Shown here: positions 1 through 64,000 of the stretch, one piece after another
How the letters are laid out: each line of letters begins with the position of its first letter
How positions within the stretch are numbered: position 1 is the stretch's first letter
Assembly (NCBI GenBank): GCA_021779375.1
Contig: JAJYAT010000003.1
Coordinates: 94,688 to 158,687 of the forward strand
Source: a bacterium
GTDB lineage: Bacteria > Patescibacteriota > Gracilibacteria > JAHISY01
Reading direction: 5' to 3'
DNA: 64,000 nucleotides
Notes under the pieces: generated by a model
The model's input: only the letters and a program-made list of their open reading frames with translations
The model's database searches: none
What the model was told of the DNA's origin: nothing
Program-made: the position numbers and the translations under genes

Positions 1-479
1 CCGACGAGATTCGCGACGCGCGCCGCAAGTCGGTCATTCGCCATGTATTTCAGTTCATCCGTCGCTGTCACGTCATTTTCATTCACGATGGGTACGACTT
101 TCTTGGCGAGCAAAAGTTTCAAAACATTGTGCGTGTTTTGCAGTGTATCCAGATTTTCGAAATCGTGCGGTGTGAGCAGCACCTGAGCGATGACGACTTT
201 ATTTTCCAGTGAAAAATATTTGTAATACTTCTGCATCAGATTGCTCTGACCGACTGCCGCGAGCGCTTGTTTTTCGTGCAGCGTTTCCGGGTCGGCGCGA
301 TTGAGCTTCAGCTCACCGCGACCGGCAGCGACCGCACCGCTCGTCACGATGACCGTCTCGACATCATTCATATGCAGCCGCTTTACTTCGCTTGAAATCT
401 TTTCGAGAAATTCAAGATTGAGGCTACCGTCCGCGCGCGTGAGGAGATTCGTGCCGATTTTGATGACGACTCTATTCAA
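1..479 (-). CDS. proB: Glutamate 5-kinase, N-terminal part (runs off the left edge)
   Basis: Phosphorylates glutamate at the gamma-carboxyl, the first step of proline synthesis. The reverse strand reads an amino-acid-kinase fold: VVIKIGTN near residue 4, VTSGAVAAG near 45, KQALAAVGQ near 68 and VVPIVNEND followed by NDRLAAR near 145. All are family hallmarks in the correct order. About 159 codons are present; the C-terminal half and any PUA domain lie outside the window. The only ordinary start before an in-frame stop is the TTG at 479-477. Its partner proA is not visible. The family is certain; the start is moderately sure. Confidence 0.93.
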   Translation of the reverse strand, partial: MNRVVIKIGTNLLTRADGSLNLEFLEKISSEVKRLHMNDVETVIVTSGAVAAGRGELKLNRADPETLHEKQALAAVGQSNLMQKYYKYFSLENKVVIAQVLLTPHDFENLDTLQNTHNVLKLLLAKKVVPIVNENDVTATDELKYMANDRLAARVANLV

Positions 480-2030
<1,551 letters not shown>

Positions 2031-2052
2031 AATTTTTTTAAGGATTAAGAAG

Positions 2053-2081
2053 TTGTTAGAAAAAAATGTTTTAGTTAAAAT
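2053..2081 (+). promoter_or_regulatory. Candidate promoter upstream of tRNA-Glu
   Basis: TTGTTA at 2053-2058, a 17-nt spacer and TAAAAT at 2076-2081. It faces the tRNA genes, the first of which begins 84 nt downstream. Confidence 0.45.
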
Positions 2082-2165
2082 CTCGCGGCTCTTTGAGGTT
2101 TGATGGTCGGCAGCTTACTTTGGGAAAAATTCTACGAACTACTGACTAAAAACTACAAACTGCAT

Positions 2166-2240
2166 GGGGCCATCGTCTAGTGGCTAGGACGCCAGGTTCT
2201 CATCCTGGTAACAGGGGTTCGATTCCCCTTGGCCCTACCA
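2166..2240 (+). tRNA. tRNA-Glu (CTC anticodon)
   Basis: A cloverleaf can be folded by eye. The acceptor GGGGCCA pairs with TGGCCCT (first pair G-U), the D arm contains TCTAGTGGCTAGGA, and the anticodon stem CCAGG/CCTGG encloses loop TTCTCAT with anticodon CTC. The T arm is AGGGG TTCGATT CCCCT. Discriminator A and an encoded CCA end the gene at 2240. D and variable regions resemble bacterial tRNA-Glu. The CTC isoacceptor reads GAG only, so a TTC isoacceptor should exist elsewhere. Confidence 0.95.
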
Positions 2241-2367
2241 AAAGAATTTAAAATTTAAAATTTTTAAATTAAAATTGCCACCACGAGTTGAGATTGTCAG
2301 ATGGGTACCTCGATAAGTACCGGTAAAATCAGAAGTTCTGAATCAGTAAAACAAGGTTTGACATCAC

Positions 2368-2444
2368 GGGTTCGTAGCTCAGTTGGTTAGAGCGTTCGCT
2401 TGACGTGCGAAAGGTCAGAGGTTCGACTCCTCTCGGACCCACCA
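2368..2444 (+). tRNA. tRNA-Val (GAC anticodon)
   Basis: The acceptor GGGTTCG pairs with CGGACCC, the D arm is AGCTCAGTTGGTTAGAGC, and the anticodon stem TTCGC/GCGAA encloses loop TTGACGT with anticodon GAC. The T arm is CAGAGGTTCGACTCCTCT. Discriminator A and CCA are encoded. It lies 127 bp after tRNA-Glu in the same orientation. The next gene is convergent and its stop lies only 3 nt away. Confidence 0.95.
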
Positions 2445-2447
2445 TTT

Positions 2448-2984
2448 TTATCTGGTCTTTTTGCGTGTGCGAATTTCCTTTCGTCTTGCGTCTTCGACCT
2501 CGGTCATGAATTTTTCGACAATGCTGGCTTCGATTGTCGAGGTGCTGATTTTGTCTGCTGTGCCGGCGGATAAGAAAATTGTTTTGATTTCTGGAAATTT
2601 TTTCGCGATGTCGAGTGCCGCTTTTTTGTGACGCGCGAGTTTCTTTTTCTCTTTACTAAAAACTAGAATGTCAGGCTTCAGTTTGGTGAGATGTTTGTTG
2701 TTGTGGACCTTCCTGTCTGAGATAAAAACATAATCGACCGACTTGAGTCCGAGCAAAACTTCCGCGCGTTGTTTCTCTGGGATGATTGGTCGGCGCGGAA
2801 TTTTTATTCTCCGAATGAGGTCGTCGCTATTTAGTCCGACGACCAAAATATCGCCAGCAGCTTTGGCTTTTGCCAGCAGTCGGATGTGGCCGACATGAAT
2901 CAAATCAAAACTTCCACCATGTAGGACGATTTTCTTGTTGCGTTGTTTTTCAAGTGCCTTGCAGACCGAGCTGAGCGTGTACAT
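2448..2984 (-). CDS. HldE-C/RfaE-like nucleotidyltransferase
   Basis: A small Rossmann-type nucleotidyl (adenylyl/cytidylyl) transferase of 178 aa. HGGSFDLIHVGHIRLL (about 22-37) carries the HxGH phosphate-binding motif. GDILVVGLNSDD and RPIIPEKQRAEVLLGLKSVDYV match the HldE C-terminal/TagD-like family, and STSTI near 150 is in the place of the usual second nucleotide motif. The C-terminus is strongly basic. In Gram-negative bacteria such domains activate heptose-1-phosphate, but no heptose genes are nearby, so the sugar or alcohol substrate cannot be assigned. Confidence 0.8.
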   Translation of the reverse strand: MYTLSSVCKALEKQRNKKIVLHGGSFDLIHVGHIRLLAKAKAAGDILVVGLNSDDLIRRIKIPRRPIIPEKQRAEVLLGLKSVDYVFISDRKVHNNKHLTKLKPDILVFSKEKKKLARHKKAALDIAKKFPEIKTIFLSAGTADKISTSTIEASIVEKFMTEVEDARRKEIRTRKKTR

Positions 2985-3061
2985 AAAGAGAAATTATTTC
3001 CCATGATGAGTCGCGGACTTCTCGGGTAGATTTTATTTTATAAATTTGCCTGGCTCAACTA

Positions 3062-3385
3062 CTACTTTTTCTTTTTTGGCAGAATTCGGATTCCTTTCAT
3101 CCCACAAGCGAAAAGTCCGATGACAACAACTTTTAAAAAATAATGGTCGTGCAGGTCGAGAAAGTTTTTCGTCAGCGGGGTCATCCTACCGACGAGCAGA
3201 TGTGTCGCGATGCCGATCGGCAAAGTCAGGAACAGCCAGTTTATTTTGGGGATACTGATGCGGATTTTGCGAAAAATTTTTGAGAGTAAGGGCGAGAGCA
3301 AATAAATTCCCAAAAATGCGACTGTGAAGTCGAAGATGGCGTAACCGAAGATTCGGTACTGTCGCAGAAAATCGATTGGGTTCAT
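3062..3385 (-). CDS. Small membrane protein of unknown function
   Basis: 107 aa with hydrophobic stretches near residues 11-32, 49-66 and 84-96 and a basic C-terminal tail of four lysines, so probably two or three membrane segments. The reading frame stays open much further upstream, but that part is antisense to comFC. The ATG at 3385 is preceded by TATTCT six nt upstream, in keeping with the leaderless pattern of this genome. It is divergent from comFC. No family is recognised. Confidence 0.6.
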   Translation of the reverse strand: MNPIDFLRQYRIFGYAIFDFTVAFLGIYLLSPLLSKIFRKIRISIPKINWLFLTLPIGIATHLLVGRMTPLTKNFLDLHDHYFLKVVVIGLFACGMKGIRILPKKKK

Positions 3386-3427
3386 ATTGCGAGAATACTT
3401 TAACACTTTTTGCTTGGGTTTTTCGGC

Positions 3428-3433
3428 TAAAAT
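3428..3433 (+). promoter_or_regulatory. -10 box of comFC
   Basis: TAAAAT, 6 nt before the GTG start; the transcript is probably leaderless. Confidence 0.6.
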
Positions 3434-3439
3434 CTGGTC

Positions 3440-4126
3440 GTGCTTAGTCGCGCGAAAAATTTCCTCCTCGAAATAATTTTTCCGATTCACTGCGTCGGCT
3501 GTGGCGGCGAGGGGGAGTGGCTTTGTGAAAATTGTGCGCACAAGATTCAGCTCAATTCGCAGCAATTCTGTCCGGTCTGCTGGCAGGCGAATCTCGGTGG
3601 TCGTATTTGCGCACGCTGCTCTTCGCCGCTCGATGGTTTGCGTGTGGCAGCGAGTTACCAAAAAAATCCTGAACTCGCGCACGCAATCCAAACTTTGAAA
3701 TACAAATTTTCTGAGCCGCTCGCTGCGAACTTGGCGGCGATTCTCGCGCGTTCGATTAGCTCGAAAAATTACCAAGCTGAGCGAATCGTCGTTCCCATTC
3801 CGCTGCACAAAAAAAGACTACGCTGGCGCGGCTTCAATCAGGCGGAATTATTGGCGCGCTTCGTTTCCAGTAAATTAAATTTGCCGTTCGCTCATGGACT
3901 CGTGCGTACCAAAAATACAGCACAGCAGGCGAAGCTCTCGCGCGCTGAGCGCATTCGCAATCTCGCCGCTGCATTCGAGCTTGCTCCGGATTTTTCGCCG
4001 CAAGGCAAAACTATTCTCTTGGTCGATGATGTCGCTTCGACGGGGACGACTTTGATCGAGGCTGCCAAAATTCTCAAACAAAACGGCGCACGCGAGGTGT
4101 GGGGTTTGGTCTTGGCGAGGAAATAA
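3440..4126 (+). CDS. comFC: ComF-family phosphoribosyltransferase-like competence protein
   Basis: ComFC-type protein linked to DNA uptake and transformation. It is 228 aa. The N-terminus has a zinc ribbon built from CVGCGG, CENC, CPVC and CARC (residues 18-57). The C-terminus has a type I phosphoribosyltransferase fold with VVPIPLHKKRLRWRGFNQA (about 117) and the PRPP loop ILLVDDVASTGTT (about 192-204). Length and architecture are typical. The GTG start at 3440 sits 6 nt after a TAAAAT box. Together with the pilus operon at 32-37 kb it suggests natural competence, although comEC is not in the window. Confidence 0.93.
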   Translation: MLSRAKNFLLEIIFPIHCVGCGGEGEWLCENCAHKIQLNSQQFCPVCWQANLGGRICARCSSPLDGLRVAASYQKNPELAHAIQTLKYKFSEPLAANLAAILARSISSKNYQAERIVVPIPLHKKRLRWRGFNQAELLARFVSSKLNLPFAHGLVRTKNTAQQAKLSRAERIRNLAAAFELAPDFSPQGKTILLVDDVASTGTTLIEAAKILKQNGAREVWGLVLARK

Positions 4127-4171
4127 TCCAATAATCCAATAATCCAATTATTCAATTATTTACTCATTTTC
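4123..4171. repeat. Octamer tandem repeat between comFC and dut
   Basis: Three copies of AATAATCC followed by degenerate AATTATTC and AATTATTT units fill the short space between the two convergent genes. This is the same kind of period-8 repeat as near eno. Confidence 0.7.
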
Positions 4172-4609
4172 TCATTGAATTTGGTCGGTTGAGCCGAAGC
4201 CGCCGCGCGTCTTGTTCTCGACCTTTTCAATCTCCTCAAATTCGGCGCGCTCGCATTTCACGAAAAGTCCCTGCGCGATTTTTTCACCGCGCTCGACGAC
4301 GACTTTCACCTTCGAGAAATTATGTACCTGAATTTGCAGCTCATCTTTTTCACCGCAAAAATCTTGGTCAATAATTCCCAAACCATGCGGTTGCGTGAGA
4401 CCTTTTTTGCGCGGTGTCGAAGAGCGTGAAGTGACGAGCAGCGCGAAGCCCGGGGGAGTTGCGACGATCACATTCGCCGGAATCAACTTGATTTCTTCCG
4501 GTGCAATCTCCGTCGTCTCACGCGCGAGCAAATCGAAACCGACTGCGCCGGCAGTCTCATAAATTGGCAGTGGCAGAGTCTTGTCGACGCGAAAGATTTT
4601 TACTTTCAT
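4172..4609 (-). CDS. dut: Deoxyuridine 5'-triphosphate nucleotidohydrolase (dUTPase)
   Basis: Hydrolyses dUTP to dUMP and pyrophosphate, keeping uracil out of DNA. It is 145 aa, typical of trimeric dUTPases. All five motifs are visible: GAVGFDLLARE (22-32), SRSSTPRKKGL (60-70), GIIDQDFCGE (77-86, catalytic Asp), ERGEKIAQGLF (about 106-116) and TRGGFGSTDQ (about 133-142). Motif 2 has TPRKKGL in place of the common SxAxKGL, a tolerated variation. Its ATG overlaps the upstream nuclease-like gene by ATGA, so it is the last gene of the rplA operon. Confidence 0.96.
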   Translation of the reverse strand: MKVKIFRVDKTLPLPIYETAGAVGFDLLARETTEIAPEEIKLIPANVIVATPPGFALLVTSRSSTPRKKGLTQPHGLGIIDQDFCGEKDELQIQVHNFSKVKVVVERGEKIAQGLFVKCERAEFEEIEKVENKTRGGFGSTDQIQ

Positions 4610-5526
4610 AGACTGACAATAAATTTGTAATTTTGTTTCAAAATAAAAAATAGTTCGTCAAGATTTTTATCATCAGACATTTTATATTCAAAATGAAGTG
4701 CCCATTTGCGATGCCTTATATTAGTAATATTCATTTTTTTAGGAAATTTTTGATGGAATTCTTCTTTGCCAAAATGCAAAATCAAATGTTTTTTGTAAAA
4801 ATTTACACCCAAAAAGCTCCGACCATTTAATTTAAAATCCATAAAGAATTTATGAAAATGTGCAGATATTCCGTTCCAACTTGGAAGCTCGCTCTCAATT
4901 TTTTCAAAAAGCTCCCAAGTTTTTTCCGATGCCCTTTTCTTATGAAAATCGCGATCATATTCTTTGAATTCCCGCGTGATTTTTTCGACTTCGGGATTTT
5001 TCAAAACTTCACCGATTTTCGGTTTTTCTTTTCGACGCTCAACTTTTTCCAAAAAGAAATTGTCGTTTTCAAAAAATTTGAATTTGAAAAGTTCGATTGG
5101 TAAATCGAGGCTTGCGGAGTCAATCTCGCGTTCTGAAAAATCAGCTGCTATGAAAATTAATTTCGACGACTGCCAGTCAATTTCGTCGTGATGATTTTTG
5201 ATAATTTTTTTATCCAAAAACTCAAAAATGAATTTCTCTTTTTTGGTCGAGAGTAGCCGAAAATATTGAAAACCCTGTGCGACGATTTCGCGTGCGCGAT
5301 CTTTTTTGAGCTCGAAAATAACTGGGGAATTTTGTTCGCGATCAAACGCCAAAATATCGAAAAATAAGCCGTCAATCGAAAATTGTCGCGAGACAAAAAT
5401 CAAATTCGAAAAAATTTTCTCCAAATTTGGCGCGAATAAATCCTCTAAATCCTTTTCCGAAAATCGACTCGAAGATTTTTCGCGAATTTCCACGAGCTCT
5501 TTTTTCGGCAAGATTTTGAAAAGCAT
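4606..5526 (-). CDS. Probable PD-(D/E)xK nuclease-like protein with C-terminal DUF5655-like domain
   Basis: 306 aa. The N-terminal half contains DGLFFDILAFD, then PVIFELKK about 15 residues later. This is the D...ExK pattern of PD-(D/E)xK nuclease folds such as NucS/DUF91. The C-terminal third (FEKIESELPSW... to the end) resembles the DUF5655 module often fused to such domains. It starts 2 nt after rplA and overlaps dut by 4 nt, so it is co-transcribed. Expression with a dUTPase fits a DNA-maintenance role, but that is inference from position. The family call is from memory of motifs. Confidence 0.6.
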   Translation of the reverse strand: MLFKILPKKELVEIREKSSSRFSEKDLEDLFAPNLEKIFSNLIFVSRQFSIDGLFFDILAFDREQNSPVIFELKKDRAREIVAQGFQYFRLLSTKKEKFIFEFLDKKIIKNHHDEIDWQSSKLIFIAADFSEREIDSASLDLPIELFKFKFFENDNFFLEKVERRKEKPKIGEVLKNPEVEKITREFKEYDRDFHKKRASEKTWELFEKIESELPSWNGISAHFHKFFMDFKLNGRSFLGVNFYKKHLILHFGKEEFHQKFPKKMNITNIRHRKWALHFEYKMSDDKNLDELFFILKQNYKFIVSL

Positions 5527-5528
5527 TT

Positions 5529-6434
5529 TTATAAATTTTTCAAAAGTTGATTCGCATCGACGCGTACGCCAGGACCCATCGTGCTCGCGAGCGCGATGCC
5601 GCGCACATAATTCGCCTTCACAGCTTTCGGTTTCACGTCGAGGACAGCTTTCACATACGCTTTGATATTTTCAATCAATTTCGCATCATCGAAAGAAACT
5701 TTGCCGACTGTGTTGTGCAAAATTCCGAAGGAATCACCGCGGAATTCAACTTTGCCTTTTTGAATTTCAGCAATCGCCGTCTCGAAATCTTCGGTCACGG
5801 TTCCGGCTTTCGGATTTGGCATCAAACCTTTTTGACCGAGCGTCTTGGCGATTTTGCCGAGCTTCTTCATCATCTCCGGCGTGGCGACGGCGACATCGAA
5901 TTCGAGCCAGCCTTTGCCGATTTTCTCAATCAAGCTTTCCTCGCCGGCTTCGACCGCGCCCGCTTTCTTCGCGGCAGCCGCTTTGCCTTCTGTGACGAAG
6001 GCGACGACGCGCAATTTCTTGCCCGTGCCGTGTGGCAGTGAGACGCTCGCGCGGACGCTTTGGTCGGATTTTTTCGGATTGATTCCGAGGCGCACATGAA
6101 TTTCCAAACTGCCGTCGAACTTCGTCGTCGAACTTTCTTTGGCTAATTTCACCGCTTCGGCAATCGGATAAAGTTTTTCTTTTTCAATTTTCGCCGCAGC
6201 CGCACGCCATTTTTTCGAATGCACTTTGAGCGGATTGCGCTTCTGAGCCTTGCGCTCTTTGGCTGTTTTTTGCGGCGCATGCTTGCGTTCCTCTTTTGCT
6301 GCTTTTTTCTCCTCTTTTTCGGCGGCCTTCTTTTCCTTGGCTTCCGCCTTTTTTACTTTCAAAAGCTCGGCTTCGGAAAGTTCCGGAGTCGCGTTTTCTT
6401 TTTCCACTTTTGTGGAGTCTTTCTTGGGAGTCAT
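5529..6434 (-). CDS. rplA: 50S ribosomal protein L1 with a charged N-terminal extension
   Basis: L1 of the ribosomal stalk and a likely translational self-regulator. The conserved core begins at KVHSKKWRAAAAKI (about 70) and contains GLMPNPKAGTVT (about 209), EFRGDSFGILHNTVGKVSF and a C-terminal STMGPGVRVD. The first 70 residues are a Lys/Glu/Ala-rich extension absent from the usual 230-aa protein. L11, normally adjacent, is not here; L1 instead heads an operon with a nuclease-like gene and dut. The start at 6434 is the first ATG; later in-frame starts would shorten only the extension. Confidence 0.96.
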   Translation of the reverse strand: MTPKKDSTKVEKENATPELSEAELLKVKKAEAKEKKAAEKEEKKAAKEERKHAPQKTAKERKAQKRNPLKVHSKKWRAAAAKIEKEKLYPIAEAVKLAKESSTTKFDGSLEIHVRLGINPKKSDQSVRASVSLPHGTGKKLRVVAFVTEGKAAAAKKAGAVEAGEESLIEKIGKGWLEFDVAVATPEMMKKLGKIAKTLGQKGLMPNPKAGTVTEDFETAIAEIQKGKVEFRGDSFGILHNTVGKVSFDDAKLIENIKAYVKAVLDVKPKAVKANYVRGIALASTMGPGVRVDANQLLKNL

Positions 6435-6599
6435 GATGATGAAATTATGAGGTGCGAACGCGCGAAGCCAAAATCTTCGTGCTCCCTCGATTTGTCTCCA
6501 ATTTGCTTGGAAAACCGGCGGATTTTACTCGTAATTATGCCTGGAAGCAAATCATTGAATTTTAAGCCAAAAAATGTTAAAATTGCAAGATAATTATGA

Positions 6600-6605
6600 T
6601 AAAAT
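6600..6605 (+). promoter_or_regulatory. -10 box that decides the start of the 6613 gene
   Basis: TAAAAT overlaps an in-frame ATG at 6604 and lies 7 nt before GTG 6613. By the genome's leaderless rule GTG 6613 is favoured. A second box (6578-6583) would allow ATG 6604. Confidence 0.45.
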
Positions 6606-6612
6606 GACTGTC

Positions 6613-7128
6613 GTGAGTGGAAAAGAAAATTTCGAAAAATCCCACGAAAAGGCGCTTTCTGCGAACCCAGAAAAAGTCGATGTTGGCAAAATCGAAGCTG
6701 AGGCGGCAGTTGATTCGATGGCTTCGGGAGTTTCGGCTGAAGCCATGAAGACAATCGAGTCGGCTGAATCGGCTGAAGGCGGTGGTGAGAGTTTTTCCGA
6801 ACACAAAGGTGACAAAAAAGATTACACTGGCGCGACCGGCGGCACGGTGAGTGACGAAGACGCGCAAAATTTATTCGCGTACGTCCAGAAGACAGTGCCA
6901 CAGAAGCAAATGCAGCGTGAAGTGGCAGCGGCGATTCGCAAGGAAATTCGTCGCGAAGAGCAAAAAGTCTTGCTCGCTTACGTCGGTCTCAAAAAATATC
7001 CGCCACATTATCTCGCGGAAAAAATCGCTAAAATTCGCAGCCTGCGTGATTTGCTTTCGAATCTCGTCGACGCGACGAAGGAATTCCTGACTGGGCTTTA
7101 TCTCAAGTGGGTCAGAAAAAGCGTCTGA
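6613..7128 (+). CDS. Hypothetical protein, acidic N-terminus and helical C-terminus
   Basis: About 171 aa, unrecognised. The first 90 residues are acidic and rich in Ala, Ser and Glu (AEAAVDSMASGVSAEAMKT region) and look disordered. The rest is charged and helical, with KQMQREVAAAIRKEIRREEQ and YLAEKIAKIRSLRDLLSN. There is no signal peptide or membrane segment. The alternative ATG at 6604 is in frame. It is divergent from rplA and convergent with nadK, from which it is separated by a long inverted repeat. Confidence 0.6.
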   Translation: MSGKENFEKSHEKALSANPEKVDVGKIEAEAAVDSMASGVSAEAMKTIESAESAEGGGESFSEHKGDKKDYTGATGGTVSDEDAQNLFAYVQKTVPQKQMQREVAAAIRKEIRREEQKVLLAYVGLKKYPPHYLAEKIAKIRSLRDLLSNLVDATKEFLTGLYLKWVRKSV

Positions 7129-7140
7129 GGAGTGTTGGAA

Positions 7141-7271
7141 GTGTTCTAGATGTTCTAGTTGTTCGAGTTGTTCGAGATGTTAAAAACCACGAGCAGATAA
7201 AAAAATTCATTAGAACAATTAGAACAAGTCCGCCGCAGCGGACGATCGAACAATTAGAACATTTAGAACAC
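7141..7271. terminator. Long inverted repeat between convergent genes
   Basis: Arms 7141-7166 (GTGTTCTAGATG...) and 7246-7271 can pair over all 26 positions in RNA, two as G-U. The 79-nt spacer holds a second hairpin, GTCCGC CGCA GCGGAC (7228-7243), and further TTAGAACA-type repeats. The right arm directly abuts the nadK stop codon. It probably ends transcription from both sides; no clear U tract follows. Confidence 0.6.
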
Positions 7272-8138
7272 CTAGACCCTGCGTTCGCTCCAATTCAGTT
7301 TGCGCCGGAGAATTTCGAAATGATTCCGTTTCTTGGGATGGATGACCTCGAGCTGCCAGTCGGCTTTTTCGAAAAGAATCTCGTCGCCGATTTTTAATTC
7401 AAAACTTTGTTGTCCATCGGCTGTGAGTACCAGATTTTTTCCTGTAATTCGACTGCGGATTTTGCCGTCGGCTGGCAGGACGAGCGGGCGCGCCGCGAGG
7501 AGGTGCGGATTGATCGGCGTCAAAATTACCGCCGCTAAATTCGGGTCGAGGATCGGACCACCGGCAGAGAGCGAATAAGCAGTCGAGCCGGTCGGTGTCG
7601 CGACGATCGCGCCGTCGGCGTGGAAAGTCGCGATGCGCTTGCCGTCGAAATCGAAATCGAGCGCGATTAATTTTGCGACGCAGTTTTGATTCAAAACCAT
7701 TTCATTCAGCGCGTGCAGTGTTTTCACGACTTGCTTGCCGCGCGAAATTTTCGCAGTGAGCAGGACGCGCACGCTGGTCTCGAAGTCGCCGGCAAAAAAT
7801 TCAGCCAACAATTTTTCCAAATTTTCCGGCGCGAATTCCGTTAAAAAGCCGAGTGTGCCGTCGAGCCGAATCCCGGCGAATTTGCCGCTCGCGCCGAAGA
7901 ACTCGCGCGCGGCGCCGAGCAACGCGCCGTCACCACCGAAGACCAAAATCAAATCGGCGTTTTTGATCTGCAGAGTTGTTGCCGCTTTCTCACCCAAAAT
8001 TTTGGCAATCGGTTTCTCGAGGAGGATGGTCTTTTTCTGACGTTCCAAAAATTTCACGAGCTTCGCGAAATAGCTTTTGCGCGCGACGGAATTTTGTCCA
8101 CCGACGAGCGCGACCGAATTCAATTCTTGGTAAAGCAC
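7272..8138 (-). CDS. nadK: NAD kinase
   Basis: Phosphorylates NAD to NADP. It is 288 aa. The catalytic FGGDGALLGAARE (about 69-81), LDGTLGFLTE (about 94), the NEMVLNQ motif (about 145) and the glycine-rich HADGAIVATPTGSTAYSLSAGGP (about 174) fit the family. The start is GTG 8138, 7 nt after a TAAAAT box on the minus strand. The expected N-terminal SVALVGG strand follows. With nadM at 22.4 kb it shows the organism finishes NAD(P) synthesis itself. Confidence 0.95.
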   Translation of the reverse strand: MLYQELNSVALVGGQNSVARKSYFAKLVKFLERQKKTILLEKPIAKILGEKAATTLQIKNADLILVFGGDGALLGAAREFFGASGKFAGIRLDGTLGFLTEFAPENLEKLLAEFFAGDFETSVRVLLTAKISRGKQVVKTLHALNEMVLNQNCVAKLIALDFDFDGKRIATFHADGAIVATPTGSTAYSLSAGGPILDPNLAAVILTPINPHLLAARPLVLPADGKIRSRITGKNLVLTADGQQSFELKIGDEILFEKADWQLEVIHPKKRNHFEILRRKLNWSERRV

Positions 8139-8145
8139 GAAACGA

Positions 8146-8151
8146 ATTTTA
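8146..8151 (-). promoter_or_regulatory. -10 box of nadK
   Basis: TAAAAT on the minus strand, 7 nt before the GTG start. Confidence 0.6.
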
Positions 8152-8275
8152 GGTTTTTCACAGCAAAGTTGAAAGCGGAAAGAATTTTGTAATTTTTAAT
8201 TTTGTAAATAAATCCAAAATCTAAATTTTTAAAAATTGTAAAAATTGGAAATTTGGGAGTTTCACAAAAAATAAA

Positions 8276-8306
8276 CTAACACTATCCACTAACACTATCC
8301 ACTAAA
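8276..8306. repeat. 13-bp direct repeat upstream of truB
   Basis: CTAACACTATCCA occurs twice in tandem, followed by a partial CTAA copy, in the nadK-truB intergenic space. Confidence 0.7.
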
Positions 8307-8339
8307 TAATTTCTTGTCCGCATTTCGACTAGATTCAGT

Positions 8340-8345
8340 TAAAAT
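8340..8345 (+). promoter_or_regulatory. -10 box of truB
   Basis: TAAAAT, 7 nt before the ATG at 8353. It rules out the longer in-frame start at 8314. Confidence 0.6.
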
Positions 8346-8352
8346 CCTCCTA

Positions 8353-9246
8353 ATGGACGGCTTCATCGCAATCAACAAACCGAAGGGAATCACCTCGCAC
8401 GATGCGGTTGCGTTCGCGCGGCGGCGTCTCAAAATTCAGAAAATCGGACACGCGGGGACGCTCGATCCGATGGCGACGGGAGTCCTCATCCTCGGTATCG
8501 GCGCAGCGACGCGACTGCTGGAATATGTGCAAAATACCGAAAAAGAGTATGAGGCGGAAATTACTTTTGGCGTGACTTCGACGACGGACGACGCCGAGGG
8601 TGAGCTGACGAATTTTCCGGACGCCAAAAAATTCACGCGTGCCGACCTCGAGAAAGTTTTACCAGAATTCATTGGCACGATTCACCAGATTCCGCCGCAA
8701 TTTTCCGCCATTAAAATTGCCGGTCAGTCGGCGCACCGTCTCGCGCGGAGCGGTGCAGAGGTGAAGCTGAAATCGCGCGAAGTCACAATTTATGAAATTC
8801 AAATCCGCAATTTCGAATACCCAAAAGCGGAAATTTCTGTGCGCTGCGGCAAGGGGACTTACATTCGCTCAATCGCGCGCGATCTCGGCGCACGGCTCGA
8901 ATCCGGCGCGCACCTTTCGAAATTGACACGTACGCGCATTGGCGATTTCACGCTCAATCGTGCGTTGCCGCTGCGTTCGATTCGCGCGGAAAAAATTCTG
9001 CCGATTGAAGCTGGTGTGACTTTGCCGCAGATCAGCCTCACGCGGCTCGAAGCGGACAAAATTCAAAATGGTCAAAAAATTCCGTCGCGCACGAGTGATG
9101 AGTTGGTCGCCGCTTTTTTCGAAAATCACTTTCTGGCGATTCTGGCGCGTGAGGAGGCGAAGCATTTGCTGCGTCCCGAAAAAGTTTTTGTGCGGAATTT
9201 GCCGACTGAAAAATTAATCGAATTCGCGACCCGCAAAATTCGTTAA
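8353..9246 (+). CDS. truB: tRNA pseudouridine-55 synthase
   Basis: Makes pseudouridine 55 in the T loop of tRNAs. It is 297 aa from the ATG at 8353. AINKPKGITSHDAV, the catalytic HAGTLDPMATGVL (Asp near residue 37), EKEYEAEITFG and VRCGKGTYIRSIARDLG are all present. The C-terminus is longer than the E. coli core, as in forms with a PUA-like tail. The start is chosen because a -10 box lies 7 nt upstream and translation begins right at the conserved core (MDGFIAINKP). The 9256 gene follows 9 nt downstream but has its own -10 box. Confidence 0.96.
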   Translation: MDGFIAINKPKGITSHDAVAFARRRLKIQKIGHAGTLDPMATGVLILGIGAATRLLEYVQNTEKEYEAEITFGVTSTTDDAEGELTNFPDAKKFTRADLEKVLPEFIGTIHQIPPQFSAIKIAGQSAHRLARSGAEVKLKSREVTIYEIQIRNFEYPKAEISVRCGKGTYIRSIARDLGARLESGAHLSKLTRTRIGDFTLNRALPLRSIRAEKILPIEAGVTLPQISLTRLEADKIQNGQKIPSRTSDELVAAFFENHFLAILAREEAKHLLRPEKVFVRNLPTEKLIEFATRKIR

Positions 9247-9249
9247 AAT
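9244..9249 (+). promoter_or_regulatory. -10 box of the 9256 gene
   Basis: TAAAAT overlapping the truB stop, 6 nt before the GTG start. Confidence 0.55.
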
Positions 9250-9255
9250 TTTCGT

Positions 9256-10311
9256 GTGAATTTTCTTCCTCTCATTTTTGCTTTCGTTCTCACCATTTTT
9301 CTCACACTTTTCGCGCTGCGTTTTTTCCCCCAATGGGGTTTGCTCGATGATCCGAAAAGATACGGCTTGAAACGCGCGCCGATTCCTTATTTCGGTGGAC
9401 TGGCGATTTTCGTCAGCTTCGTGATTACCGTGCTTATCTTCGTGCCGCTGTCAAAAGAAGTGCTCGGCTTGCTCGCGGGCGCGACTCTGCTGACGGCGAC
9501 AGCTTTCCTCGACGACGCATTTCGTTTGCCGCCGCTCGCGCGACTCGCTGTCCAAATCATCGCGGCGGGGATGCTCGTCATTTCCGGACTTGGAATTTCG
9601 CACCTAACTAATCCTTTCGGCGGGGCGATTGATCTCGCGGCGCTTGACTGGAATGTCGGTCAGTTTTGGGGCGGGGAATATCATCTCACTTTATTCGCTG
9701 ATCTTTTTACAGTCGCGTGGGTCGTGCTGCTCACCAATTCTCTCAATTGGCTCGACGGCGTCGCGGGACTTTCTTCCGGTATTGCTGGACTGGCTGCGCT
9801 TGTCATCTTCTTCCTCGCGGCGCGGACGGGTTACCATTACTTCGACCAATCAGCGGTCGTCGCGCTTGCCGCGATTCTCGCCGGCGGGGCGCTCGCTTTC
9901 ACGATTTTCAATTTTCCGCCGCCCAAAATTTTGCTCGGCGACTCCGGCTCGATGTTGCTCGGCTTCGTGCTCGCCGCACTCGCCGTTTTCTCCGGCGGCA
10001 AAATCGCGACTGCTGCGCTCGTACTCGGCTTCCCACTGCTCGACGCGATTTGGGTCGTGCTGCGTCGCTTACTCGCGGGGCACTCACCATTTCACGGGGA
10101 TTATGGTCATCTCCATCATCGTTTGCTTGCCGCGGGATTTTCCCAGAAGCAAACCGTGATCGCGATTTACGCGGCGTCAGCTGCTTTCGGCGCGATTGCG
10201 CTTTTCATCGACAACGCGTTCGGCAAATTAATCGCGCTCGCGATACTCTTCTTCGTCATGCTCGCGGTCGGCTGGAAATTGCGGCACGCGAAATTAGAGA
10301 AAGAAAGTTGA
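9256..10311 (+). CDS. Undecaprenyl-phosphate sugar-1-phosphate transferase (MraY/WecA/TagO superfamily)
   Basis: A polytopic membrane enzyme that loads a sugar-1-phosphate, usually GlcNAc-1-P, onto undecaprenyl phosphate to begin a cell-surface polymer. It is 351 aa with about ten hydrophobic segments. Family motifs are PIPYFGGLAIF (about 42), AFLDD (about 83), NSLNWLDGVAGLSSG (about 162-176), ILLGDSGSMLLGF (about 225) and the cytoplasmic HGDYGHLHHRL (about 275). The HLHHR form and the lack of murein neighbours favour WecA/TagO over MraY. Start is GTG 9256. Confidence 0.92.
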   Translation: MNFLPLIFAFVLTIFLTLFALRFFPQWGLLDDPKRYGLKRAPIPYFGGLAIFVSFVITVLIFVPLSKEVLGLLAGATLLTATAFLDDAFRLPPLARLAVQIIAAGMLVISGLGISHLTNPFGGAIDLAALDWNVGQFWGGEYHLTLFADLFTVAWVVLLTNSLNWLDGVAGLSSGIAGLAALVIFFLAARTGYHYFDQSAVVALAAILAGGALAFTIFNFPPPKILLGDSGSMLLGFVLAALAVFSGGKIATAALVLGFPLLDAIWVVLRRLLAGHSPFHGDYGHLHHRLLAAGFSQKQTVIAIYAASAAFGAIALFIDNAFGKLIALAILFFVMLAVGWKLRHAKLEKES

Positions 10312-10351
10312 TTTAGATTTTGGTCTCTTCGCATAGACAGATAAATTGTTG

Positions 10352-11005
10352 TTATTTGTTTTTCTTAATCGAATAGGGGTTATTTTTTGTAAAAACCCAG
10401 CCATTACAAAACAGATACGTAAGGAGTCCGTTCGTTATCGCAATCATTGTAATGATAGCTTCTCGCTCAGCTGATTTTGGGGTATCAATTTTATCGGACA
10501 GACAAAAAGTAACTACTCCGTTAGCCTTAATTTTTGTGCACGCGCTAAGAATATGCTTATCAATAAAGTGAATAAATTTTGAGGTTTCTTTATAAACATT
10601 TTCCACCCACTCAAATTCTTTTTCTTTCGCTATCTGCGACAATAAATATCCATCCGTCATTTTGTTTCCATCTCTATCTTTTAAATTATTTGTTTGCTTA
10701 CCGTTTAACTTTTTCATGGCAAATTCATTGGGATCTTTAACAATAGAAAGTGCATAAAATTGCAATAATGTATCTAAGTATAAGCGAATAATCGGAGCGG
10801 CGCTCAAAAAATTACTCTTCTTAATCAATAAACAAAATCCTGCAATCAGCAATAGCGAACGATGTATTACACTTATTGCAAATAAGTCTACTGAAAATAT
10901 GTTACCGCCATCCACCAAGATAATATCTTTAGCGTTTTTTTTGAGTTGACCCTTTAAGCCTCCAAGAAATTTCATCAGCTCTTTCGATGTTTTGAGTTTA
11001 GGCAT
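10352..11005 (-). CDS. Hypothetical protein in an AT-rich patch
   Basis: 217 aa, unrecognised. A hydrophobic helix (SLLLIAGFCLLI, about 50-61) lies in an otherwise soluble helical protein; later parts read YLDTLLQFYALSIV and ETSKFIHFIDKHI. Base composition is visibly more AT-rich than the neighbours and codon use shifts to A/T endings, suggesting acquisition. The minus-strand TAAATT lies 7 nt before the ATG. It may be an accessory, defence-like or uncharacterised helical protein; no function is claimed. Confidence 0.65.
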   Translation of the reverse strand: MPKLKTSKELMKFLGGLKGQLKKNAKDIILVDGGNIFSVDLFAISVIHRSLLLIAGFCLLIKKSNFLSAAPIIRLYLDTLLQFYALSIVKDPNEFAMKKLNGKQTNNLKDRDGNKMTDGYLLSQIAKEKEFEWVENVYKETSKFIHFIDKHILSACTKIKANGVVTFCLSDKIDTPKSAEREAIITMIAITNGLLTYLFCNGWVFTKNNPYSIKKNK

Positions 11006-11076
11006 AATCCAAAATTTAGAATACCTCTGTTTATCATTTCTTAAATTTGGTCAGTTTTTGTCTACCACACATATTG

Positions 11077-11709
11077 TCAGCCGCGCAGGCTGGCAATCGC
11101 TTTTTCGCGGTTGTCGGATTTGAAAATGTAGTTGCCCGCGACCAAAACATTCGCGCCAGCGGCGATGGCTTTTTTCGCGGTTTCAGCATTGATCCCGCCG
11201 TCGATTGAGATGTCGAGTTCGGGATTTCCGGCGCGCAGCGCGCGAACTTTCTCCAAACTATTTTCCATAAATGCCTGTCCGCCGAATCCCGGCTCGACTG
11301 ACATCACGAGTACCAAATCAACGAGCGGCAAAAATTCCGCAATCGCTGCGACTGGAGTATTTGGCTTGATTGAGATTCCGGCGCGGCAGCCGAGACTTTT
11401 GATTTTGCGCAAAAGTGCCGCGACGTCGCCTTCGATTTCCGCATGAATCGTGATGGCGTCTGCCCCGGCTTGCGCGAAATCTGCCAACAAAATTTCTGGT
11501 TGGCCGACCATGAGATGGCAATCGCGGAAAAGTTTCGTCTGCAGACAGCGTACGACGGGCGCACCGAAAGTCAGATTGGGCACGAAGTGTCCGTCCATCA
11601 CGTCGATGTGCAGCCATTCACAAAACCGCTCAACCGAAGCGATTTCTTCATTCAACTTACCGAAGTCGGCGGAGAGAATGGACGGCGCGATTTTGAGAGT
11701 TGGGGTCAG
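11077..11709 (-). CDS. rpe: Ribulose-phosphate 3-epimerase with a non-standard start
   Basis: Interconverts ribulose-5-phosphate and xylulose-5-phosphate. It is a TIM barrel with LKIAPSILSADF, HIDVMDGHFVPNLTFG, VLVMSVEPGFGGQ and DGGINAETA, all in order. The conserved N-terminal strand lies upstream of the first ordinary start (TTG 11655) and no ATG, GTG or TTG occurs before the in-frame TAA. CTG at 11709 is the best candidate; AUU/AUC starts or a sequence error are alternatives. It is third in the ftsH-rpiB-rpe operon, 15 nt after a REP-like palindrome. Confidence 0.9.
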   Translation of the reverse strand: MTPTLKIAPSILSADFGKLNEEIASVERFCEWLHIDVMDGHFVPNLTFGAPVVRCLQTKLFRDCHLMVGQPEILLADFAQAGADAITIHAEIEGDVAALLRKIKSLGCRAGISIKPNTPVAAIAEFLPLVDLVLVMSVEPGFGGQAFMENSLEKVRALRAGNPELDISIDGGINAETAKKAIAAGANVLVAGNYIFKSDNREKAIASLRG

Positions 11710-11724
11710 GTTTAAGGGTTAGTG

Positions 11725-11752
11725 GTAGAAACGCGATTAATCGCGTTTCTAC
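11725..11752. repeat. 28-nt GTAG...CTAC perfect palindrome (REP-like, copy 1)
   Basis: The half-site GTAGAAACGCGATT is followed by its exact reverse complement. On the minus strand the palindrome supplies the TAG stop codon of rpiB and lies just before rpe. Same terminal tetranucleotides and length as the copies at 22935 and 27238. Confidence 0.9.
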
Positions 11753-12177
11753 GAAATTTCAATTTTCCGCACGCGTGTCTCGTGGCGACCGCCTTCGAAT
11801 TCCGTCGTCAAAAATTTCTCAAGCATTGCAGTCGCCAGTTGCGCATCGAGCTGACGACCGGCGAGGACGAGGACATTCGCATTATTGTGCCGGCGTGAGA
11901 GTTCGGCGTCTTCGACTGAGACGGCTCGCGCCGCGCGAATTCCAGCGTGACGATTCAGTGCCATCGAGATGCCGAGACCAGTGCCGCAGATTCCGACGCC
12001 GCGATTGTCCGGATTCTCCAAAACCTTCACGGCTAATTTGTGGCCGTAATCAGGATAATCACAGGGTGCGGGTGAGTCGCAACCGAGATCATCGAAAGCG
12101 ATTTTTTGTTCGGTCAAAAATTTTTTCAGCGAATTTTTTAATTCAAACCCGGCGTGATCGGAAGAGAGGAAAAGCAT
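11749..12177 (-). CDS. rpiB: Ribose-5-phosphate isomerase B
   Basis: Interconverts ribose-5-phosphate and ribulose-5-phosphate. It is 142 aa of the RpiB/LacAB fold. SSDHAGFELK (5-14), the catalytic-cysteine segment GVGICGTGLGISMALNR (about 61-77, Cys in GICGTG) and ARAVSVEDAELSRRHNNANVL are hallmarks. It begins 2 nt after ftsH ends and is followed by rpe, so both pentose-phosphate enzymes are made together, presumably feeding PRPP for the purine genes. Its stop codon is contributed by the REP-like palindrome. Confidence 0.96.
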   Translation of the reverse strand: MLFLSSDHAGFELKNSLKKFLTEQKIAFDDLGCDSPAPCDYPDYGHKLAVKVLENPDNRGVGICGTGLGISMALNRHAGIRAARAVSVEDAELSRRHNNANVLVLAGRQLDAQLATAMLEKFLTTEFEGGRHETRVRKIEIS

Positions 12178-12179
12178 TT

Positions 12180-14012
12180 TTAGATTTTAATTTGCATTTC
12201 GACGGTCACTTTTTTCGCGCCGAAAAGTTTTTCAAATTCAGCTGAGTCGAGCGTCTCGATTTCGAGTAATCTCTCGGCGACTTTTTTCAGCTTCGCTTTG
12301 TTTTTCAGCAAAACATTTTTGGCGGTCAGATAAGCAGTTTCAATAATCTTGCGTACTTCGTCGTCGATCTTGCTCGCCATTTCTTCCGAATAATCGCGTT
12401 CGTGCATCAAGTCTTTGCCGAGAAAAACATTGCCGTGGCTGCTGCCGAAAATGACCGGACCGAGCCGATCGCTCATCCCGAATTTCGTCACCATCGCGCG
12501 TGCGATTTTACTCGCGCGTTCGAGGTCGCTTGAGCTACCAGTCGTCACTTCGCCAAAAACCATTTCCTCGGCGACGTGTCCACCGAGTAGGCTCGCGAGT
12601 TCATCGTGGAAGCGGGACTCGCTTTCGAGGCGGCGATCTTCCGTCGGCAGATACCAAGTGACACCGAGCGCCATGCCGCGCGAGACGATCGAGACTTTGT
12701 GCACTGGATCGGTGTGCGGCAGGACATGCGAGACGATGGCGTGACCGGCTTCATGGAAAGCGGTGATTTTTTTCTCGTCGTCGGTCAGGACGCGCGATTT
12801 TTTCTCTGGACCGAGCGCGACTTTTTCGATGGCATGTTCGAGCTCGGATTGGGAAATGTTTTTCAGTCCGCGTTTCGTCGCGAGAATCGCCGCTTCATTC
12901 AAAAGATTCTCGAGGTCGGCACCGGTGAAACCAGGCGTTTGGCGCGCTACTTTCTCTAGGTCGGCATTTTTCGCGAGCGGTTTGTTGCGCGAATGTACGC
13001 CCAAAATTTCCAGCCGTTCGCCGATGTCTGGCATGTCGATCACGACGCGGCGATCGAAGCGTCCCGGGCGCAGTAGTGCTGGATCGAGGACATCAGGGCG
13101 ATTGGTCGCAGCGATCACGATGACATTCGTGCCGGTCTCGAAGCCGTCCATCTCGGTCAAAATTTGATTCAAAGTTTGTTCGCGCTCGTCGTGTCCGCCG
13201 CCCATACCAGTCCCGCGCGCGCGTCCGACCGCATCAATTTCATCGACAAAAACAATTGCGGGCGCATTGCGTTTCGCTTTCTTAAATAAATCACGGACGC
13301 GACTCGCACCGACGCCGACGAACATTTCGACGAATTCCGAGCCGGAGATTGAAAAGAACGGCACGTTCGCTTCACCCGCGACTGCGCGTGCGAGCAAGGT
13401 TTTACCAGTGCCGGGAGGACCGACGAGCATCACGCCTTTCGGAATTTTCGCTCCCATCGCGGTGTATTTTTTCGGATTTTTCAAAAAGTCGACAATTTCA
13501 ACTAATTCTTCTTTCGCTTCGTGCGCGCCGGCGACATCCGCGAAGGTCGTTTTATTTTTCGTCTTGTCGGAAACTTGCGCGCGCGATTGACCGAAATTCA
13601 TCGCGCCCTGATTATTGCTCTGCGCTTGGCGCATCATGTAAACCAAAAATGCGGCGATTAAAACAAAAGGAATAATTCCTGCAATCACATTCAGCCAAAA
13701 ATCCGAGCCGGTCGAATCGATTGCCTCGATGACGACTGCCGATTTCGGATCACTCAGCCCGAGATCTTTCAGCGTCTCGCCGGCTGGGCGAACTGATTTT
13801 TCCGTGGTCTTGTCTTTCAGCTCAATCGTGAGTGCCGTGCCGTTGACGGTGATTTTGGTGATTGCACCTGCGGCGAATTGTTGCTGTACGGTCGTGATCG
13901 GTACTTCGGTTATCGATGTTCCGTTTTCACCAAAAATAACGTAAACGCTCGCGGCAATTAGCGCGAGGACGAGCAGCGTCGAAAGTCCGTTTCGGCGCGA
14001 GGGAGTTTTCAT
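12180..14012 (-). CDS. ftsH: ATP-dependent zinc metalloprotease FtsH
   Basis: Membrane-anchored AAA+ protease for quality control of membrane and regulatory proteins. It is 610 aa: membrane segment about 10-27, extracytoplasmic domain, second segment about 105-126, Walker A GPPGTGKT (about 198), Walker [35 protein letters not shown], protease HEAGH (about 420) and downstream [16 protein letters not shown]. All catalytic parts are intact. ATG 14012 is preferred over TTG 14015 because a TAAAAT box lies 7 nt upstream. It is the first gene of the ftsH-rpiB-rpe operon. Confidence 0.98.
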
Positions 14013-14019
14013 CAAAAGA

Positions 14020-14025
14020 ATTTTA
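14020..14025 (-). promoter_or_regulatory. -10 box of ftsH
   Basis: TAAAAT on the minus strand, 7 nt before the ATG. Confidence 0.6.
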
Positions 14026-14063
14026 GGAAGCAGGTGAGAGTTTAACTTCGCAGGAAAAAGAAG

Positions 14064-14069
14064 TAAAAT
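14064..14069 (+). promoter_or_regulatory. -10 box of dapB
   Basis: TAAAAT, 6 nt before the ATG. Confidence 0.6.
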
Positions 14070-14075
14070 TTCGGC

Positions 14076-14816
14076 ATGAAAATTGCGATTATTGGTTTCG
14101 GCAAGATGGGGCGTGCGATTGAAATTGCGGCTAATTCAGCGCATCACACGGTTGTCGCGAAGATCGATCCCAAGGCACCAGAGGCGACAGCGAGCGAGAT
14201 TTCCGCTGCCAATCTGAACGGCGCGGAAGTCGCGATTGATTTCACGCATCCTGAGGTTGTGATTGCGAATTTACAAAAACTCACTGCGCTCAAAATTCCG
14301 ACGGTCGTAGGCACGACAGGCTGGTACGAAAAATTACCCGAAGTGGAGCAGCTGGCGCGAGCCAATCAGGTTGGGATTCTTTACGCCGGCAATTTTTCCG
14401 TCGGGGTGCAGGCTTTTTACAAAATCGTCGAGAATGCGGCGCATCTTTTGAGTGGTCAAGGTTTCGACGTCGCGATTCACGAGACGCATCACACTGGCAA
14501 GGCCGACGCGCCGAGTGGCACGGCGAAAGAAATCGCTGCGAAAATTCTCGCCAATTTCCCTGCCAAGAAAGCAGTTATGCTCGATAATGCCGAGCAGCCG
14601 ATTCCAGCTGACAAGCTCCAAATTTCTGCGAGTCGCGTTGGCAAAGTCGTCGGTGTCCACGAAATTATTTTTGACGGTCCGAGCGAGACGATTCAGTTGA
14701 TTCATTCTGGTAAAAATCGCGATGGCTACGCGGCGGGCGCAGTCGCAGCTGCGGCGTGGTTGCTTGCGAAAAAGTCAGCCGGAGTTTTCACCGCTATTGA
14801 TTGGCTTGGATTTTAA
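14076..14816 (+). CDS. dapB: 4-hydroxy-tetrahydrodipicolinate reductase
   Basis: NAD(P)H-dependent reductase of the lysine/diaminopimelate pathway. It is 246 aa. The Rossmann motif IGFGKMGRAIE (5-15), VVGTTGW (about 88-94) and the signature HHTGKADAPSGTAKEIA (about 145-161, with the catalytic His pair and Lys) are present. It probably supplies DAP for the peptidoglycan polymerised by the PBP at 18.9 kb. It is monocistronic with its own leaderless promoter and overlaps the convergent rbfA by 4 nt. Confidence 0.96.
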   Translation: MKIAIIGFGKMGRAIEIAANSAHHTVVAKIDPKAPEATASEISAANLNGAEVAIDFTHPEVVIANLQKLTALKIPTVVGTTGWYEKLPEVEQLARANQVGILYAGNFSVGVQAFYKIVENAAHLLSGQGFDVAIHETHHTGKADAPSGTAKEIAAKILANFPAKKAVMLDNAEQPIPADKLQISASRVGKVVGVHEIIFDGPSETIQLIHSGKNRDGYAAGAVAAAAWLLAKKSAGVFTAIDWLGF

Positions 14817-15133
14817 ACTCCGAGTGAGGCGATTTTTGTGAGGAGCGCATTCGTGCTATCGATTTCCAAAATAATCTTGGGGATTTTTTTGCGCGGCAAA
14901 TTGGCGTTCACTTCGCGCTGAATTTCGCCAATCACCTTTTTCGCGAACTCATCGAATTGGTGTGAATTGCGTTCGATTGCGACGCCGACTTTCGCGGAAT
15001 CTAGTCCGCTCGCGATTTTCACATAGGCGACACTCACGAAGCCAAATTTTTTCAGCGGGAAAAAGCGCGGCACGATTGCGCCGATCATTTTCTCCAGGTG
15101 TTTTTCGAGCTGTTCGCGGCGGGTGAAGGTCAT
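14813..15133 (-). CDS. rbfA: Ribosome-binding factor A-like protein
   Basis: 106 aa with the RbfA pattern: an N-terminal helix that starts with RREQLEKHLEKMIGAIV, then FVSVAYVKIASGLDSAKVGVAI, a helix FDEFAKKVIGEIQREVNANLPRKK in two parts, and IPKIILEIDST. RbfA binds 30S subunits late in 16S rRNA maturation. The sequence is divergent and the usual KH-like AxG break is weak, so the call rests on overall order and size. It is convergent with dapB and divergent from fmt, another translation gene. Confidence 0.75.
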   Translation of the reverse strand: MTFTRREQLEKHLEKMIGAIVPRFFPLKKFGFVSVAYVKIASGLDSAKVGVAIERNSHQFDEFAKKVIGEIQREVNANLPRKKIPKIILEIDSTNALLTKIASLGV

Positions 15134-15193
15134 TGAAAATTTAAGATTTAAAATTGAAAATTTGAAAGTGATTGGCTGGGTTTCAGTTTAAGC

Positions 15194-15199
15194 TAAAAT
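15194..15199 (+). promoter_or_regulatory. -10 box of fmt
   Basis: TAAAAT, 7 nt before the ATG. Confidence 0.6.
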
Positions 15200-15206
15200 T
15201 TTAACA

Positions 15207-16130
15207 ATGAGTAAAAAACTCAAAATCGCTTTCGCGGGGACTCCGGATTTCGCGCTGCCGTCACTCGAAAATCTTTTCGCTGATTCGGAGATTACAATCG
15301 AAAAAGTTTTCACACAGCCGGATCGACCGGTCGGTCGGGGGCAAAAAATCGCGTCGCCACCGGTTAAAATTTTGGCGGAAAAATTTCACTTGCCAGTCGA
15401 GCAAAATAAATTGACTGCTGCGAATTTACCTGAAGATTTAGATTTTCTCGCGGTTGTCGCTTTCGGACAGATTTTGCCGAGCGAGATTTTGGCACTGCCG
15501 CGCTTTGGTTGCGTCAATCTGCACGCTTCGCTCCTGCCCAAATTTCGCGGCGCGTCGCCGATTCAGTCGGCGATTCTCGCGGGCGAGCAAAAAACTGGCG
15601 TGAGTTTCCAAAAAATTTCGGTGAAGCTAGATGTGGGCGATCTTTTTGCGAGTTTCACCATTCCGCTTAAAAATGAAACTTCGTCCGAGCTTGCCGTCAA
15701 ATTGGCAGTACTTGGCGGAGCAAAATTTCCCGAGGTGTTGAAAAAAATCGCCGCCGGAGAAATTATCGCGATTCCGCAAGATGAGACAGCGGCGACGCAT
15801 TGCAGCAAGATTCAAAAAGCGGACGGTCAGGTCGATTGGCAAAAAGATTCGACGGATCTTTTGCTGCGCAAAGCGCGCGCATTCTTCGACTGGCCGGGCG
15901 TGTGGACGATTTTCGCCAAGCAAAATCTGAAGCTTGTCGAATTCACCGCGGCTCAGAAATTTCCGGGCAAAAAACCGGGCGAAGTTTTCGCATCGGAAAA
16001 ACATATTTTCGTCGCGACGCGCGATGCTTCGCTCGAATTACGAAAAGTTCAGCTCGCCGGTAAAAAAGTTCTTGAGGCAGTGGATTTTGCGCGAGGGAAT
16101 GTGAAGTTTGTGGGAAGTTTGCTTGAGTAA
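15207..16130 (+). CDS. fmt: Methionyl-tRNA formyltransferase
   Basis: Formylates initiator Met-tRNA using 10-formyl-tetrahydrofolate. It is 307 aa. FAGTPDFALPSL (8-19), QPDRPVGRGQK, VVAFGQILP (about 84) and the catalytic/signature VNLHASLLPKFRGASPIQ (about 101-118) are present, with an OB-fold C-terminal domain. Its cofactor can come from FolD in this window. Formylation is notable because the genome seems to rely on leaderless mRNAs, which are initiated with fMet-tRNA already bound to the ribosome. Confidence 0.97.
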   Translation: MSKKLKIAFAGTPDFALPSLENLFADSEITIEKVFTQPDRPVGRGQKIASPPVKILAEKFHLPVEQNKLTAANLPEDLDFLAVVAFGQILPSEILALPRFGCVNLHASLLPKFRGASPIQSAILAGEQKTGVSFQKISVKLDVGDLFASFTIPLKNETSSELAVKLAVLGGAKFPEVLKKIAAGEIIAIPQDETAATHCSKIQKADGQVDWQKDSTDLLLRKARAFFDWPGVWTIFAKQNLKLVEFTAAQKFPGKKPGEVFASEKHIFVATRDASLELRKVQLAGKKVLEAVDFARGNVKFVGSLLE

Positions 16131-16477
16131 AAAATTTTAAAGTGGTACTTGCTTTTCAAAAAAATTATGTCAAAATACTAACTTGTTAATCCAAAATTAT
16201 GCTTACAGAAATTTATTCCGAGAGTAATTATCTAGCTCCAATTAGTAAGGAGCGTGGTGTTATCGGTGGAATTTACGGTAACTCAAAATTGGCACCAAAA
16301 ATACAAGTAGCAGAGCCATGGAGGGTGTATTCTTTGCCAGCGCAGCGAACAAACACAAGACAGCGAGAGACATGGGAATCGCACCGATAGTAGTGATGGT
16401 GTTATTCGATAAAAACTGCGAATGGCTCTTGACTGGTCAGATAAAATTCTGAAGATTTTTTAATTTTCCATTTAAAC

Positions 16478-16639
16478 ATGATTAAATTTAGTAAGAACCC
16501 AAGAGGCGAGCGGGTGATTGATTACAATGAAGCTGACTATCAGGCGTACGTGGCGCACATGGAAAAAGTTAGCCCAGGTTATCGTATGGATGCGAGGCGA
16601 AGGCAGAAACAGGTTTTTGAGCAAGGCTATTCGGATTGA
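16478..16639 (+). CDS. Small hypothetical protein (53 aa)
   Basis: Begins MIKFSKNPRGERVIDYNEAD and ends with a basic helix and TGA. It is charged, with no membrane segment. TAAAAT at 16442-16447 would give a leader of about 25 nt. Sequence complexity and codon usage look gene-like, but no family is recognised. Confidence 0.4.
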   Translation: MIKFSKNPRGERVIDYNEADYQAYVAHMEKVSPGYRMDARRRQKQVFEQGYSD

Positions 16640-16707
16640 AGTTTTTTTGTCGGCGATTTCGTAGTGGTAGCAGGCGAAATCTACGACTAGCTTTTTGAAA
16701 CATCATC

Positions 16708-16735
16708 TTGACTTTTAAAATTTATTTGTTATAAT
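16708..16735 (+). promoter_or_regulatory. Promoter of the 16763 gene
   Basis: TTGACT (16708-16713), 16-nt spacer, TATAAT (16730-16735). A near-consensus housekeeping promoter with a leader of roughly 20 nt before the ATG. Confidence 0.7.
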
Positions 16736-16762
16736 TAAATCTAAACTTTAACCAAGAAAATT

Positions 16763-17416
16763 ATGAGTCCTAAATCGGAATCGTTCGCGCATAAGCTTGT
16801 TGGCTTCCCTGAGCCTGAAAAACAGAAAGGTGGAGAAGAAGGGGCGGGGTCAGCTCAAAAGGCGCAAATTATTGAGCTTAGAACTGGTCTACCAAAGTTC
16901 ACCCCACTCCAATTCGATGATAGCGGACTCACTCCTCCCGGGAAGATTTCGAAAGAGCAAGAGCGCGCGCGAATCGAAGCGGATGACAAAGCTTTTGCTG
17001 AGGAAAGGGAAAAAATGAAGTCTCGATTGGCCGTTCATGCGGCAATGTCTAAATTTGGATTTTTGACGAAGCTGGGTAAAAGAGACGATGAAGCTGGGGC
17101 AAGTATGGTGGTGGGAGATGCCTTATTTCAGTCTAATGAGGTAAAAGCCAGAAGAGACATCATTAATCAGGAGATTAAAAGATTACAAGATGAGCTACTT
17201 AGACTTAAATTTGTCGAGGCGAAGTACGATTTGGAGACTCTGGAAGCAGCTATCGTGGTTTTATCGAAGGGCGATAGATTGAGTCCTAGAAACCGTTCTG
17301 CGATTGCAGAAAGTTTTTCTCTTGATTTAAATTTTGGTTTGGAGGATTTAGTCCCTATTTATACAGGGATTAAAGAAGATTTTTCTAAATTAGGATTGCT
17401 TTCTTTGAAGGAATAG
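16763..17416 (+). CDS. Hypothetical protein, helical
   Basis: 217 aa, unrecognised. The N-terminal 70 residues are polar and probably disordered. The middle is strongly charged (KEQERARIEADDKAFAEE), and IINQEIKRLQDELLRLKFVEA (in two heptad runs, about 133-155) predicts a coiled coil. No signal peptide. Codon usage is more AT-rich than that of flanking fmt and dgt. It has its own good promoter, so it is likely a real accessory gene. Confidence 0.6.
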   Translation: MSPKSESFAHKLVGFPEPEKQKGGEEGAGSAQKAQIIELRTGLPKFTPLQFDDSGLTPPGKISKEQERARIEADDKAFAEEREKMKSRLAVHAAMSKFGFLTKLGKRDDEAGASMVVGDALFQSNEVKARRDIINQEIKRLQDELLRLKFVEAKYDLETLEAAIVVLSKGDRLSPRNRSAIAESFSLDLNFGLEDLVPIYTGIKEDFSKLGLLSLKE

Positions 17417-17431
17417 CTAGATGATTCTTGC

Positions 17432-17437
17432 TAAAAT
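17432..17437 (+). promoter_or_regulatory. -10 box of dgt
   Basis: TAAAAT, 6 nt before the GTG start. Confidence 0.6.
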
Positions 17438-17443
17438 TTCCGC

Positions 17444-18559
17444 GTGCTTCTGAAACGCGGTGATCTCGAAAAGCGTGAACGCGTTTGGTTCGCGCCATAT
17501 GCGACATTCGCCGATGCGGCGCGGCGTGAATTTTCCGACGAGCGCGATGAATTTCGCACGGAGTTTCAGCGTGACCACGCGCGCATCATCCATTCCAAGG
17601 CGTTTCGTCGGCTGAAAGGTAAGACGCAGGTTTTCGTCGCGAGCCACGGTGACCACTTCCGCAATCGACTCACGCATTCGCTCGAAGTTTCCCAAATTTC
17701 GCGCAGTCTCGCGCGCAATCTCGCAGTAAATGAGGATCTCGCTGGAGCGATTGCGCTCGCGCACGATCTCGGTCACACACCTTTTGGTCACGCGGGCGAG
17801 GAGCGGCTCAATTCCTTGCTCAAAAAATTCGGTAAAAGTTTCGAACACAATCGGCAGTCGCGGCGTATTCTTCAGATACTCGAAAAAAAATATCCCGATT
17901 CTGACGGTTTGAATCTGACGTTCGACTTGCTTGACGGTTTGGCGAAACACGCGACGATTTACGATGCGCCTGAAAAAACAGACTCGCAGCCTTCACTCGA
18001 AGCGCAAATCGTGAATTTGGCGGACGAAATCGCCTATACGAATCACGATCTCGAGGACGGTTTGCGCGCGAGGATTTTTTCGCGGGAAGATTTGAAAAAC
18101 CTAAATCTGTGGCAAAAAGCACTCGCAAAAGTTGATGCGAAATTACCGACTGAGGCTTTTAATCACCGCGCCGTTTCGGCAATCATCGATTTGCTCAATC
18201 GCGATTTGCTCGAAAATTCCGCCCAAAATTTAAAGAAACACGCGATTGATTCGCTGCCGAAAGTTCGGAATTTCGCTGAGCCGCTCGTCGGATTTTCTCC
18301 CAAAACGCAGGCTGATTTGATCGAGCTGCGCCAGTTTTTGCGCCAAAATTTTTACCTCGCGCCGGCGGTTGCCAAGCTGTCAAATCGTGGAGCGGACATT
18401 ATCGAAAAGCTTTTTACCGCGATTCTCGCGCAGCAAAATTTGCTCCCGCCGGAATTTGCGCGTCGTCTCAAAATCGACCCACCCGAAATCGTCGTCGCGG
18501 ATTTCGTCGCCGGAATGACGGATAATTTCGCCGAAGATTTCTTGGCAAAGATTGAATAA
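17444..18559 (+). CDS. dgt: Deoxyguanosinetriphosphate triphosphohydrolase-like HD protein
   Basis: HD-superfamily dNTP triphosphohydrolase, removing triphosphate from dNTPs to set nucleotide pools. It is 371 aa. FQRDHARIIHSKAFRRLKGKTQVF (split around 43-66), HSLEVSQISR (about 77) and the HD motif ALAHDLGHTPFGHAGEE (about 106-122) match the Dgt family; a later LADEIAYTNHDLEDG carries the final metal/substrate segment. Length fits the short bacterial dGTPase-like class. Substrate preference cannot be read from sequence. GTG start after a -10 box. Confidence 0.92.
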   Translation: MLLKRGDLEKRERVWFAPYATFADAARREFSDERDEFRTEFQRDHARIIHSKAFRRLKGKTQVFVASHGDHFRNRLTHSLEVSQISRSLARNLAVNEDLAGAIALAHDLGHTPFGHAGEERLNSLLKKFGKSFEHNRQSRRILQILEKKYPDSDGLNLTFDLLDGLAKHATIYDAPEKTDSQPSLEAQIVNLADEIAYTNHDLEDGLRARIFSREDLKNLNLWQKALAKVDAKLPTEAFNHRAVSAIIDLLNRDLLENSAQNLKKHAIDSLPKVRNFAEPLVGFSPKTQADLIELRQFLRQNFYLAPAVAKLSNRGADIIEKLFTAILAQQNLLPPEFARRLKIDPPEIVVADFVAGMTDNFAEDFLAKIE

Positions 18560-18612
18560 GATTTGGCGAAATCAAAATTGAGGTTTAGAGTAGCGTCTCT
18601 GTTTTTTGCTCT

Positions 18613-18825
18613 ATGGAAAAAGTTGGTTCCGAAACGCCAGTCACGATTTATTTTTTGCCAGACCCAGCTCGGCGGCAAGAATATCCTTCAGCCAATCCTT
18701 TCAAAATCGAAAGATCAAGAGGGGAGATAGAAGATCTTATTTCTCTCGGAATCCTGGAAAAATCGCACCGACAACAGGGTTATGTTTGGAGCTTGGAGCC
18801 ACCTCAGGGCTGGGTCGAAAATTGA
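18613..18825 (+). CDS. Small hypothetical protein (70 aa)
   Basis: Begins MEKVGSETPVTIYFLPDP and contains an acidic/hydrophobic helix (RGEIEDLISLGILEK, about 36-50), then an aromatic tail ending WVEN. Soluble and unrecognised. It sits alone between dgt and the PBP gene without an obvious promoter. Coding is supported only by sequence complexity and an unbroken frame. Confidence 0.4.
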   Translation: MEKVGSETPVTIYFLPDPARRQEYPSANPFKIERSRGEIEDLISLGILEKSHRQQGYVWSLEPPQGWVEN

Positions 18826-18866
18826 GATCGGGTTTTGCGCAAGCCGAAGATTTTTCCAAAAAATGA

Positions 18867-18872
18867 TAAAAT
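18867..18872 (+). promoter_or_regulatory. -10 box of the PBP gene
   Basis: TAAAAT, 8 nt before the ATG. Confidence 0.55.
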
Positions 18873-18880
18873 AGCGCGCG

Positions 18881-21800
18881 ATGGAAAATTCTCAAAAAGC
18901 CTCAATTTTGAGGCGGATTCGGATGCGAATCCAAAATCACGGTAACGGCAGATGGAAAACTTGGCTCGGACTTTCCGCCGGTTTGCTCGTCGTCGTGTGG
19001 TTCCTGCGCGTGTGGATTGTCCTTTTCATTTTGCAGGTCGCACAGTTTGTGCTTTCGCCGATTTTGCCGAGCATCGATGACGTCAACGCACTTTTCGCGA
19101 GTCAGTCCACAATCATTTACGACCGCGAAGGCGGTGAGCTTTACACGATTCATGGCGACGAAAATCGCTTCGAGATTCCTTACGAAAAAATTCCGGACAC
19201 AGTGAAGGTTGCGACGGTCGTCGCAGAGGACGACAAGTTTTTTTCGCATCCCGGTTTCGACGTCGACGGCATCATTCGCGCAGTGCTGAGTGAGTTGGGT
19301 GTCGGTCACTTCATAGGCGGCGGTTCGACGATTACACAGCAATTCGTCAAAAACGCCTATCTTTCTCCCGAAAAAACTTACTGGCGCAAACTCCAGGAAT
19401 TGATGCTTGCGCTCAAATTGGAAAATAAATTTTCGAAAGAAGAAATCCTCGCGATGTATCTGAATCGCATTCCGTATGGTAATAATGCCTACGGCATTCA
19501 GGCGGCAGCGCAAACTTTTTTCAATAAAAACGCGGAGGAACTGACTTTAGCCGAGGCGGCGGTGCTCGCTGGCTTGCCACAGGCACCGAGTCGCTATTCA
19601 CCGTACGGACAAGATCGCGAGCTTTTGATGGGCAGTTGCGCCAAGCCGCCAGTTCCGGCTGGTCCGGAAGATTTGGTCGCGGTCGAAGATCCCAAAACTG
19701 CCGATTCCAAAACTAAAAACTCAAAAAGTACCGACTCGAAGGACGCGACAGAAAGCACGTCGGCTGAGTCGCAGCTCGTTTCGGCCTGCACTTCGATTGA
19801 CGATCCGGCCTACACGCCCGGTCGCAAAGATTACGTTTTGAATCGTCTGCTCAGTCTCAATTATATTTCCAAAGATGAATTCGCGCAGGCCTGGCGGGAA
19901 TCCAACAATTTGAAATTTCAGTCTTACCACGAGTCGATTCGCGCGCCGCACTTCGTTTTTTACGTGCGTGATTTGCTTGAGGAAAAATACGGTCGGGATG
20001 TGGTCGAGCGTGGTGGATTGCGAGTTTTCACGACACTCGACCCGAAGCTCCAAAGCAAGGCCGAGGAGCTAGTCGCGGCCCAATTTCCGCAGAAGCAAAA
20101 TGAAGATGGCACCGCAACTTGGGGTGTGAATCGCTTCGATGCGACGAATGCTTCGCTGCTCGCGGTCGACAATCCGACCGGACAGATTCTCGCCATGGTC
20201 GGCAGTCGCGATTATTTCGAGACGGTCGGGGAAGACGGCAAAGGCAATGACGGCGCGACCAATCTGACGACGCGTCCGCGCCAGCCCGGATCAAGTTTCA
20301 AACCATTCGTCTATGCGACGGGACTCAAGCAGGGCTACGCTCCGGCTTCGGTTTTTTGGGATGTCGAAACCAATTTCGGTCGGGGGACGGATGAATACAC
20401 GCCCAAAAATTACGACGGAACTTTCCTCGGTCCGATTTCCATGCGGCGTGCACTGGGTGGTTCGCGTAACATTCCGGCGGTGAAAATGGCGATCTTGGCA
20501 GGCGAATTGCCAATCGTTCAGACAGCTCACGATCTGGGTCTGACGAGCGTGAAATCCGACGAACGCTACGGTCCGACCATCGGACTTGGTGCGCCGGAAG
20601 TTCCGATGCTCGAGATGGTCCAGGGTTATTCCGTTTTTGCGAATGGCGGCTATGCCGTTCCGCCGACGCCGATTCTCAAAATTACCGACGCGCGCGGCAA
20701 TCTGATTGACGAATTCGCTGACCCGAAAAAAGAACTCGTGCTTGATCCGGGCATCGCCTATCTGATGACCAATATGCTTTCCGATCCGAGCTCGCGACCG
20801 AGCACTTGGAATTCCTACCTCACCCTGCCTGGTCGACCGGTCGCTGCCAAGACGGGTACGGCAAACAAAAAGATTTCCGAAAAATCGATTCTGCCGGGTG
20901 ATGTGTGGACGATTGGCTACACGCCCCAGATGACCGTCGCGACTTGGATGGGTAATAACGACGGCACGCCGATGAATATGAGTGGCGGCGGATTCGCCTC
21001 GGCCGGTCCGATTTGGATGGGCTTCATGAAAGCGGCGCATGAAGGTCTACCAGTCAAAAATTTCCCAATTCCAGAGGGCATCGTGCAGCGTAGCGTCTCG
21101 CGACTGACTGGCAAATTAGCTTCGTCTTCGACGCCGATTGATCAGATTACGACGGATATTTTCATCGATACAGCCACGCCGCTCGAGGTCGATGATTCTT
21201 TCATGGAAATTGCCGTTGATCGTGTGAGTGGCAAATTGCCGAGCGCGCTGACACCGGAGTCGGCGATTGAAATGCGCAAATTCGAAAATCTACACTCGGA
21301 GCGACCCTACGATCCGGATTGGGAAAATCCAGTGCAGGCTTGGGTAAAAGCAGTTTATGGCGCAGATTCCGCGATTGCGCTGCCGCCGACCGAAACTGAC
21401 GACGTCCATACGGCTGCGACTGCGAAGCTTGCGCCGACAGTCACGATTGTCTCGCCGGTGTCCGGCTCGACCGTCCAAAAATCGACGATTGGCATCTGGG
21501 TCGATGTCACTGCGCCCAATGATGTCGAAAAAGTCGAGTACTACCGCGACGACGAATTGGTCGTGACAGCGACGACGGCACCATGGAAAGGTGTGATTCC
21601 AATTCCTAAAAAATTAAACGACGGAGATCATGTGAAGATTACTGCCAAGGTTTTTGACAAGCTCTATTATTCCAGCACTTCGACTGTCGATGTTATTGTC
21701 GGTGAAGATACGCAAATGCCGACTGTCCACATCACAGCGCCGACTGCGAATTCTGAGGTTGCACGCGGCACGACCTTGCTCGCGAGTGCGGAGGCTTTCG

Positions 21801-22309
21801 ATGCTGGTGGCGATATCGCGAAAGTTGATTTTTATCTCGACGGTTCGAAAATTTCCGAAATCGAATATCCGCCCTTTGAAGTGCCGATTGTGCTGGATTC
21901 GAACACGCGACTTGGTAGTCACACTTTGCTTGTCGACACGACCGACACGACCGGACGCTCTGTGAGTGAGTCAGTCAATTTCACGGTCACAGAAGGCGGA
22001 GCTGATGCTGAGGGCTCCACCATTATTTCCCCGGTCAATGGTGCGACGATTTCCGTGCAAAAAAACTCCATTGACGTGATTGCCCAGATCAACAGCGCGA
22101 ATTTCACGCCGGCTGAGGTTGACTTCATCGCGCGCAATCTCGCGAGCGGCGAGCGTACGACCTTCGCGACGGTCACCAGCCCGAGCACGCCGACCCTCAC
22201 AGCGACGTGGTCGGATTTGGCGGTGGGCAAGTATGAAATTTATTTCAAAGCGCGTGACGCGAGCGGCAAATCGATTATTTCCGGTCGCAACACTGTCGAG
22301 ATAAAATAA
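18881..22309 (+). CDS. Bifunctional penicillin-binding protein (class A) with C-terminal Ig-like domains
   Basis: Peptidoglycan glycosyltransferase plus DD-transpeptidase, membrane-anchored. It is 1142 aa. After a cationic start, a membrane anchor lies at about 30-60. GT51 motifs are EDDKFFSHPGFD (catalytic Glu about 116), GGSTITQQFVKNA, KLQELMLALKLE and MYLNRIPYGNNAYGIQAA. A Ser/Lys/Thr-rich insert (about 268-295) follows. Transpeptidase motifs are SSFK (about 470), SRN (about 528) and KTGT (about 656). Residues 850-1142 hold two or three Ig-like beta domains (TIVSPVSGSTV, HITAPTANSEV). Length is well above the usual 700-850 aa. Confidence 0.96.
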   Translation: MENSQKASILRRIRMRIQNHGNGRWKTWLGLSAGLLVVVWFLRVWIVLFILQVAQFVLSPILPSIDDVNALFASQSTIIYDREGGELYTIHGDENRFEIPYEKIPDTVKVATVVAEDDKFFSHPGFDVDGIIRAVLSELGVGHFIGGGSTITQQFVKNAYLSPEKTYWRKLQELMLALKLENKFSKEEILAMYLNRIPYGNNAYGIQAAAQTFFNKNAEELTLAEAAVLAGLPQAPSRYSPYGQDRELLMGSCAKPPVPAGPEDLVAVEDPKTADSKTKNSKSTDSKDATESTSAESQLVSACTSIDDPAYTPGRKDYVLNRLLSLNYISKDEFAQAWRESNNLKFQSYHESIRAPHFVFYVRDLLEEKYGRDVVERGGLRVFTTLDPKLQSKAEELVAAQFPQKQNEDGTATWGVNRFDATNASLLAVDNPTGQILAMVGSRDYFETVGEDGKGNDGATNLTTRPRQPGSSFKPFVYATGLKQGYAPASVFWDVETNFGRGTDEYTPKNYDGTFLGPISMRRALGGSRNIPAVKMAILAGELPIVQTAHDLGLTSVKSDERYGPTIGLGAPEVPMLEMVQGYSVFANGGYAVPPTPILKITDARGNLIDEFADPKKELVLDPGIAYLMTNMLSDPSSRPSTWNSYLTLPGRPVAAKTGTANKKISEKSILPGDVWTIGYTPQMTVATWMGNNDGTPMNMSGGGFASAGPIWMGFMKAAHEGLPVKNFPIPEGIVQRSVSRLTGKLASSSTPIDQITTDIFIDTATPLEVDDSFMEIAVDRVSGKLPSALTPESAIEMRKFENLHSERPYDPDWENPVQAWVKAVYGADSAIALPPTETDDVHTAATAKLAPTVTIVSPVSGSTVQKSTIGIWVDVTAPNDVEKVEYYRDDELVVTATTAPWKGVIPIPKKLNDGDHVKITAKVFDKLYYSSTSTVDVIVGEDTQMPTVHITAPTANSEVARGTTLLASAEAFDAGGDIAKVDFYLDGSKISEIEYPPFEVPIVLDSNTRLGSHTLLVDTTDTTGRSVSESVNFTVTEGGADAEGSTIISPVNGATISVQKNSIDVIAQINSANFTPAEVDFIARNLASGERTTFATVTSPSTPTLTATWSDLAVGKYEIYFKARDASGKSIISGRNTVEIK

Positions 22310-22331
22310 ATCATTTTCCGAGAATTTCTGC

Positions 22332-22337
22332 TAAAAT
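22332..22337 (+). promoter_or_regulatory. -10 box of nadM
   Basis: TAAAAT, 22 nt before the ATG; predicts a leader of about 15 nt. Confidence 0.5.
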
Positions 22338-22359
22338 CGGACTCCAGAAAACTATTTTT

Positions 22360-22923
22360 ATGCCACCAAAAAAAGTTAAACGCGTCGCTTTCATCGGTCG
22401 CTTTCAGCCTTTTCATCGCGGTCATCTTTCCGTGATTCAGGACCTGCTGCCGAAATTCGACCAGGTTCTGGTCGTGGTCGGATCGAGTGACAAATTCCGC
22501 ACGCTCGACAATCCTTTCACAGTCGGCGAGCGTCACGCGATGGTCAAGGAGACGCTGGAGTCGCTCGGCGTGAAGTCGGAACAATTCAAAGTCGTGCCGC
22601 TGCCAGATATCGACGACGATGAAAAATGGGTGAAGCACGTTATCAAAACTTGCCCTGATTTCGAGGCGGTCGCGATTACCGACAATCCACGTGTCGAGAA
22701 GCTTTTCCGCAAAGACGGCAAAAAGAAAATTATCAAACCGAAAAAGAAGTACGCCATTTCGGCGACGATTGTTCGCGAGGAAATCAAAAAAGGTTCAGAC
22801 CTGCAAAAATATCTGCCGCAGCCTGTGATTTCCTTCCTCCAAAAAATCGGGGCGACGCGTAAAATTATGGACATCGAAGAAGAGGCTTTGGCGGCGGAAA
22901 GCGAAGGATGCGCGGAGGAATAA
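22360..22923 (+). CDS. nadM: Nicotinamide-nucleotide adenylyltransferase, archaeal NadM type
   Basis: Joins NMN and ATP to give NAD. It is 187 aa. FIGRFQPFHRGHLSVIQ (7-23) carries the HxGH nucleotidyltransferase motif, DNPFTVGERHAMV (about 47-59) and PLPDIDDDEKWVKHV (about 82) follow, and YAISATIVREEI (about 129) is in place of the ISxTxxR signature. This order is that of the archaeal NadM family rather than bacterial NadD. The acidic C-terminus is extra. A REP-like palindrome with GTTTTT follows the stop. Confidence 0.88.
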   Translation: MPPKKVKRVAFIGRFQPFHRGHLSVIQDLLPKFDQVLVVVGSSDKFRTLDNPFTVGERHAMVKETLESLGVKSEQFKVVPLPDIDDDEKWVKHVIKTCPDFEAVAITDNPRVEKLFRKDGKKKIIKPKKKYAISATIVREEIKKGSDLQKYLPQPVISFLQKIGATRKIMDIEEEALAAESEGCAEE

Positions 22924-22934
22924 TTTCTGACTCA

Positions 22935-22967
22935 GTAGAAACGTTGCATGCAACGTTTCTACGTTTT
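22935..22967. repeat. 28-nt GTAG...CTAC perfect palindrome (REP-like, copy 2), possible terminator
   Basis: The half-site GTAGAAACGTTGCA is followed by its exact reverse complement (22935-22962), then GTTTTT. It lies between convergent nadM and metY. It shares GTAGAAACG and CGTTTCTAC with copy 1. The hairpin plus T run could end nadM transcription. Confidence 0.9.
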
Positions 22968-22982
22968 TCGGTTTCTATATTT

Positions 22983-24248
22983 TCAGCACTTCTTCAGAGC
23001 CTGCTCGAAATCATCTCTGATGTCTTCGATGTGCTCGAGTCCGACAGAGACGCGAATCGTTTCTTCACTCACGCCAGCGGCGGCGAGTGCTGCTTTCGAA
23101 AGCTGCGAGTGTGAAGTCGAGGCGGGATGTAGGACGAGTGTCTTCGCGTCGCCGACATTCGCGAGGTGACTCGCGAGCTTGACCGACTCAATGAATTTTT
23201 TGCCGGCTGTGCGCCCTTTTTTCAAACCAAAAGTGAAGACTGAACCGAAACCGCCTTCGAAATATTTCAGCGCGTTTTCATTGAAAGGATGAGTCGGTAG
23301 TCCGACGAAATTAACCCAGGCGACTTTGGGATGGTCGACCAGGAATCGCGCGAGTGCGTTGGCATTCTCCGAATGCTTGCGAATACGCAGTCCGAGCGTT
23401 TCGAGTCCGAGCAAAAATTGCCAAGAGTTGAAAGGCGAGAGGCAAGCGCCGAGATTGCGCAGACCGTCGACGCGCGCTTTCGTCGTGAAAGCCACTTTGC
23501 CGAGACTGGCGAATTGCAGATCATGGTAGCTCGGGTCTTTTTGTGCGAAGAGCGGATTAACTCTCCAATCGAAATTACCACCGTCGACGACGATGCCCCC
23601 GATCGAAGTGCCGTGTCCGCCGATCCATTTCGTGAGTGAGTGAATGACGATGTTTGCACCGAATTCAATCGGTCGGCACAGCACCGGTGCGAAAGTATTG
23701 TCGACGATGACCGGCACTTTGAATTTCTTCGCGACTTTGGCGATCTCCGCGAAGTCGAGAACTTCGCCGGCAGGGTTGCCGATTGTCTCGAAATAAACTG
23801 CGCGCGTATTCCGCCGAATTAATTTTTCCAATTTTGCTGCAGAGAGCTTCTCGACGAATTCGACCTCGATGCCGAAGCGCGGCAAAGTGTGGCGGAACAA
23901 AGTTTCCGTGCCGCCGTAGAGTGCGGTCGAGGAAATAATGTGGTCGCCTTTTTGCGTCAAAGTTAAAATTGCCAAAGAAATTGCTGCCATGCCACTCGCG
24001 GTCGCGACTGCGGCTGATCCGCCTTCGAGCGCGGCGATGCGTTCCTCGAGCACGGCAGTCGTCGGGTTGCCCATGCGTGTGTAGATATTGCCGGCTTTTT
24101 TCAGCGCGAAAAGATCGGCGGCTTCTTTGGTCGAGCCGAAGTCGAAACTCGCAGTTTGGTAAATCGGCGTCGCGCAAGCATTCGCCGCATTTTTGGCGCG
24201 GCCAGCGTGAATCGCGAGCGTCTCGGGATGTAATTTTTTTGAAGTCAT
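22983..24248 (-). CDS. metY: O-acetylhomoserine sulfhydrylase
   Basis: PLP enzyme that makes homocysteine from O-acetylhomoserine and sulfide, cytosolic. It is 421 aa. TLAIHAGRAKN, ATPIYQTASFDFGS, NIYTRMGNPTTAVLEERIAALEGG (split), IVDNTFAPVLCRPIEFGA and the PLP-lysine segment HSLTKWIGGHG (Lys about 206) are typical of Cys/Met metabolism enzymes. The length and continuation IVVDGGNFDW favour MetY over MetB/MetC. It lies 15 nt after metA on the same strand and should be controlled by the metA attenuator. Confidence 0.95.
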   Translation of the reverse strand: MTSKKLHPETLAIHAGRAKNAANACATPIYQTASFDFGSTKEAADLFALKKAGNIYTRMGNPTTAVLEERIAALEGGSAAVATASGMAAISLAILTLTQKGDHIISSTALYGGTETLFRHTLPRFGIEVEFVEKLSAAKLEKLIRRNTRAVYFETIGNPAGEVLDFAEIAKVAKKFKVPVIVDNTFAPVLCRPIEFGANIVIHSLTKWIGGHGTSIGGIVVDGGNFDWRVNPLFAQKDPSYHDLQFASLGKVAFTTKARVDGLRNLGACLSPFNSWQFLLGLETLGLRIRKHSENANALARFLVDHPKVAWVNFVGLPTHPFNENALKYFEGGFGSVFTFGLKKGRTAGKKFIESVKLASHLANVGDAKTLVLHPASTSHSQLSKAALAAAGVSEETIRVSVGLEHIEDIRDDFEQALKKC

Positions 24249-24263
24249 GAGCGGGGAGTTAAA

Positions 24264-25169
24264 TTAAAGTTTTTCGAGATCGAATGGTGTTTCCTGATAA
24301 ACATAATAATTCAGCCAGTTCGAGAAAAGCAGCGTGGCATGCGCGCGCCAGCGCATTTGCGGCTGACCTTTTTCGTCGAAGTAATTCTCCGGCTCGGGGA
24401 AATTCGGATCTTTGGCGCGGTCGCGCTCGAATTCCGCCTGCAAAGTTTCGCGGTCGTATTCGGCGTGATTAAACGCGAAAATCTGGCGCAGCTTTTTGTT
24501 GCGCACGAGGTAAATGCCAGCGTCTTTCGCGTCAGCGAGAATTTCGAGATCCTTCACTTTGCGTAGATCGACTTCGCGCGTTTCCGTATGGCGCGAGACC
24601 GGCACCCAAAAATTCTCATCAAAACCGCGCAAGAGAATCGCATTTTTTTTGCGCGCTTTGTGCAAGAAGACGCCAAATTTTTTGCGTGGCAGTTTGTGTT
24701 TCGGGATTTTATAAAAATGCTGCAACGCCGCCTGTGCACCCCAGCAAATGAAAAGGCTCGAATAAACATTCGTCAGGCTCCAGTCCAAAATCCGCTTCAA
24801 CTCGTCCCAGTATTTCACCTCCTTCCAATCGAGCTGCTCGACTGGTGCACCCGTCACGATTAGTCCATCGAATTTGCGCGTCTTTACGCCTTCGAAAGTC
24901 TGGTAAAAATTGACGAGGTGTTTTTCAGAAATATTTTTCGGACGATAGCTTTCCGTCGTGAGAAAAGTGAGATTGACCTGCAGTGGCGAATTGCCGAGCA
25001 GGCGCGCGAGCTGGGTCTCGGTCTCGATTTTGGTCGGCATGAGATTTAGTACGGCAATCTCGAGCGGACGAATGTCCTGCTTCGCCGCGCGTTTTTCTGG
25101 CATGACGAAAATATTCTCGCGCTCGAGTAATTTCTTGGCGGGGAGTTGGTTGGGAATTTTGATTGGCAT
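24264..25169 (-). CDS. metA: Homoserine O-acyltransferase (probably acetyl-CoA type)
   Basis: Acylates homoserine, the committed step of methionine synthesis. It is 301 aa. LNLMPTKIETETQLARLLGN, LIVTGAPVEQLDW, the catalytic cysteine FICWGAQAAL, PVSRHTE and FNHAEYDRETL (His and Glu of the triad) are present. Glu in GAPVE is the position that in characterised MetA proteins favours acetyl-CoA over succinyl-CoA (Gly in E. coli), which fits the metY neighbour. The ATG at 25169 is chosen because MPIKIPNQLPAKKLL is the conserved start; the frame upstream crosses the attenuator. No SD precedes it. Confidence 0.96.
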   Translation of the reverse strand: MPIKIPNQLPAKKLLERENIFVMPEKRAAKQDIRPLEIAVLNLMPTKIETETQLARLLGNSPLQVNLTFLTTESYRPKNISEKHLVNFYQTFEGVKTRKFDGLIVTGAPVEQLDWKEVKYWDELKRILDWSLTNVYSSLFICWGAQAALQHFYKIPKHKLPRKKFGVFLHKARKKNAILLRGFDENFWVPVSRHTETREVDLRKVKDLEILADAKDAGIYLVRNKKLRQIFAFNHAEYDRETLQAEFERDRAKDPNFPEPENYFDEKGQPQMRWRAHATLLFSNWLNYYVYQETPFDLEKL

Positions 25170-25212
25170 TTTGTAGTTGGTGGTTAGTAGTTTAGAGCTT
25201 TTAAAATTTTTT

Positions 25213-25236
25213 AAAAAAACCTCTCCGGGAGAGGTT
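25213..25236 (-). terminator. Attenuator terminator of the metA leader (strands 3:4)
   Basis: On the minus strand, AACCTCTC CCG GAGAGGTT forms an 8-bp stem with a 3-nt loop (25236-25218). It runs into seven Ts (25219-25213), two of which are in the stem. Its first arm also pairs perfectly with strand 2 (25268-25259). Confidence 0.9.
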
Positions 25237-25266
25237 GCCAGTTTTCCGCGCGCAAAAAGCAACCTC

Positions 25267-25314
25267 TCAGTTAGAGAGTTGCATCATTTCGGCTGCGCAG
25301 TAGGAGTTTTTCAT
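25267..25314 (-). CDS. Methionine leader peptide (15 aa)
   Basis: MKNSYCAAEMMQLSN followed by TGA. Codons 10 and 11 are ATG ATG. They sit directly before the first hairpin arm, and the TGA overlaps the second arm. The ATG lies 7 nt after a TATAAT box, so the leader mRNA is itself predicted to be leaderless. The Cys at codon 6 could add sensitivity to sulfur supply, but this is speculative. Confidence 0.85.
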   Translation of the reverse strand: MKNSYCAAEMMQLSN

Positions 25315-25321
25315 CGAGGGA

Positions 25322-25327
25322 ATTATA
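25322..25327 (-). promoter_or_regulatory. -10 box of the metA leader
   Basis: TATAAT on the minus strand, with TTGCAT about 16 nt further upstream as a weak -35. Confidence 0.7.
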
Positions 25328-25393
25328 GATTCTCTCTAGTTAAATGCAAGTTGGAATTTCTTGGGCCGGTGAGTTGTCCAACCTTCAATCAAA

Positions 25394-25443
25394 CTTCAAC
25401 TACATCCAAGTGCTCTCCAATTATCTTCAACTACGTCCAAGTG
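25394..25443. repeat. 19-nt direct repeat with 31-nt period
   Basis: CTTCAACTACATCCAAGTG (25394-25412) and CTTCAACTACGTCCAAGTG (25425-25443) differ at one base. They form the last codons and stop region of the minus-strand gene that ends at 25396. Confidence 0.8.
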
Positions 25444-25752
25444 TTGAGGATAATTTCGGGAGACAAAACTGCGAAAATCTGACTGATATGCCCGTCCAAT
25501 TCGATTGCGTAAATCATCTACTAAATGACAAGTCTCAGGAAAAAGGTCTTCGATTAATACCAAAGAGCCAATTGCACCTATTAGCTCTCCTTTTGGTAAT
25601 TTGCCTTTATCACAAATAATGTTAAACGGAAAAACATCGAATTTTATGCCCAAACGTTTTTCTCCATTTTCCACAGACTTCACTAGTCTTTTAGCCTGCG
25701 CACTAACCTCTACGTGCTCATATTCCGAGAAATCGATTATTTCGCTCCCCAT
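25396..25752 (-). CDS. Hypothetical protein
   Basis: 118 aa, soluble, unrecognised. Begins MGSEIIDFSEYEHVEVSAQA; the C-terminus holds RIGRAYQSDFRSFVSR and ends inside a 19-nt duplication, so the tail may have been extended by it. AT-rich codon usage against its neighbours suggests recent arrival. It lies upstream of the metA leader on the same strand and could read into it. An inverted repeat GGTTAA/TTAACC lies just before the start. Confidence 0.55.
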   Translation of the reverse strand: MGSEIIDFSEYEHVEVSAQAKRLVKSVENGEKRLGIKFDVFPFNIICDKGKLPKGELIGAIGSLVLIEDLFPETCHLVDDLRNRIGRAYQSDFRSFVSRNYPQHLDVVEDNWRALGCS

Positions 25753-25838
25753 CTTTAGATGGTTAAAAAATGATTAACCCTTTAATCTGAATTTAATCTT
25801 AACAAGTTTTACAAATCTTGCAAGTCTTTTTAGCGTGT

Positions 25839-25844
25839 TAAAAT
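25839..25844 (+). promoter_or_regulatory. -10 box of rmuC
   Basis: TAAAAT, 6 nt before the ATG. Confidence 0.6.
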
Positions 25845-25850
25845 CCAAGA

Positions 25851-26945
25851 ATGGAAATCTATCTTCTTGCCGGTGCGATTTTGCTGGCTTTCGCTGCTTT
25901 GGCTTTTTTCGTCTCCAAAAAATTTGCGGAGCTCGCGAAGCCGAGCGAGGACAATGCGCAAAAATTGATGCTCGACGTGATTGAAAATTTGCGCAAAGAA
26001 ATTCATCACCAGACGGGCGAGACGCAGAAGACGACTTTGCAAACGCTCGATTTGCTCGAAAAGAAATTCGCGAATCTAAATGACTCGGTCGATCAAAAAT
26101 TAACCGACAACACGAAGAAGCTCGACGCGCGGCTCGACGGTGCGGCGCGCGAAATCGCCAAAGTCTCGGGTGAGCTCGGCAAGATGGCGGAGATTCGCGG
26201 CTCGGTCGAATCCCTGACGAACTTCCTCAAGCATTCCAAACGCCGTGGCAATCTCGGTGAGGAAGGACTGAAAGAAATGCTGGCGGAGGCACTGCCGCGC
26301 GAGAAGTGGAAGCTCCAATTCGCGTTCGCGGGCGGGGAAGCAGTCGACGCGATTATCGAGACCAAGAACGGCAACATTCCAGTCGACTCCAAATTTCCGC
26401 TCGAGAATTTCGAGAAAATGCGCACGGCGGCGGACGAAAAAATCGCCGAGACTTTTCGCCGGGAATTCGCGAAAGACTGCAAAAAACACATCGACGCGAT
26501 TGCGAAGAAATACATTCGACCGGAGGAAGGCACGACGGACTTCGCGGTGCTTTATTTGCCGGCGGAGTCGATTTACAACGAGGCGAGCGAAAATTCTGAA
26601 ATCTCGCGTTACGCCCGCGCCAAAAATATTCAGCTCGTTTCGCCGAATTCATTTTTCTATTTCTTGCGCGTTGTCCTGATCGCTTTTCAGTCCGAGAAAT
26701 TTGAAGAGAACGCCAAGAAAGTTTTGGCGCTAATCGCGGGGGTCAAGACTGAGGCGGGGAAATTTGGCGCGAATCTCGAGCTCACCGCCAAGCATCTGAA
26801 TAATGCCAAGAAAAATATGGACGACACAGTTTCGAGTTACCAGCGCCTGGAAAGCAAAATCGAGCGCGTCGGGGAATACTCGGACGCGGTGCCGCTGGCG
26901 GAGGTGGCGGAAGAGGAGATTGAGGTGGAGTTGCCGCTGGAATAA
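25851..26945 (+). CDS. rmuC: DNA recombination protein RmuC homologue
   Basis: Membrane-anchored protein of the RmuC family, thought to limit DNA rearrangements, with a degenerate nuclease-like core. It is 364 aa. A membrane helix lies at 4-25, then a long coiled coil (about 30-125) and the core: KRRGNLGEEGLKEML, AVDAIIETKNGNIPVDSKFPLENF (two parts), DFAVLYLPAESIYNEA and SPNSFFYFLRVV. All are family hallmarks. It has its own leaderless promoter; a RAYT transposase follows 9 nt later. Confidence 0.93.
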   Translation: MEIYLLAGAILLAFAALAFFVSKKFAELAKPSEDNAQKLMLDVIENLRKEIHHQTGETQKTTLQTLDLLEKKFANLNDSVDQKLTDNTKKLDARLDGAAREIAKVSGELGKMAEIRGSVESLTNFLKHSKRRGNLGEEGLKEMLAEALPREKWKLQFAFAGGEAVDAIIETKNGNIPVDSKFPLENFEKMRTAADEKIAETFRREFAKDCKKHIDAIAKKYIRPEEGTTDFAVLYLPAESIYNEASENSEISRYARAKNIQLVSPNSFFYFLRVVLIAFQSEKFEENAKKVLALIAGVKTEAGKFGANLELTAKHLNNAKKNMDDTVSSYQRLESKIERVGEYSDAVPLAEVAEEEIEVELPLE

Positions 26946-26954
26946 GTTATTGAA

Positions 26955-27494
26955 ATGTCAGAGCGCAATCGTAAATTGCCGCGGCTAAAAGGTTTTGATT
27001 ACACGACTAATGGTGCGTATTTCGCGACAATCTGTACTGCCAATCGTGAAAATATTTTTGGTGAAATTCGAAATGACAAAATGATTTTGAATCATCTTGG
27101 GAAAATTGTTGAAAAATATTGGCGAGAAATTCCCAATCATTTTACTGATGTGAAATTGGATGAATTTGTCGTGATGCCAAACCACATTCATGGCATTGTT
27201 TGGATTGAGAATTTAGCAGGTACGATTGGCGCACGCGTAGGGAATGAAAATTTTCATTCCCTACAAACACCAAATTGTGGTGCGAAATCGCGATCATTGT
27301 CATCGATTGTTCGTGGTTTCAAAATTGGCGTGACGAAATGGGCGCGTCAAAACTCGTCGATTTATCCTGTCTGGCAAAAATCTTTTTTCGATCGTGTGAT
27401 TCGCGATGAAGACGAGTTGAATCGCATTCGCGAATACATTTGGCAAAATCCCGAGAAATGGGAGAATAGCGAGGAGAAGTTGCCGTTGGAATAG
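26955..27494 (+). CDS. REP-associated tyrosine transposase (RAYT, Y1/HUH type)
   Basis: Single-strand DNA transposase related to IS200/IS605 TnpA. It is 179 aa. RLKGFDYTTNGAYFATICT, the HUH motif VVMPNHIHGIVW (about 75-86), IVRGFKIGVTKWAR and the catalytic-tyrosine helix RIREYIWQNPEKW (Tyr about 164) are intact, so it may be active. RAYTs mobilise REP palindromes that start with GTAG; three such palindromes occur in this window, one inside this gene (27238-27265). A stem-loop-flanked IS is not apparent, typical of domesticated RAYTs. Confidence 0.92.
   Translation: MSERNRKLPRLKGFDYTTNGAYFATICTANRENIFGEIRNDKMILNHLGKIVEKYWREIPNHFTDVKLDEFVVMPNHIHGIVWIENLAGTIGARVGNENFHSLQTPNCGAKSRSLSSIVRGFKIGVTKWARQNSSIYPVWQKSFFDRVIRDEDELNRIREYIWQNPEKWENSEEKLPLE
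27238..27265. repeat. 28-nt GTAG...CTAC perfect palindrome inside the RAYT gene (REP-like, copy 3)
   Basis: The half-site GTAGGGAATGAAAA is followed by its exact reverse complement. It is read in frame as VGNENFHSL, in the variable loop between the HUH motif and IVRGFK, so it does not break the protein. Confidence 0.9.
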
Positions 27495-27506
27495 AAAATT
27501 TTAATT

Positions 27507-28856
27507 ATGAATTGGAATGAGTTCATACAAATCGTTGAAGACAGACTCAATACTTGGTGGGCATTAATTAGCGGATTAATTGTTTTTTCACTATTTTTTG
27601 CTGCGATTCATCCAACATTAAAAGAATTTATATCTATATGGTTTTGTTTGTGTGTATATCTTTTGGCTCTGTTTGGGTGGGTTGTTTATTGGGCATACAA
27701 TAGATTTCGTTTACCTAGGAATAAAAAGAATAAAGTCGGGATAGTAATTGCTATTTATTCCGAAAACAAAACAGAAAGGGAAAAATTAAAAGCAGATTTT
27801 GTTTCAGAATTAAAAAATAGTTTTAGGAAGGAGGGTGTTCTGGATGTTACCAGCATCGTTTTCCTGAAAAATCATTTTGCACACAGAATTCATGATTCAG
27901 ATGATTCAAGGAGGGAAATTGAAAAAATGAACAAAAAAGTGAGGGCTCATTTTTATGTTTGGGGTAATGTGAGAAAAAGACCAGATGGTGAGTCTGCTGA
28001 AAGATATTTCATAAATTTTCATGGGTATGTAGTTCATAAGCCTGTTGCTCAACAGCTTAGACAACAGATATCGATGGAATTTTCGAAAGTTTTGCCTGTG
28101 CAGGTTGATTTTCTTGAAAATACTAGCTTTAGAGGTTTTCAGGTCTCCGCTGCTATGGTCCACCTAGCCGCACAATATATAATAGGCGTTGCGGCATTTG
28201 TGTCGCATGATCCGAATTTAGCCTATAAGCTTCATAGGGGATTAAAAGAAAAGTTTAATTCGGTGCCGCACCTTAAAGACATTGGTAATCGTTTACCATT
28301 ATTGGTTGCGGATGAAGCTTTTTGGATAGCAAGGTGGTATTTTGATAATCAGAACTATGATAAGACGAGAGAATTTTTAAGTATCGCCATGACTGAGAGT
28401 CCTAATCATTATGGGGCATGGCTTTTTAAGGCAATTATTGATTTTTCTCTTGATCGGGATTCAAATGAAGCGTTAAAAAGCGTGAACAAAGCACGAGAAT
28501 ATGCAAATAATACTTTTGAGTGGAGATATAGTGAGGCTTTTCTGCAGTTTTGGGAAGAGAACTATCAAATAGCTTTAGAAATTTGCCAAAAAATAAAAAA
28601 TCAATCATTTCGTGATGAAGCATTTTCGTTAGCTGAGGTAAGACAATTTAATTTGAAAATTTTAGAGAAAGAGGACAAAGCCCAATTATATTTTTGGATT
28701 GGATATCTAGCTTTTTTTAAGGAAAAAAATTTGGGAAACGCTTTACATGATTTTGAGCAATTCGAAAAATTAGCTGACGACAATATGAGTATGCTTAAAA
28801 ACAAATCGTCGGTCTATTTGAAAGACATAAAGAGAGCGCTTGAGTTAAAGGATTAA
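27507..28856 (+). CDS. Membrane-anchored TPR-like hypothetical protein
   Basis: 449 aa, AT-rich. Two membrane helices lie at about 16-35 and 39-60, followed by a basic stretch, a mixed alpha/beta region (VGIVIAIYSENKTEREKLKA) and helical repeats from about 260 on (WIARWYFDNQNYDKTREFLSIAM, AWLFKAIIDFSLDRDSNEAL in pieces) resembling tetratricopeptide units. The function is unknown. Position next to the transposase and its low GC suggest horizontal gain. The middle part resembles nucleotide- or signal-sensing Rossmann domains, but no motif is decisive. Confidence 0.65.
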   Translation: MNWNEFIQIVEDRLNTWWALISGLIVFSLFFAAIHPTLKEFISIWFCLCVYLLALFGWVVYWAYNRFRLPRNKKNKVGIVIAIYSENKTEREKLKADFVSELKNSFRKEGVLDVTSIVFLKNHFAHRIHDSDDSRREIEKMNKKVRAHFYVWGNVRKRPDGESAERYFINFHGYVVHKPVAQQLRQQISMEFSKVLPVQVDFLENTSFRGFQVSAAMVHLAAQYIIGVAAFVSHDPNLAYKLHRGLKEKFNSVPHLKDIGNRLPLLVADEAFWIARWYFDNQNYDKTREFLSIAMTESPNHYGAWLFKAIIDFSLDRDSNEALKSVNKAREYANNTFEWRYSEAFLQFWEENYQIALEICQKIKNQSFRDEAFSLAEVRQFNLKILEKEDKAQLYFWIGYLAFFKEKNLGNALHDFEQFEKLADDNMSMLKNKSSVYLKDIKRALELKD

Positions 28857-28916
28857 CTTTCTTCTCGATTTTTTTGTTTCTCGCTTTTCGTGCAAGTCAT
28901 CCCACCTCAAAATCAT

Positions 28917-28946
28917 TTGCCAACCTAAACAAATTTGTTGTACAAT
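28917..28946 (+). promoter_or_regulatory. Promoter of the 29034 gene
   Basis: TTGCCA (28917-28922), 18-nt spacer, TACAAT (28941-28946). It predicts a leader of about 80 nt holding nested stems GTTCTC/GAGAAC (28953/28994) and GTTCGC TAA GCGAAC (28975-28989). Confidence 0.55.
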
Positions 28947-29033
28947 TTTTGTGTTCTCTCGTCTTCCACCCTTCGTTCGCTAAGCGAACTTCGGAGAACA
29001 GGTCGTGAGGACAAGCCTTTAACCCCCTTAAAA

Positions 29034-29417
29034 ATGACCACCATCGCACTCGCTCAAATCATCGGGCCAGTCATGATCGCGGCGGCGATTGGTTTCATCG
29101 CGCATCCGAAGTTCTACAAAAAAATCCTGAAAGACTTCGAGGCGAATCAAGGGCTGATTTACTTCACGGGGATTCTCGTCATGGTCATCGGTTTGCTCAT
29201 CGTCAACAATCACAATATCTGGGAATGGTCCGCGGCGGGTGTGATTACTCTCGTCGGTTGGTCGGCTGTTCTCAAGGGTGCGACTTTTCTCATTGTCCCA
29301 AATCTGCTTTTCAAAATCTCCAATCCGATTATTAAAAATGGGATTGTGATGAAAATCGCGATGATTGTTTTACTCGCGGCGGGTGGTTATCTCTCTTACA
29401 TTGGTTATTGGCTGTAA
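29034..29417 (+). CDS. Small four-helix membrane protein
   Basis: 127 aa with hydrophobic segments at about 6-22, 38-54, 62-85 and 104-125. TTIALAQIIGPVMIAAAIGF opens the protein. This type of short integral membrane protein is common in Patescibacteria, without known function. The frame is open further upstream, but the ATG at 29034 follows a structured leader and begins exactly at the first membrane helix. topA lies downstream on the same strand, 66 nt away. Confidence 0.65.
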   Translation: MTTIALAQIIGPVMIAAAIGFIAHPKFYKKILKDFEANQGLIYFTGILVMVIGLLIVNNHNIWEWSAAGVITLVGWSAVLKGATFLIVPNLLFKISNPIIKNGIVMKIAMIVLLAAGGYLSYIGYWL

Positions 29418-29483
29418 AAACTTTCAGCGGAATTTTGCTAACCGAGCGAATTTTCGTTAGGCTTTTCCGCGTTTGAATTCCAA

Positions 29484-31718
29484 ATGAAAAAACTTGTCAT
29501 TGTCGAGTCTCCTGCGAAGGCGCGGACGATCACCAAATTTCTCAGCAAAGACTTCACAGTGCGTGCGTCGATGGGACACGTGCGTGATTTGCCGAAATCC
29601 AAAATGGGCATCGACATTGAGACGGGCAGCTTCCTGCCGGAGTACATCGTCTCGGCTGACAAAACGAAAGTGATTGCTGAGCTCAAAAAGCTGGCGGACA
29701 AAGCGGACGAAATCATTCTGGCAACTGATGAGGATCGCGAAGGTGAGGCGATTGCGTGGCATTTGCTGGCTGCGCTCAAAATTCCTAAGACCAAAAAAAC
29801 TCCGCGAATCGTTTTCCACGAAATCACCAAAGAGGCGATTCAAAATGCGATTAAGTCTCCGCGCGAGCTCGACCGCAATTTGATCGACGCGCAGCAGGCG
29901 CGGCGCGTGCTCGACCGCTTGGTGGGTTATGAATTGTCGCCGCTGATTTGGAAAAAAATTCGTTACGGTCTTTCCGCTGGTCGCGTGCAATCAGTCGCGG
30001 TGCGCTTGATTGTCGAGCGTGAGCGCGAAATCGAGGCTTTCAATCCAGTCGAATACTGGACGGTCGGTGCGCATTTCGAGACACCGCGTGGTGATAAATT
30101 TTTCGCGGAACTGGCGAAGATTGATGCCAAGAAAGCCGAAATCAAAAAGAAAAATGAGGCAGAAAAAGTTGAGCTCGATCTCCGGGGCGCGGAATTCCGC
30201 GTCGCGAAAATCGACCGCAAGGAGCGTGTGCGCCATCCGGCACCGCCTTTTATCACTTCGACTCTGCAAGCCGAAGCCGCACGCAAGCTCGGATTTAGTG
30301 TGAAGAAGACGATGATGCTCGCGCAGAAACTTTACGAAGGTGAGGATCTCGGCGAAGGTTTGATTACCTACATGCGTACCGACTCCACGAATCTCGCTGA
30401 GTCGGCGGTGAAAAAAGCGCGTTCGGTTATCTCCGAAAAATTTGGCAAAAATTTCGTGCCGAGCGAGGTGCGCAAATTCACGAAAAAAGCGAAAGGCGCA
30501 CAGGAAGCGCACGAAGCGATTCGCCCGACCGATCCCGCGCGTTTCCCAGAAGCGCTGAAAGCTCAATTGGAAAATGACGCCTGGCGTTTGTACGAATTAA
30601 TCTGGCAGCGCTTCCTCGCTTGCCAAATGGCGGACGCACTGCTCGACCAGACGGGTGTCGATATCGCCGCCAAGAATTACACTTTTCGCGCGACGGGGCA
30701 GATCGTGAAATTCGCGGGCTGGCTTGCGGCTTATTCCGTCGGTTATGATTCAGATGAGGAAGCGGCGGAGGATTCCGAAAAATTATTGCCGGAGATTCTC
30801 GAAAACGAAATTCAAAAGTTGCTCGCGCTGAAATCGGAACAACATTTCACGAAGCCACCGGCGCGCTACACTGAGGCGACGCTGGTCAAAAAATTGGAGG
30901 CGGAGGGTATCGGGCGACCGTCGACTTATGCGCCGACGATTTCTACGATTCAGACGCGTGGCTACGTCGAGAAGCTCGACCGTGCGCTCGCCCCGACAGA
31001 TACCGGGAAGGTCGTGAATGATTTTCTCGTGCAGCATTTTCCGAAAATCGTCGATCTCCAATTCACCGCCAAGATGGAAGCGGAGTTCGATGAGATTGCG
31101 GAGGGTAATTCGAAATGGAATGCGATGATTGGCGAGTTTTACAAACCTTTCCATTCCGAAGTCGAAAAGAAAACCGAGACAATTAAAAAAGAGGATGTCG
31201 TGAATGAGACGACTGATGAGATTTGCGACAAATGCGGCAAGCCGATGGTGATTAAATTGGGACGTTTCGGCAAATTCCTCTCTTGCTCCGGTTATCCGGA
31301 CTGCAAAAACGCCAAGCCGCTCGACAAAAAACAGGAAGCGGCGGAAGTCGAAATGAATGCGAAAATCGCCGGTCAGACTTGTCCGCAGTGCGGCAAGCCG
31401 CTTTCGGTCAAGCGCGGACGCTTCGGTATGTTCGTCGGTTGCTCGGGCTATCCCGATTGCAAATTCATCGAGAAGAAATCTAATTCACTCGGGATCAAAT
31501 GTCCTGATTGTGGTAAAGGTGAAATCACCGAAAAGTTCGCCAAGAAAACGCGCAAGAAATTTTGGGGCTGTACCAATTACCCCGACTGCAAATTCGCCTC
31601 GTGGGACGAGCCGCAAAAAACTCCGTGTGAATGTGGGGGAATCGTCGTCAAAAAACTCGGCAAACAGCAAAAGCTGGTTTGTCTCAAATGCAGCAAAGAG
31701 AAAAAGATTGAAGACTAA
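29484..31718 (+). CDS. topA: DNA topoisomerase I
   Basis: Type IA topoisomerase relaxing negative supercoils. It is 744 aa. The Toprim start LVIVESPAKARTI (3-15), TDEDREGEAIAWHL (about 77), ARRVLDRLVGYELSPLIW, the active-site tyrosine in GLITYMRTDSTNLA (Tyr about 295) and IGRPSTYAPTI are intact. The C-terminus has four zinc-ribbon units: CDKCGKPM, CPQCGKPL, CPDCGKGE and the shorter CECGG...CLKC. The first three carry the SGYPDCK/TNYPDCK closing motif. Complete and typical. Confidence 0.98.
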   Translation: MKKLVIVESPAKARTITKFLSKDFTVRASMGHVRDLPKSKMGIDIETGSFLPEYIVSADKTKVIAELKKLADKADEIILATDEDREGEAIAWHLLAALKIPKTKKTPRIVFHEITKEAIQNAIKSPRELDRNLIDAQQARRVLDRLVGYELSPLIWKKIRYGLSAGRVQSVAVRLIVEREREIEAFNPVEYWTVGAHFETPRGDKFFAELAKIDAKKAEIKKKNEAEKVELDLRGAEFRVAKIDRKERVRHPAPPFITSTLQAEAARKLGFSVKKTMMLAQKLYEGEDLGEGLITYMRTDSTNLAESAVKKARSVISEKFGKNFVPSEVRKFTKKAKGAQEAHEAIRPTDPARFPEALKAQLENDAWRLYELIWQRFLACQMADALLDQTGVDIAAKNYTFRATGQIVKFAGWLAAYSVGYDSDEEAAEDSEKLLPEILENEIQKLLALKSEQHFTKPPARYTEATLVKKLEAEGIGRPSTYAPTISTIQTRGYVEKLDRALAPTDTGKVVNDFLVQHFPKIVDLQFTAKMEAEFDEIAEGNSKWNAMIGEFYKPFHSEVEKKTETIKKEDVVNETTDEICDKCGKPMVIKLGRFGKFLSCSGYPDCKNAKPLDKKQEAAEVEMNAKIAGQTCPQCGKPLSVKRGRFGMFVGCSGYPDCKFIEKKSNSLGIKCPDCGKGEITEKFAKKTRKKFWGCTNYPDCKFASWDEPQKTPCECGGIVVKKLGKQQKLVCLKCSKEKKIED

Positions 31719-32125
31719 ATCGCTCGCTCATTAATTTCATCCAAAATCGCTTGAATCTGTGGGGGTGTGAGTTTTTCGATTTTAGACTGAAACAAATAAG
31801 TGAAGAACATTTGGGCATTTAAGCTTTTGAGAAATTCTCTTAGCTTTTGGTATTCAAGAGTTCTTGTAAAAGCCCTTGCCTCTATGCTTGTGATTTTGTC
31901 GTCATCAAAATATTCTTCAAGACGGTCCAAAATGGCTGAATCAATTTCATAAAAAGTCGTTTCTGTTTGCTGACCGCTTGGTGATGCAATTGCTTTGCTA
32001 ATCATTTCTTCAGATATTTTTCTTGACTGTTTTGGTTCAAGCCGAACAAGCTTCGCGATTTGGGTTCGTTGCGACGCAGGGCTTGTCTGATTTTTTTCTA
32101 ATCTGAGTCGAATTACTTTGTTCAT
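31715..32125 (-). CDS. Hypothetical protein, last gene of the pilus operon
   Basis: 136 aa, soluble and charged, unrecognised. The N-terminus is basic (MNKVIRLRLEKNQTSP), and the C-terminal half is helical (EARAFTRTLEYQKLREFLKSL). It starts 1 nt after the pilC stop and overlaps the convergent topA end by 4 nt. Co-transcription with pil genes hints at a pilus-linked role, but the more AT-rich composition leaves room for a late addition. Confidence 0.6.
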   Translation of the reverse strand: MNKVIRLRLEKNQTSPASQRTQIAKLVRLEPKQSRKISEEMISKAIASPSGQQTETTFYEIDSAILDRLEEYFDDDKITSIEARAFTRTLEYQKLREFLKSLNAQMFFTYLFQSKIEKLTPPQIQAILDEINERAI

Positions 32126-32126
32126 C

Positions 32127-33431
32127 TTAAGCTTTGGCGGCGATGTCAGTCATATCCATGATTGGCTGCATGATGGCGGCGACGAGTCCGGCGACGAGTG
32201 TACCAATCACGACGATGATGAGTGGTTCCATAATGGTCGAGAGATTCTTGGCGAAAGTGTCGACTTCTTCATCGTAGAATTCCGCGATCTTATGCGCGAT
32301 GGCGCCGAGTTGTGCCGTTTGTTCGCCGACTGCAATCATGCTCACGACGAGCTCAGGAAAGAGCGGATCGTTCTCGATATTTTTGTGAATCGTGATACCG
32401 CGTTCGACATCTTCTTTCGTGTCGAGCAGGCGAATGCGATAAACCTCGTTGCCGACGGCATTGGCTGTGATTTCGAGTGCGCGAACAATCGGTACTCCAG
32501 AATCTGAGAGTAATGAGAGTTGGCGCGCGAAAGAGGCAAGCGCGGCTTTTTGGATCATTGGTCCAAAAATTGGGAGCTTAATCATGAGGCGATCCCAGTG
32601 GAGTTTTCCAAGTGGGGTTTTTTTCCAAGCGCCTATAAAAAGTACTCCTCCAACAATTAAAGCGATGAGGAGTGCCCAATTTGGCAAGATGAAGGTTTTG
32701 CCGGTAAACCATCTCGAAATTGCCACTAGAATTCTTGTTGCTAATGGTAGTTCCGTTTTAGCAGTCGCAAAAAGTTCGGCGAGTTTCGGAATTACCATTG
32801 TCATAACCAAGATGATTGCGCCGACCAAGACTGTCAAAACAGACACTGGATAAATCATGGCAGACTTAATTTTTTTCCGCAAGCTGGCTGATTTTTCTGT
32901 CTCGGTTGCAAGATTGACTAAAGTCTTATTGAGCTGACCGGAAGCTTCGCCGGCCGCGATCATACCGATTTCTGATTCGATAAAAATATCTCCGTGTTCA
33001 TCTAGTGCATCAGAAAACCTGATACCAGCTTCGACTCGCGTGGCGACATCGCCGAGGACAAGTCGGAGTTTGGGATTTTCACTTTGCTTTGACAAAATTT
33101 TGAGCGCTTTGATAATTGAAAGTCCGGCGTTAATCATCACTGCCAACAGACGAAACATGACAGCCTTGTCTTTTGCTGTGACTTTTGTGTGTAGCGCAAA
33201 GAAGTTGTTGATTTGATCAATGAGACCATGCGACGATTCAACCGCCGAAAATTCGGGTTCGGATTTTTTCGCTGCGGTTTTTTCTTTAGTATCATCAATC
33301 TGGTCCAGACTGATGACATTCAGCTGCTTTTCATTGAAGAGCTGATCAGCAGCTTCGAGTTTGCTTGCGGCGGTGATGACCCCGGTGACTTCCGCGGATT
33401 TTTTGTCGCGAGCGACATATTGGAATTGCAT
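32127..33431 (-). CDS. pilC: Type IV pilus inner-membrane platform protein
   Basis: Platform on which PilB acts to assemble pilins. It is 434 aa. The N-terminal QFQYVARDKKSAEVTGVITAASKLEA is the usual T2SSF lead-in. Two T2SF domains follow with membrane helices near 175-215, 230-250 and 395-425, and conserved FRLLAVMINAGLSIIKALKIL and ELVVSMIAVGEQTAQLGAI. Length is slightly above the 400-aa norm. It is fourth in the operon PilN-like, pilO, pilB, pilC. Confidence 0.95.
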   Translation of the reverse strand: MQFQYVARDKKSAEVTGVITAASKLEAADQLFNEKQLNVISLDQIDDTKEKTAAKKSEPEFSAVESSHGLIDQINNFFALHTKVTAKDKAVMFRLLAVMINAGLSIIKALKILSKQSENPKLRLVLGDVATRVEAGIRFSDALDEHGDIFIESEIGMIAAGEASGQLNKTLVNLATETEKSASLRKKIKSAMIYPVSVLTVLVGAIILVMTMVIPKLAELFATAKTELPLATRILVAISRWFTGKTFILPNWALLIALIVGGVLFIGAWKKTPLGKLHWDRLMIKLPIFGPMIQKAALASFARQLSLLSDSGVPIVRALEITANAVGNEVYRIRLLDTKEDVERGITIHKNIENDPLFPELVVSMIAVGEQTAQLGAIAHKIAEFYDEEVDTFAKNLSTIMEPLIIVVIGTLVAGLVAAIMQPIMDMTDIAAKA

Positions 33432-33440
33432 TTGAAAGAA

Positions 33441-34751
33441 TTATTTTTTTGGAATTGAAATTTTTTCGCTGTCAATTTGATCCATAATGTCATCTTTATC
33501 TTCCTCCTCGGTAGTGCGAGCGACTGAGTAGACTTCTTCGGGGGTAGTGATGCCAGCGAGAATTTTTTCGACACCATCGTGCTCGAGCGTCTTCATGCCA
33601 TCAGCGATTGCCACTTTTTCCATTTCGAGCGGAGAGCCATTTTTGAGAATCAATTCTTTGATGGCGTTACTCATCTCGAGAATTTCGTACATACCGATTC
33701 GTCCTTTATAGCCAGTGTGTCCACACAGTTCACAGCCTGCACCGTGGTAAATTTTAAGTGGTGTGTTGTCAGTTAATCCCAATTTTGTGCGCTGAGTGGG
33801 ATTCATCGAGGCGATTGCTCTTCGCAACCTTTGCTCGATAGCTGGTTCGATGATTGTTTCGGCTTTACAGTGTTCACAGATTTTGCGGACGAGACGTTGG
33901 GCGATGATGGCATTGACTGTCGCTGTGATGAGGAAGGCGGCAGCACCCATGTCGAGCAGACGCGTGATGGTCGAGATGGCTGAATTCGTATGTATTGTAG
34001 ACAGGACGAGGTGTCCGGTCAGAGCGGCCTCAATCGCGACTTCGATTGTCTCACGGTCGCGAATCTCACCGACCATCATGATGTCTGGATCTTGGCGGAG
34101 ACCGGTGCGGAGTCCGAAGGCAAAGGTGTAATCAATGGCTGGGTAGACTTGGCTTTGGTTTAGGCCGTCCATTTGAATCTCGACCGGATCCTCGATGGTC
34201 ATGATGTTGACCTCGGGAGTATTCAGGATTGCGAGGCAGGCGTAGAGCGTGGTTGTTTTGCCGGAGCCAGTCGGACCAGTTGTGAGCAGAATGCCATTTG
34301 GTGCGGCAATTGCGCGTTTCAGAATTTTAAGGTTGTGCGGCTCGATACCAAGATCTTCAAGTTTCGGAATTTTGCGCGAGCGATCCTGGATACGAGTGAC
34401 GATTTTTTCGCCGTGGACAGTCGGCAGTGTCGAGAGACGGAGATCAAGTTCGCGACCGTCTGGGGTGGTGATTTGTACTCGTCCATCTTGCGGAATACGG
34501 CTTTCGTCAATCTTTAGATTTGCCATGATTTTGAAGCGACTGACGACGGCAGCATGCAGCGAGGGTGGATATTCGATGATTGAGCGGAGAATTCCATCGA
34601 CGCGGAAGCGGATGCGTACAGTATATTCACTAGGTTCAATGTGGATATCGGAGCTGCCGATATCAATTGCAGCATCGACGACAGTGGCCGCAATCTGCGG
34701 TACGTCGCTAGCAATGATGGCGTTCTGGAGTATGACAATTTTGTCTTCCAT
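33441..34751 (-). CDS. pilB: Type IV pilus assembly ATPase without the usual N-terminal domain
   Basis: GspE/PilB hexameric ATPase that drives pilus extension. It is 436 aa. SDIHIEP (about 34), the Walker A TGPTGSGKTTTLYA (about 159-172), Asp box IMTIEDPVE, Walker B DPDIMMVGEIRDRET, His box LVLSTIHTNSA and the zinc tetracysteine CEHC...CELCG are all intact. The roughly 130-residue N1/MshEN domain of canonical PilB is missing; the protein starts almost at the N2 domain. pilO ends 36 nt upstream, so the domain is not encoded there. Confidence 0.95.
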   Translation of the reverse strand: MEDKIVILQNAIIASDVPQIAATVVDAAIDIGSSDIHIEPSEYTVRIRFRVDGILRSIIEYPPSLHAAVVSRFKIMANLKIDESRIPQDGRVQITTPDGRELDLRLSTLPTVHGEKIVTRIQDRSRKIPKLEDLGIEPHNLKILKRAIAAPNGILLTTGPTGSGKTTTLYACLAILNTPEVNIMTIEDPVEIQMDGLNQSQVYPAIDYTFAFGLRTGLRQDPDIMMVGEIRDRETIEVAIEAALTGHLVLSTIHTNSAISTITRLLDMGAAAFLITATVNAIIAQRLVRKICEHCKAETIIEPAIEQRLRRAIASMNPTQRTKLGLTDNTPLKIYHGAGCELCGHTGYKGRIGMYEILEMSNAIKELILKNGSPLEMEKVAIADGMKTLEHDGVEKILAGITTPEEVYSVARTTEEEDKDDIMDQIDSEKISIPKK

Positions 34752-34787
34752 TTTATTTTTGTTTTTTGTGCTACGTGCTGTTAAAAA

Positions 34788-35480
34788 TTATTTAGCTGCC
34801 GCAGATTTAGTTGCCGCTGCTTTTTTTGCTGCTGGTTTTTGTTCTTGTGCGATGGGCATGAAATAGGCATTGGCAGAGATTTCCATGCTGACTTCTGCGC
34901 CAGATGACGCAATTTTTTCTCCCCGGTTTTTGGTTTGCAGGCTGATATCTCGCACATCAATGAGGCGTGTCGCTGCCTCACTGGTATCGACGGCACCACC
35001 AGTTTTTTCGAGTGCGTGCAGAAATGACATCAATTTTTCTTTCGTACCAGTGAGACTGATTTTTATCGGCAGGGATAGATAATCCGTCTTGTCCTGATTG
35101 TTAGCTGAGCCGATATTGACTGAGACCAGAACGAGTGAATTATTATCATCACCAGAGATGTCTCGGGCTTGTTGCTCCAGTGCGCGCACTATTTTGGTCT
35201 CATTAGCAGCTGTTGGTAAAATTGTAGCGATAGCGCTTTCGTCTTTGATGGCGGTGAGTGCGTAATCATTTTTCAAAAGGCGATATTGATCGCGTTGGCT
35301 CTCGAGATCGAGCGCGATAGTTTTGGCCTGATCGTCGAGACTGGCGATATCGGTGCGCGCCGTTTTAAGTTGCTGGTAGCTCGGCCAGAACGAAAAGATC
35401 CCAGCCAGAATCAAAATTGTGACAGCGAGGACGAAGCGAATGTTGGCGCCTTGTCGTAAGCGAGCAGTGTAAGTTGTCAT
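34788..35480 (-). CDS. pilO: PilO-like pilus alignment protein
   Basis: Bitopic protein of the PilMNOP alignment complex. It is 230 aa. A short cytoplasmic lead and membrane helix (about 15-33) are followed by a coiled coil (LKTARTDIASLDDQAKTI) and an alpha/beta domain with the PilO-like LPIKISLTGTKEKLMSFLHALE (two parts, about 136-158). The C-terminal 20 residues are an Ala/Lys tail. Sequence divergence is high, so the name rests on topology, fold pattern and position between a PilN-like protein and pilB. Confidence 0.8.
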   Translation of the reverse strand: MTTYTARLRQGANIRFVLAVTILILAGIFSFWPSYQQLKTARTDIASLDDQAKTIALDLESQRDQYRLLKNDYALTAIKDESAIATILPTAANETKIVRALEQQARDISGDDNNSLVLVSVNIGSANNQDKTDYLSLPIKISLTGTKEKLMSFLHALEKTGGAVDTSEAATRLIDVRDISLQTKNRGEKIASSGAEVSMEISANAYFMPIAQEQKPAAKKAAATKSAAAK

Positions 35481-35496
35481 TGTAAAAGATTAAATT

Positions 35497-37257
35497 TTAG
35501 TTATTGAGAGTTGTGTCGAGTGCTTGAAAAACTTCGACTGGTTCAGTCTCCGTTGTTGCAGCAGCGGCCGAATCAACTGTTTCTTTCACCTGGGATTGTT
35601 GAGGAAGGTTAAATTCCAAATTTTGCAATTCCTTTTGGTTGATCGCTTCATTGGAGTCATTTGTTGGGATTGTCTTAGTGGTTTCATTTTTCTCGACAGG
35701 CAGAGCGTTGACCTGTGTGTCGCGTTCATCTGGAGTAGCTAAATCTTGTAGCGAGAATTGGAAATTGATCGGTGAAGAAACGTTGCCATCACGATCTTCT
35801 TCACGCGAAAAGGAAAAACCTTTAACGTCTTTGAAATACTTACTACCTTCAAGTGCATCAATAAGATCGGCAACCAGTGAGAATGTTCGAGCAGTGTATG
35901 TGTCCTTACCGTAAGCATTACCACTAATCTCAATCGTGTCTTTGCTTGATTTACCAGTGTAGCCAGTTATTGAGACCAGTGTATTATTAGGATCAATGTC
36001 ACGAGTTGCGTCCAGCGGTGTGCCGTTCGTGTCGCGCGTCAAATCGGAGCCAAGGCGCACGATTTTTTCAGCATGCTCAATTACATTAGACCAAGCGATG
36101 CGGCTAGCTCGCAGTGTGCCAATTGCGTTGACACGACCCATGTTGTTCGTGATGACAGATGCAGTCGCGAGATCAGAATCATTATTGTTCGTACGCGGAT
36201 CGCCAATAATTTGAATTATTTTTTGGTAAATATCAGTGTCTGATATTTTGGTGAGATTAAGTGCACGAATTTCATTGAGGGCAGTTGCGAAAGTGCTGGC
36301 TTGTCGCGGTGAAATTTTGGCAAGGATAGCCTTGATATCAGCGATAGTCTGACTGGTTGGCTCATCGAAGCTAGACACATCGATCAAATCCATTTGTTTT
36401 TTAATGTCGGTCACTAGATTCTCTAGGTTTATGCTTTTTACATCTTTCAAAATTGCAGTAGCGGAAGATTGTGCAGCTGCGAAATGTGATTTCGAAATAG
36501 CTGACGGGAAATTACTTTCGCTTGAATCAATCGCGGTGATTTCTGTAACCAAAACTTTGACCAGATCGTCTATTTTGGCGTCGGCGTTAATTGATTCTTC
36601 TAGTTTTTTCGCTTCAGCTATGATTTTTTCCAAAAGCGTACGGGTTGTCTCGATGCGGAGAGATCTCTCTTTTTCCAAATTCAAAACTTCCGCCTCAGAC
36701 AGATAGACCACTTCGCCGGCGTCATTAGTCGTCTTGATCAAAACATTGGTCGAGTCTTCGCGCGGGATGACACGTTCGCCCGTCGGTCGTTCGTAGTTCA
36801 AGATTGGACTTTCGAGATCGAGTGCGAGAACGCTATTGGCGAGATCTTCGACCTGCAAAAGTTTGTTGAATTTCTTGATGTCCCGAATGTCAGTCTGAGT
36901 TTGCTGCATTAGTGTTGTTTTGCGATTCAACTCAGTGGTGAGGTTTTCACGTCCAAATTTTCCGTACAAATAATTATTGACATCCAACGTTGCCCAAAAA
37001 TAGACCCAGACACCAGCAGCCACGATTATCGTGACGGTGAGTAGTGTCCGCGCATTCGCCAGTCGTGAAAGCGCTTTTCTTTTTTCATCACTATCCTCCC
37101 GCGATTTTTCCATGCTGCCGCCGGCTTCTTTTTCGGCTTGGCGCACAATCGCGTCGACGAGCGAGCTGCCTCCGCTTGCTGCACTGCGTTCGCTCAATTT
37201 TTCCCAAAAAGAAGGCTTTTTAGCCTTTTCGTTCGGGTCTTTCTGAGGGGTGGACAT
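35497..37257 (-). CDS. PilN-like bitopic pilus protein, enlarged
   Basis: 586 aa, first gene of the pilus operon. A cytoplasmic charged N-terminus (about 1-68) precedes one membrane helix (about 70-88), then coiled coil (TELNRKTTLMQQTQTDIRDIKK in parts). A C-terminal domain reads RIAWSNVIEHAEKIVRL, TIEISGNAYGKDTYTARTF and LIDALEGSKYFKDVKGFSF. That last pattern is how PilN periplasmic domains read. At about 586 aa it is far longer than a typical PilN (about 200 aa), the excess being a helical middle. PilM is not next to it. Confidence 0.65.
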   Translation of the reverse strand: MSTPQKDPNEKAKKPSFWEKLSERSAASGGSSLVDAIVRQAEKEAGGSMEKSREDSDEKRKALSRLANARTLLTVTIIVAAGVWVYFWATLDVNNYLYGKFGRENLTTELNRKTTLMQQTQTDIRDIKKFNKLLQVEDLANSVLALDLESPILNYERPTGERVIPREDSTNVLIKTTNDAGEVVYLSEAEVLNLEKERSLRIETTRTLLEKIIAEAKKLEESINADAKIDDLVKVLVTEITAIDSSESNFPSAISKSHFAAAQSSATAILKDVKSINLENLVTDIKKQMDLIDVSSFDEPTSQTIADIKAILAKISPRQASTFATALNEIRALNLTKISDTDIYQKIIQIIGDPRTNNNDSDLATASVITNNMGRVNAIGTLRASRIAWSNVIEHAEKIVRLGSDLTRDTNGTPLDATRDIDPNNTLVSITGYTGKSSKDTIEISGNAYGKDTYTARTFSLVADLIDALEGSKYFKDVKGFSFSREEDRDGNVSSPINFQFSLQDLATPDERDTQVNALPVEKNETTKTIPTNDSNEAINQKELQNLEFNLPQQSQVKETVDSAAAATTETEPVEVFQALDTTLNN

Positions 37258-37496
37258 GAGAATAAGATTAATTTTTAGTAAAAGATTCTCGCCATTTTAT
37301 CACATTTTCAGTATAAAAACAATCTTCTTGAATCGAAAAATCTTGAAAGCAAGGCTTGATATTAAAATAATATTTTGGCTAAGTCAACAAAATTGACTGT
37401 TTTTTTCGGTGATCAATCTTTGCTCTGCATTTGAGTTTTCAACGCATTTTTTCTAAAATGCTCCTGCCTCGTTTGCGGGGCTTTTCTTTTCTCTTG

Positions 37497-38321
37497 ATGC
37501 TGCTCGACGGTAAAAAACTTTCCGCGAAAATTTTGGATTCGGTCAAACGGAAAGTTGTTGCGAAAAAACTCAAAATTGGGTTGGCAGTGATTTTGGTCGG
37601 TGAACATCCTGCGAGTGTTTCGTATGTGCGCCAGAAGCGCCGCGCCGCCGAAAAGGTCGGTTTCACTTTTCGCGAGGTGAATTTGCCAAGCTCTGTTTCT
37701 GAGCAAAAATTAATTGCGACGATTGATGAATTAAATCTTGATCCTGAAATTCAGGGCTTTATCGTGCAGTTGCCGCTGCCGCAAAAAATTAACACGCAAA
37801 AAATCCTAGAGAAAATTTCTCCCGCCAAAGACGTCGACGGCTTTCACCCGCTCAATCTCGGGCGCGGATTTTTGAAATTGCCGACGCTGCTGCCCGCGAC
37901 GCCGGCGGGGATTCTGCACTTGCTTGATGAGTACAAAATTACTTTGAAGGGTCAAAATGTCGTCGTGGTCGGACATTCCAATATCGTCGGCAAGCCGCTC
38001 GCGATGCTGCTCCTCAATCGCGACGCGACTGTTTCCGTTTGTCACGTTTTCACCAAAAATTTAGCTGAATTTACGCAAAATGCCGACATTGTAATTTCGG
38101 CGACCGGTGTGCCACATTTGATTCGCGCGGAAATGTTGAAGAAAAATTGCGTGGTCGTCGATGCGGGTTGCGCGCAGCTTGGCGATAAATTAGTCGGTGA
38201 CGTCGACTTCGAAAATGTCGAGAAAATTGCGCGTGCTATCACGCCTGTCCCAGGCGGAGTCGGACCGATGACGGTCGCGACTTTGATTGAAAACACGCTC
38301 CGCGCCGCGGAGAATTTTTAA
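37497..38321 (+). CDS. folD: Bifunctional methylenetetrahydrofolate dehydrogenase/cyclohydrolase
   Basis: Converts 5,10-methylene-THF to 10-formyl-THF. It is 274 aa. VGEHPASVSYVRQKRRAAEK (about 37, with the catalytic Tyr/Lys), GFIVQLPLPQKI, PAKDVDGFHPLNLGR and VVVVGHSNIVGKPLAMLLL are classical. The ATG at 37497 begins at the conserved LLDGKKLS. Earlier in-frame starts (ATG 37458, TTG 37473) surround a TAAAAT box at 37454-37459 and are less likely. It supplies formyl-THF to fmt; purF follows 89 nt later with its own promoter. Confidence 0.96.
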   Translation: MLLDGKKLSAKILDSVKRKVVAKKLKIGLAVILVGEHPASVSYVRQKRRAAEKVGFTFREVNLPSSVSEQKLIATIDELNLDPEIQGFIVQLPLPQKINTQKILEKISPAKDVDGFHPLNLGRGFLKLPTLLPATPAGILHLLDEYKITLKGQNVVVVGHSNIVGKPLAMLLLNRDATVSVCHVFTKNLAEFTQNADIVISATGVPHLIRAEMLKKNCVVVDAGCAQLGDKLVGDVDFENVEKIARAITPVPGGVGPMTVATLIENTLRAAENF

Positions 38322-38397
38322 TTCTAAGTCTTAAAACAAGATTAAAATTAGAATCTCAAAAAAGCCAAAATTGTTTAGGAGTTTAAAATTCGAAATT

Positions 38398-38403
38398 TAA
38401 AAT
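38398..38403 (+). promoter_or_regulatory. -10 box of purF
   Basis: TAAAAT, 7 nt before the ATG. A second copy lies at 38384-38389. Confidence 0.6.
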
Positions 38404-38410
38404 TCAATTC

Positions 38411-39892
38411 ATGTGTGGAGTAATCGGCATCACGGCAAATTCTGAAGTCGTCGGCGAAATCTACGACGGACTCGCGACGCTGCAACACCGCGGTCAGGAT
38501 GCGGCGGGCGTGATGACTTTCGACGGCGCGCAATTTCACACGAAACGCGGCGCGGGGCTGGTGCGCGATGTGATCGGTGCTGCCGACATTCTCGAGCTCA
38601 CTGGCAAGATCGGCATCGGGCACGTGCGTTATCCGACGGCGGGCAGTTATTCACCGGAGGAGGCACAGCCGTTTTTCGTCAATTCGCCGCTCGGTCTGGG
38701 ATTGGTCCATAATGGCAATCTCACGAATACGGAGAAACTGCGCCGGGAGCTCAAAAAAGAAGGGAGATATCTCAATACGTCGAGCGATTCAGAAGTCTTG
38801 CTGAATGTCTTTTCCCGGGAATTGCGTAAGCAAAAAATGGCGACATTCTCGCTCAAGAAACTTTTCGCTGCGGCTAAAAAAACGGTCGAACGAGTGAATG
38901 GTAGTTTTGCCGCCGTGATTCTCGTGGCGGGTCACGGTATTCTCGCGCTGCGCGATCCGCAGGGTTTGCGACCGCTGACGATTGGCATTCGCAAAAATTC
39001 CAAACACGATGAGCTCGCAGTCGCGAGTGAGGATCCGACTTTCGCGACACTCGGTTTCGAAAAAATTGGCGACGTGCAGCCGGGCGAGGCAGTCTGGCTT
39101 TCGGCTGATGGCAAAATTGCACGGCAGCAGCTCGCTCCCAAAAATTGGGCACCCTGCATTTTCGAATACGTTTACCTCGCACGACCGGATGCGACGCTCG
39201 ACAATATTTCTGTCTACCGTTCGCGTCTGCGTGCGGGTGAATATCTCGCGCAGGAAATTCGCAAAGCGAAAATCCAAATCGATGTGGTCGTGCCGGTACC
39301 CGACACTTCGCGCAGTTCGGCGCTCGCGCTCGCGAATGAGCTCGGTGTGCGTTACCGCGAAGGTTTAATTAAAAATCGCTATATTGGCAGGACTTTCATC
39401 ATGCCGACGCAGGCGAAACGCCAAAAATCCATTCGGCACAAATTAGTTCCTTTGCCGCTCGAGCTGCGCAAAAAAAATGTTTTGATTGTCGACGACTCGA
39501 TTGTGCGCGGCAACACCTCGCGCCAGATCGTCGAGATGGTGCGGTCGGCGGGAGCCAAAAAAGTTTATTTCGCGGCGGCTGCGCCCGCCCTCAAATTTCC
39601 CTGCGTGTATGGCGTGGACATGCCGTCCAAAAAAGAATTTATCGCCAACAAACTTTCGACTGCGCAGATTGCCAAAAAATTAAAAGCGGATGCAGTTTTC
39701 TACCTGCCGCTGCCGGATCTCATTCGCGCCTGCGAATTTGAAAAGACCAAAATTCCACATTTTTGCACGGCTTGTTTTGACGGCAAATATCCGACCAAAG
39801 AAGTGACTGCGAAATACCTCGCCTCGGTGGAAAAATGCCGCGAATGTTCGCGACACCAAGAGAGCGACGACAAACAAATGACTTTACTTTAA
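38411..39892 (+). CDS. purF: Amidophosphoribosyltransferase
   Basis: First committed step of purine synthesis, glutamine-dependent conversion of PRPP to phosphoribosylamine. It is 493 aa. The mature N-terminal nucleophile is Cys2 in MCGVIGITAN, with no propeptide. LATLQHRGQDAAG, GIGHVRYPTAGS and NGNLTN form the glutaminase; the PRPP loop LIVDDSIVRGNTSRQIV (about 358) forms the transferase. Cysteines at CIFEYVYLARPD, HFCTACFDGKYPT and KCRECSRH could bind an Fe-S cluster as in the Bacillus type. Followed 9 nt later by purD. Confidence 0.97.
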   Translation: MCGVIGITANSEVVGEIYDGLATLQHRGQDAAGVMTFDGAQFHTKRGAGLVRDVIGAADILELTGKIGIGHVRYPTAGSYSPEEAQPFFVNSPLGLGLVHNGNLTNTEKLRRELKKEGRYLNTSSDSEVLLNVFSRELRKQKMATFSLKKLFAAAKKTVERVNGSFAAVILVAGHGILALRDPQGLRPLTIGIRKNSKHDELAVASEDPTFATLGFEKIGDVQPGEAVWLSADGKIARQQLAPKNWAPCIFEYVYLARPDATLDNISVYRSRLRAGEYLAQEIRKAKIQIDVVVPVPDTSRSSALALANELGVRYREGLIKNRYIGRTFIMPTQAKRQKSIRHKLVPLPLELRKKNVLIVDDSIVRGNTSRQIVEMVRSAGAKKVYFAAAAPALKFPCVYGVDMPSKKEFIANKLSTAQIAKKLKADAVFYLPLPDLIRACEFEKTKIPHFCTACFDGKYPTKEVTAKYLASVEKCRECSRHQESDDKQMTLL

Positions 39893-39901
39893 TTTTCCCA
39901 A

Positions 39902-41242
39902 ATGAAATTTCTCCTGGTTGGCAACGGCGCGCGCGAACACGCAATCGGCGCGGCGGTCCTGCGTTCACCGCAAAAACCTGAGCTCATCGTTTTCGCTGAC
40001 AAAATCAATCCGGGTCTACAGAAGCTCGCGACAGTTTACGAAAAAGCCGCTTCGCTGACCGATTTAGTCGCACTCCGCAAATTAGTCGAAAAAGAAAAAC
40101 CGGAGCTCGCGGTTGTCGGACCGGAAGCTCCGATTGCGGCAGGTGCGGCGAATTTACTCGAAGAGCTCGGTGTCGGCGTGGTGGCACCGCGCCAATCTTC
40201 GGCGCGTTTGGAATCCTCCAAAAGTTTCACGCGCGATTTGCTGCAAAAATACGACATTCCCGGCAACCCGGAATTTTTGGTTTTCTCCAAATTCGACAAC
40301 GAAGACGAGGCGCGACTCGCGCTGCGCAGCTTCATGCAAGCACTTGGTGGTCAATTCGTCGTCAAAGCAGATGGGCTGAAAAGCGGCAAAGGTGTGAAAG
40401 TCGTCGGTGATCATTTAAATGGCATCGACGATGGTTTGCATTACGCGCTCGAATGTTTGAACGCGGATGGTCGCGTCGTGATTGAAGAAAAATTAATCGG
40501 CGAGGAATTCTCGGCCATGTTTTTGACCGACGGCAAAACGCTGGCGGCGCTGCCGGTTTCCCAAGACCACAAGCGCGCTTTCGAAAACGATCTCGGTCCG
40601 AATACCGGCGGCATGGGGACTTACTCTGATGAGACCGGTTCGCTGCCATTTTTGAAACCCTCAGATTTGGCGGAGGCGCGCGCGATTACCGAGCAAGTTT
40701 TGGCGGCACTCACGACCGAGACAGGCGAGACTTTTCGCGGGGTGATGTACGGCGGTTTTATCGCGACCAAAAATGGCGTGAAGCTGATTGAGTACAACGC
40801 GCGCTTCGGTGATCCCGAGGCGATGAATGTTTTTCCGATTCTCAAAACTGACTTCATTGAGGTTTGTCGCGCGGTTGTTACTGGTCGTTTAGATGCACTG
40901 CCGCTCGAATTTGAAAAAAAAGCAACGGTCGTGAAATACCTTGTACCAGAGGGTTATCCGAATATTCCGCTTGCCGGAGAAGAAATCCGCGTTTTGGGTT
41001 TGCCGGAAAATTGTGAAATTTTTTACGCGGCAGTCGATGTCGATGCCGCCGGTCGGATTTTGACTGGCACGTCGCGCGCGATTGCGGTCGTCGGCATCGC
41101 CGATGATTTGACCAAAGCTGAGCGGATTGCGGAAGAGGGAATTTCCAAAATCGAAGGCAAACTTTTCCATCGCCGGGATATCGGCACGCCCGCACTCATT
41201 ACCAAACGGGTTCGTCATTTGCAGGAAATTCGCGGCGCATGA
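39902..41242 (+). CDS. purD: Phosphoribosylamine-glycine ligase
   Basis: Second purine step, ATP-grasp ligase making GAR. It is 446 aa. FLLVGNGAREHAIG (3-16), VVGPEAPIAAGAAN (about 72), VVKADGLKSGKGV (about 152), GPNTGGMGTYSD (about 237) and YNARFGDPEAMNV (about 298) are the family marks. It forms an operon with purF and overlaps the next gene by ATGA. Other bacterial purine genes (purN, purL, purM) are not in this window. Confidence 0.97.
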   Translation: MKFLLVGNGAREHAIGAAVLRSPQKPELIVFADKINPGLQKLATVYEKAASLTDLVALRKLVEKEKPELAVVGPEAPIAAGAANLLEELGVGVVAPRQSSARLESSKSFTRDLLQKYDIPGNPEFLVFSKFDNEDEARLALRSFMQALGGQFVVKADGLKSGKGVKVVGDHLNGIDDGLHYALECLNADGRVVIEEKLIGEEFSAMFLTDGKTLAALPVSQDHKRAFENDLGPNTGGMGTYSDETGSLPFLKPSDLAEARAITEQVLAALTTETGETFRGVMYGGFIATKNGVKLIEYNARFGDPEAMNVFPILKTDFIEVCRAVVTGRLDALPLEFEKKATVVKYLVPEGYPNIPLAGEEIRVLGLPENCEIFYAAVDVDAAGRILTGTSRAIAVVGIADDLTKAERIAEEGISKIEGKLFHRRDIGTPALITKRVRHLQEIRGA

Positions 41243-41637
41243 ATCCAATTTTTCTGCTCGGCATCGCCGTCGCCGTGTTCGCGGCTTTTTTTGCGCTCAT
41301 CATTTACCGCCGCCCCAAAAAACTGAGTGAAGGTGAGATGGCTTTCGTCCGCAATCAGTGGCGGATGATTGGTCTCGGCAAAAATCCCAAGAACGACATT
41401 CTCGAAGCGGATAAATTGCTCGACTTCGTGCTTGGAAAATACGGTTTTCGTGGTTCGCTCGGTGAAAAACTCAAACAGGCGGAGCGGCTTTTCGCTGACA
41501 AAAATGGCGTGTGGTTCGCACACAAGATGCGCAATAAATTTGCCCACGAGATTAATTTCACGCCGTCCGAATTTGAGTTTCGCAAGGCGCTCGAAAGCTT
41601 CCGGCGGGCGCTCCTCGACTTGAGAATCAAGCTCTGA
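41239..41637 (+). CDS. Membrane-anchored hypothetical protein with HEPN-like motif
   Basis: 132 aa. A membrane helix (about 4-23) precedes a basic stretch and a helical domain: GLGKNPKNDILEADKLLDFVLG and KMRNKFAHEINFTPSEFEF. The R-N-K-x-x-H core of KMRNKFAHE resembles the Rx4-6H motif of HEPN domains and HEPN-like nucleic-acid-binding helices. Such short proteins are common in Patescibacteria. It is coupled to purD by a 4-nt overlap. RNase activity is not claimed. Confidence 0.6.
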   Translation: MNPIFLLGIAVAVFAAFFALIIYRRPKKLSEGEMAFVRNQWRMIGLGKNPKNDILEADKLLDFVLGKYGFRGSLGEKLKQAERLFADKNGVWFAHKMRNKFAHEINFTPSEFEFRKALESFRRALLDLRIKL

Positions 41638-41678
41638 TGTGTTAAAATTAAGCTAATCAAAACCAAAAACCAAAAACA

Positions 41679-42863
41679 GTGGCCAAATTTTATTTCACAG
41701 CCGTTTCGAATTCCGCCAAGAAAAAACTGGTCGGTAGTTTCGAAGCGGAAACCGAAAAAGATGCGCGCGATCGCATCAACAAGCTCGGAATGGCAATTCT
41801 ATCGCTTGGGAACGAACCGCCGACCGACTGCCTGAAGCCTTTCGTATTTTCAGTGACGGAGACTAATGGTCGCGAATTTGTCGGCGAATTATTTGAAGAA
41901 AGTGCCCAGGTAGTTTTTAGTCGACTGGAAGATGAATTCACTTTTCAGAAAATTAACTATATTTTTGCTGCTGATATTCCTGAAGAAGAAAAAATTTATG
42001 CATGTCAAAATAGCATTCCAGAGCTTATCGAGCAAAAGAGAAAAGAGGAAGAACGCAAAAGCGATCTTGAAAAACGGACAATTACTGGTAGCTTTAAAAG
42101 TCTAGTCACTTTAAATTTCGGCGACAAAAAAAAGCCTGCCAGCGAGATTGGGAATGCAGCTAAATATTCTAACGAAGGAGAAGAAGATCTCACCAAAAAA
42201 ACAGAGGCAGATTTTCCCGACCAGTCTCAGATACCTGCTGTGCCGAATCCAATTGGCGCGGAGGTGCCGCCGTCCGGAGACGAAATTTACGCCCTGCTTA
42301 AAGGTGATGATGATATCGTACTTGCCGAAGACATCGACGTGGGCGAGCAACTGAAAAAGTTGCAGCATGTTTTTGGGCGTTTTTTTCCAGCTTTTTCCAA
42401 AAAATTCGGTCGATTTTATTTTTACATTACCGAAATTGTTGTTCCATCGAAAGATAAGACGCGCATGGATGGTTGGCGCGAGATGCTTCAATTCTTATTT
42501 CCGCCGAAACAATCGGATGAGAAATTACGGCTTGAGCGCATTAAAGCCCTGAAACGCCAGGCTAGATTCAATCGGTTTTGGATTGCCTTCGCAGAGATTG
42601 TTGACTTGCTTGCAGCAGTTTTCTTGGGTTATCTTGTTTTGGGCATTACTTCATTTTACGTCGAAATTCCACGCATCTCTGAGCTGGCGGAGCTGACGCT
42701 GCGTAATAATTTCACTATCCACTTTTTGGTGGGTGCATTTATTTTTCTCCGGATTTTGATTTTGCTTCGTGAAAGATTTACTAGTTGGAGCTTTTGGCGT
42801 ACGGCACTACTTTTTTCAGTTGGCGGCTTTGTGATTGTTTTTGTCGGTCTGAACCTACTTTAA
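41679..42863 (+). CDS. Membrane protein with a PilC-lead-like N-terminus
   Basis: 394 aa, GTG start. The first 45 residues (AKFYFTAVSNSAKKKLVGSF, then EAETEKDARDRINKLGMAILSL) read like the lead segment before T2SF domains of PilC, also seen in this genome's pilC. A charged disordered middle follows (about 120-200), then two or three membrane helices near 300-325, 338-356 and 372-390. No T2SF domain is present. The role is unknown, perhaps an envelope scaffold that borrowed the segment. TAAAAT at 41643-41648 lies 30 nt upstream. Confidence 0.6.
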   Translation: MAKFYFTAVSNSAKKKLVGSFEAETEKDARDRINKLGMAILSLGNEPPTDCLKPFVFSVTETNGREFVGELFEESAQVVFSRLEDEFTFQKINYIFAADIPEEEKIYACQNSIPELIEQKRKEEERKSDLEKRTITGSFKSLVTLNFGDKKKPASEIGNAAKYSNEGEEDLTKKTEADFPDQSQIPAVPNPIGAEVPPSGDEIYALLKGDDDIVLAEDIDVGEQLKKLQHVFGRFFPAFSKKFGRFYFYITEIVVPSKDKTRMDGWREMLQFLFPPKQSDEKLRLERIKALKRQARFNRFWIAFAEIVDLLAAVFLGYLVLGITSFYVEIPRISELAELTLRNNFTIHFLVGAFIFLRILILLRERFTSWSFWRTALLFSVGGFVIVFVGLNLL

Positions 42864-42881
42864 AATTTGCGGTCTTCGGCG

Positions 42882-42887
42882 TAAAAT
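42882..42887 (+). promoter_or_regulatory. -10 box of lgt
   Basis: TAAAAT, 8 nt before the ATG at 42896. Confidence 0.5.
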
Positions 42888-42895
42888 TCGTGCCG

Positions 42896-43684
42896 ATGTG
42901 GCCATTTTTTGAATTAGCGGGAATCTACTTTCCGGTTTACAACATTGCGCTTGTGATTGGGATTTTACTGGGTGCGGGCGAGCTTTTTTTGGCAGCTCGA
43001 CGCAAGCGTGTGATGCTCCAATTTCTTGCGGATAATTTTCTCTGGCTACTGGTCGTGACACTGTTTTTTTCCCGACTTGCCGAGGTTCTGCTCCGCAATT
43101 TTTCCTTACTCGATTTTCCGTTTGCCTGGGGTAATACTGCTGGTCTGAGTTTCTTCGGTGCGGCACTGGGATTGATTGGCATGCTGGCTTTGCTGGCGCG
43201 CCGTTACAACGAAAACTTTTTCACTTGGCTTGATCTCATCATGTTGGCTGTCGCACCGGTGCTTTTTTTCCATCATATCGGTACATTCTTCGTAGGGAGT
43301 GAATACGGTATTCCGACGGCATTGCCGTGGGGTGTCACTTTCACCAATCCAGATGCGGTGGGTTATTCCACGATTCCGCTTCATCCAGTCCAGCTTTACG
43401 CGGCAGTCATCACGCTCGGACTTTTTGCCGCGGCGTCATTTATTTTCAAAACAACAGCCCGCGCCGGTAAAGCTGGAACATTCCTGCTGCTCACACTTTC
43501 AATCATGTACTTCTGTTTGGATTTCCTGCGCGGTGATTCGGCGCCGACCTTTGGTGTGCTGCGGGCGAGTCAGTACTTCACGCTCGTGCTGGCGCTTATC
43601 GCCGCCGGTATCACGCTGCGGATGAAAATCGCGGCGCGCGAAGAACGGCGCGGCGAATTACACATTAAAACTCCTGATTTATGA
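42896..43684 (+). CDS. lgt: Prolipoprotein diacylglyceryl transferase (divergent)
   Basis: Membrane enzyme that adds diacylglycerol to the lipobox cysteine of prelipoproteins. It is 262 aa with about seven membrane helices. IYFPVYNIALVIGILLG opens it, FVGSEYGIPTALPWGV (about 137-152) matches the signature region including PWGV, and HPVQLYAAV plus FLRGD are conserved near the end. The usual GRxGN signature is altered to GSEYG, so activity is likely but not certain. ATG 42896 is chosen by the -10 box; the next gene overlaps by ATGA. Confidence 0.82.
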   Translation: MWPFFELAGIYFPVYNIALVIGILLGAGELFLAARRKRVMLQFLADNFLWLLVVTLFFSRLAEVLLRNFSLLDFPFAWGNTAGLSFFGAALGLIGMLALLARRYNENFFTWLDLIMLAVAPVLFFHHIGTFFVGSEYGIPTALPWGVTFTNPDAVGYSTIPLHPVQLYAAVITLGLFAAASFIFKTTARAGKAGTFLLLTLSIMYFCLDFLRGDSAPTFGVLRASQYFTLVLALIAAGITLRMKIAAREERRGELHIKTPDL

Positions 43685-44160
43685 ACGCCGCACTCGACTA
43701 TCTCACTAATTTTGATCCATCGAATTGGCTCGAAGTCAGCCTGCGTGGCATCTTCGCGTATCTTTTTGTCGTGCTTGTCGCGATTGTGATTTGGGTCGCA
43801 CGCGATGCGGTTGCTCGCAGCAAAAGTCTGTTATTTCAAGTGTTTTCAATCTTACTTGTAATCACACTCAATCTGCCCGGATTGCTGATTTACTTAATCG
43901 TGCGTCCGCAAAAAACACTTGTCGATAAATACCACGAGACGCTCGAGCAGCGTGTGCTCGCGGAAAGCGAAGAGACTTGCCCGAAGTGTGACCGACTGCT
44001 CCCGCTCAATTTCCAATTTTGTCCGAGCTGCGGCGAAGAGGCGCGCCGTCCTTGTAAGAAATGCCACAAACTTGTTTCCAAAAGCTGGTCAGTCTGTCCT
44101 TACTGCGGCGCGAAAAAATCGACCCAAAAGAAAGTTGAGACTGTTTCAGCTAAAGCCTAG
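43681..44160 (+). CDS. Membrane protein with double zinc-ribbon
   Basis: 159 aa. Two membrane helices (about 20-42 and 48-70) are followed by a cytoplasmic helix and two zinc ribbons: CPKCDRLL...FCPSCGEEA and CKKCHKLV...VCPYCGAKK (about 100-145). The arrangement is that of DZR-type membrane proteins. It overlaps lgt by 4 nt and is probably co-expressed. The partner and function are unknown. Confidence 0.75.
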   Translation: MNAALDYLTNFDPSNWLEVSLRGIFAYLFVVLVAIVIWVARDAVARSKSLLFQVFSILLVITLNLPGLLIYLIVRPQKTLVDKYHETLEQRVLAESEETCPKCDRLLPLNFQFCPSCGEEARRPCKKCHKLVSKSWSVCPYCGAKKSTQKKVETVSAKA

Positions 44161-44670
44161 TTAATTCAGGCCCATTTTCTTGCGCAGCGCAGCGGCTTCT
44201 TCTTCGTCCTTTTTCTTCTTTTCGTCTTGTTTAGCTTGCAGCTCGATGTCGTTCCAATCGTTTTTGTGCTTTTCCTCGATCGCCTTGAGTTGGTCTTCGT
44301 GTTTCTTATTCAGCTCGGAAAATTTGCGCTGTTCTTCCTCGAAAATGCGCATCAACTCGTCAATCTGATATTGGCTGAGCTTCGGAATGCTCGCGATAAT
44401 CCGCTGCTTCTCAGTTTTGGTGAGGGAAATTGATTTCGCCAAAAGCTCGAGAAATTTCTTTTCGTCGAATTGCGTGTTCGGGTGCGCGGGCACCGGTACG
44501 CCTGTGATGAAGCTGTGGTCGTCACCGCCCGTGATGAATTGATCCTCCGAGAGTTCGTCCTCGGATTGGAGTGGTGAGGCCGATTTCACTTGCGCAGCAG
44601 CGTCATCCTGTGGCGGTGTCGCGCCTGCATCGGCGGGTGGATTCGAATTCTGTGAATTTTCGTCGTTCAT
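44161..44670 (-). CDS. Hypothetical coiled-coil protein
   Basis: 169 aa. The N-terminal 65 residues are Asn/Pro/Ala/Asp-rich and likely disordered. The C-terminal 100 form a charged coiled coil (LMRIFEEEQRKFSELNKK, KQDEKKKKDEEEAAALRKK). No membrane segment. It has a leaderless promoter 7 nt upstream, is divergent from dxr and convergent with the zinc-ribbon gene. Unrecognised. Confidence 0.65.
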   Translation of the reverse strand: MNDENSQNSNPPADAGATPPQDDAAAQVKSASPLQSEDELSEDQFITGGDDHSFITGVPVPAHPNTQFDEKKFLELLAKSISLTKTEKQRIIASIPKLSQYQIDELMRIFEEEQRKFSELNKKHEDQLKAIEEKHKNDWNDIELQAKQDEKKKKDEEEAAALRKKMGLN

Positions 44671-44677
44671 TGGCGAG

Positions 44678-44683
44678 ATTTTA
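44678..44683 (-). promoter_or_regulatory. -10 box of the 44670 gene
   Basis: TAAAAT on the minus strand, 7 nt before the ATG. Confidence 0.6.
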
Positions 44684-44715
44684 ACAATTTTGCACCGAAA
44701 GACAAGCTTTTCAGT

Positions 44716-44721
44716 TAAAAT
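44716..44721 (+). promoter_or_regulatory. -10 box of dxr
   Basis: TAAAAT, 6 nt before the GTG start. Confidence 0.6.
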
Positions 44722-44727
44722 CCACTG

Positions 44728-45837
44728 GTGCGCAAAAATCTAATCATTCTCGGATCGACTGGTTCAATCGGACGACAGACGCTCGAAATTGTCCGTGAAT
44801 TTCCGCGCGAATTCAAAATTATCGGTCTGGCGGGTGGGCGAAATTTCGAGTTGCTTGCCAAGCAAGTCCGCGAATTTCAGCCGAAATTTATCTCCATTGG
44901 GTTACCGTTAACCTCCGAGTTAACTCGGGGGTTAACTGCTGGGTACAGCAAAGTGAAGATTCTTCCACTTGAAAAATTAGCCGCGCAAAAATGCGATCTC
45001 GTCGTGTCGGCAATTTCTGGCGTGGCGGGTCTGCCGCCGACGCTAGCGGCGATTCGTGCGCGTAATTCCGTCGCGCTGGCGAATAAGGAAAGTCTCGTTT
45101 TGGCGGGGAAAATTGTGATTGCGCAGGCAAAAAAATTTGGCGTCAAAATTCTGCCAGTTGATTCGGAGCATTCCGCGGTCTGGCAGCTTTTGCAAAAAGT
45201 CCCGCGTGACAAGGTGCGGCGCATCATTCTCACGGCTTCCGGTGGAGCGTTGCGCGACACGCCGCTCGCTGAATTTTCCAAGATTTCACCGCAAAAAGTT
45301 TTGCGGCATCCGACTTGGGCGATGGGTGCGAAAATTACTTTGGATTGCGCGACACTGGCCAACAAAGCTTTTGAAATTATCGAGGCGGCGCATTTGTTTG
45401 ATTTTCCGCTCGACAAGATTGAAGCGGTGATTCACCCCCAAAGTTTCGTTCATGCGATGATTGAGACGGTCGACGGCAATTTGTTCGCACAAATGTCGCA
45501 ACCGTCGATGAAATTGCCGATTTCACTCGCGCTTTTTGACGGTGTGCGCCAGGACGATTCCGTCGCGCCGCTTGACCTCGTCGGTCGAAATCTCGAATTT
45601 CGCAAAATCGAAAAGGCGCGCTATCCGCTTTTTTTCACGATTCTTGCGGCAGCGCAAAAGGGTGGAATTTTTCCAGCGGCAGCCGCGGCAAGCTCAGAAT
45701 TCTGGGGTCAAAAATTTCTTGCGGGCGAAATTGCTTTTCCTGAAATCGCTAAACTGACGGAAAAAAGTTTGCGCAAGGTCTCGCCTAAACCAGCTAGTTT
45801 GAAAAATATTTTGGCAGTCGTAAATTCTTTTCAATGA
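44728..45837 (+). CDS. dxr: 1-deoxy-D-xylulose 5-phosphate reductoisomerase
   Basis: Makes MEP from DXP, the first committed isoprenoid step. It is 369 aa. LIILGSTGSIGRQTLEIVR (5-23), NKESLVLAG (about 118), PVDSEHSAVWQLL (about 142), LTASGGALRDTP, HPTWAMGAKITLDCATLANK (two parts) and EAVIHPQSFVHAM are all present. A 30-nt palindrome (44907-44936) sits in frame in the variable N-terminal domain, adding an LTSELTRGLT-like peptide. ATGA overlap with ispDF. Confidence 0.97.
   Translation: MRKNLIILGSTGSIGRQTLEIVREFPREFKIIGLAGGRNFELLAKQVREFQPKFISIGLPLTSELTRGLTAGYSKVKILPLEKLAAQKCDLVVSAISGVAGLPPTLAAIRARNSVALANKESLVLAGKIVIAQAKKFGVKILPVDSEHSAVWQLLQKVPRDKVRRIILTASGGALRDTPLAEFSKISPQKVLRHPTWAMGAKITLDCATLANKAFEIIEAAHLFDFPLDKIEAVIHPQSFVHAMIETVDGNLFAQMSQPSMKLPISLALFDGVRQDDSVAPLDLVGRNLEFRKIEKARYPLFFTILAAAQKGGIFPAAAAASSEFWGQKFLAGEIAFPEIAKLTEKSLRKVSPKPASLKNILAVVNSFQ
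44907..44936. repeat. 30-nt GTTAAC palindrome inside dxr (copy A)
   Basis: Left half GTTAACCTCCGAGTT, right half AACTCGGGGGTTAAC: 14 of 15 pairs match and the other is T-G. It is read in frame as part of LTSELTRGLTAG. Confidence 0.9.
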
Positions 45838-46940
45838 AAATTTCGGCAATTTTACTCGCAGCCGGTAGCGGTAAACGCTTGAAAAAAGGCGTCCCCAAAG
45901 CGTTCGTGCAAATTGGAGGTAAAGAAATTTTTCTAAATTCGATCGAGCTTTTTGAAAAATCAAAAGAGGTTTCGGAAATTATTTTAGTGGTTCCGAAAAA
46001 TAAAGTTCGTGCTGCTAAGTCGTTAACCCAGCAGTTAACTGGTGGGTTAACTGTGCGTACAGTGTCGGGAGGAGCGACGCGTCAAAAAAGTCTGGAAAAA
46101 GGTTTGCGATTTTGTTCTGAAAAAACCGTGTTGGTTCATAACGCGGCGAATCCTTTCGCTACGCCGCATGAAATTACGCGTCTCGCGAAAACGCTGAAAA
46201 AATACGATGCTGCGGCGGTCGCGCACCGCGCGACTTCGACCGTGCGTCAAAATTTGACCACGCTTGATCGTCAAAAAATTTGGCTAATGGAAACACCGCA
46301 GTTAGTGAAAAAAGAATTTTTGGCAAAGGGCTTACGGGTTGCGCGTTCGCAAAAAATCGAAACGACGGACGAGATTCAGCTGGCGCAGCTCGCTGGTGCG
46401 AAGATTAAAATCATCGCTGCTGACCCGCAGAATCGCAAAATTACCCGGCCGGCAGATTTGCCACGCGAGTCGCGCATCGGACTCGGTCATGATTCGCACC
46501 GTTTCTCTGAAGTACGGAAAGCTTTATTTTTAGGTGGTGTGAAGATTTCTGCCACTGGCGGACTGGAAGGCAATTCCGACGGCGATGTGATTTTGCACGC
46601 GCTGACGAATGCGATTTCCTCCGCGCTCGGCGGTGGCTCACTCTCGACTTTTTCTGACGCGATGTGTGCACGCGGCGAGAAGAATTCGCAAAAATATTTG
46701 CAGGTCGTGCTCGCCAAAATGTGTGTGGAGGATTTCGTAATCGAGAATCTGGCAATCTCGATCGAAGGCAAGAAGCCGAAACTGGAAAAGCACTTTCCCA
46801 AAATTCGGAAAAAATTAGCGGGACTTTTGAAAACTGATTCTGCCAAAATCGGACTGGTCGCGACGACGGGCGAGGAATTGACGAGCTTCGGACGGGGAGA
46901 AGGCTTGCAGGTTTTTGCTGTCGTGCTGCTACGCCGTTAA
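45834..46940 (+). CDS. ispDF: Bifunctional IspD-IspF (MEP cytidylyltransferase / MEcPP synthase)
   Basis: Two MEP-pathway enzymes in one chain of 368 aa. IspD part: ILLAAGSGKRLKKGVPKAFVQIGG (about 5-28 in parts), NAANPFATP and ETTDEIQLAQ. IspF part from about 218: RIGLGHDSHRF, LFLGGVKI, SDGDVILHALTNAI (metal-binding Asp/His) and IGLVATTGEELTSFGRGEG. Fusions occur in several bacteria. IspD carries the second GTTAAC palindrome (46022-46051), and the stop codon lies in the third. Coupled to dxr by ATGA. Confidence 0.96.
   Translation: MKISAILLAAGSGKRLKKGVPKAFVQIGGKEIFLNSIELFEKSKEVSEIILVVPKNKVRAAKSLTQQLTGGLTVRTVSGGATRQKSLEKGLRFCSEKTVLVHNAANPFATPHEITRLAKTLKKYDAAAVAHRATSTVRQNLTTLDRQKIWLMETPQLVKKEFLAKGLRVARSQKIETTDEIQLAQLAGAKIKIIAADPQNRKITRPADLPRESRIGLGHDSHRFSEVRKALFLGGVKISATGGLEGNSDGDVILHALTNAISSALGGGSLSTFSDAMCARGEKNSQKYLQVVLAKMCVEDFVIENLAISIEGKKPKLEKHFPKIRKKLAGLLKTDSAKIGLVATTGEELTSFGRGEGLQVFAVVLLRR
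46022..46051. repeat. 30-nt GTTAAC palindrome inside ispD (copy B)
   Basis: Left half GTTAACCCAGCAGTT, right half AACTGGTGGGTTAAC: 14 of 15 pairs match with one G-G. It is read in frame as LTQQLTGGLT, close to the dxr insert peptide. Confidence 0.9.
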
Positions 46941-46965
46941 CCTACCACTTAAGTGGTAGGTTAAC
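46936..46965. repeat. 30-nt GTTAAC perfect palindrome across the ispDF stop (copy C)
   Basis: The half-site GTTAACCTACCACTT is followed by its exact reverse complement. TAA within its first GTTAAC is the stop codon of ispDF. Confidence 0.9.
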
Positions 46966-46982
46966 TTATAAAATTTGAAATT

Positions 46983-47828
46983 ATGAAAGTTCGCGCCTTC
47001 GCCAAAATCAATCTCGGACTCAAAATTCTCGGCAAGCGCGCGGATGGTTTTCACGAGCTCGACACGATTTTTGCGCGGATCGGAATTTTTGATGAGCTGG
47101 AAATTCGCCTGCGCGAAGACGGTCAGATTCATGTCACGGTTGAGGGTGCGCAAATTCCGACCAAGGAAAATCTAGTTTTTCGCGCGGCGTGGCTGTTGCA
47201 GAAGTTCTCGCCGCGTTCACTCGGAATCGATATTTTTCTCAAGAAACGCATTCCGCTTGGAGCCGGACTTGGCGGTGGGAGTGCGGATGCGGCGGCTGTT
47301 TTGAGAACTTTGCCAAAAATTTGGGGGCTTAAAATTGCTCCTGAAAAATTGCACAAAATCGCGGCGAGTCTCGGTTCAGACGTGCCATTTTTCCTCGCGA
47401 AGAAAGTTTGTCGCGGTCGCGGTCGGGGAGAGATTCTCGAGCCGATTACGCTGCCGAAGAAATTTCCACGCGAAGTTTTGGTCGTGGTTCCGCCGATTCA
47501 GATTTCGACCGCATGGGCGTTTAATACTCTGTCATTGCGAGCCCCGCTAAGAGGGGCGAAGCAATCCGTCAGGGCGGCGGGGCTGCTTATCCCGTCGAGG
47601 CGGGATCGCAGTGACGATTTTCTAAATGATTTCGAAAGGGTTGTCTTTCAGGAGTTTCCTGAAATTCGGCAAATCAAAAAACAGCTCGAAAAATCGGGCG
47701 CAGCGATCGCGAGCCTGTCGGGGAGTGGCTCGGCGGTTTTCGGTTTATTCCGAAAGAGACCGAGTCGAGAAATTATTCAAGAGCTCAGCCAATTCGGAAC
47801 GGTTTTCGTCGCGAAAATTCGCGAGTGA
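46983..47828 (+). CDS. ispE: 4-diphosphocytidyl-2-C-methyl-D-erythritol kinase
   Basis: GHMP kinase of the MEP pathway. It is 281 aa. AKINLGLKILGKRADGFHEL (6-25), the ATP loop IPLGAGLGGGSADAAAVL (about 90-107), GSDVPFFL and the C-terminal SLSGSGSAVFGLF are all present. Between QISTAWAFNTL and FLNDFERVVFQ about 28 residues are encoded by an 85-bp repeat element (47531-47615) inserted in frame at a naturally variable loop. It follows ispDF by 42 nt. Kinase motifs are untouched, so it is probably functional. Confidence 0.95.
   Translation: MKVRAFAKINLGLKILGKRADGFHELDTIFARIGIFDELEIRLREDGQIHVTVEGAQIPTKENLVFRAAWLLQKFSPRSLGIDIFLKKRIPLGAGLGGGSADAAAVLRTLPKIWGLKIAPEKLHKIAASLGSDVPFFLAKKVCRGRGRGEILEPITLPKKFPREVLVVVPPIQISTAWAFNTLSLRAPLRGAKQSVRAAGLLIPSRRDRSDDFLNDFERVVFQEFPEIRQIKKQLEKSGAAIASLSGSGSAVFGLFRKRPSREIIQELSQFGTVFVAKIRE
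47531..47615. mobile_element. 85-bp REP/MITE-like element inserted in frame in ispE
   Basis: The ends GTCATTGCGA and TCGCAGTGAC form a 10-bp inverted repeat with one T-G pair. Internal hairpins are GCCCC/GGGGC and ATCCCG/CGGGAT, with a GAAGCAATC block. The CATTGCGAG...GAAGCAATC layout is seen in dispersed repeats of many bacteria. It is translated in frame without stops. Confidence 0.75.
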
Positions 47829-47918
47829 TTATTTGCCGCAGCTACCGCAGTTTCCACCGCAGCCAGGACCGAACGAGCAACCACCGCATCCGCAGCCAGG
47901 ACCAAAAGATTTAGTCAT
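47829..47918 (-). CDS. Cysteine/glycine-rich micro-protein (29 aa)
   Basis: Opens MTKSFGPGCG and ends CGSCGK. Six Cys (positions 9, 11, 14, 20, 24, 27) and eleven Gly in 29 residues, arranged as two FGPGCG units. It ends directly against the ispE stop (convergent). TTTAAC or, further off, TAAACT are possible -10 boxes. The pattern could be a metal-binding (metallothionein-like) peptide or a precursor of a modified peptide; no maturation gene is adjacent. The regular Cys spacing argues against chance. Confidence 0.55.
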   Translation of the reverse strand: MTKSFGPGCGCGGCSFGPGCGGNCGSCGK

Positions 47919-48007
47919 TTTAAAAAGGTTAAAGGACGAAGGTTAGTTTAGCAGAACTCGTCAATTTTTTCGAGTTAACCTTCTATTTAAATCGAAGATG
48001 ATTTTGC

Positions 48008-48036
48008 TTGACAAAAAATTAAAAATATATAAAAAT
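48008..48036 (+). promoter_or_regulatory. Strong promoter of the 48178 gene
   Basis: Consensus TTGACA (48008-48013) with TATAAA/TAAAAA at 48028-48035. The predicted leader of about 130 nt is the longest in this window. Confidence 0.65.
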
Positions 48037-48082
48037 CAAGACTTACAAATCAGCATTTTCGTTCTTTGAAATCACGCTGTGT

Positions 48083-48139
48083 TGGGAGCTTTCTGTCGAT
48101 TCGCAAAAATCGGTGGGGAGCTCCCAGCTAACTTTTTTT
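48083..48139 (+). promoter_or_regulatory. Structured mRNA leader, possible attenuator
   Basis: TGGGAGCT (48083-48090) pairs with AGCTCCCA (48119-48126), enclosing CGATT/AATCG (48097/48108). Seven Ts follow at 48133-48139, before the SD. A 20-codon GTG frame (48079 onward, ending TAA at the T run) spans the hairpin. Terminator-like folding between promoter and gene suggests conditional read-through; the signal is unknown. Confidence 0.5.
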
Positions 48140-48165
48140 AAAAAACCAATAAACAGTCCGTCAAG

Positions 48166-48172
48166 AAGGAGG
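48166..48172 (+). promoter_or_regulatory. Strong Shine-Dalgarno sequence
   Basis: AAGGAGG, 5 nt before the ATG at 48178. It is the only near-perfect SD seen before a gene in this window. Confidence 0.85.
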
Positions 48173-48177
48173 AACTT

Positions 48178-48582
48178 ATGAAGCGCGTAAGACTATTTTT
48201 TAAAATTTTATTCAATGGGTCTCAGGTGATCCCAAACTTGTTTTGGGTTTTTCTGGCGTATTTGATCGTTGGACCAGACCACGCTAATGGTTATGCTCTT
48301 ACCGTTATTGAGATTCCTCTAACCTGGGGAGGGGTTCTCATTTTGGCTGGGGCAGTTATGTTGTCCTTCGAGGTGATGAAAGCCACCGTATTTGACCAGT
48401 GGGCACTTTTCGAGTTGGTGATGTCTATCGGCGGCATGCTCTGCGGCGTCTTCTTAATTTTGAAGATTCCGTTTTTTCAAACTGAATTGTTTCTCATCAT
48501 CACCTCATTTCAGTTGGTTGATGTAGTAGTCGGAACCGTGGTTATGGTGACCACAGCTCGGCGAGACATCAGTTTGCATTGA
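48178..48582 (+). CDS. Four-helix membrane protein with SD-led expression
   Basis: 134 aa. A basic start (MKRVRLFFKILFNG) is followed by hydrophobic segments at about 16-33, 48-66, 76-96 and 103-124. No family is recognised. Unlike nearly every other gene here it has a consensus -35, a long structured leader and a strong SD, plus a bidirectional terminator downstream. This suggests high or regulated expression, or a foreign origin. Confidence 0.7.
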   Translation: MKRVRLFFKILFNGSQVIPNLFWVFLAYLIVGPDHANGYALTVIEIPLTWGGVLILAGAVMLSFEVMKATVFDQWALFELVMSIGGMLCGVFLILKIPFFQTELFLIITSFQLVDVVVGTVVMVTTARRDISLH

Positions 48583-48658
48583 GTTGGCTGGAGCTCTTGA
48601 GCTCGTTTTAATTCGTCAGACCTTTCGGGGCGAGACAGGTTTGCGAGTTCAGGAAAAC

Positions 48659-48694
48659 AGAAGCCGGTTGATTTTTATCGCCGGCTTCTTCCCT
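48659..48694. terminator. Bidirectional intrinsic terminator
   Basis: AGAAGCCGG (48659-48667) pairs with CCGGCTTCT (48681-48689), 9 bp with a 13-nt loop, followed by TTCCCTTTATTT. On the other strand GTTTTCC follows. It separates the convergent 48178 and 48695 genes. Confidence 0.85.
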
Positions 48695-51600
48695 TTATTT
48701 GATTACCTCGACATCCCAGACTAGAGATTTCTTTTGGTCTTCCATTTCTAGATCAATCTGGACCGAATATTTTCTTGGCTCGACTTCGTGACCTGCCACA
48801 TATCTCAACTTACCATCCTTGAAATTGTAGACTATGATTTGCTCATCATCGACCTCCGAAAGCGTAAATTGCTTCCCATTTTCTAAGTAGGTAGTAGTTA
48901 CTTTTTCGAGGGTTGCGCCGTTTGCAAAAATTAAATTGGTATTAAGTGGAGCTTCTGTAATTTGTAAAATTCCTCTTTCGCCTTGATGAATTTTTGCTGG
49001 TGGATTAAATAATTCGACCAGGCTGATTTTTTTGTCGAGTTCTTTATCTAATAAACTTTCTAAGAAATTCCTTGCCTCGGTAGTTGAGTCCGTTTTTAGT
49101 GGTTTGTCTTTTGATGGAGCTTCCACGATAATCTCGGTTTTTTCGGTGTGGGAGAGAATTTTTACAAAATATTCGCCGTCTTTGTCGGTGTATTTATAAG
49201 TAAAGTAGGCATTTGGTTTTAGCCAGTCTTCTTCTTTGTCAAGTCCACCGTTCAGCGTGATTGGTTGGAATTGATGTCCATTGATTTCAAAATAACCCTG
49301 ACCATTGTCTCCAAACATATTTCTAACACCATCAACTTTATTTTTTCGCTCCAAGAATGCTTTATTTGTTTCTACTCCGACCGAGTCAAAAGTTCCAGCT
49401 GCCTTTTTTTGTAATTCCTCGACATTGCCGAAATAACTATTTTCTCCGTTGATATTTAGGTAGTACTTTTCTGACTGACTAGTCGGAATGCCAATTTCAG
49501 CAATCGCACCAGTTGCGTCAGTATAATGATATTTATAAAACTGACCTGTTGTCAGCCAATCAAAATTTTGTGGGAGTCCGCCGCCTGGCTCGACTCGCTC
49601 AAATATTCGTCCTCCAAGCGTTATTTTTCCGTCGCCGGAATCGCCGAGGATTTTTTTCACCGCATCCAATTTTTGCTTGCGCTCATTAATTTCGACCTCA
49701 GCTTCGACTTTTTGTTGGAGTTGCTCGAAATCAGCAGTGTTGAAATTTAAAGTTTTCCCACCTTCAGGTGTAAGTTCGAATCTCGTCTTTCCGTTGAGAT
49801 TGCCGTCTGCTGCGAAATTAATGCGCAATTTGCATTTTTGATTCCCGAAGAAAGGTAGTGCTCCGAATGTTCCTATTGACTCTAGTGTGATGTCATCGTA
49901 TTCGATGAATCCACTAGTAGCATCGAATTTTGCCGCGCTCGCAGACATGTCGAGACTCCACCAGCTAAGATGCTCAAACATCCAGGCACGCACGCACGGT
50001 TCGAGATTTTTAAGTTTGGGATCATCAATCGCGCCACCAAAATATTTTTGTTCTTCGGCAGGCTGCGAGACGATGTCGTTAAATTGCTTGATATTTTTCT
50101 CGCGGTTTTTGACTTCGTCTGCGTATTCTTTCAAGAAATCGGCGAGACTTATACTACCCTGCATAAACTGTTTAAGTTTCTCCGCGCTTGCTGCTTTCGC
50201 TGCCTTATAAAAAGATCGAATTAAGTTGTTATCGTCTGTGAAAAATTCGGCTAGACCTTTGCCAGTAGCTTTAGCGGCCGGGATGATGTTCTCTCGAATC
50301 GCTGCTATCGTGAACGCAACGAAGAATTCGTAACTGCCTACGACGATTGCCCCAACGGTTCCACCGACGATAAGACCAGCTTTTTCGAGCATTGGTTTGA
50401 TGTCGTTTTTCCACTGCTGTGGTAGCGTATCTGTGAGGTATTCACCCCACCAGCCAGCGGCAAAATCAATTTTGTCAGAAGCCTGATGTGCTATGTATTT
50501 GGTGCCATCGACAATAATTTCTTTGCCACCCTTGAGCTCATCGGCGATGCTCGCGCGATCCCACTTTTTAGTTTGTGTATTGAACCTGTAAGGAATCCAC
50601 TGAGTTAGAACAATTGTATGACCAAGAGTTCCGTCTTTTTCGACATAAACTTTCGCATTGGTGTAAAGGTGTCCGCCGACTTCAAATGCGACATCCACTA
50701 GCCCTTTGCCAATCTCGTAGATTCCACTGATTGTTGCACCGGCGAGTTCGACTGTGGTCTCCACACCTTTCTCAGTGATAGCGGAAATATATGTTTTGGC
50801 GCCTATGGCGTCAATCAATGCCCACTGACTGACCGCAAAATCTTTAACTGTTGCACCAATCTTATCCGCCTTCTTTCCGCCTGCTTCGGAAATCTTTTTA
50901 ATTTGTTTTTTCGCTTTATCTGTAATGTGAGTATCGAACCAGGTGCGGTCGATTTCGAAGATGTCGAGCCACTTGTAGAATACTTCGCCGAGGTGTTCCA
51001 GACTTTGAGTCGGATGCAGGATGCTCATGCCTATATTTACAGCGATATCTTTTATGATCAATAATTTGCCCTCGACTCTTTCAGGATATTTCCAATCATC
51101 GAAACTCCGTTCCTCATCCGCGATGACGCTTAGGAGAGTTTTCGACTGGTTTTCAACCACTTTGTGAGAACGTACACAGAGTGTGATGCCGTCTTGAACT
51201 TCCTGTGAAGTCTTTGGCGGTCGTCCCATCACGGATTCGAAATATTTTGCGCCGTAACGTTCTAAGGTTTTTTCCACAACATTAAAAAGCTCTTTGCTGT
51301 TTAGGATGGATTTCTTTGGCGCGTTTTTACCAAGTAGTTGGCGTGGATCAATTTCGCTTTTATTCTCCGAACGCGCTTCTTTGTATGCAGTGTGAATTTT
51401 CTCGATGTCGACTTTGGCGAGCGCGTTTAGCGCTTCCGCTTCCGTACGATTGCGCCAACCTTGCTCTTTCATCAATTTTGCTAAGCCGCTGTCGTCCATA
51501 TCGTCCGCAGCGCTCGTCAATTTCAGCATGTTTGCAAGGTTGTGCTTGCTGCGCGTCGCATCTGGCATGAGTATCGCGACACCGGCTGCGGCCCTCCAAA

Positions 51601-52597
51601 CAATTGATGTGAGATAAGAAACATAGTCTTGATCGTCCGGCTTTTTTTTGAAGAGTATCCAAGCGGATTTCAAAAGTAAATACATGCCGGCAGCTTGGAT
51701 TCCAGCCTCGACCCATTTATGGTCAGTTAAATTTTCCTGAAATGACTCGAATGTATTAGACCACCCTTCGCTGACATTTTTAACCATATTTTTCGCGCTT
51801 ATTTTTGATTTATCATTTTCGCGCAATTTGCCTAAATCTTCGAGCTGGTTCCGGATGGCTTCGAGACGTTTAGATTTTTCAGATATTTCGAGTTGTTTTA
51901 TGACAGCTGCTTTTTGTTCCGGAGTTTGTTTCGGATTTTCATTTGGGTTTGCCTTGTGAAATGCTATTGCGGCATCCTCAGCAGCGTTCCTGCCGAAAAC
52001 CATTGTCTCGATGGTGATTGGTTTTCCATCCCGATCAATGGGATGTCTATCTTCGTCTTCGCCTATTTCGCCTACGCTATATTTGGCTTTGTAAGCTTCA
52101 AATTGTTCCTGGAGCGGCTTACTATTTTTGCCAAAAAGTTTTTCATAAATTTCATTAACTTTTTGATCAAGAGTTTCACCTTTTGTAGGCTCTACAGTAA
52201 ACCAATCCGAAGGAAGTTTTTCACCGAGCTGAGTATACTTGTCGAGCGTGTCGAGGTGTTTTTGGATATCCTCGCTAAAGTTATGTTTGATAATTTCATC
52301 AGTCGTACGTTCCGGCTTCTCAGTCGCTCTTCCTGGTAATTCAGGGACACTATCATTTTTAGTCTCTGTCTCAACAGATTCAGTTTTTTTTGTAACTGTA
52401 TCTTGTAGCTCCTGGAGTTCTTGTTTTTTCGCCTTAATGGTAGCTGCTGCTTCTGCATGTTTTTCGGCAGCACTTTTTTCTTTATGGTCAGCAGAACTAG
52501 CAGGACTTTTTTCAGGGCTTCCATTTTCAAAAACAAGTCGTGCCGTGAGCGGCTGATTACTATTTGCGAAACGCGATTTAATAAAATCAGAAATCAT
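48695..52597 (-). CDS. Very large hypothetical protein with repeats and membrane helices
   Basis: 1300 aa, unrecognised. A charged, disordered N-terminus (about 30-120) leads to a helical region with hydrophobic stretches near 295-310 and 325-345. A middle part (about 600-800) contains VGGTVGAIVVGSYEFFVAFTIAA. The C-terminal third has two related beta-rich units at about 980 and 1090, each with a GD(S/N)G(D/Q)G start, a GGL turn and a Y(K/T)YHYTD/YKYTD strand. It overlaps the upstream 462-codon frame by ATGA, so the two proteins are co-translated. Function unknown; a cell-envelope or extracellular role is a guess. Confidence 0.75.
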   Translation of the reverse strand: MISDFIKSRFANSNQPLTARLVFENGSPEKSPASSADHKEKSAAEKHAEAAATIKAKKQELQELQDTVTKKTESVETETKNDSVPELPGRATEKPERTTDEIIKHNFSEDIQKHLDTLDKYTQLGEKLPSDWFTVEPTKGETLDQKVNEIYEKLFGKNSKPLQEQFEAYKAKYSVGEIGEDEDRHPIDRDGKPITIETMVFGRNAAEDAAIAFHKANPNENPKQTPEQKAAVIKQLEISEKSKRLEAIRNQLEDLGKLRENDKSKISAKNMVKNVSEGWSNTFESFQENLTDHKWVEAGIQAAGMYLLLKSAWILFKKKPDDQDYVSYLTSIVWRAAAGVAILMPDATRSKHNLANMLKLTSAADDMDDSGLAKLMKEQGWRNRTEAEALNALAKVDIEKIHTAYKEARSENKSEIDPRQLLGKNAPKKSILNSKELFNVVEKTLERYGAKYFESVMGRPPKTSQEVQDGITLCVRSHKVVENQSKTLLSVIADEERSFDDWKYPERVEGKLLIIKDIAVNIGMSILHPTQSLEHLGEVFYKWLDIFEIDRTWFDTHITDKAKKQIKKISEAGGKKADKIGATVKDFAVSQWALIDAIGAKTYISAITEKGVETTVELAGATISGIYEIGKGLVDVAFEVGGHLYTNAKVYVEKDGTLGHTIVLTQWIPYRFNTQTKKWDRASIADELKGGKEIIVDGTKYIAHQASDKIDFAAGWWGEYLTDTLPQQWKNDIKPMLEKAGLIVGGTVGAIVVGSYEFFVAFTIAAIRENIIPAAKATGKGLAEFFTDDNNLIRSFYKAAKAASAEKLKQFMQGSISLADFLKEYADEVKNREKNIKQFNDIVSQPAEEQKYFGGAIDDPKLKNLEPCVRAWMFEHLSWWSLDMSASAAKFDATSGFIEYDDITLESIGTFGALPFFGNQKCKLRINFAADGNLNGKTRFELTPEGGKTLNFNTADFEQLQQKVEAEVEINERKQKLDAVKKILGDSGDGKITLGGRIFERVEPGGGLPQNFDWLTTGQFYKYHYTDATGAIAEIGIPTSQSEKYYLNINGENSYFGNVEELQKKAAGTFDSVGVETNKAFLERKNKVDGVRNMFGDNGQGYFEINGHQFQPITLNGGLDKEEDWLKPNAYFTYKYTDKDGEYFVKILSHTEKTEIIVEAPSKDKPLKTDSTTEARNFLESLLDKELDKKISLVELFNPPAKIHQGERGILQITEAPLNTNLIFANGATLEKVTTTYLENGKQFTLSEVDDEQIIVYNFKDGKLRYVAGHEVEPRKYSVQIDLEMEDQKKSLVWDVEVIK

Positions 52598-53955
52598 TTA
52601 ACTGGTTTGGTTGGTTTTGATTTGCGTGGCAATCTGAAGATAGGCCAAAGTTTCTCCTTAATAAATCCGACCAAGTAATAAGGAATCATGAGAGTGCCGA
52701 TATTCGCAACGTTTTTTGCGGCATACACAGCCTCATCTTTTACGGCCTCTGCTTTCTTGCCGGGCTTAATTTGCTGCGCTGCCCAAATTGCTGCTTCGAC
52801 TACGACTGGAATGACTGGTAATCCACCCATCATGCCACTGCCGACGCCCCACAAAACTATGCGCGCTGTTCCAATCACAGGACCTTTGCCAAAAGTTTTT
52901 TCCCACAAGAATTTTAGAGGCGGTTTAATAATTTTTTCGCCAACAAACTGGGCGCCGAGTTTTATTGGCCGAAAAATTCCGCGATGAGCCAAAAATGGAA
53001 TTCCAGCTGGACCGTAATAGGCTAATTTTCCGAGTTTACTTTTTGGTTTGAACGCTGCCCCTTTTTCTTCTGCGGCAGTTTCAGCTGCCTCTTTTTGTGC
53101 GGGCTCTTCTTCGATTTCGAAAGCTCGCTTCCGTTTTTCTTCGAATTTTTCGGCACGTTCAAGTCGGCTTAAACTCAAGCCTTTACGGTGTTTACGATTT
53201 TCTACTCCTCGAGAAATCGGTCCAAGCAAAACCCAATCAAGCTTGCCACGGGTTCCTCTGCGAATATCTTTCGCATGTAGATTATTTCGCGCGTGCTCCA
53301 AAAGTCCGTAGATTTCCTCGATTTTGCGGGCGGCAGCTTGCTCTGCAGCAGCGTCTCCTTTTTCCGCTTTATCGAGAGTATCTTTTGGCAAAATACCTTT
53401 GATTGCTTTTGCGACTATTTTTTGAGTTTCAAGCGAGCAATCACCTGAGTTTGGTCGTACATAGGTCGGATCAATTTCACGCAAAATCTTCTCGCCGACT
53501 TCTTGTAATTGAAGTTTCTTCTTTGCGTTTTTCGCTCCCGTGCCTGCCAAAAGATTATTGATGCGCTTTGCTAAATTAGCTTGTTTTTCATGTTCTTTGT
53601 GTGAAATTTTATGCAGCACTCTCAAGTTTGTCGTCAAACCTTCGATTTGAGGTTGAGGCTGAGCTTGTGGTGTGGGATTTTCTGCGGGAGCTTGACCTGG
53701 TGTTTGTCGGGGTACTGGAGCCGTTGGGGTTGCTCCATTATCAGGTGTATTGATTCCGAGTTTTGCTAACCTAAGTCGAGCCTTATTTCTAATTTTTTCT
53801 TGTTTTGTGACTTCACGAGCTTGTTTCGTGGTCTCTTCTGCGAGCCTTACGGCTTCAGTTCTCGCAAAAAACAAAACCCGCTTCTCTCGGAAAGGAGATT
53901 TTTCGGCAAAATAATTTTGTCGGATTTCCAAATTTTTGTTTTTAAATCTTGCCAT
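52594..53955 (-). CDS. Hypothetical protein co-transcribed with the 1300-aa protein
   Basis: 453 aa. The N-terminal half is basic, helical and partly Pro/Gln-rich (about 80-115). The C-terminal half has hydrophobic glycine-rich segments (about 380-410, VLWGVGSGMMGGLPVIPVVV) suggesting membrane association, and ends RKSKPTKPVK. ATG 53955 is taken; a TTG nine codons upstream is less likely. A TAAAAT box overlaps the ATG, which leaves the true start uncertain. It forms a two-gene operon with the giant protein and is unrecognised. Confidence 0.65.
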   Translation of the reverse strand: MARFKNKNLEIRQNYFAEKSPFREKRVLFFARTEAVRLAEETTKQAREVTKQEKIRNKARLRLAKLGINTPDNGATPTAPVPRQTPGQAPAENPTPQAQPQPQIEGLTTNLRVLHKISHKEHEKQANLAKRINNLLAGTGAKNAKKKLQLQEVGEKILREIDPTYVRPNSGDCSLETQKIVAKAIKGILPKDTLDKAEKGDAAAEQAAARKIEEIYGLLEHARNNLHAKDIRRGTRGKLDWVLLGPISRGVENRKHRKGLSLSRLERAEKFEEKRKRAFEIEEEPAQKEAAETAAEEKGAAFKPKSKLGKLAYYGPAGIPFLAHRGIFRPIKLGAQFVGEKIIKPPLKFLWEKTFGKGPVIGTARIVLWGVGSGMMGGLPVIPVVVEAAIWAAQQIKPGKKAEAVKDEAVYAAKNVANIGTLMIPYYLVGFIKEKLWPIFRLPRKSKPTKPVK

Positions 53956-54016
53956 TTTACCAAAAAAACGCCAAAATATCAACTCAATTTGGGCTTAGCT
54001 TCGCGAAAATCCAGGA

Positions 54017-55570
54017 TTATTCGCCGGCTGGTACTGTCGCTGGAGCCGTCGTCGCTGCGGGTGAATAGGTGATTTTGATCGTGGTTGAGCTGCGTTCACC
54101 GGCTTCATTCGTCGCGACGATTTCAAATTCATTTTCACCGGCTTTGAGATTGCTGTAGCTTGGAGCGGCGTTGTACTGCCAGGTCGTACCGCCGATGACA
54201 AAACCAGTCAGCTTGTAGCCGTTGACGAAAACTGCGGTCGTGCCGACTGGGACTGTGCCTGCGAAATGCACAGGTGCAGTCTCGAAAGTCGCACCGTCAG
54301 TCGGTTCGCTGACTGTGGGCGCGGTGAAAGTCGCGCTGCCGACCGAGGGGACTCCATCGGTCGTTTTGGTTGTCGTCGTAGTGGCAGTCGTCGCTTCGGT
54401 GGTCGTACTCGTCGCACCCTCGGGATTGAAGCGAATTTGGAAGCTCGCGGTCGGAGTGGCGTTGCCGGCTTCATCGTAGCCCACGACCGAGTAATTATTC
54501 ACGCCGACTTTTAAATTTTCAAAACTGCGCGCGGCGTTGTAGCTCCACTCGCCGCTGCCCGGGACGAATTTCGAAAGCTCAAAAGCGTCAGTGCCGTCGA
54601 ATGTGACTTTGATTTTTACGACTTTCGGTGAAACCTTGCCGAAGACTTTTACTGGTTCGGTGACGGCTGAGACATTGCCACCGCCGGTGACGACGAGTGG
54701 TGCCGGTAGTCGTCCAGAGTTGATTGCAGTTGTATCTGGATTTACAGTTCCATCCGGGGGAGTGGTCGCCGGGCTCACTGTTCCGTCTGGGTTTACGACT
54801 GTGTCAGGGTTCGTGACTGTGTCTGACACGAGGTTCGTTCCGGATGTTGCGGCGAGGTACAGATTCGAATTCAGAATTTCAGCCGGTGTGGTTTGGACGA
54901 GATCAATCTCCCCGCCGATTCTCAGCAGATTGATGCGTCGCTCGGAAATTTGAACTGTCTTGCCGCTTTCAACCATGAGGTTTTTCAGTTCCGGGGTTTT
55001 CGTCGTATTCTTCGGATCGATGATTGCCGCGACAAAACCGCCTTCGATTGCGCTGGCGAGATCGCCATCAGCACTAATCTGCATCAAAAAGCGACCGTCG
55101 GCGTTGTGAATTTTCAAAAACTCACTCGTGATGATAAGGTCGCCGCTTTTCGTGCCGACGGTGATGGCGGTGGCTCCGCGCGCGAGTGCGAGTGTGACTG
55201 ATTTTTTAGTAATGGAATTTTGCAAATCGGAAATGGCGAGTTCGCTCGAGCTTGCGAGTGTCGCTACACTGCCGTCGTCAAAAGTCAGTGTCGCGCTACC
55301 GTCTGTGCCTGTGCGCACACTCTCGCCCGGATTGAGCGTGGCTGCTTCGCTGGTGATTTTCCAAGATCCGGTCGCGGGCAAATAAACCTCAACATCGCCG
55401 GAAACTTTCGTGAGTTCGGCTTTGCCGGAGAGCGTGAGAGTGTTTTCGCTCGTGCCGCCCCACAGTCCCCACAATTGCAACAAAAGCGCGGCGATTACAC
55501 CAATCGCCAGGATAATTAAAAATGGCAGTAAGTAATCCTTGGACTTACGGCGGGGAGGAGTTGGGCGCAT
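54017..55570 (-). CDS. Membrane-anchored FecR-domain protein with Ig-like repeats
   Basis: 517 aa. A basic start and one membrane helix (about 13-34) precede a FecR-like beta domain: GDVEVYLPATGSWKI, LNPGESVRTGTDGSATLTFDDGS (split) and SVTLALARGATAITVG. A Thr/Pro/Asp-rich linker and two Ig-like modules follow (KVFGKVSPKVVKIKVTF; TDGATFETAPVHFAGTVP), separated by a Thr-only stretch. The outside location fits a surface protein. ATG 55570 is preferred because it directly precedes the basic/membrane part and follows a TATATT box. FecR sensing of a sigma factor is unlikely as no ECF gene is near. Confidence 0.8.
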   Translation of the reverse strand: MRPTPPRRKSKDYLLPFLIILAIGVIAALLLQLWGLWGGTSENTLTLSGKAELTKVSGDVEVYLPATGSWKITSEAATLNPGESVRTGTDGSATLTFDDGSVATLASSSELAISDLQNSITKKSVTLALARGATAITVGTKSGDLIITSEFLKIHNADGRFLMQISADGDLASAIEGGFVAAIIDPKNTTKTPELKNLMVESGKTVQISERRINLLRIGGEIDLVQTTPAEILNSNLYLAATSGTNLVSDTVTNPDTVVNPDGTVSPATTPPDGTVNPDTTAINSGRLPAPLVVTGGGNVSAVTEPVKVFGKVSPKVVKIKVTFDGTDAFELSKFVPGSGEWSYNAARSFENLKVGVNNYSVVGYDEAGNATPTASFQIRFNPEGATSTTTEATTATTTTTKTTDGVPSVGSATFTAPTVSEPTDGATFETAPVHFAGTVPVGTTAVFVNGYKLTGFVIGGTTWQYNAAPSYSNLKAGENEFEIVATNEAGERSSTTIKITYSPAATTAPATVPAGE

Positions 55571-55631
55571 CGCTGAAGTTATTAAATTAAGGTGACTCTC
55601 AATATAGCAAAAACTATTTGGGCTCACAAAT

Positions 55632-56000
55632 TTATTTGCTTTCGTACTTACGGATTGCTTTCAGAACAGGGCTGCTTTCACTCAAGGTTGCGAGGGAAAA
55701 AATTTCATCGCGTGTGATTATTTTTGGCAAATCTAGGCGGTCATCGTGAGTCACGAGCTGCGTAGAATTATTGTCGTGAAAATGATAGACATGGCTGAGC
55801 GTAATGGATTCGGAGTTTTCGCTAGCAATCTGACCATACCAAGTTTCGCCGTTTGCGAGTTCGATGGCGAAATATTGCGGTGGACCAAAAAGATTCCCTA
55901 AAAAACCAGAATGAACGAGGAAACAAGCAGCGATTACTAAAAAAAGCAGAGACGACAGCACGTGGATTGCGATTTTTTTAGAATGATCAGATTTGAGCAT
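55632..56000 (-). CDS. Small bitopic membrane protein, paralogue A
   Basis: 122 aa. A membrane helix (about 11-31) precedes an external beta-rich domain reading AIELANGETWYGQI, SESITLSHVYHF, DRLDLPKIITRDEIFSLATL and SPVLKAIRKYESK. The same strand order occurs in the 56542 protein (VHLDDGETYFGKI, DVFYFLDE, AVLQAILKYKS), so the two are tandem paralogues. This module recurs in Patescibacteria with no known function. A bidirectional terminator separates the two. Confidence 0.65.
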   Translation of the reverse strand: MLKSDHSKKIAIHVLSSLLFLVIAACFLVHSGFLGNLFGPPQYFAIELANGETWYGQIASENSESITLSHVYHFHDNNSTQLVTHDDRLDLPKIITRDEIFSLATLSESSPVLKAIRKYESK

Positions 56001-56051
56001 TTTTAATTTTTTTAAGTGCGCGTTGATTTTAGCTGATTCTGTTTGCGCCTA

Positions 56052-56083
56052 CAAAAAACCCACCGTATTTTGGTGGGCTTTTT
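56052..56083. terminator. Bidirectional intrinsic terminator
   Basis: CCCACC (56059-56064) pairs with GGTGGG (56072-56077); A6 precedes and CTTTTTG follows, so it works on either strand. It ends the 56542 gene. A second hairpin, CTCGGC/GCCGAG, lies at about 56125-56143. Confidence 0.8.
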
Positions 56084-56149
56084 GTTTTGTTTTGTTTTTT
56101 GACCGTTTATTTTTGTGTTTGGCTCTCGGCGTTTTTAGCCGAGAAATAT

Positions 56150-56542
56150 TTAATTTTTGTTTGACTTGTATTTAAGAATCGCCTGCAAAACAGCGTTGCC
56201 GTCCTCCAAATTTTCAGTCGCGAGGACGTGAGCGTGATTGAGCACGAGCGATTCATCGCCGCGTTTCACGAGTGTCTTTTTCGTCTCGTCGAGGAAATAA
56301 AACACGTCAGTGATGTTGACGTAATTGTCTTCCATGGAAGTGATTTTGCCGAAATAGGTTTCACCATCGTCTAGGTGTACCGCTTGATAGGTCGAGCCGT
56401 CAATCGTATTGATAACTGAGCTGCTGAGATTGCTCGCTGAAAATAAAATTCCGCCGCCGAGCGTTAGAGTGATTGCGATGATCGCGATGATGACGAGTGC
56501 TTTACGGTGGGTTGGTTTAGCCGCTGTTGTTAGAGGAGACAT
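56150..56542 (-). CDS. Small bitopic membrane protein, paralogue B
   Basis: 130 aa from the ATG at 56542. A basic lead and membrane helix (about 17-37) precede the external module shared with the 56000 gene: LDDGETYFGKITSMEDNYV, ITDVFYFLDETKKTLV, HVLATENLEDGNAVLQAI (in parts). A -10 box at 56576-56571 overlaps an upstream in-frame ATG (56572), which therefore cannot be on the mRNA; 56542 is the first start after the predicted transcription start. Confidence 0.65.
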   Translation of the reverse strand: MSPLTTAAKPTHRKALVIIAIIAITLTLGGGILFSASNLSSSVINTIDGSTYQAVHLDDGETYFGKITSMEDNYVNITDVFYFLDETKKTLVKRGDESLVLNHAHVLATENLEDGNAVLQAILKYKSNKN

Positions 56543-56570
56543 TTTGCTTGAGTTAAAAATAAATCTTTCC

Positions 56571-56576
56571 ATTTTA
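56571..56576 (-). promoter_or_regulatory. -10 box of the 56542 gene
   Basis: TAAAAT on the minus strand; predicts a leader of about 20 nt and excludes ATG 56572. Confidence 0.5.
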
Positions 56577-56646
56577 GCAGAAAGGTCATTTCAGGTCAAA
56601 TTGAATATATTGACTAAATACTAATAATATTTTATAAAATAAGTGA

Positions 56647-56652
56647 TAAAAT
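56647..56652 (+). promoter_or_regulatory. -10 box of leuC
   Basis: TAAAAT, 6 nt before the ATG. Confidence 0.6.
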
Positions 56653-56658
56653 GGTCTC

Positions 56659-57912
<1,254 letters not shown>

Positions 57913-57967
57913 TTTTGTTTTTCAAACATTGTGAGCTAGAATCCTGTCTTATTTTTAATATTTAAAA

Positions 57968-58888
57968 ATGTCAGAAAAATCAAGATTTCAGATTCTTGTT
58001 GATAATTTAGATCATGAGGCAAAAGAGCAAATCGTTCGAATTTTAGAAGCTAACGTTGATAAAAGTCTGCGACCGCTTCCGAGGGCACCTGAAGGTGCGC
58101 CAATTGCGCGATTGGCGGAAAATTTTATCAGCGGCAGAACCGATTCAAGAACGGCGATGGATAATTTACTCGTCATAGGAGGGAAATTCTTTGTCAAACC
58201 AAAATCAGATCGTGTCGTGAAACCATCCAATCCATTATTTGCAGCTCTGGCAAAAGAAGAAGAAAAAGCATACCTGATTCGAAAACTTAGTTCGATTGTT
58301 CCTATCGCGGAAAATTTTGATGATATAAGAATCGAAGAAGGTGAAATAGTTTTTTATCTCGACGGTGAATGGCAGCGTAAGGCTGAATTTGACAATGCAG
58401 AAGCCCTACAAATTGTGATGGAAAATGATTTAGATGTTGCGGATTTTCTAGTGTCTGTTTGCCCTAGTTGGATCAATAGTGATAATAAGTTAACTGCGAT
58501 TTCCGATTCAGATAAAATCGCCCAATTTTTCAGTCAAAATGGGGTTGAAGTTCATGTAAGGGGCGAAGCACATAAAGGAGTTGAAGCATTGCAAGAAGAT
58601 GCTCGGCCTAGAAGAGAATCGGTTCCAATTAAGGATTTTGGCAAGCTCGAATTTGACGGTCGTGTGCTGACCAGAAATGGTGGTGTGCAGATTATTGGTG
58701 AAAATTGGAAAGATACAATAATTTTAAATGGTATGGTTGAGCTACTGAAAAAAGGAGTCTTGCGTTTATCTGCCTTAATTTATCCTTTCAGGTTTATTAG
58801 TTCGCCTGTTCGAAGGTCAGAGGGTGTCTTTATTGAGTTTACTCAAGATGCAGAGGTGTGGCTGGAAGCGCAAAAAACTAAGGTCTAA
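57968..58888 (+). CDS. Hypothetical protein
   Basis: 306 aa, soluble, unrecognised. A helical start (DNLDHEAKEQIVRILEANVD) is followed by a mixed region with IEEGEIVFYLDGEWQRKAEF and, near the end, LEFDGRVLTRNGGVQIIGEN. TAGAAT at 57937-57942 lies 25 nt upstream. It overlaps the convergent IPT/TIG gene by 4 nt. AT-leaning codons suggest an accessory gene. No function is claimed. Confidence 0.6.
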   Translation: MSEKSRFQILVDNLDHEAKEQIVRILEANVDKSLRPLPRAPEGAPIARLAENFISGRTDSRTAMDNLLVIGGKFFVKPKSDRVVKPSNPLFAALAKEEEKAYLIRKLSSIVPIAENFDDIRIEEGEIVFYLDGEWQRKAEFDNAEALQIVMENDLDVADFLVSVCPSWINSDNKLTAISDSDKIAQFFSQNGVEVHVRGEAHKGVEALQEDARPRRESVPIKDFGKLEFDGRVLTRNGGVQIIGENWKDTIILNGMVELLKKGVLRLSALIYPFRFISSPVRRSEGVFIEFTQDAEVWLEAQKTKV

Positions 58889-61110
58889 TTTTTGCGCGCC
58901 AAGTCACTCACTGGTCGTTGGACTTTGCATTTCCCTGATTTCGCGTCGATGAGCGTGGTGCAAAATCGCTCCGTGCTTAGGTTGCCTGCGATGGTGATTT
59001 TTTTCTGAGCGTCGACGGAGTTGATTTGCTGACCGCTTTTCTCGCTCACATTTCCAAGGGAAAAAATAAATTGTCCGTTCTCGGCGAGTTCGCTAAAAAC
59101 TTTCGCTTGCAAAGTGAATTGTGTTTTCGCGAGGCTGGTCGGAATCGTGAGATTGCGAATTCGCAATTTTTTATCAGTTTGGGCGAGGTCGACGCGTGCG
59201 CCGGCGACGACCGCATTCTTCGCATCGACGACGCGAAAATCGATGAGCGGAAGCGGAGTTTTGTCGAAGTTGAATTCGAGCGAGTCTATGGTGACTGTTT
59301 TGAGCGTGTTTGAAAGTTCGAAATCAAACAAGTTTTGCCATTCATTATTTTGTACGAGCGCACCATCACCTGGGCTGAGTGGGAATTTCAGCATCGGATC
59401 GTCGACTTGGTTGGTCGTGATTAATTCATAAGGAATCTTATTGCTTTGTTTGCCGTTTTTATCACTGAGAAAAATTTCACCTTTTAGCGGTGCATCGGCA
59501 GGCACTGTCAATTCCGCGCTATCAAGCGCGAGGACTTTTGTACTGATTTGTTGACCGCTGATATTAGCGAATGTTGCACCCAAGAGATTGGTGCCGTGAA
59601 CTACGATGCGGCGTCCGGGTGCGAATCCGGTGATTGACTCAATCGAACTAATCGTAAAGTCGGGAAAAAAAGATTGACTGGTTTTGAGCGGCAAAGTGAT
59701 TTTGACTGAATTCGAAGTACCCCAGCGATTCGAGACTGAGACCGAGGGATTGCCTGTCGAAAATGGCAGCTCGGTGATAGCGTCTAATTCTTCGACCTTT
59801 TTTAACCAACTTTTGTCGTCGGTGCTGACAGTTTTAGTTTTGATACTAGGGTCTTTGAATTGCACTCCAGAAACTTTGAACTTGTCGCGATTACTGCCGA
59901 AATTGCGACCATGAATTTCAAGACTACGTGTAGCCGTGTTGACACGGATTTCAGTAATCGCTGGTTCGAGATTTTCCGTGAAAGCATAATTAAAAATTTC
60001 GCTACGCCAGCCGTCTTTTTCGAGCCAGGCTTCGCCATTCAGTTTTGGTCGTCCAGTGAGTGTCGCGGTCGATGCGCCGAAAGTGACTGCTGTGCCATTT
60101 AAAAATAATTTCGTGGTAGCGAGCTCGCTTGGTTCACCACTTGTTTCAATTTGGAAGCTGGTTTTGCCGTCGCCCGCGTCGCGTAAATCCGAAATTTTGG
60201 TAATGCGCGGGAAGTTTTCTGCGATGCGATATTCGAAGCGTGGTGAATTTTTGTCGCCGACTGCGAGTGTCGCAAATCCCGAGTTTGGCAAAATCTTGCT
60301 TGTATCTTTCGCGAAAAAAAGCGTGCCATCAGCGAGAAGTGTCGCTTGGTTGAGTTTGCCATCTTCAAAAATAAGCGCGAGTTGGTCGAGTTTGTTTTCG
60401 TAAATGGAAAAATTTTTGCCGAAAACTCGAAAACCGCCATTCGAAAAATCGAGCCCGGTCATACTGATTGGAGCGGAAATTTGAAATTTCTGGCTGACGA
60501 TGAATTCGAATCCATGATTGCGCACAGTCAGCGTGCAATCTGTGAATTGATTTGGTAATTCGAGCCTTGCGGATTTGGTACTTTGTTCACGCACTTTTAG
60601 TGCGGTGGCGCCATCTTTTTCACTGCAGAAAAAGCTCGCGCCTGCTAAATTCGTGCCCTCAACTTTCAAATCTGCTCCTGGTAATAGTCCGCCAGGGGCA
60701 TCGATTTTCGTGAGTGATGGTTCGCCGAGGTTTAGCGTAAGTGAATTGACTGTGAGTCGTTTACTGATACCACTTGGGAGATTCATAGTTCGTTCGACGA
60801 AAACCTCGCCGGAACGCATTTTTTTATCGAGCTTGAAAAGCACCTCATTACCGAAGCTGCCTTCGACTGGATACGTCTGACCATTCAAAAAGACTTTCGT
60901 GTCTTTGGCTTCGGTTCCGAAATTTTTGCCGAGGATTCTGATTGTATCACCGGCGCGCGTTGTGACTGATAGATCTCTGACTCCAGTTATGGATAGTTCT
61001 TCAGATACTACGTTTGCTGCGATTTGGTTCGCAGAAATCTCTCCGACGGAAACGAGCGTCATGAGTCCGATAATGAACGTCAAGAACTTTAGAGTTTTTT
61101 GTTTTTGCAT
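58885..61110 (-). CDS. Secreted IPT/TIG-domain surface protein
   Basis: 741 aa. A signal peptide is clear (KTLKFLTFIIGLMTLVSVGE, about 5-24). The body is a series of IPT/TIG-like beta domains, each opening with a GxxxGTxLxGA turn: IRILGKNFGTEAKDT (about 50), LKVEGTNLAGASF (about 148), LEIHGRNFGSNRD (about 395) and IVVHGTNLLGATF (about 510). There is no sortase motif or C-terminal membrane helix. It probably forms an adhesive or structural surface layer. Its leaderless promoter (TAAAAT, 6 nt upstream) is on the minus strand. Confidence 0.85.
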   Translation of the reverse strand: MQKQKTLKFLTFIIGLMTLVSVGEISANQIAANVVSEELSITGVRDLSVTTRAGDTIRILGKNFGTEAKDTKVFLNGQTYPVEGSFGNEVLFKLDKKMRSGEVFVERTMNLPSGISKRLTVNSLTLNLGEPSLTKIDAPGGLLPGADLKVEGTNLAGASFFCSEKDGATALKVREQSTKSARLELPNQFTDCTLTVRNHGFEFIVSQKFQISAPISMTGLDFSNGGFRVFGKNFSIYENKLDQLALIFEDGKLNQATLLADGTLFFAKDTSKILPNSGFATLAVGDKNSPRFEYRIAENFPRITKISDLRDAGDGKTSFQIETSGEPSELATTKLFLNGTAVTFGASTATLTGRPKLNGEAWLEKDGWRSEIFNYAFTENLEPAITEIRVNTATRSLEIHGRNFGSNRDKFKVSGVQFKDPSIKTKTVSTDDKSWLKKVEELDAITELPFSTGNPSVSVSNRWGTSNSVKITLPLKTSQSFFPDFTISSIESITGFAPGRRIVVHGTNLLGATFANISGQQISTKVLALDSAELTVPADAPLKGEIFLSDKNGKQSNKIPYELITTNQVDDPMLKFPLSPGDGALVQNNEWQNLFDFELSNTLKTVTIDSLEFNFDKTPLPLIDFRVVDAKNAVVAGARVDLAQTDKKLRIRNLTIPTSLAKTQFTLQAKVFSELAENGQFIFSLGNVSEKSGQQINSVDAQKKITIAGNLSTERFCTTLIDAKSGKCKVQRPVSDLARKN

Positions 61111-61116
61111 CGCGTC

Positions 61117-61122
61117 ATTTTA
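61117..61122 (-). promoter_or_regulatory. -10 box of the IPT/TIG gene
   Basis: TAAAAT on the minus strand, 6 nt before the ATG. Confidence 0.6.
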
Positions 61123-61217
61123 CCAGAATTTACTGTTTTTTACAATCAAAATGGCGGTGAAAATCAATTGTCCATAAGCACGCTAAAAAGAAAATTCGAG
61201 ATTGCCGCAAAATTTGC

Positions 61218-61223
61218 TAAAAT
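61218..61223 (+). promoter_or_regulatory. -10 box of the purP operon
   Basis: TAAAAT, 16 nt before the ATG at 61240; it excludes the longer upstream reading frame. Confidence 0.55.
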
Positions 61224-61239
61224 CAGCCAAATCCAAAAA

Positions 61240-62250
61240 ATGCTCAAGCTTCCCAAAAAAATCGCGACGATTGGCAGCCATTCCGCTCTGCAAATCCTCA
61301 AGGGCGCGAAGGACGAAGGTTTCGAGACAATCTGCGTTTGTGAGAGGAAAAGAGTCAAGCCTTACAAAATGTTTCCGGTTGCTGACAAAATTATTGAAAT
61401 TGACAGCTTTCGCGATTTTCTGAAGATCGAAAAACAGTTGATTGCCGAGAATGCGATTGTGATTCCGCACGGTTCATTCGTGGAATATCTGAAGACCGAC
61501 AAAATTAAAAAACTGAAAGTTGACCATTTCGGTAACAAAAATATTCTCGACTGGGAATCGGATCGGCGGAAACAAGAAAAATGGCTGACCGCCGCCAAGA
61601 TTAAAATGCCACTCATTTTCGATTCACCCGAAAAAATCGATCGACCGGTAATCGTAAAATTTCACGGCGCACGTGGCGGACGTGGTTATTTCTTGGCGAA
61701 TTCCACGGCGGAATTCTACAAAAGAATCGCGGCGCATCCGGACGAAAAATTCACGATTCAAGAATACGTCGTCGGTGTGCCGATTTACGTGCATTATTTT
61801 TACTCAAGAATTACAAGGGAATTAGAGATTCTCGGTTTCGACAAACGCTACGAATCGAATGCCGACTCAATTGGGCGCGTCGCGGCGACCGACCAGATCA
61901 CGACCAATTTGCAGACTAGTTACACCATCGTCGGCAATATTCCGCTGGTCGTGCGTGAATCTCTACTTCCGTATTTCATCAAGATCGGTGAGCGTGTCGT
62001 CGAGCAATCGCAAAAACTAGAAGCGCCCGGACTTTTCGGACCGTTTTGTCTCGAGGGCATCGTCACTTCTGATTTGATTCTGACCGTTTTCGAAATCTCG
62101 GCGCGTATCGTCGCTGGCACGAATCCCTACATCGCCGGCTCGCCTTACACTTTCCTCAAGTACAATGAGCCGATGTCGACTGGTCGCAGAATCGCGCGCG
62201 AAATAAAAATTGCGATTGAAAATAACCAACTGGATAAGGTTTTAGGCTAA
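61240..62250 (+). CDS. purP: Formate-dependent FAICAR synthetase, archaeal PurP type
   Basis: ATP-grasp ligase that formylates AICAR with free formate and ATP in archaeal purine synthesis. It is 336 aa. IATIGSHSALQILKGAKDEGF (split, 8-28), IVIPHGSFVEYL, GNKNILDWESDR, VKFHGARGGRGYF, IQEYVVGVPIYVHYFYS, GFDKRYESNADS, IVGNIPLVVRESLLP, GPFCLEG and VFEISARIVAGTNPY follow the known archaeal enzyme almost segment by segment. PurP is rare in bacteria. It pairs with purF and purD at 38-41 kb. A paralogue follows 8 nt later. Confidence 0.93.
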   Translation: MLKLPKKIATIGSHSALQILKGAKDEGFETICVCERKRVKPYKMFPVADKIIEIDSFRDFLKIEKQLIAENAIVIPHGSFVEYLKTDKIKKLKVDHFGNKNILDWESDRRKQEKWLTAAKIKMPLIFDSPEKIDRPVIVKFHGARGGRGYFLANSTAEFYKRIAAHPDEKFTIQEYVVGVPIYVHYFYSRITRELEILGFDKRYESNADSIGRVAATDQITTNLQTSYTIVGNIPLVVRESLLPYFIKIGERVVEQSQKLEAPGLFGPFCLEGIVTSDLILTVFEISARIVAGTNPYIAGSPYTFLKYNEPMSTGRRIAREIKIAIENNQLDKVLG

Positions 62251-62258
62251 TTCTAAAT

Positions 62259-63386
62259 ATGGATTCTAAGAAATTACTTGCCGGATACGATTTAGAAAAT
62301 CTCGCGATTGCTTCGCTCGGCGGTCATTCCGCGCTCGAAACTTCGCTTGGTGCGAAACGGCAGGGTCTCAAGTCAGTCGTCGTCGCGAAACGCGGTCGTG
62401 AAAAAACTTATTCTGAATTTCTCAAGTTCAATCCTAAGACAGAGACTGGCGTGGTCGACGAGGTGATCGAGGTTGATGAATTTTCCGATATTCTCAAGCC
62501 AGAAATTCAAAAGCAGTTGCGCAAGCTGAATGTTCTATTTGTGCATTCACGGTATTTTTGGGTCTATTTCGACGATTTCGCGAAAGTTGAAAATGATTTT
62601 CATGTGCCGATTCTCGGGACGCGCGAACTTTTGCGCTTGGAAGAAAGAGATGAAAAACCGAATCAGTACGATGTGCTTGAGGCAGCGAAAATTCGGATTC
62701 CCAAAATTTTCAAATCAGCTGACGAAATTGATCGGCTGACTTTGACCAAAATCCCGAATGCGACGCGAACATTCGAACGCGAGAATTTTTTCGCTAATTC
62801 AAAAGCCGAATGGGACAAAACGATTGCAGAAAAATTGGGGGCTGGGCAGATTTCCGCAGAGGGAATTGAGAAAGCTGTGATTGAGGAATTCATTCTTGGT
62901 GCACCGATTAATTTTAATTTCTTTTATTCGCCGCTCTCGAATCGACTGGAATTGCTCGGGACGGACACGCGTCGCCAAACGAATCTCGATGGTTGGTTGC
63001 GCTTGCCAGCCAATGAGCAAATGAAATTAAGCCAGGCTGGCATTTTGCCGAGTCACATCGAGACAGGGCACATCGCTGCGACAGTCAAGGAAAGTCTGCT
63101 AGAAAAGGCATTTGAAGCTGGTTCGCGCTTCGTCGAGACTTGCAAAAAATACAATCCGAAAGGCATCGTCGGACCTTTCGCACTCCAAGGTGCAATCGAG
63201 ACCGACGGCAAAAAAGAAGAGCTGGTTGTCTTCGATGTTTCCTTCCGCATGCCGGGCAGCCCGGGAATCGCCGCGACGCCTTATTCGAGTTATCTCTTTG
63301 GTCGACCAGTTGCGATGGGGGAAAGAATCGCGATGGAAGTCAACGCGGCGCGGATGAGCGGAAGATTAGGAGAGATTATTAGTTGA
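62259..63386 (+). CDS. PurP-family paralogue with altered ATP-grasp loop
   Basis: 375 aa. IASLGGHSALETSLGAKRQG, EYF-like core EEFILGAPINFNFFYSPL, LELLGTDTRRQTN, VKESLLEKAFEAG, GIVGPFALQGAI and VFDVSFRMPGSPG align with purP1. The nucleotide-binding KFHGARGGRGYF segment of purP1 is replaced by TKIPNATRTFERENFF, losing the glycine-rich part, and GNRNILxWE becomes GTRELLRLEE. Archaea with two PurP paralogues are known. It may form a mixed oligomer with purP1, act on a different substrate or be non-catalytic. Same operon as purP1. Confidence 0.85.
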   Translation: MDSKKLLAGYDLENLAIASLGGHSALETSLGAKRQGLKSVVVAKRGREKTYSEFLKFNPKTETGVVDEVIEVDEFSDILKPEIQKQLRKLNVLFVHSRYFWVYFDDFAKVENDFHVPILGTRELLRLEERDEKPNQYDVLEAAKIRIPKIFKSADEIDRLTLTKIPNATRTFERENFFANSKAEWDKTIAEKLGAGQISAEGIEKAVIEEFILGAPINFNFFYSPLSNRLELLGTDTRRQTNLDGWLRLPANEQMKLSQAGILPSHIETGHIAATVKESLLEKAFEAGSRFVETCKKYNPKGIVGPFALQGAIETDGKKEELVVFDVSFRMPGSPGIAATPYSSYLFGRPVAMGERIAMEVNAARMSGRLGEIIS

Positions 63387-63400
63387 TCGATTTTTTTAAA

Positions 63401-63874
63401 CTAAAAAATACTGCTGATGCTTATCGTAATTTTTCCTGGATGTTCTGGTTTGGACCCTTGAGCTTTCTTTATTTTTTTCTTAGCCTCTAAGCTTTGAAGA
63501 TAAAGAATAATTTGATTGTAGGCAGTAATTAATTTTTTTAGGTTGCTTTCGTTGAGATTGTTTTTTGACCATCTCTGATAATCTTTTATGCGCATATCAG
63601 CTGTTTTCATTTGGGTAGCAGGTATTTGGCAAACATATTCTATTTTTCTAGAAAAACGACGCGCTCGAGCAATATCCTCTTCTATTGCGCAAATAGCTCT
63701 GTTGATTTGATCTTCTGCTGTATACAGTAGCTGGTCAATCCTAATAAACGCACAGGACTCTTGAACAAACCTCAAGTCTAATTTATCTGGCAGACGAGCT
63801 TCAGCAACTAATAGCCATTCAATGATTTTTCCTCTTTCTCCTGTTTCTGGCATTAGCCGTGGGATTTCTGGCAT
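63401..63874 (-). CDS. Hypothetical helical protein
   Basis: 157 aa, almost all helix: GKIIEWLLVAEARLPDKLDL, DQINRAICAIEEDIARARRF, NLKKLITAYNQIILYLQSLEAKKK. Possibly a four-helix bundle. AT-rich. A TTAAAA run abuts the ATG. It sits next to a strong multi-stem element at the right edge, which may belong to the same mobile or accessory unit. No motif of Avd, toxin or antitoxin families is convincing. Confidence 0.55.
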   Translation of the reverse strand: MPEIPRLMPETGERGKIIEWLLVAEARLPDKLDLRFVQESCAFIRIDQLLYTAEDQINRAICAIEEDIARARRFSRKIEYVCQIPATQMKTADMRIKDYQRWSKNNLNESNLKKLITAYNQIILYLQSLEAKKKIKKAQGSKPEHPGKITISISSIF

Positions 63875-63892
63875 TTTTTAACACGCGAAGCG

Positions 63893-63977
63893 GAAATCTC
63901 GGGGGCTTGCCCCCGAGCTGGATAGCGTAGAATGGGGTTTACCCATTCCTAAGCTATCCAACCTAAATGGAGATTTC
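63893..63977. other. Multi-stem structured element at the right edge
   Basis: Outer arms GAAATCTC (63893-63900) and GAGATTTC (63970-63977) enclose CTCGGGGGC TT GCCCCCGAG (63898-63917) and a long stem GGATAGC/GCTATCC (63920/63953) capped by GAATGGG/CCCATTC (63930/63942). The three-way layout resembles a structured RNA or the end of an IS200/IS605-type element; the flank is outside the window. Confidence 0.6.
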
Positions 63978-64000
63978 TTACAACTCTCACCACGCCTACA

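What the first reader, a model, noticed from the sequence alone, without database searches (positions are those of the whole stretch)
25213..25327. Ribosome-mediated methionine attenuator upstream of metA-metY
Seen directly: a 15-codon ORF (MKNSYCAAEMMQLSN, TGA) with adjacent ATG ATG codons, followed by four complementary strands. 1:2 is GCAACTCTC/GAGAGGTTGC, 2:3 is GAGAGGTTGC/GCAACCTCTC (10 perfect bp) and 3:4 is AACCTCTC/GAGAGGTT plus a T7 run. The stop codon overlaps strand 2 and the Met codons abut strand 1, as a trp-type attenuator requires. Bacterial methionine genes are usually attributed to SAM riboswitches, T-boxes or repressors; I know of no established Met leader-peptide attenuator, and none in Patescibacteria. 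A TATAAT box 7 nt before the leader ATG matches the start rule of this genome.
Basis: partly seen in the sequence, partly recalled or inferred. Interest (0 to 1): 0.95.

Follow-up and report, generated by a model that had tools for sequence, protein, structure and literature searches.

The report
Methionine-sensing leader switch before metA
In front of the methionine-pathway genes of a small-genome Patescibacteria-type bacterium lies a short leader gene with back-to-back methionine codons and sequences able to form two competing RNA hairpins, found in all six genomes held for its family, which likely turns those genes on only when ribosomes stall for lack of methionine.

Summary
Shuffles of it gave terminator plus antiterminator in 0 of 1000.

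It is conserved. The leader is in 5 of 5 genus genomes and, in divergent form, in the one other genus held for the family. The six leaders carry Met runs: 19 of 96 internal codons, against 1.2% in window genes. In the five genus leaders 40 of 40 core cells pair in both 2:3 and 3:4, including a G-C-G to C-G-C change across strands 2, 3 and 4. A ribosome placed on the Met codons predicts antiterminator, at the stop terminator, in 6 of 6.

Behind the same leader, in the same place, stand metA-metY, metA-cysK-metY or, where metA is absent, a NIL-domain plus threonine-synthase-like pair. Two genomes of another family have a nine-Met leader of the same design before a homocysteine S-methyltransferase gene.

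No riboswitch matches. The nearest published claim is a tentative Streptomyces metL leader without a clear terminator (PMC8079986). Most likely a trp-type, Met-specific attenuator; no expression data.

The parts
25344..25349 (-). -35-like hexamer TTGCAT
   Evidence: Sequence; TTGCAT (TTGCTT in G002) with a 16-nt spacer in all five genus leaders; no clear -35 in G005
25322..25327 (-). -10 hexamer TATAAT, 7 nt before the leader ATG (predicted leaderless start)
   Evidence: same 7-nt spacing in 6 of 6 family leaders; spacing peak 6-7 nt at sampled ORFs
25267..25314 (-). leader ORF MKNSYCAAEMMQLSN and TGA stop
   Evidence: homologues with Met runs in the other five family genomes
25282..25287 (-). 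adjacent Met codons ATG ATG (predicted stall site)
   Evidence: 2, 2, 3, 3, 4 adjacent internal Met codons in the five genus leaders
25274..25282 (-). strand 1 GCAACTCTC
   Evidence: identical in 5 of 5 genus leaders
25259..25268 (-). strand 2 GAGAGGTTGC (pairs with 1 or with 3)
25229..25238 (-). strand 3 GCAACCTCTC (pairs with 2 or with 4)
25213..25236 (-). intrinsic-terminator-like hairpin 3:4 (AACCTCTC CCG GAGAGGTT) and T7
24264..25169 (-). metA, homoserine O-acetyltransferase type (stop codon included)
   Evidence: PF04204 E 2e-130; NCBIfam MetA_acetyl 460.9 bits, cut-off 460.5
22983..24248 (-). metY, O-acetylhomoserine sulfhydrylase type
   Evidence: PF01053; TIGR01326 above cut-off

Best explanation
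A 15-codon leader ORF with adjacent methionine codons and four overlapping complementary RNA strands precedes metA-metY and is predicted to work as a trp-type, ribosome-mediated transcription attenuator that likely senses charged elongator tRNA-Met. Shown by sequence and comparison: promoter-like boxes, leader, Met run, mutually exclusive 2:3 and 3:4 complementarity, T-run, and their conservation in the six family genomes held. Inferred: transcription starts at or next to the leader AUG and a ribosome loads at once. With enough Met-tRNA the ribosome would reach the stop codon, cover strand 2, let 3:4 form and end transcription about 43 nt before metA. When Met-tRNA is short the ribosome would stall on the Met codons, cover strand 1 and leave strand 2 free to pair with strand 3; the terminator could then not form and metA-metY would be transcribed. 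Without translation, the own, G002 and G003 RNAs are predicted to fold into 1:2 plus 3:4, that is, off by default.
For: Exact anatomy. Sequence-only model finds the leader in 5 of 5 genus genomes at E 5e-14 or better (three of them built the model) and weakly (E 0.002) in the sixth family genome, where reading shows TATAAT-7-GTG, MKYLSTNSRMMQMMMLLSRGLVFGR* and a terminator and antiterminator of other sequence. Core 2:3 and 3:4 cells 40 of 40 each in the five genus leaders; strand 2/3/4 base triple G-C-G in two, C-G-C in three, at a position that can be bulged in 1:2 in own and G003. Between G001 and G004 the 2:3 extension changes C-G to U-A and A-U to U-A in bases that lie in the terminator loop, so 3:4 does not explain them. 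Placed ribosome on Met codons: antiterminator; at stop: terminator; 6 of 6. Met 19 of 96 internal leader codons versus 224 of 18018 in window genes. Genes behind: metA, metY, cysK, metY-type. In G003, G001 and G004 the next gene upstream is divergent, which leaves the leader's own transcript for the terminator to act on. Independent case: in G289 and G622, another family of the class, nine-Met leaders (9 of 22 and 9 of 23 internal codons) with a -10 box 8 nt upstream, an antiterminator and a terminator stand directly before a homocysteine S-methyltransferase gene (PF02574), and the placed-ribosome folds switch the same way. MetE-type genes are in the own genome. No Rfam riboswitch or T-box at any of these leaders.
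Against: No RNA or protein data. Few sequences, five of them close relatives: exchanging strands among the five taxa, 12 of 120 permutations reach the observed 40 of 40 for either helix, so there is no formal covariation significance. The own leader has only two adjacent Met codons. Ser is also raised, 15 of 96, P 5e-4. Without a ribosome the fold favours the antiterminator in G001, G004 and G005 and in G289, the terminator in G622, so the no-translation state is not the same everywhere. In G005 the stop codon lies 14 nt beyond strand 2, a poorer fit. In G289 and G622 a tRNA gene lies on the same strand about 120 nt upstream, so there the terminator could also serve that transcript. Met shortage should also lower initiator fMet-tRNA and so leader initiation, which would work against antitermination; not resolved here.
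Confidence: 0.9

Rival explanations
1. The hairpins are ordinary terminators of an upstream gene (for example the 118-aa ORF at 25396-25752, minus strand), with chance complementarity and a chance ORF.
For: In the own genome a same-strand ORF of unknown family ends about 80 nt upstream of the leader; hairpin 1:2 is itself followed by a T5 run; in G289 and G622 a tRNA gene lies upstream on the same strand.
Against: That ORF has no match in the five other loci tested; in G003, G001 and G004 the upstream gene is divergent; promoter-like boxes, Met run and both pairings are kept in all six family genomes; shuffles give terminator plus antiterminator in 0 to 7 of 1000.
Confidence: 0.03
2. A ligand-binding RNA (SAM, methionine or homocysteine riboswitch) or T-box controls the terminator, and the ORF is incidental.
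For: SAM riboswitches occur in 3 of 20 outgroup metA loci searched, 1.4 to 2.9 kb upstream of metA; hairpin 1:2 is extended by a longer helix in own, G002 and G003.
Against: No Rfam match at the leader even at E 1, apart from a chance plus-strand miRNA model; none at E 0.1 in five relatives nor at the leaders of G289, G622 and G538; what is shared across genera and families is the Met run and the strand logic; the extended helix does not show in G001 and G004.
Confidence: 0.03
3. A leader attenuator that reports slow translation in general, or initiation with fMet-tRNA at the leaderless AUG, rather than stalling at the internal Met codons. A published fthC uORF has been suggested to act through tRNA-fMet (PMC11109978, passages).
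For: Leaderless-type start next to the -10 box in all six; the fold without ribosome differs among genomes.
Against: Internal Met codons are about 16-fold enriched in the family leaders and stay next to strand 1 in the genus while the rest of the peptide changes; their number varies from 2 to 5 (9 in G289 and G622), as expected for stall codons; an initiation sensor needs no internal Met run.
Confidence: 0.04

Closest known systems
trp/his/leu/ilv/thr/phe leader-peptide attenuators of Proteobacteria, with cases in Actinobacteria and some Firmicutes
   Same: Short leader ORF rich in the codon of the pathway's amino acid, stop codon at or near strand 2, mutually exclusive antiterminator and intrinsic terminator, biosynthesis genes behind (list of operons from PMC1183508, passages).
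   Different: Amino acid is Met; the host is a Patescibacteria-type bacterium; translation start is predicted to be leaderless. [quoted passage not shown]
Proposed metL leader before metNIQ in Streptomyces lividans TK24 (PMC8079986, passages)
   Same: Leader peptide proposed to sense Met; leaderless transcript.
   Different: 29 aa with two separated internal Met among Cys codons; the authors report no typical terminator; precedes a transporter; no comparative evidence in the passages seen.
SAM (S-box) riboswitches and T-boxes before met genes
   Same: Premature termination control of met genes.
   Different: No aptamer or T-box match; here the predicted sensor is a translating ribosome.
fthC uORF candidate of Streptococcus (PMC11109978, passages)
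   Same: uORF plus terminator-like hairpin before a gene of one-carbon metabolism; a Met link is suggested.
   Different: Suggested to act through initiation (tRNA-fMet); no Met codon run is described in the passages seen.

Membership tests
Ribosome-mediated (trp-type) transcription attenuator | Short translated leader ORF directly behind a promoter | tested here: met
   -10 box and ORF in 6 of 6 family leaders with constant 7-nt spacing; transcription and translation themselves not tested
Ribosome-mediated (trp-type) transcription attenuator | Repeated codons of the amino acid made by the operon | tested here: met
   19 of 96 internal codons Met in the six family leaders; metA, metY, cysK, metY-type genes behind. 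For the NIL/threonine-synthase-like operon the product is inferred. G289 and G622: 9 Met before a homocysteine S-methyltransferase family gene (below NCBIfam equivalog cut-offs)
Ribosome-mediated (trp-type) transcription attenuator | Mutually exclusive antiterminator and intrinsic terminator sharing strand 3 | tested here: met
   6 of 6 by scanner and fold; 40 of 40 core cells in five genus leaders for each helix
Ribosome-mediated (trp-type) transcription attenuator | Ribosome on regulatory codons leaves strand 2 free, ribosome at stop does not | tested here: met
   Fold of the RNA left free by a placed ribosome switches in 6 of 6; fit is poorer in G005, whose stop lies beyond strand 2. A simple footprint model, not a kinetic one
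Ribosome-mediated (trp-type) transcription attenuator | Strand 1:2 hairpin (pause and default termination) | tested here: inconclusive
   1:2 plus 3:4 is the free-RNA fold in own, G002, G003; in G001, G004, G005 the free-RNA fold is the antiterminator
Ribosome-mediated (trp-type) transcription attenuator | Read-through rises when the cognate charged tRNA is short | not testable with these tools
   Needs a reporter or transcriptome
SAM riboswitch / T-box | Conserved aptamer or tRNA-binding core | tested here: not met
   No Rfam match at the leader, in five relatives at E 0.1, or at the leaders of G289, G622, G538

The most novel reading that the evidence does not exclude
Methionine-codon attenuation is a standing way of controlling Met genes in this Patescibacteria class. 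In the window's family the leader is the resident Met sensor and has outlived the enzymes behind it: metA-metY is exchanged, between the same flanking genes, for a NIL-domain plus threonine-synthase-like pair, which would therefore be a new homocysteine synthase. With the nine-Met leaders before a homocysteine S-methyltransferase and a tandem double Met leader in two other families, these would be the first well-supported Met-specific ribosome attenuators and the first trp-type attenuators in Patescibacteria, and a guide to unknown Met genes.
Probability: 0.55. Interest if true: 0.88.

Novelty: new variant of a known kind. Interest (0 to 1): 0.82.

Why it matters
Methionine genes are usually described as controlled by SAM riboswitches, T-boxes or repressors; a Met-codon attenuator is notable because Met is also the initiator amino acid, so the sensor must tell elongator from initiator shortage. 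It would show that small-genome Patescibacteria-type bacteria couple translation to transcription tightly enough for trp-type attenuation, with leaderless leaders. And because the leader reports Met, whatever gene stands behind it is a candidate Met gene, which makes the function of the NIL plus threonine-synthase-like pair directly testable.

Tried and rejected
Upstream-gene terminator, riboswitch/T-box and initiation-sensor readings were considered and set below (see rivals). MAFFT alignments A1-A4 misplace strand 4 because loop lengths differ (and A3 was cut wrongly for G001 and G004), so pair counts were made in a hand-set register of the five genus leaders; G005 was left out of that count because its strands cannot be put in register. 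The model R1 was built without structure from A2 (three sequences, strand 4 partly misaligned) and is a sequence model only.

Search for the leader elsewhere. MetA: 3 of 6 genomes of the order, 2 of 379 of a phylum sample, one of them a 36% relative. Of 80 metA loci from genome contigs (the best 80 of 147 found), 3 have an ORF with adjacent internal Met in the 450 nt upstream: the two family loci and L064, which the scanner does not call; some contigs hold less than 450 nt. PF01053 in 26 of 353 class genomes: scanner positive in 3 of 26 loci, all of the family; the fourth family locus does not reach its leader; 0 of 22 others. Pattern of -10, start and three Met codons: 64 of 353 genomes match, 21 carry one match each to the backward-read control. 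It can only see leaders with three adjacent Met codons (4 of the 6 family genomes). Outside the family I first scanned the 30 stretches that came as loci, 0 of 30 (two looked alike but L153 is the antisense of His codons), and, on checking this report, the other 49: 2 of 49, G289 and G622. So 2 of 79 in all. R1 over the class: 9 of 353 genomes at E 0.005: the six family genomes, G469 and G658 (no adjacent-Met attenuator), and G538 (see noticed). Scanner background: adjacent-Met hits outside the cases named here are 5 in 2.52 Mb of both-strand sequence of all other loci held (L047, L050, L055, L066, L199, whose 7 hits include two further copies of family loci).

Literature: all ten searches of the open-licence PMC library. 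'methionine attenuator' and 'methionine codons' with leader peptide and attenuator gave no paper. Most subscription papers are not held, so absence is limited to that. No Patescibacteria attenuator was seen in the 15 listed of 603 papers. Passages only were seen of PMC2965389, PMC1262725, PMC11109978, PMC1183508, PMC5764234, PMC12641178, PMC6851277, PMC7366714 and PMC8079986; PMC12641178 and PMC6851277 (leaderless transcripts) and PMC7366714 (leader peptides) gave nothing useful.

Full report
WHAT IS THERE. The finding is on the minus strand. Reading 5' to 3': TTGCAT, 16 nt, TATAAT, 7 nt, ATG AAA AAC TCC TAC TGC GCA GCC GAA ATG ATG CAA CTC TCT AAC TGA, then strands 2, 3 and 4 and a T7 run that ends 43 nt before the metA start codon. 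metA (PF04204; NCBIfam MetA_acetyl, 460.9 bits against a cut-off of 460.5) and metY (PF01053; TIGR01326 above cut-off) follow. The own genome, 1.07 Mb in 14 contigs, also has MetE-type genes, so homocysteine could be methylated to Met.

CHANCE. A scanner that asks for an intrinsic terminator whose 5' arm also pairs with an upstream strand finds the six family leaders described below and 0, 3, 1, 7, 2 and 2 of 1000 dinucleotide shuffles of them. In the window plus 391 kb of own-genome stretches it gives 71 candidates; two have a leader with adjacent internal Met codons and only this one starts 5-8 nt after a -10 box. TGA ends 23 of the 102.

CONSERVATION. MetA occurs in 3 of 6 genomes of the family, which are also all that is held of the order. 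A sequence-only model built from these three found the leader also in the two genus members without metA, G004 (E 4e-15) and G001 (E 5e-14): MFSTFSANEMMMMQLSF and MFSLLLANGMMMQLSN. The other genus, G005, matches at E 0.002; reading it shows TATAAT, 7 nt, GTG, MKYLSTNSRMMQMMMLLSRGLVFGR, and a terminator and antiterminator of different sequence. So 6 of 6 family genomes have it.

PAIRING. In the five genus leaders strand 1 is invariant, strands 2-4 vary, and every core cell pairs: 40 of 40 for 2:3 and 40 of 40 for 3:4. One base triple is G-C-G in own and G002 and C-G-C in G003, G001 and G004; in own and G003 that base of strand 2 can be bulged in 1:2 (folds), so strand 1 does not force it. G001 and G004 extend 2:3 beyond the core with different pairs (C-G against U-A, A-U against U-A) in bases that are terminator loop on one side and leader codons on the other, changing the last residue from N to F. 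The changes are few and the sequences related: permuting strands among the five taxa reaches 40 of 40 in 12 of 120 cases, so this is consistent evidence, not a significance test.

SWITCH. With a ribosome placed on the second Met codon (RNA free from 11 nt after it) the predicted fold is the antiterminator in 6 of 6; with a ribosome at the stop codon it is the terminator in 6 of 6. Free RNA folds as 1:2 plus terminator in own, G002 and G003 but as antiterminator in G001, G004 and G005. In G005 the stop lies 14 nt beyond strand 2. Met is 19 of 96 internal leader codons against 224 of 18018 in window genes; Ser, 15 of 96 (P 5e-4), is the only other clear excess among the eight residues tested.

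OPERON EXCHANGE. In the five genus genomes the locus lies between a NadM-like gene and rmuC (rmuC runs off the contig in G001 and G004). Behind the leader are metA-metY (own, G002), metA-cysK-metY (G003), or a stand-alone NIL-domain gene plus a threonine-synthase-like PLP gene (G001, G004; PF09383 and PF00291). NIL passes its cut-off in only those 2 of 353 class genomes. The threonine-synthase-like protein falls below the curated threonine-synthase cut-offs, its genomes have other such paralogues, and among the 120 best hits listed (of 4873) the first 44 are 47-97% identical, followed by a thin range and, from about row 55 on, by proteins at 32-39%, where the rows called threonine synthase cluster. 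NIL/ferredoxin proteins are known from homocysteine synthesis together with DUF39 (PMC5764234, passages); DUF39 was not looked for here. I infer that this pair makes homocysteine, perhaps from O-phosphohomoserine; that is untested. In G005 a metY-type gene follows.

A SECOND FAMILY. Checking the remaining matches of the -10/start/ATGATGATG pattern turned up G289 and G622, two genomes of one genus in another family of the class. Their leaders, MYQSTQMMMAMMMRTMRRLMCCM and MYQSTTTMMMAMMMRPMRGLMCCM (9 Met and 2 Cys each), start 8 nt after TAAAAT, are followed by an antiterminator and a terminator, and lie directly before a gene of the homocysteine S-methyltransferase family (PF02574, about 122 and 125 bits against 22; below NCBIfam equivalog cut-offs). 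Placed-ribosome folds switch as in the window's family. A tRNA gene lies about 120 nt upstream on the same strand. The sequence is not alignable with the family leaders, so this is either convergence or very old descent. A third family, G538, has two tandem Met-rich leaders before an operon of unknown function (see noticed).

WHAT IT IS LIKE. It meets the sequence-level features of a trp-type attenuator; the physiological one cannot be tested here. No Rfam riboswitch or T-box matches the leaders. SAM riboswitches were found in 3 of 20 outgroup metA loci. In print, within the open-licence library, no conserved RNA structures were seen before methionine operons of Actinobacteria (PMC1262725, passages); a Streptomyces metL leader before metNIQ has been proposed without a clear terminator (PMC8079986, passages); a Streptococcus fthC uORF was suggested to sense tRNA-fMet (PMC11109978, passages). 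Searches for the obvious phrases found nothing. I therefore call it a new variant of a known kind: known mechanism, an amino acid for which I found no well-supported case, and a new group of bacteria.

OPEN POINT. Met shortage also limits initiation. For this design to work, elongator Met-tRNA must fall before initiator fMet-tRNA, or leaderless initiation must be less sensitive. That is the most interesting question a reporter could answer.

Noticed in passing
L256:4746-5806 (G289) and L257:4906-5972 (G622), minus strand: Nine-Met leaders with antiterminator and terminator directly before a homocysteine S-methyltransferase family gene, in another family of the class.
   Followed up: yes
L185 (G538:C29), minus strand, about 5320-5050: Two tandem Met-rich leaders, MFTSLRAGMMMQMMRSARGQVAA and MISLLHIAANTMMMSMPMPLRGGCET, each with a predicted antiterminator/terminator switch, before a methyltransferase-like, isopropylmalate-synthase-like, aminotransferase and PabB-looking gene cluster (the last named from its sequence only) divergent from leu-type genes. 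The model hit alone (E 0.0015 in one of 353 genomes) could be chance; the second leader and the switches speak against it. First gene in 1 of 74 genomes of that family.
   Followed up: partly
L106:838-2601 and L107:1028-2692, minus strand: Stand-alone NIL-domain gene plus threonine-synthase-like gene in the place of metA-metY behind the same leader; candidate new homocysteine synthase.
   Followed up: partly
L006:3916-4848: A cysteine-synthase-like ORF lies between metA and metY in G003, giving metA-cysK-metY (named from its sequence, no family search run).
   Followed up: no
window 25396-25752, minus strand: 118-aa ORF without Pfam or NCBIfam match, upstream of the leader, without a match in the five related loci tested.
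   Followed up: no
L106:2888-3196 and L107:2989-3261: ParE-type toxin-like ORF (Pfam run on the L106 copy; the L107 copy 65% identical) between the leader and rmuC in the two genomes without metA.
   Followed up: no
window 25170-25212, minus strand: By eye the metA start has neither a -10 box at leaderless spacing nor a Shine-Dalgarno sequence; how it is translated on the read-through transcript is unclear.
   Followed up: no
L139 (G392:C81:22806-24056): PF01053 match read through four TGA codons; that class member may read TGA as an amino acid.
   Followed up: no
L047 about 1660 and L055 about 1660: In two related Avoscillospira contigs the scanner finds similar short ORFs with MMM before a terminator with a weak antiterminator, about 1.3 kb upstream of metA.
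   Followed up: no
window 25240-25300, minus strand: In own, G002 and G003 the early leader codons pair with the bases after strand 2, extending hairpin 1:2 into a long stem; not seen in G001 and G004. Role unknown.
   Followed up: no
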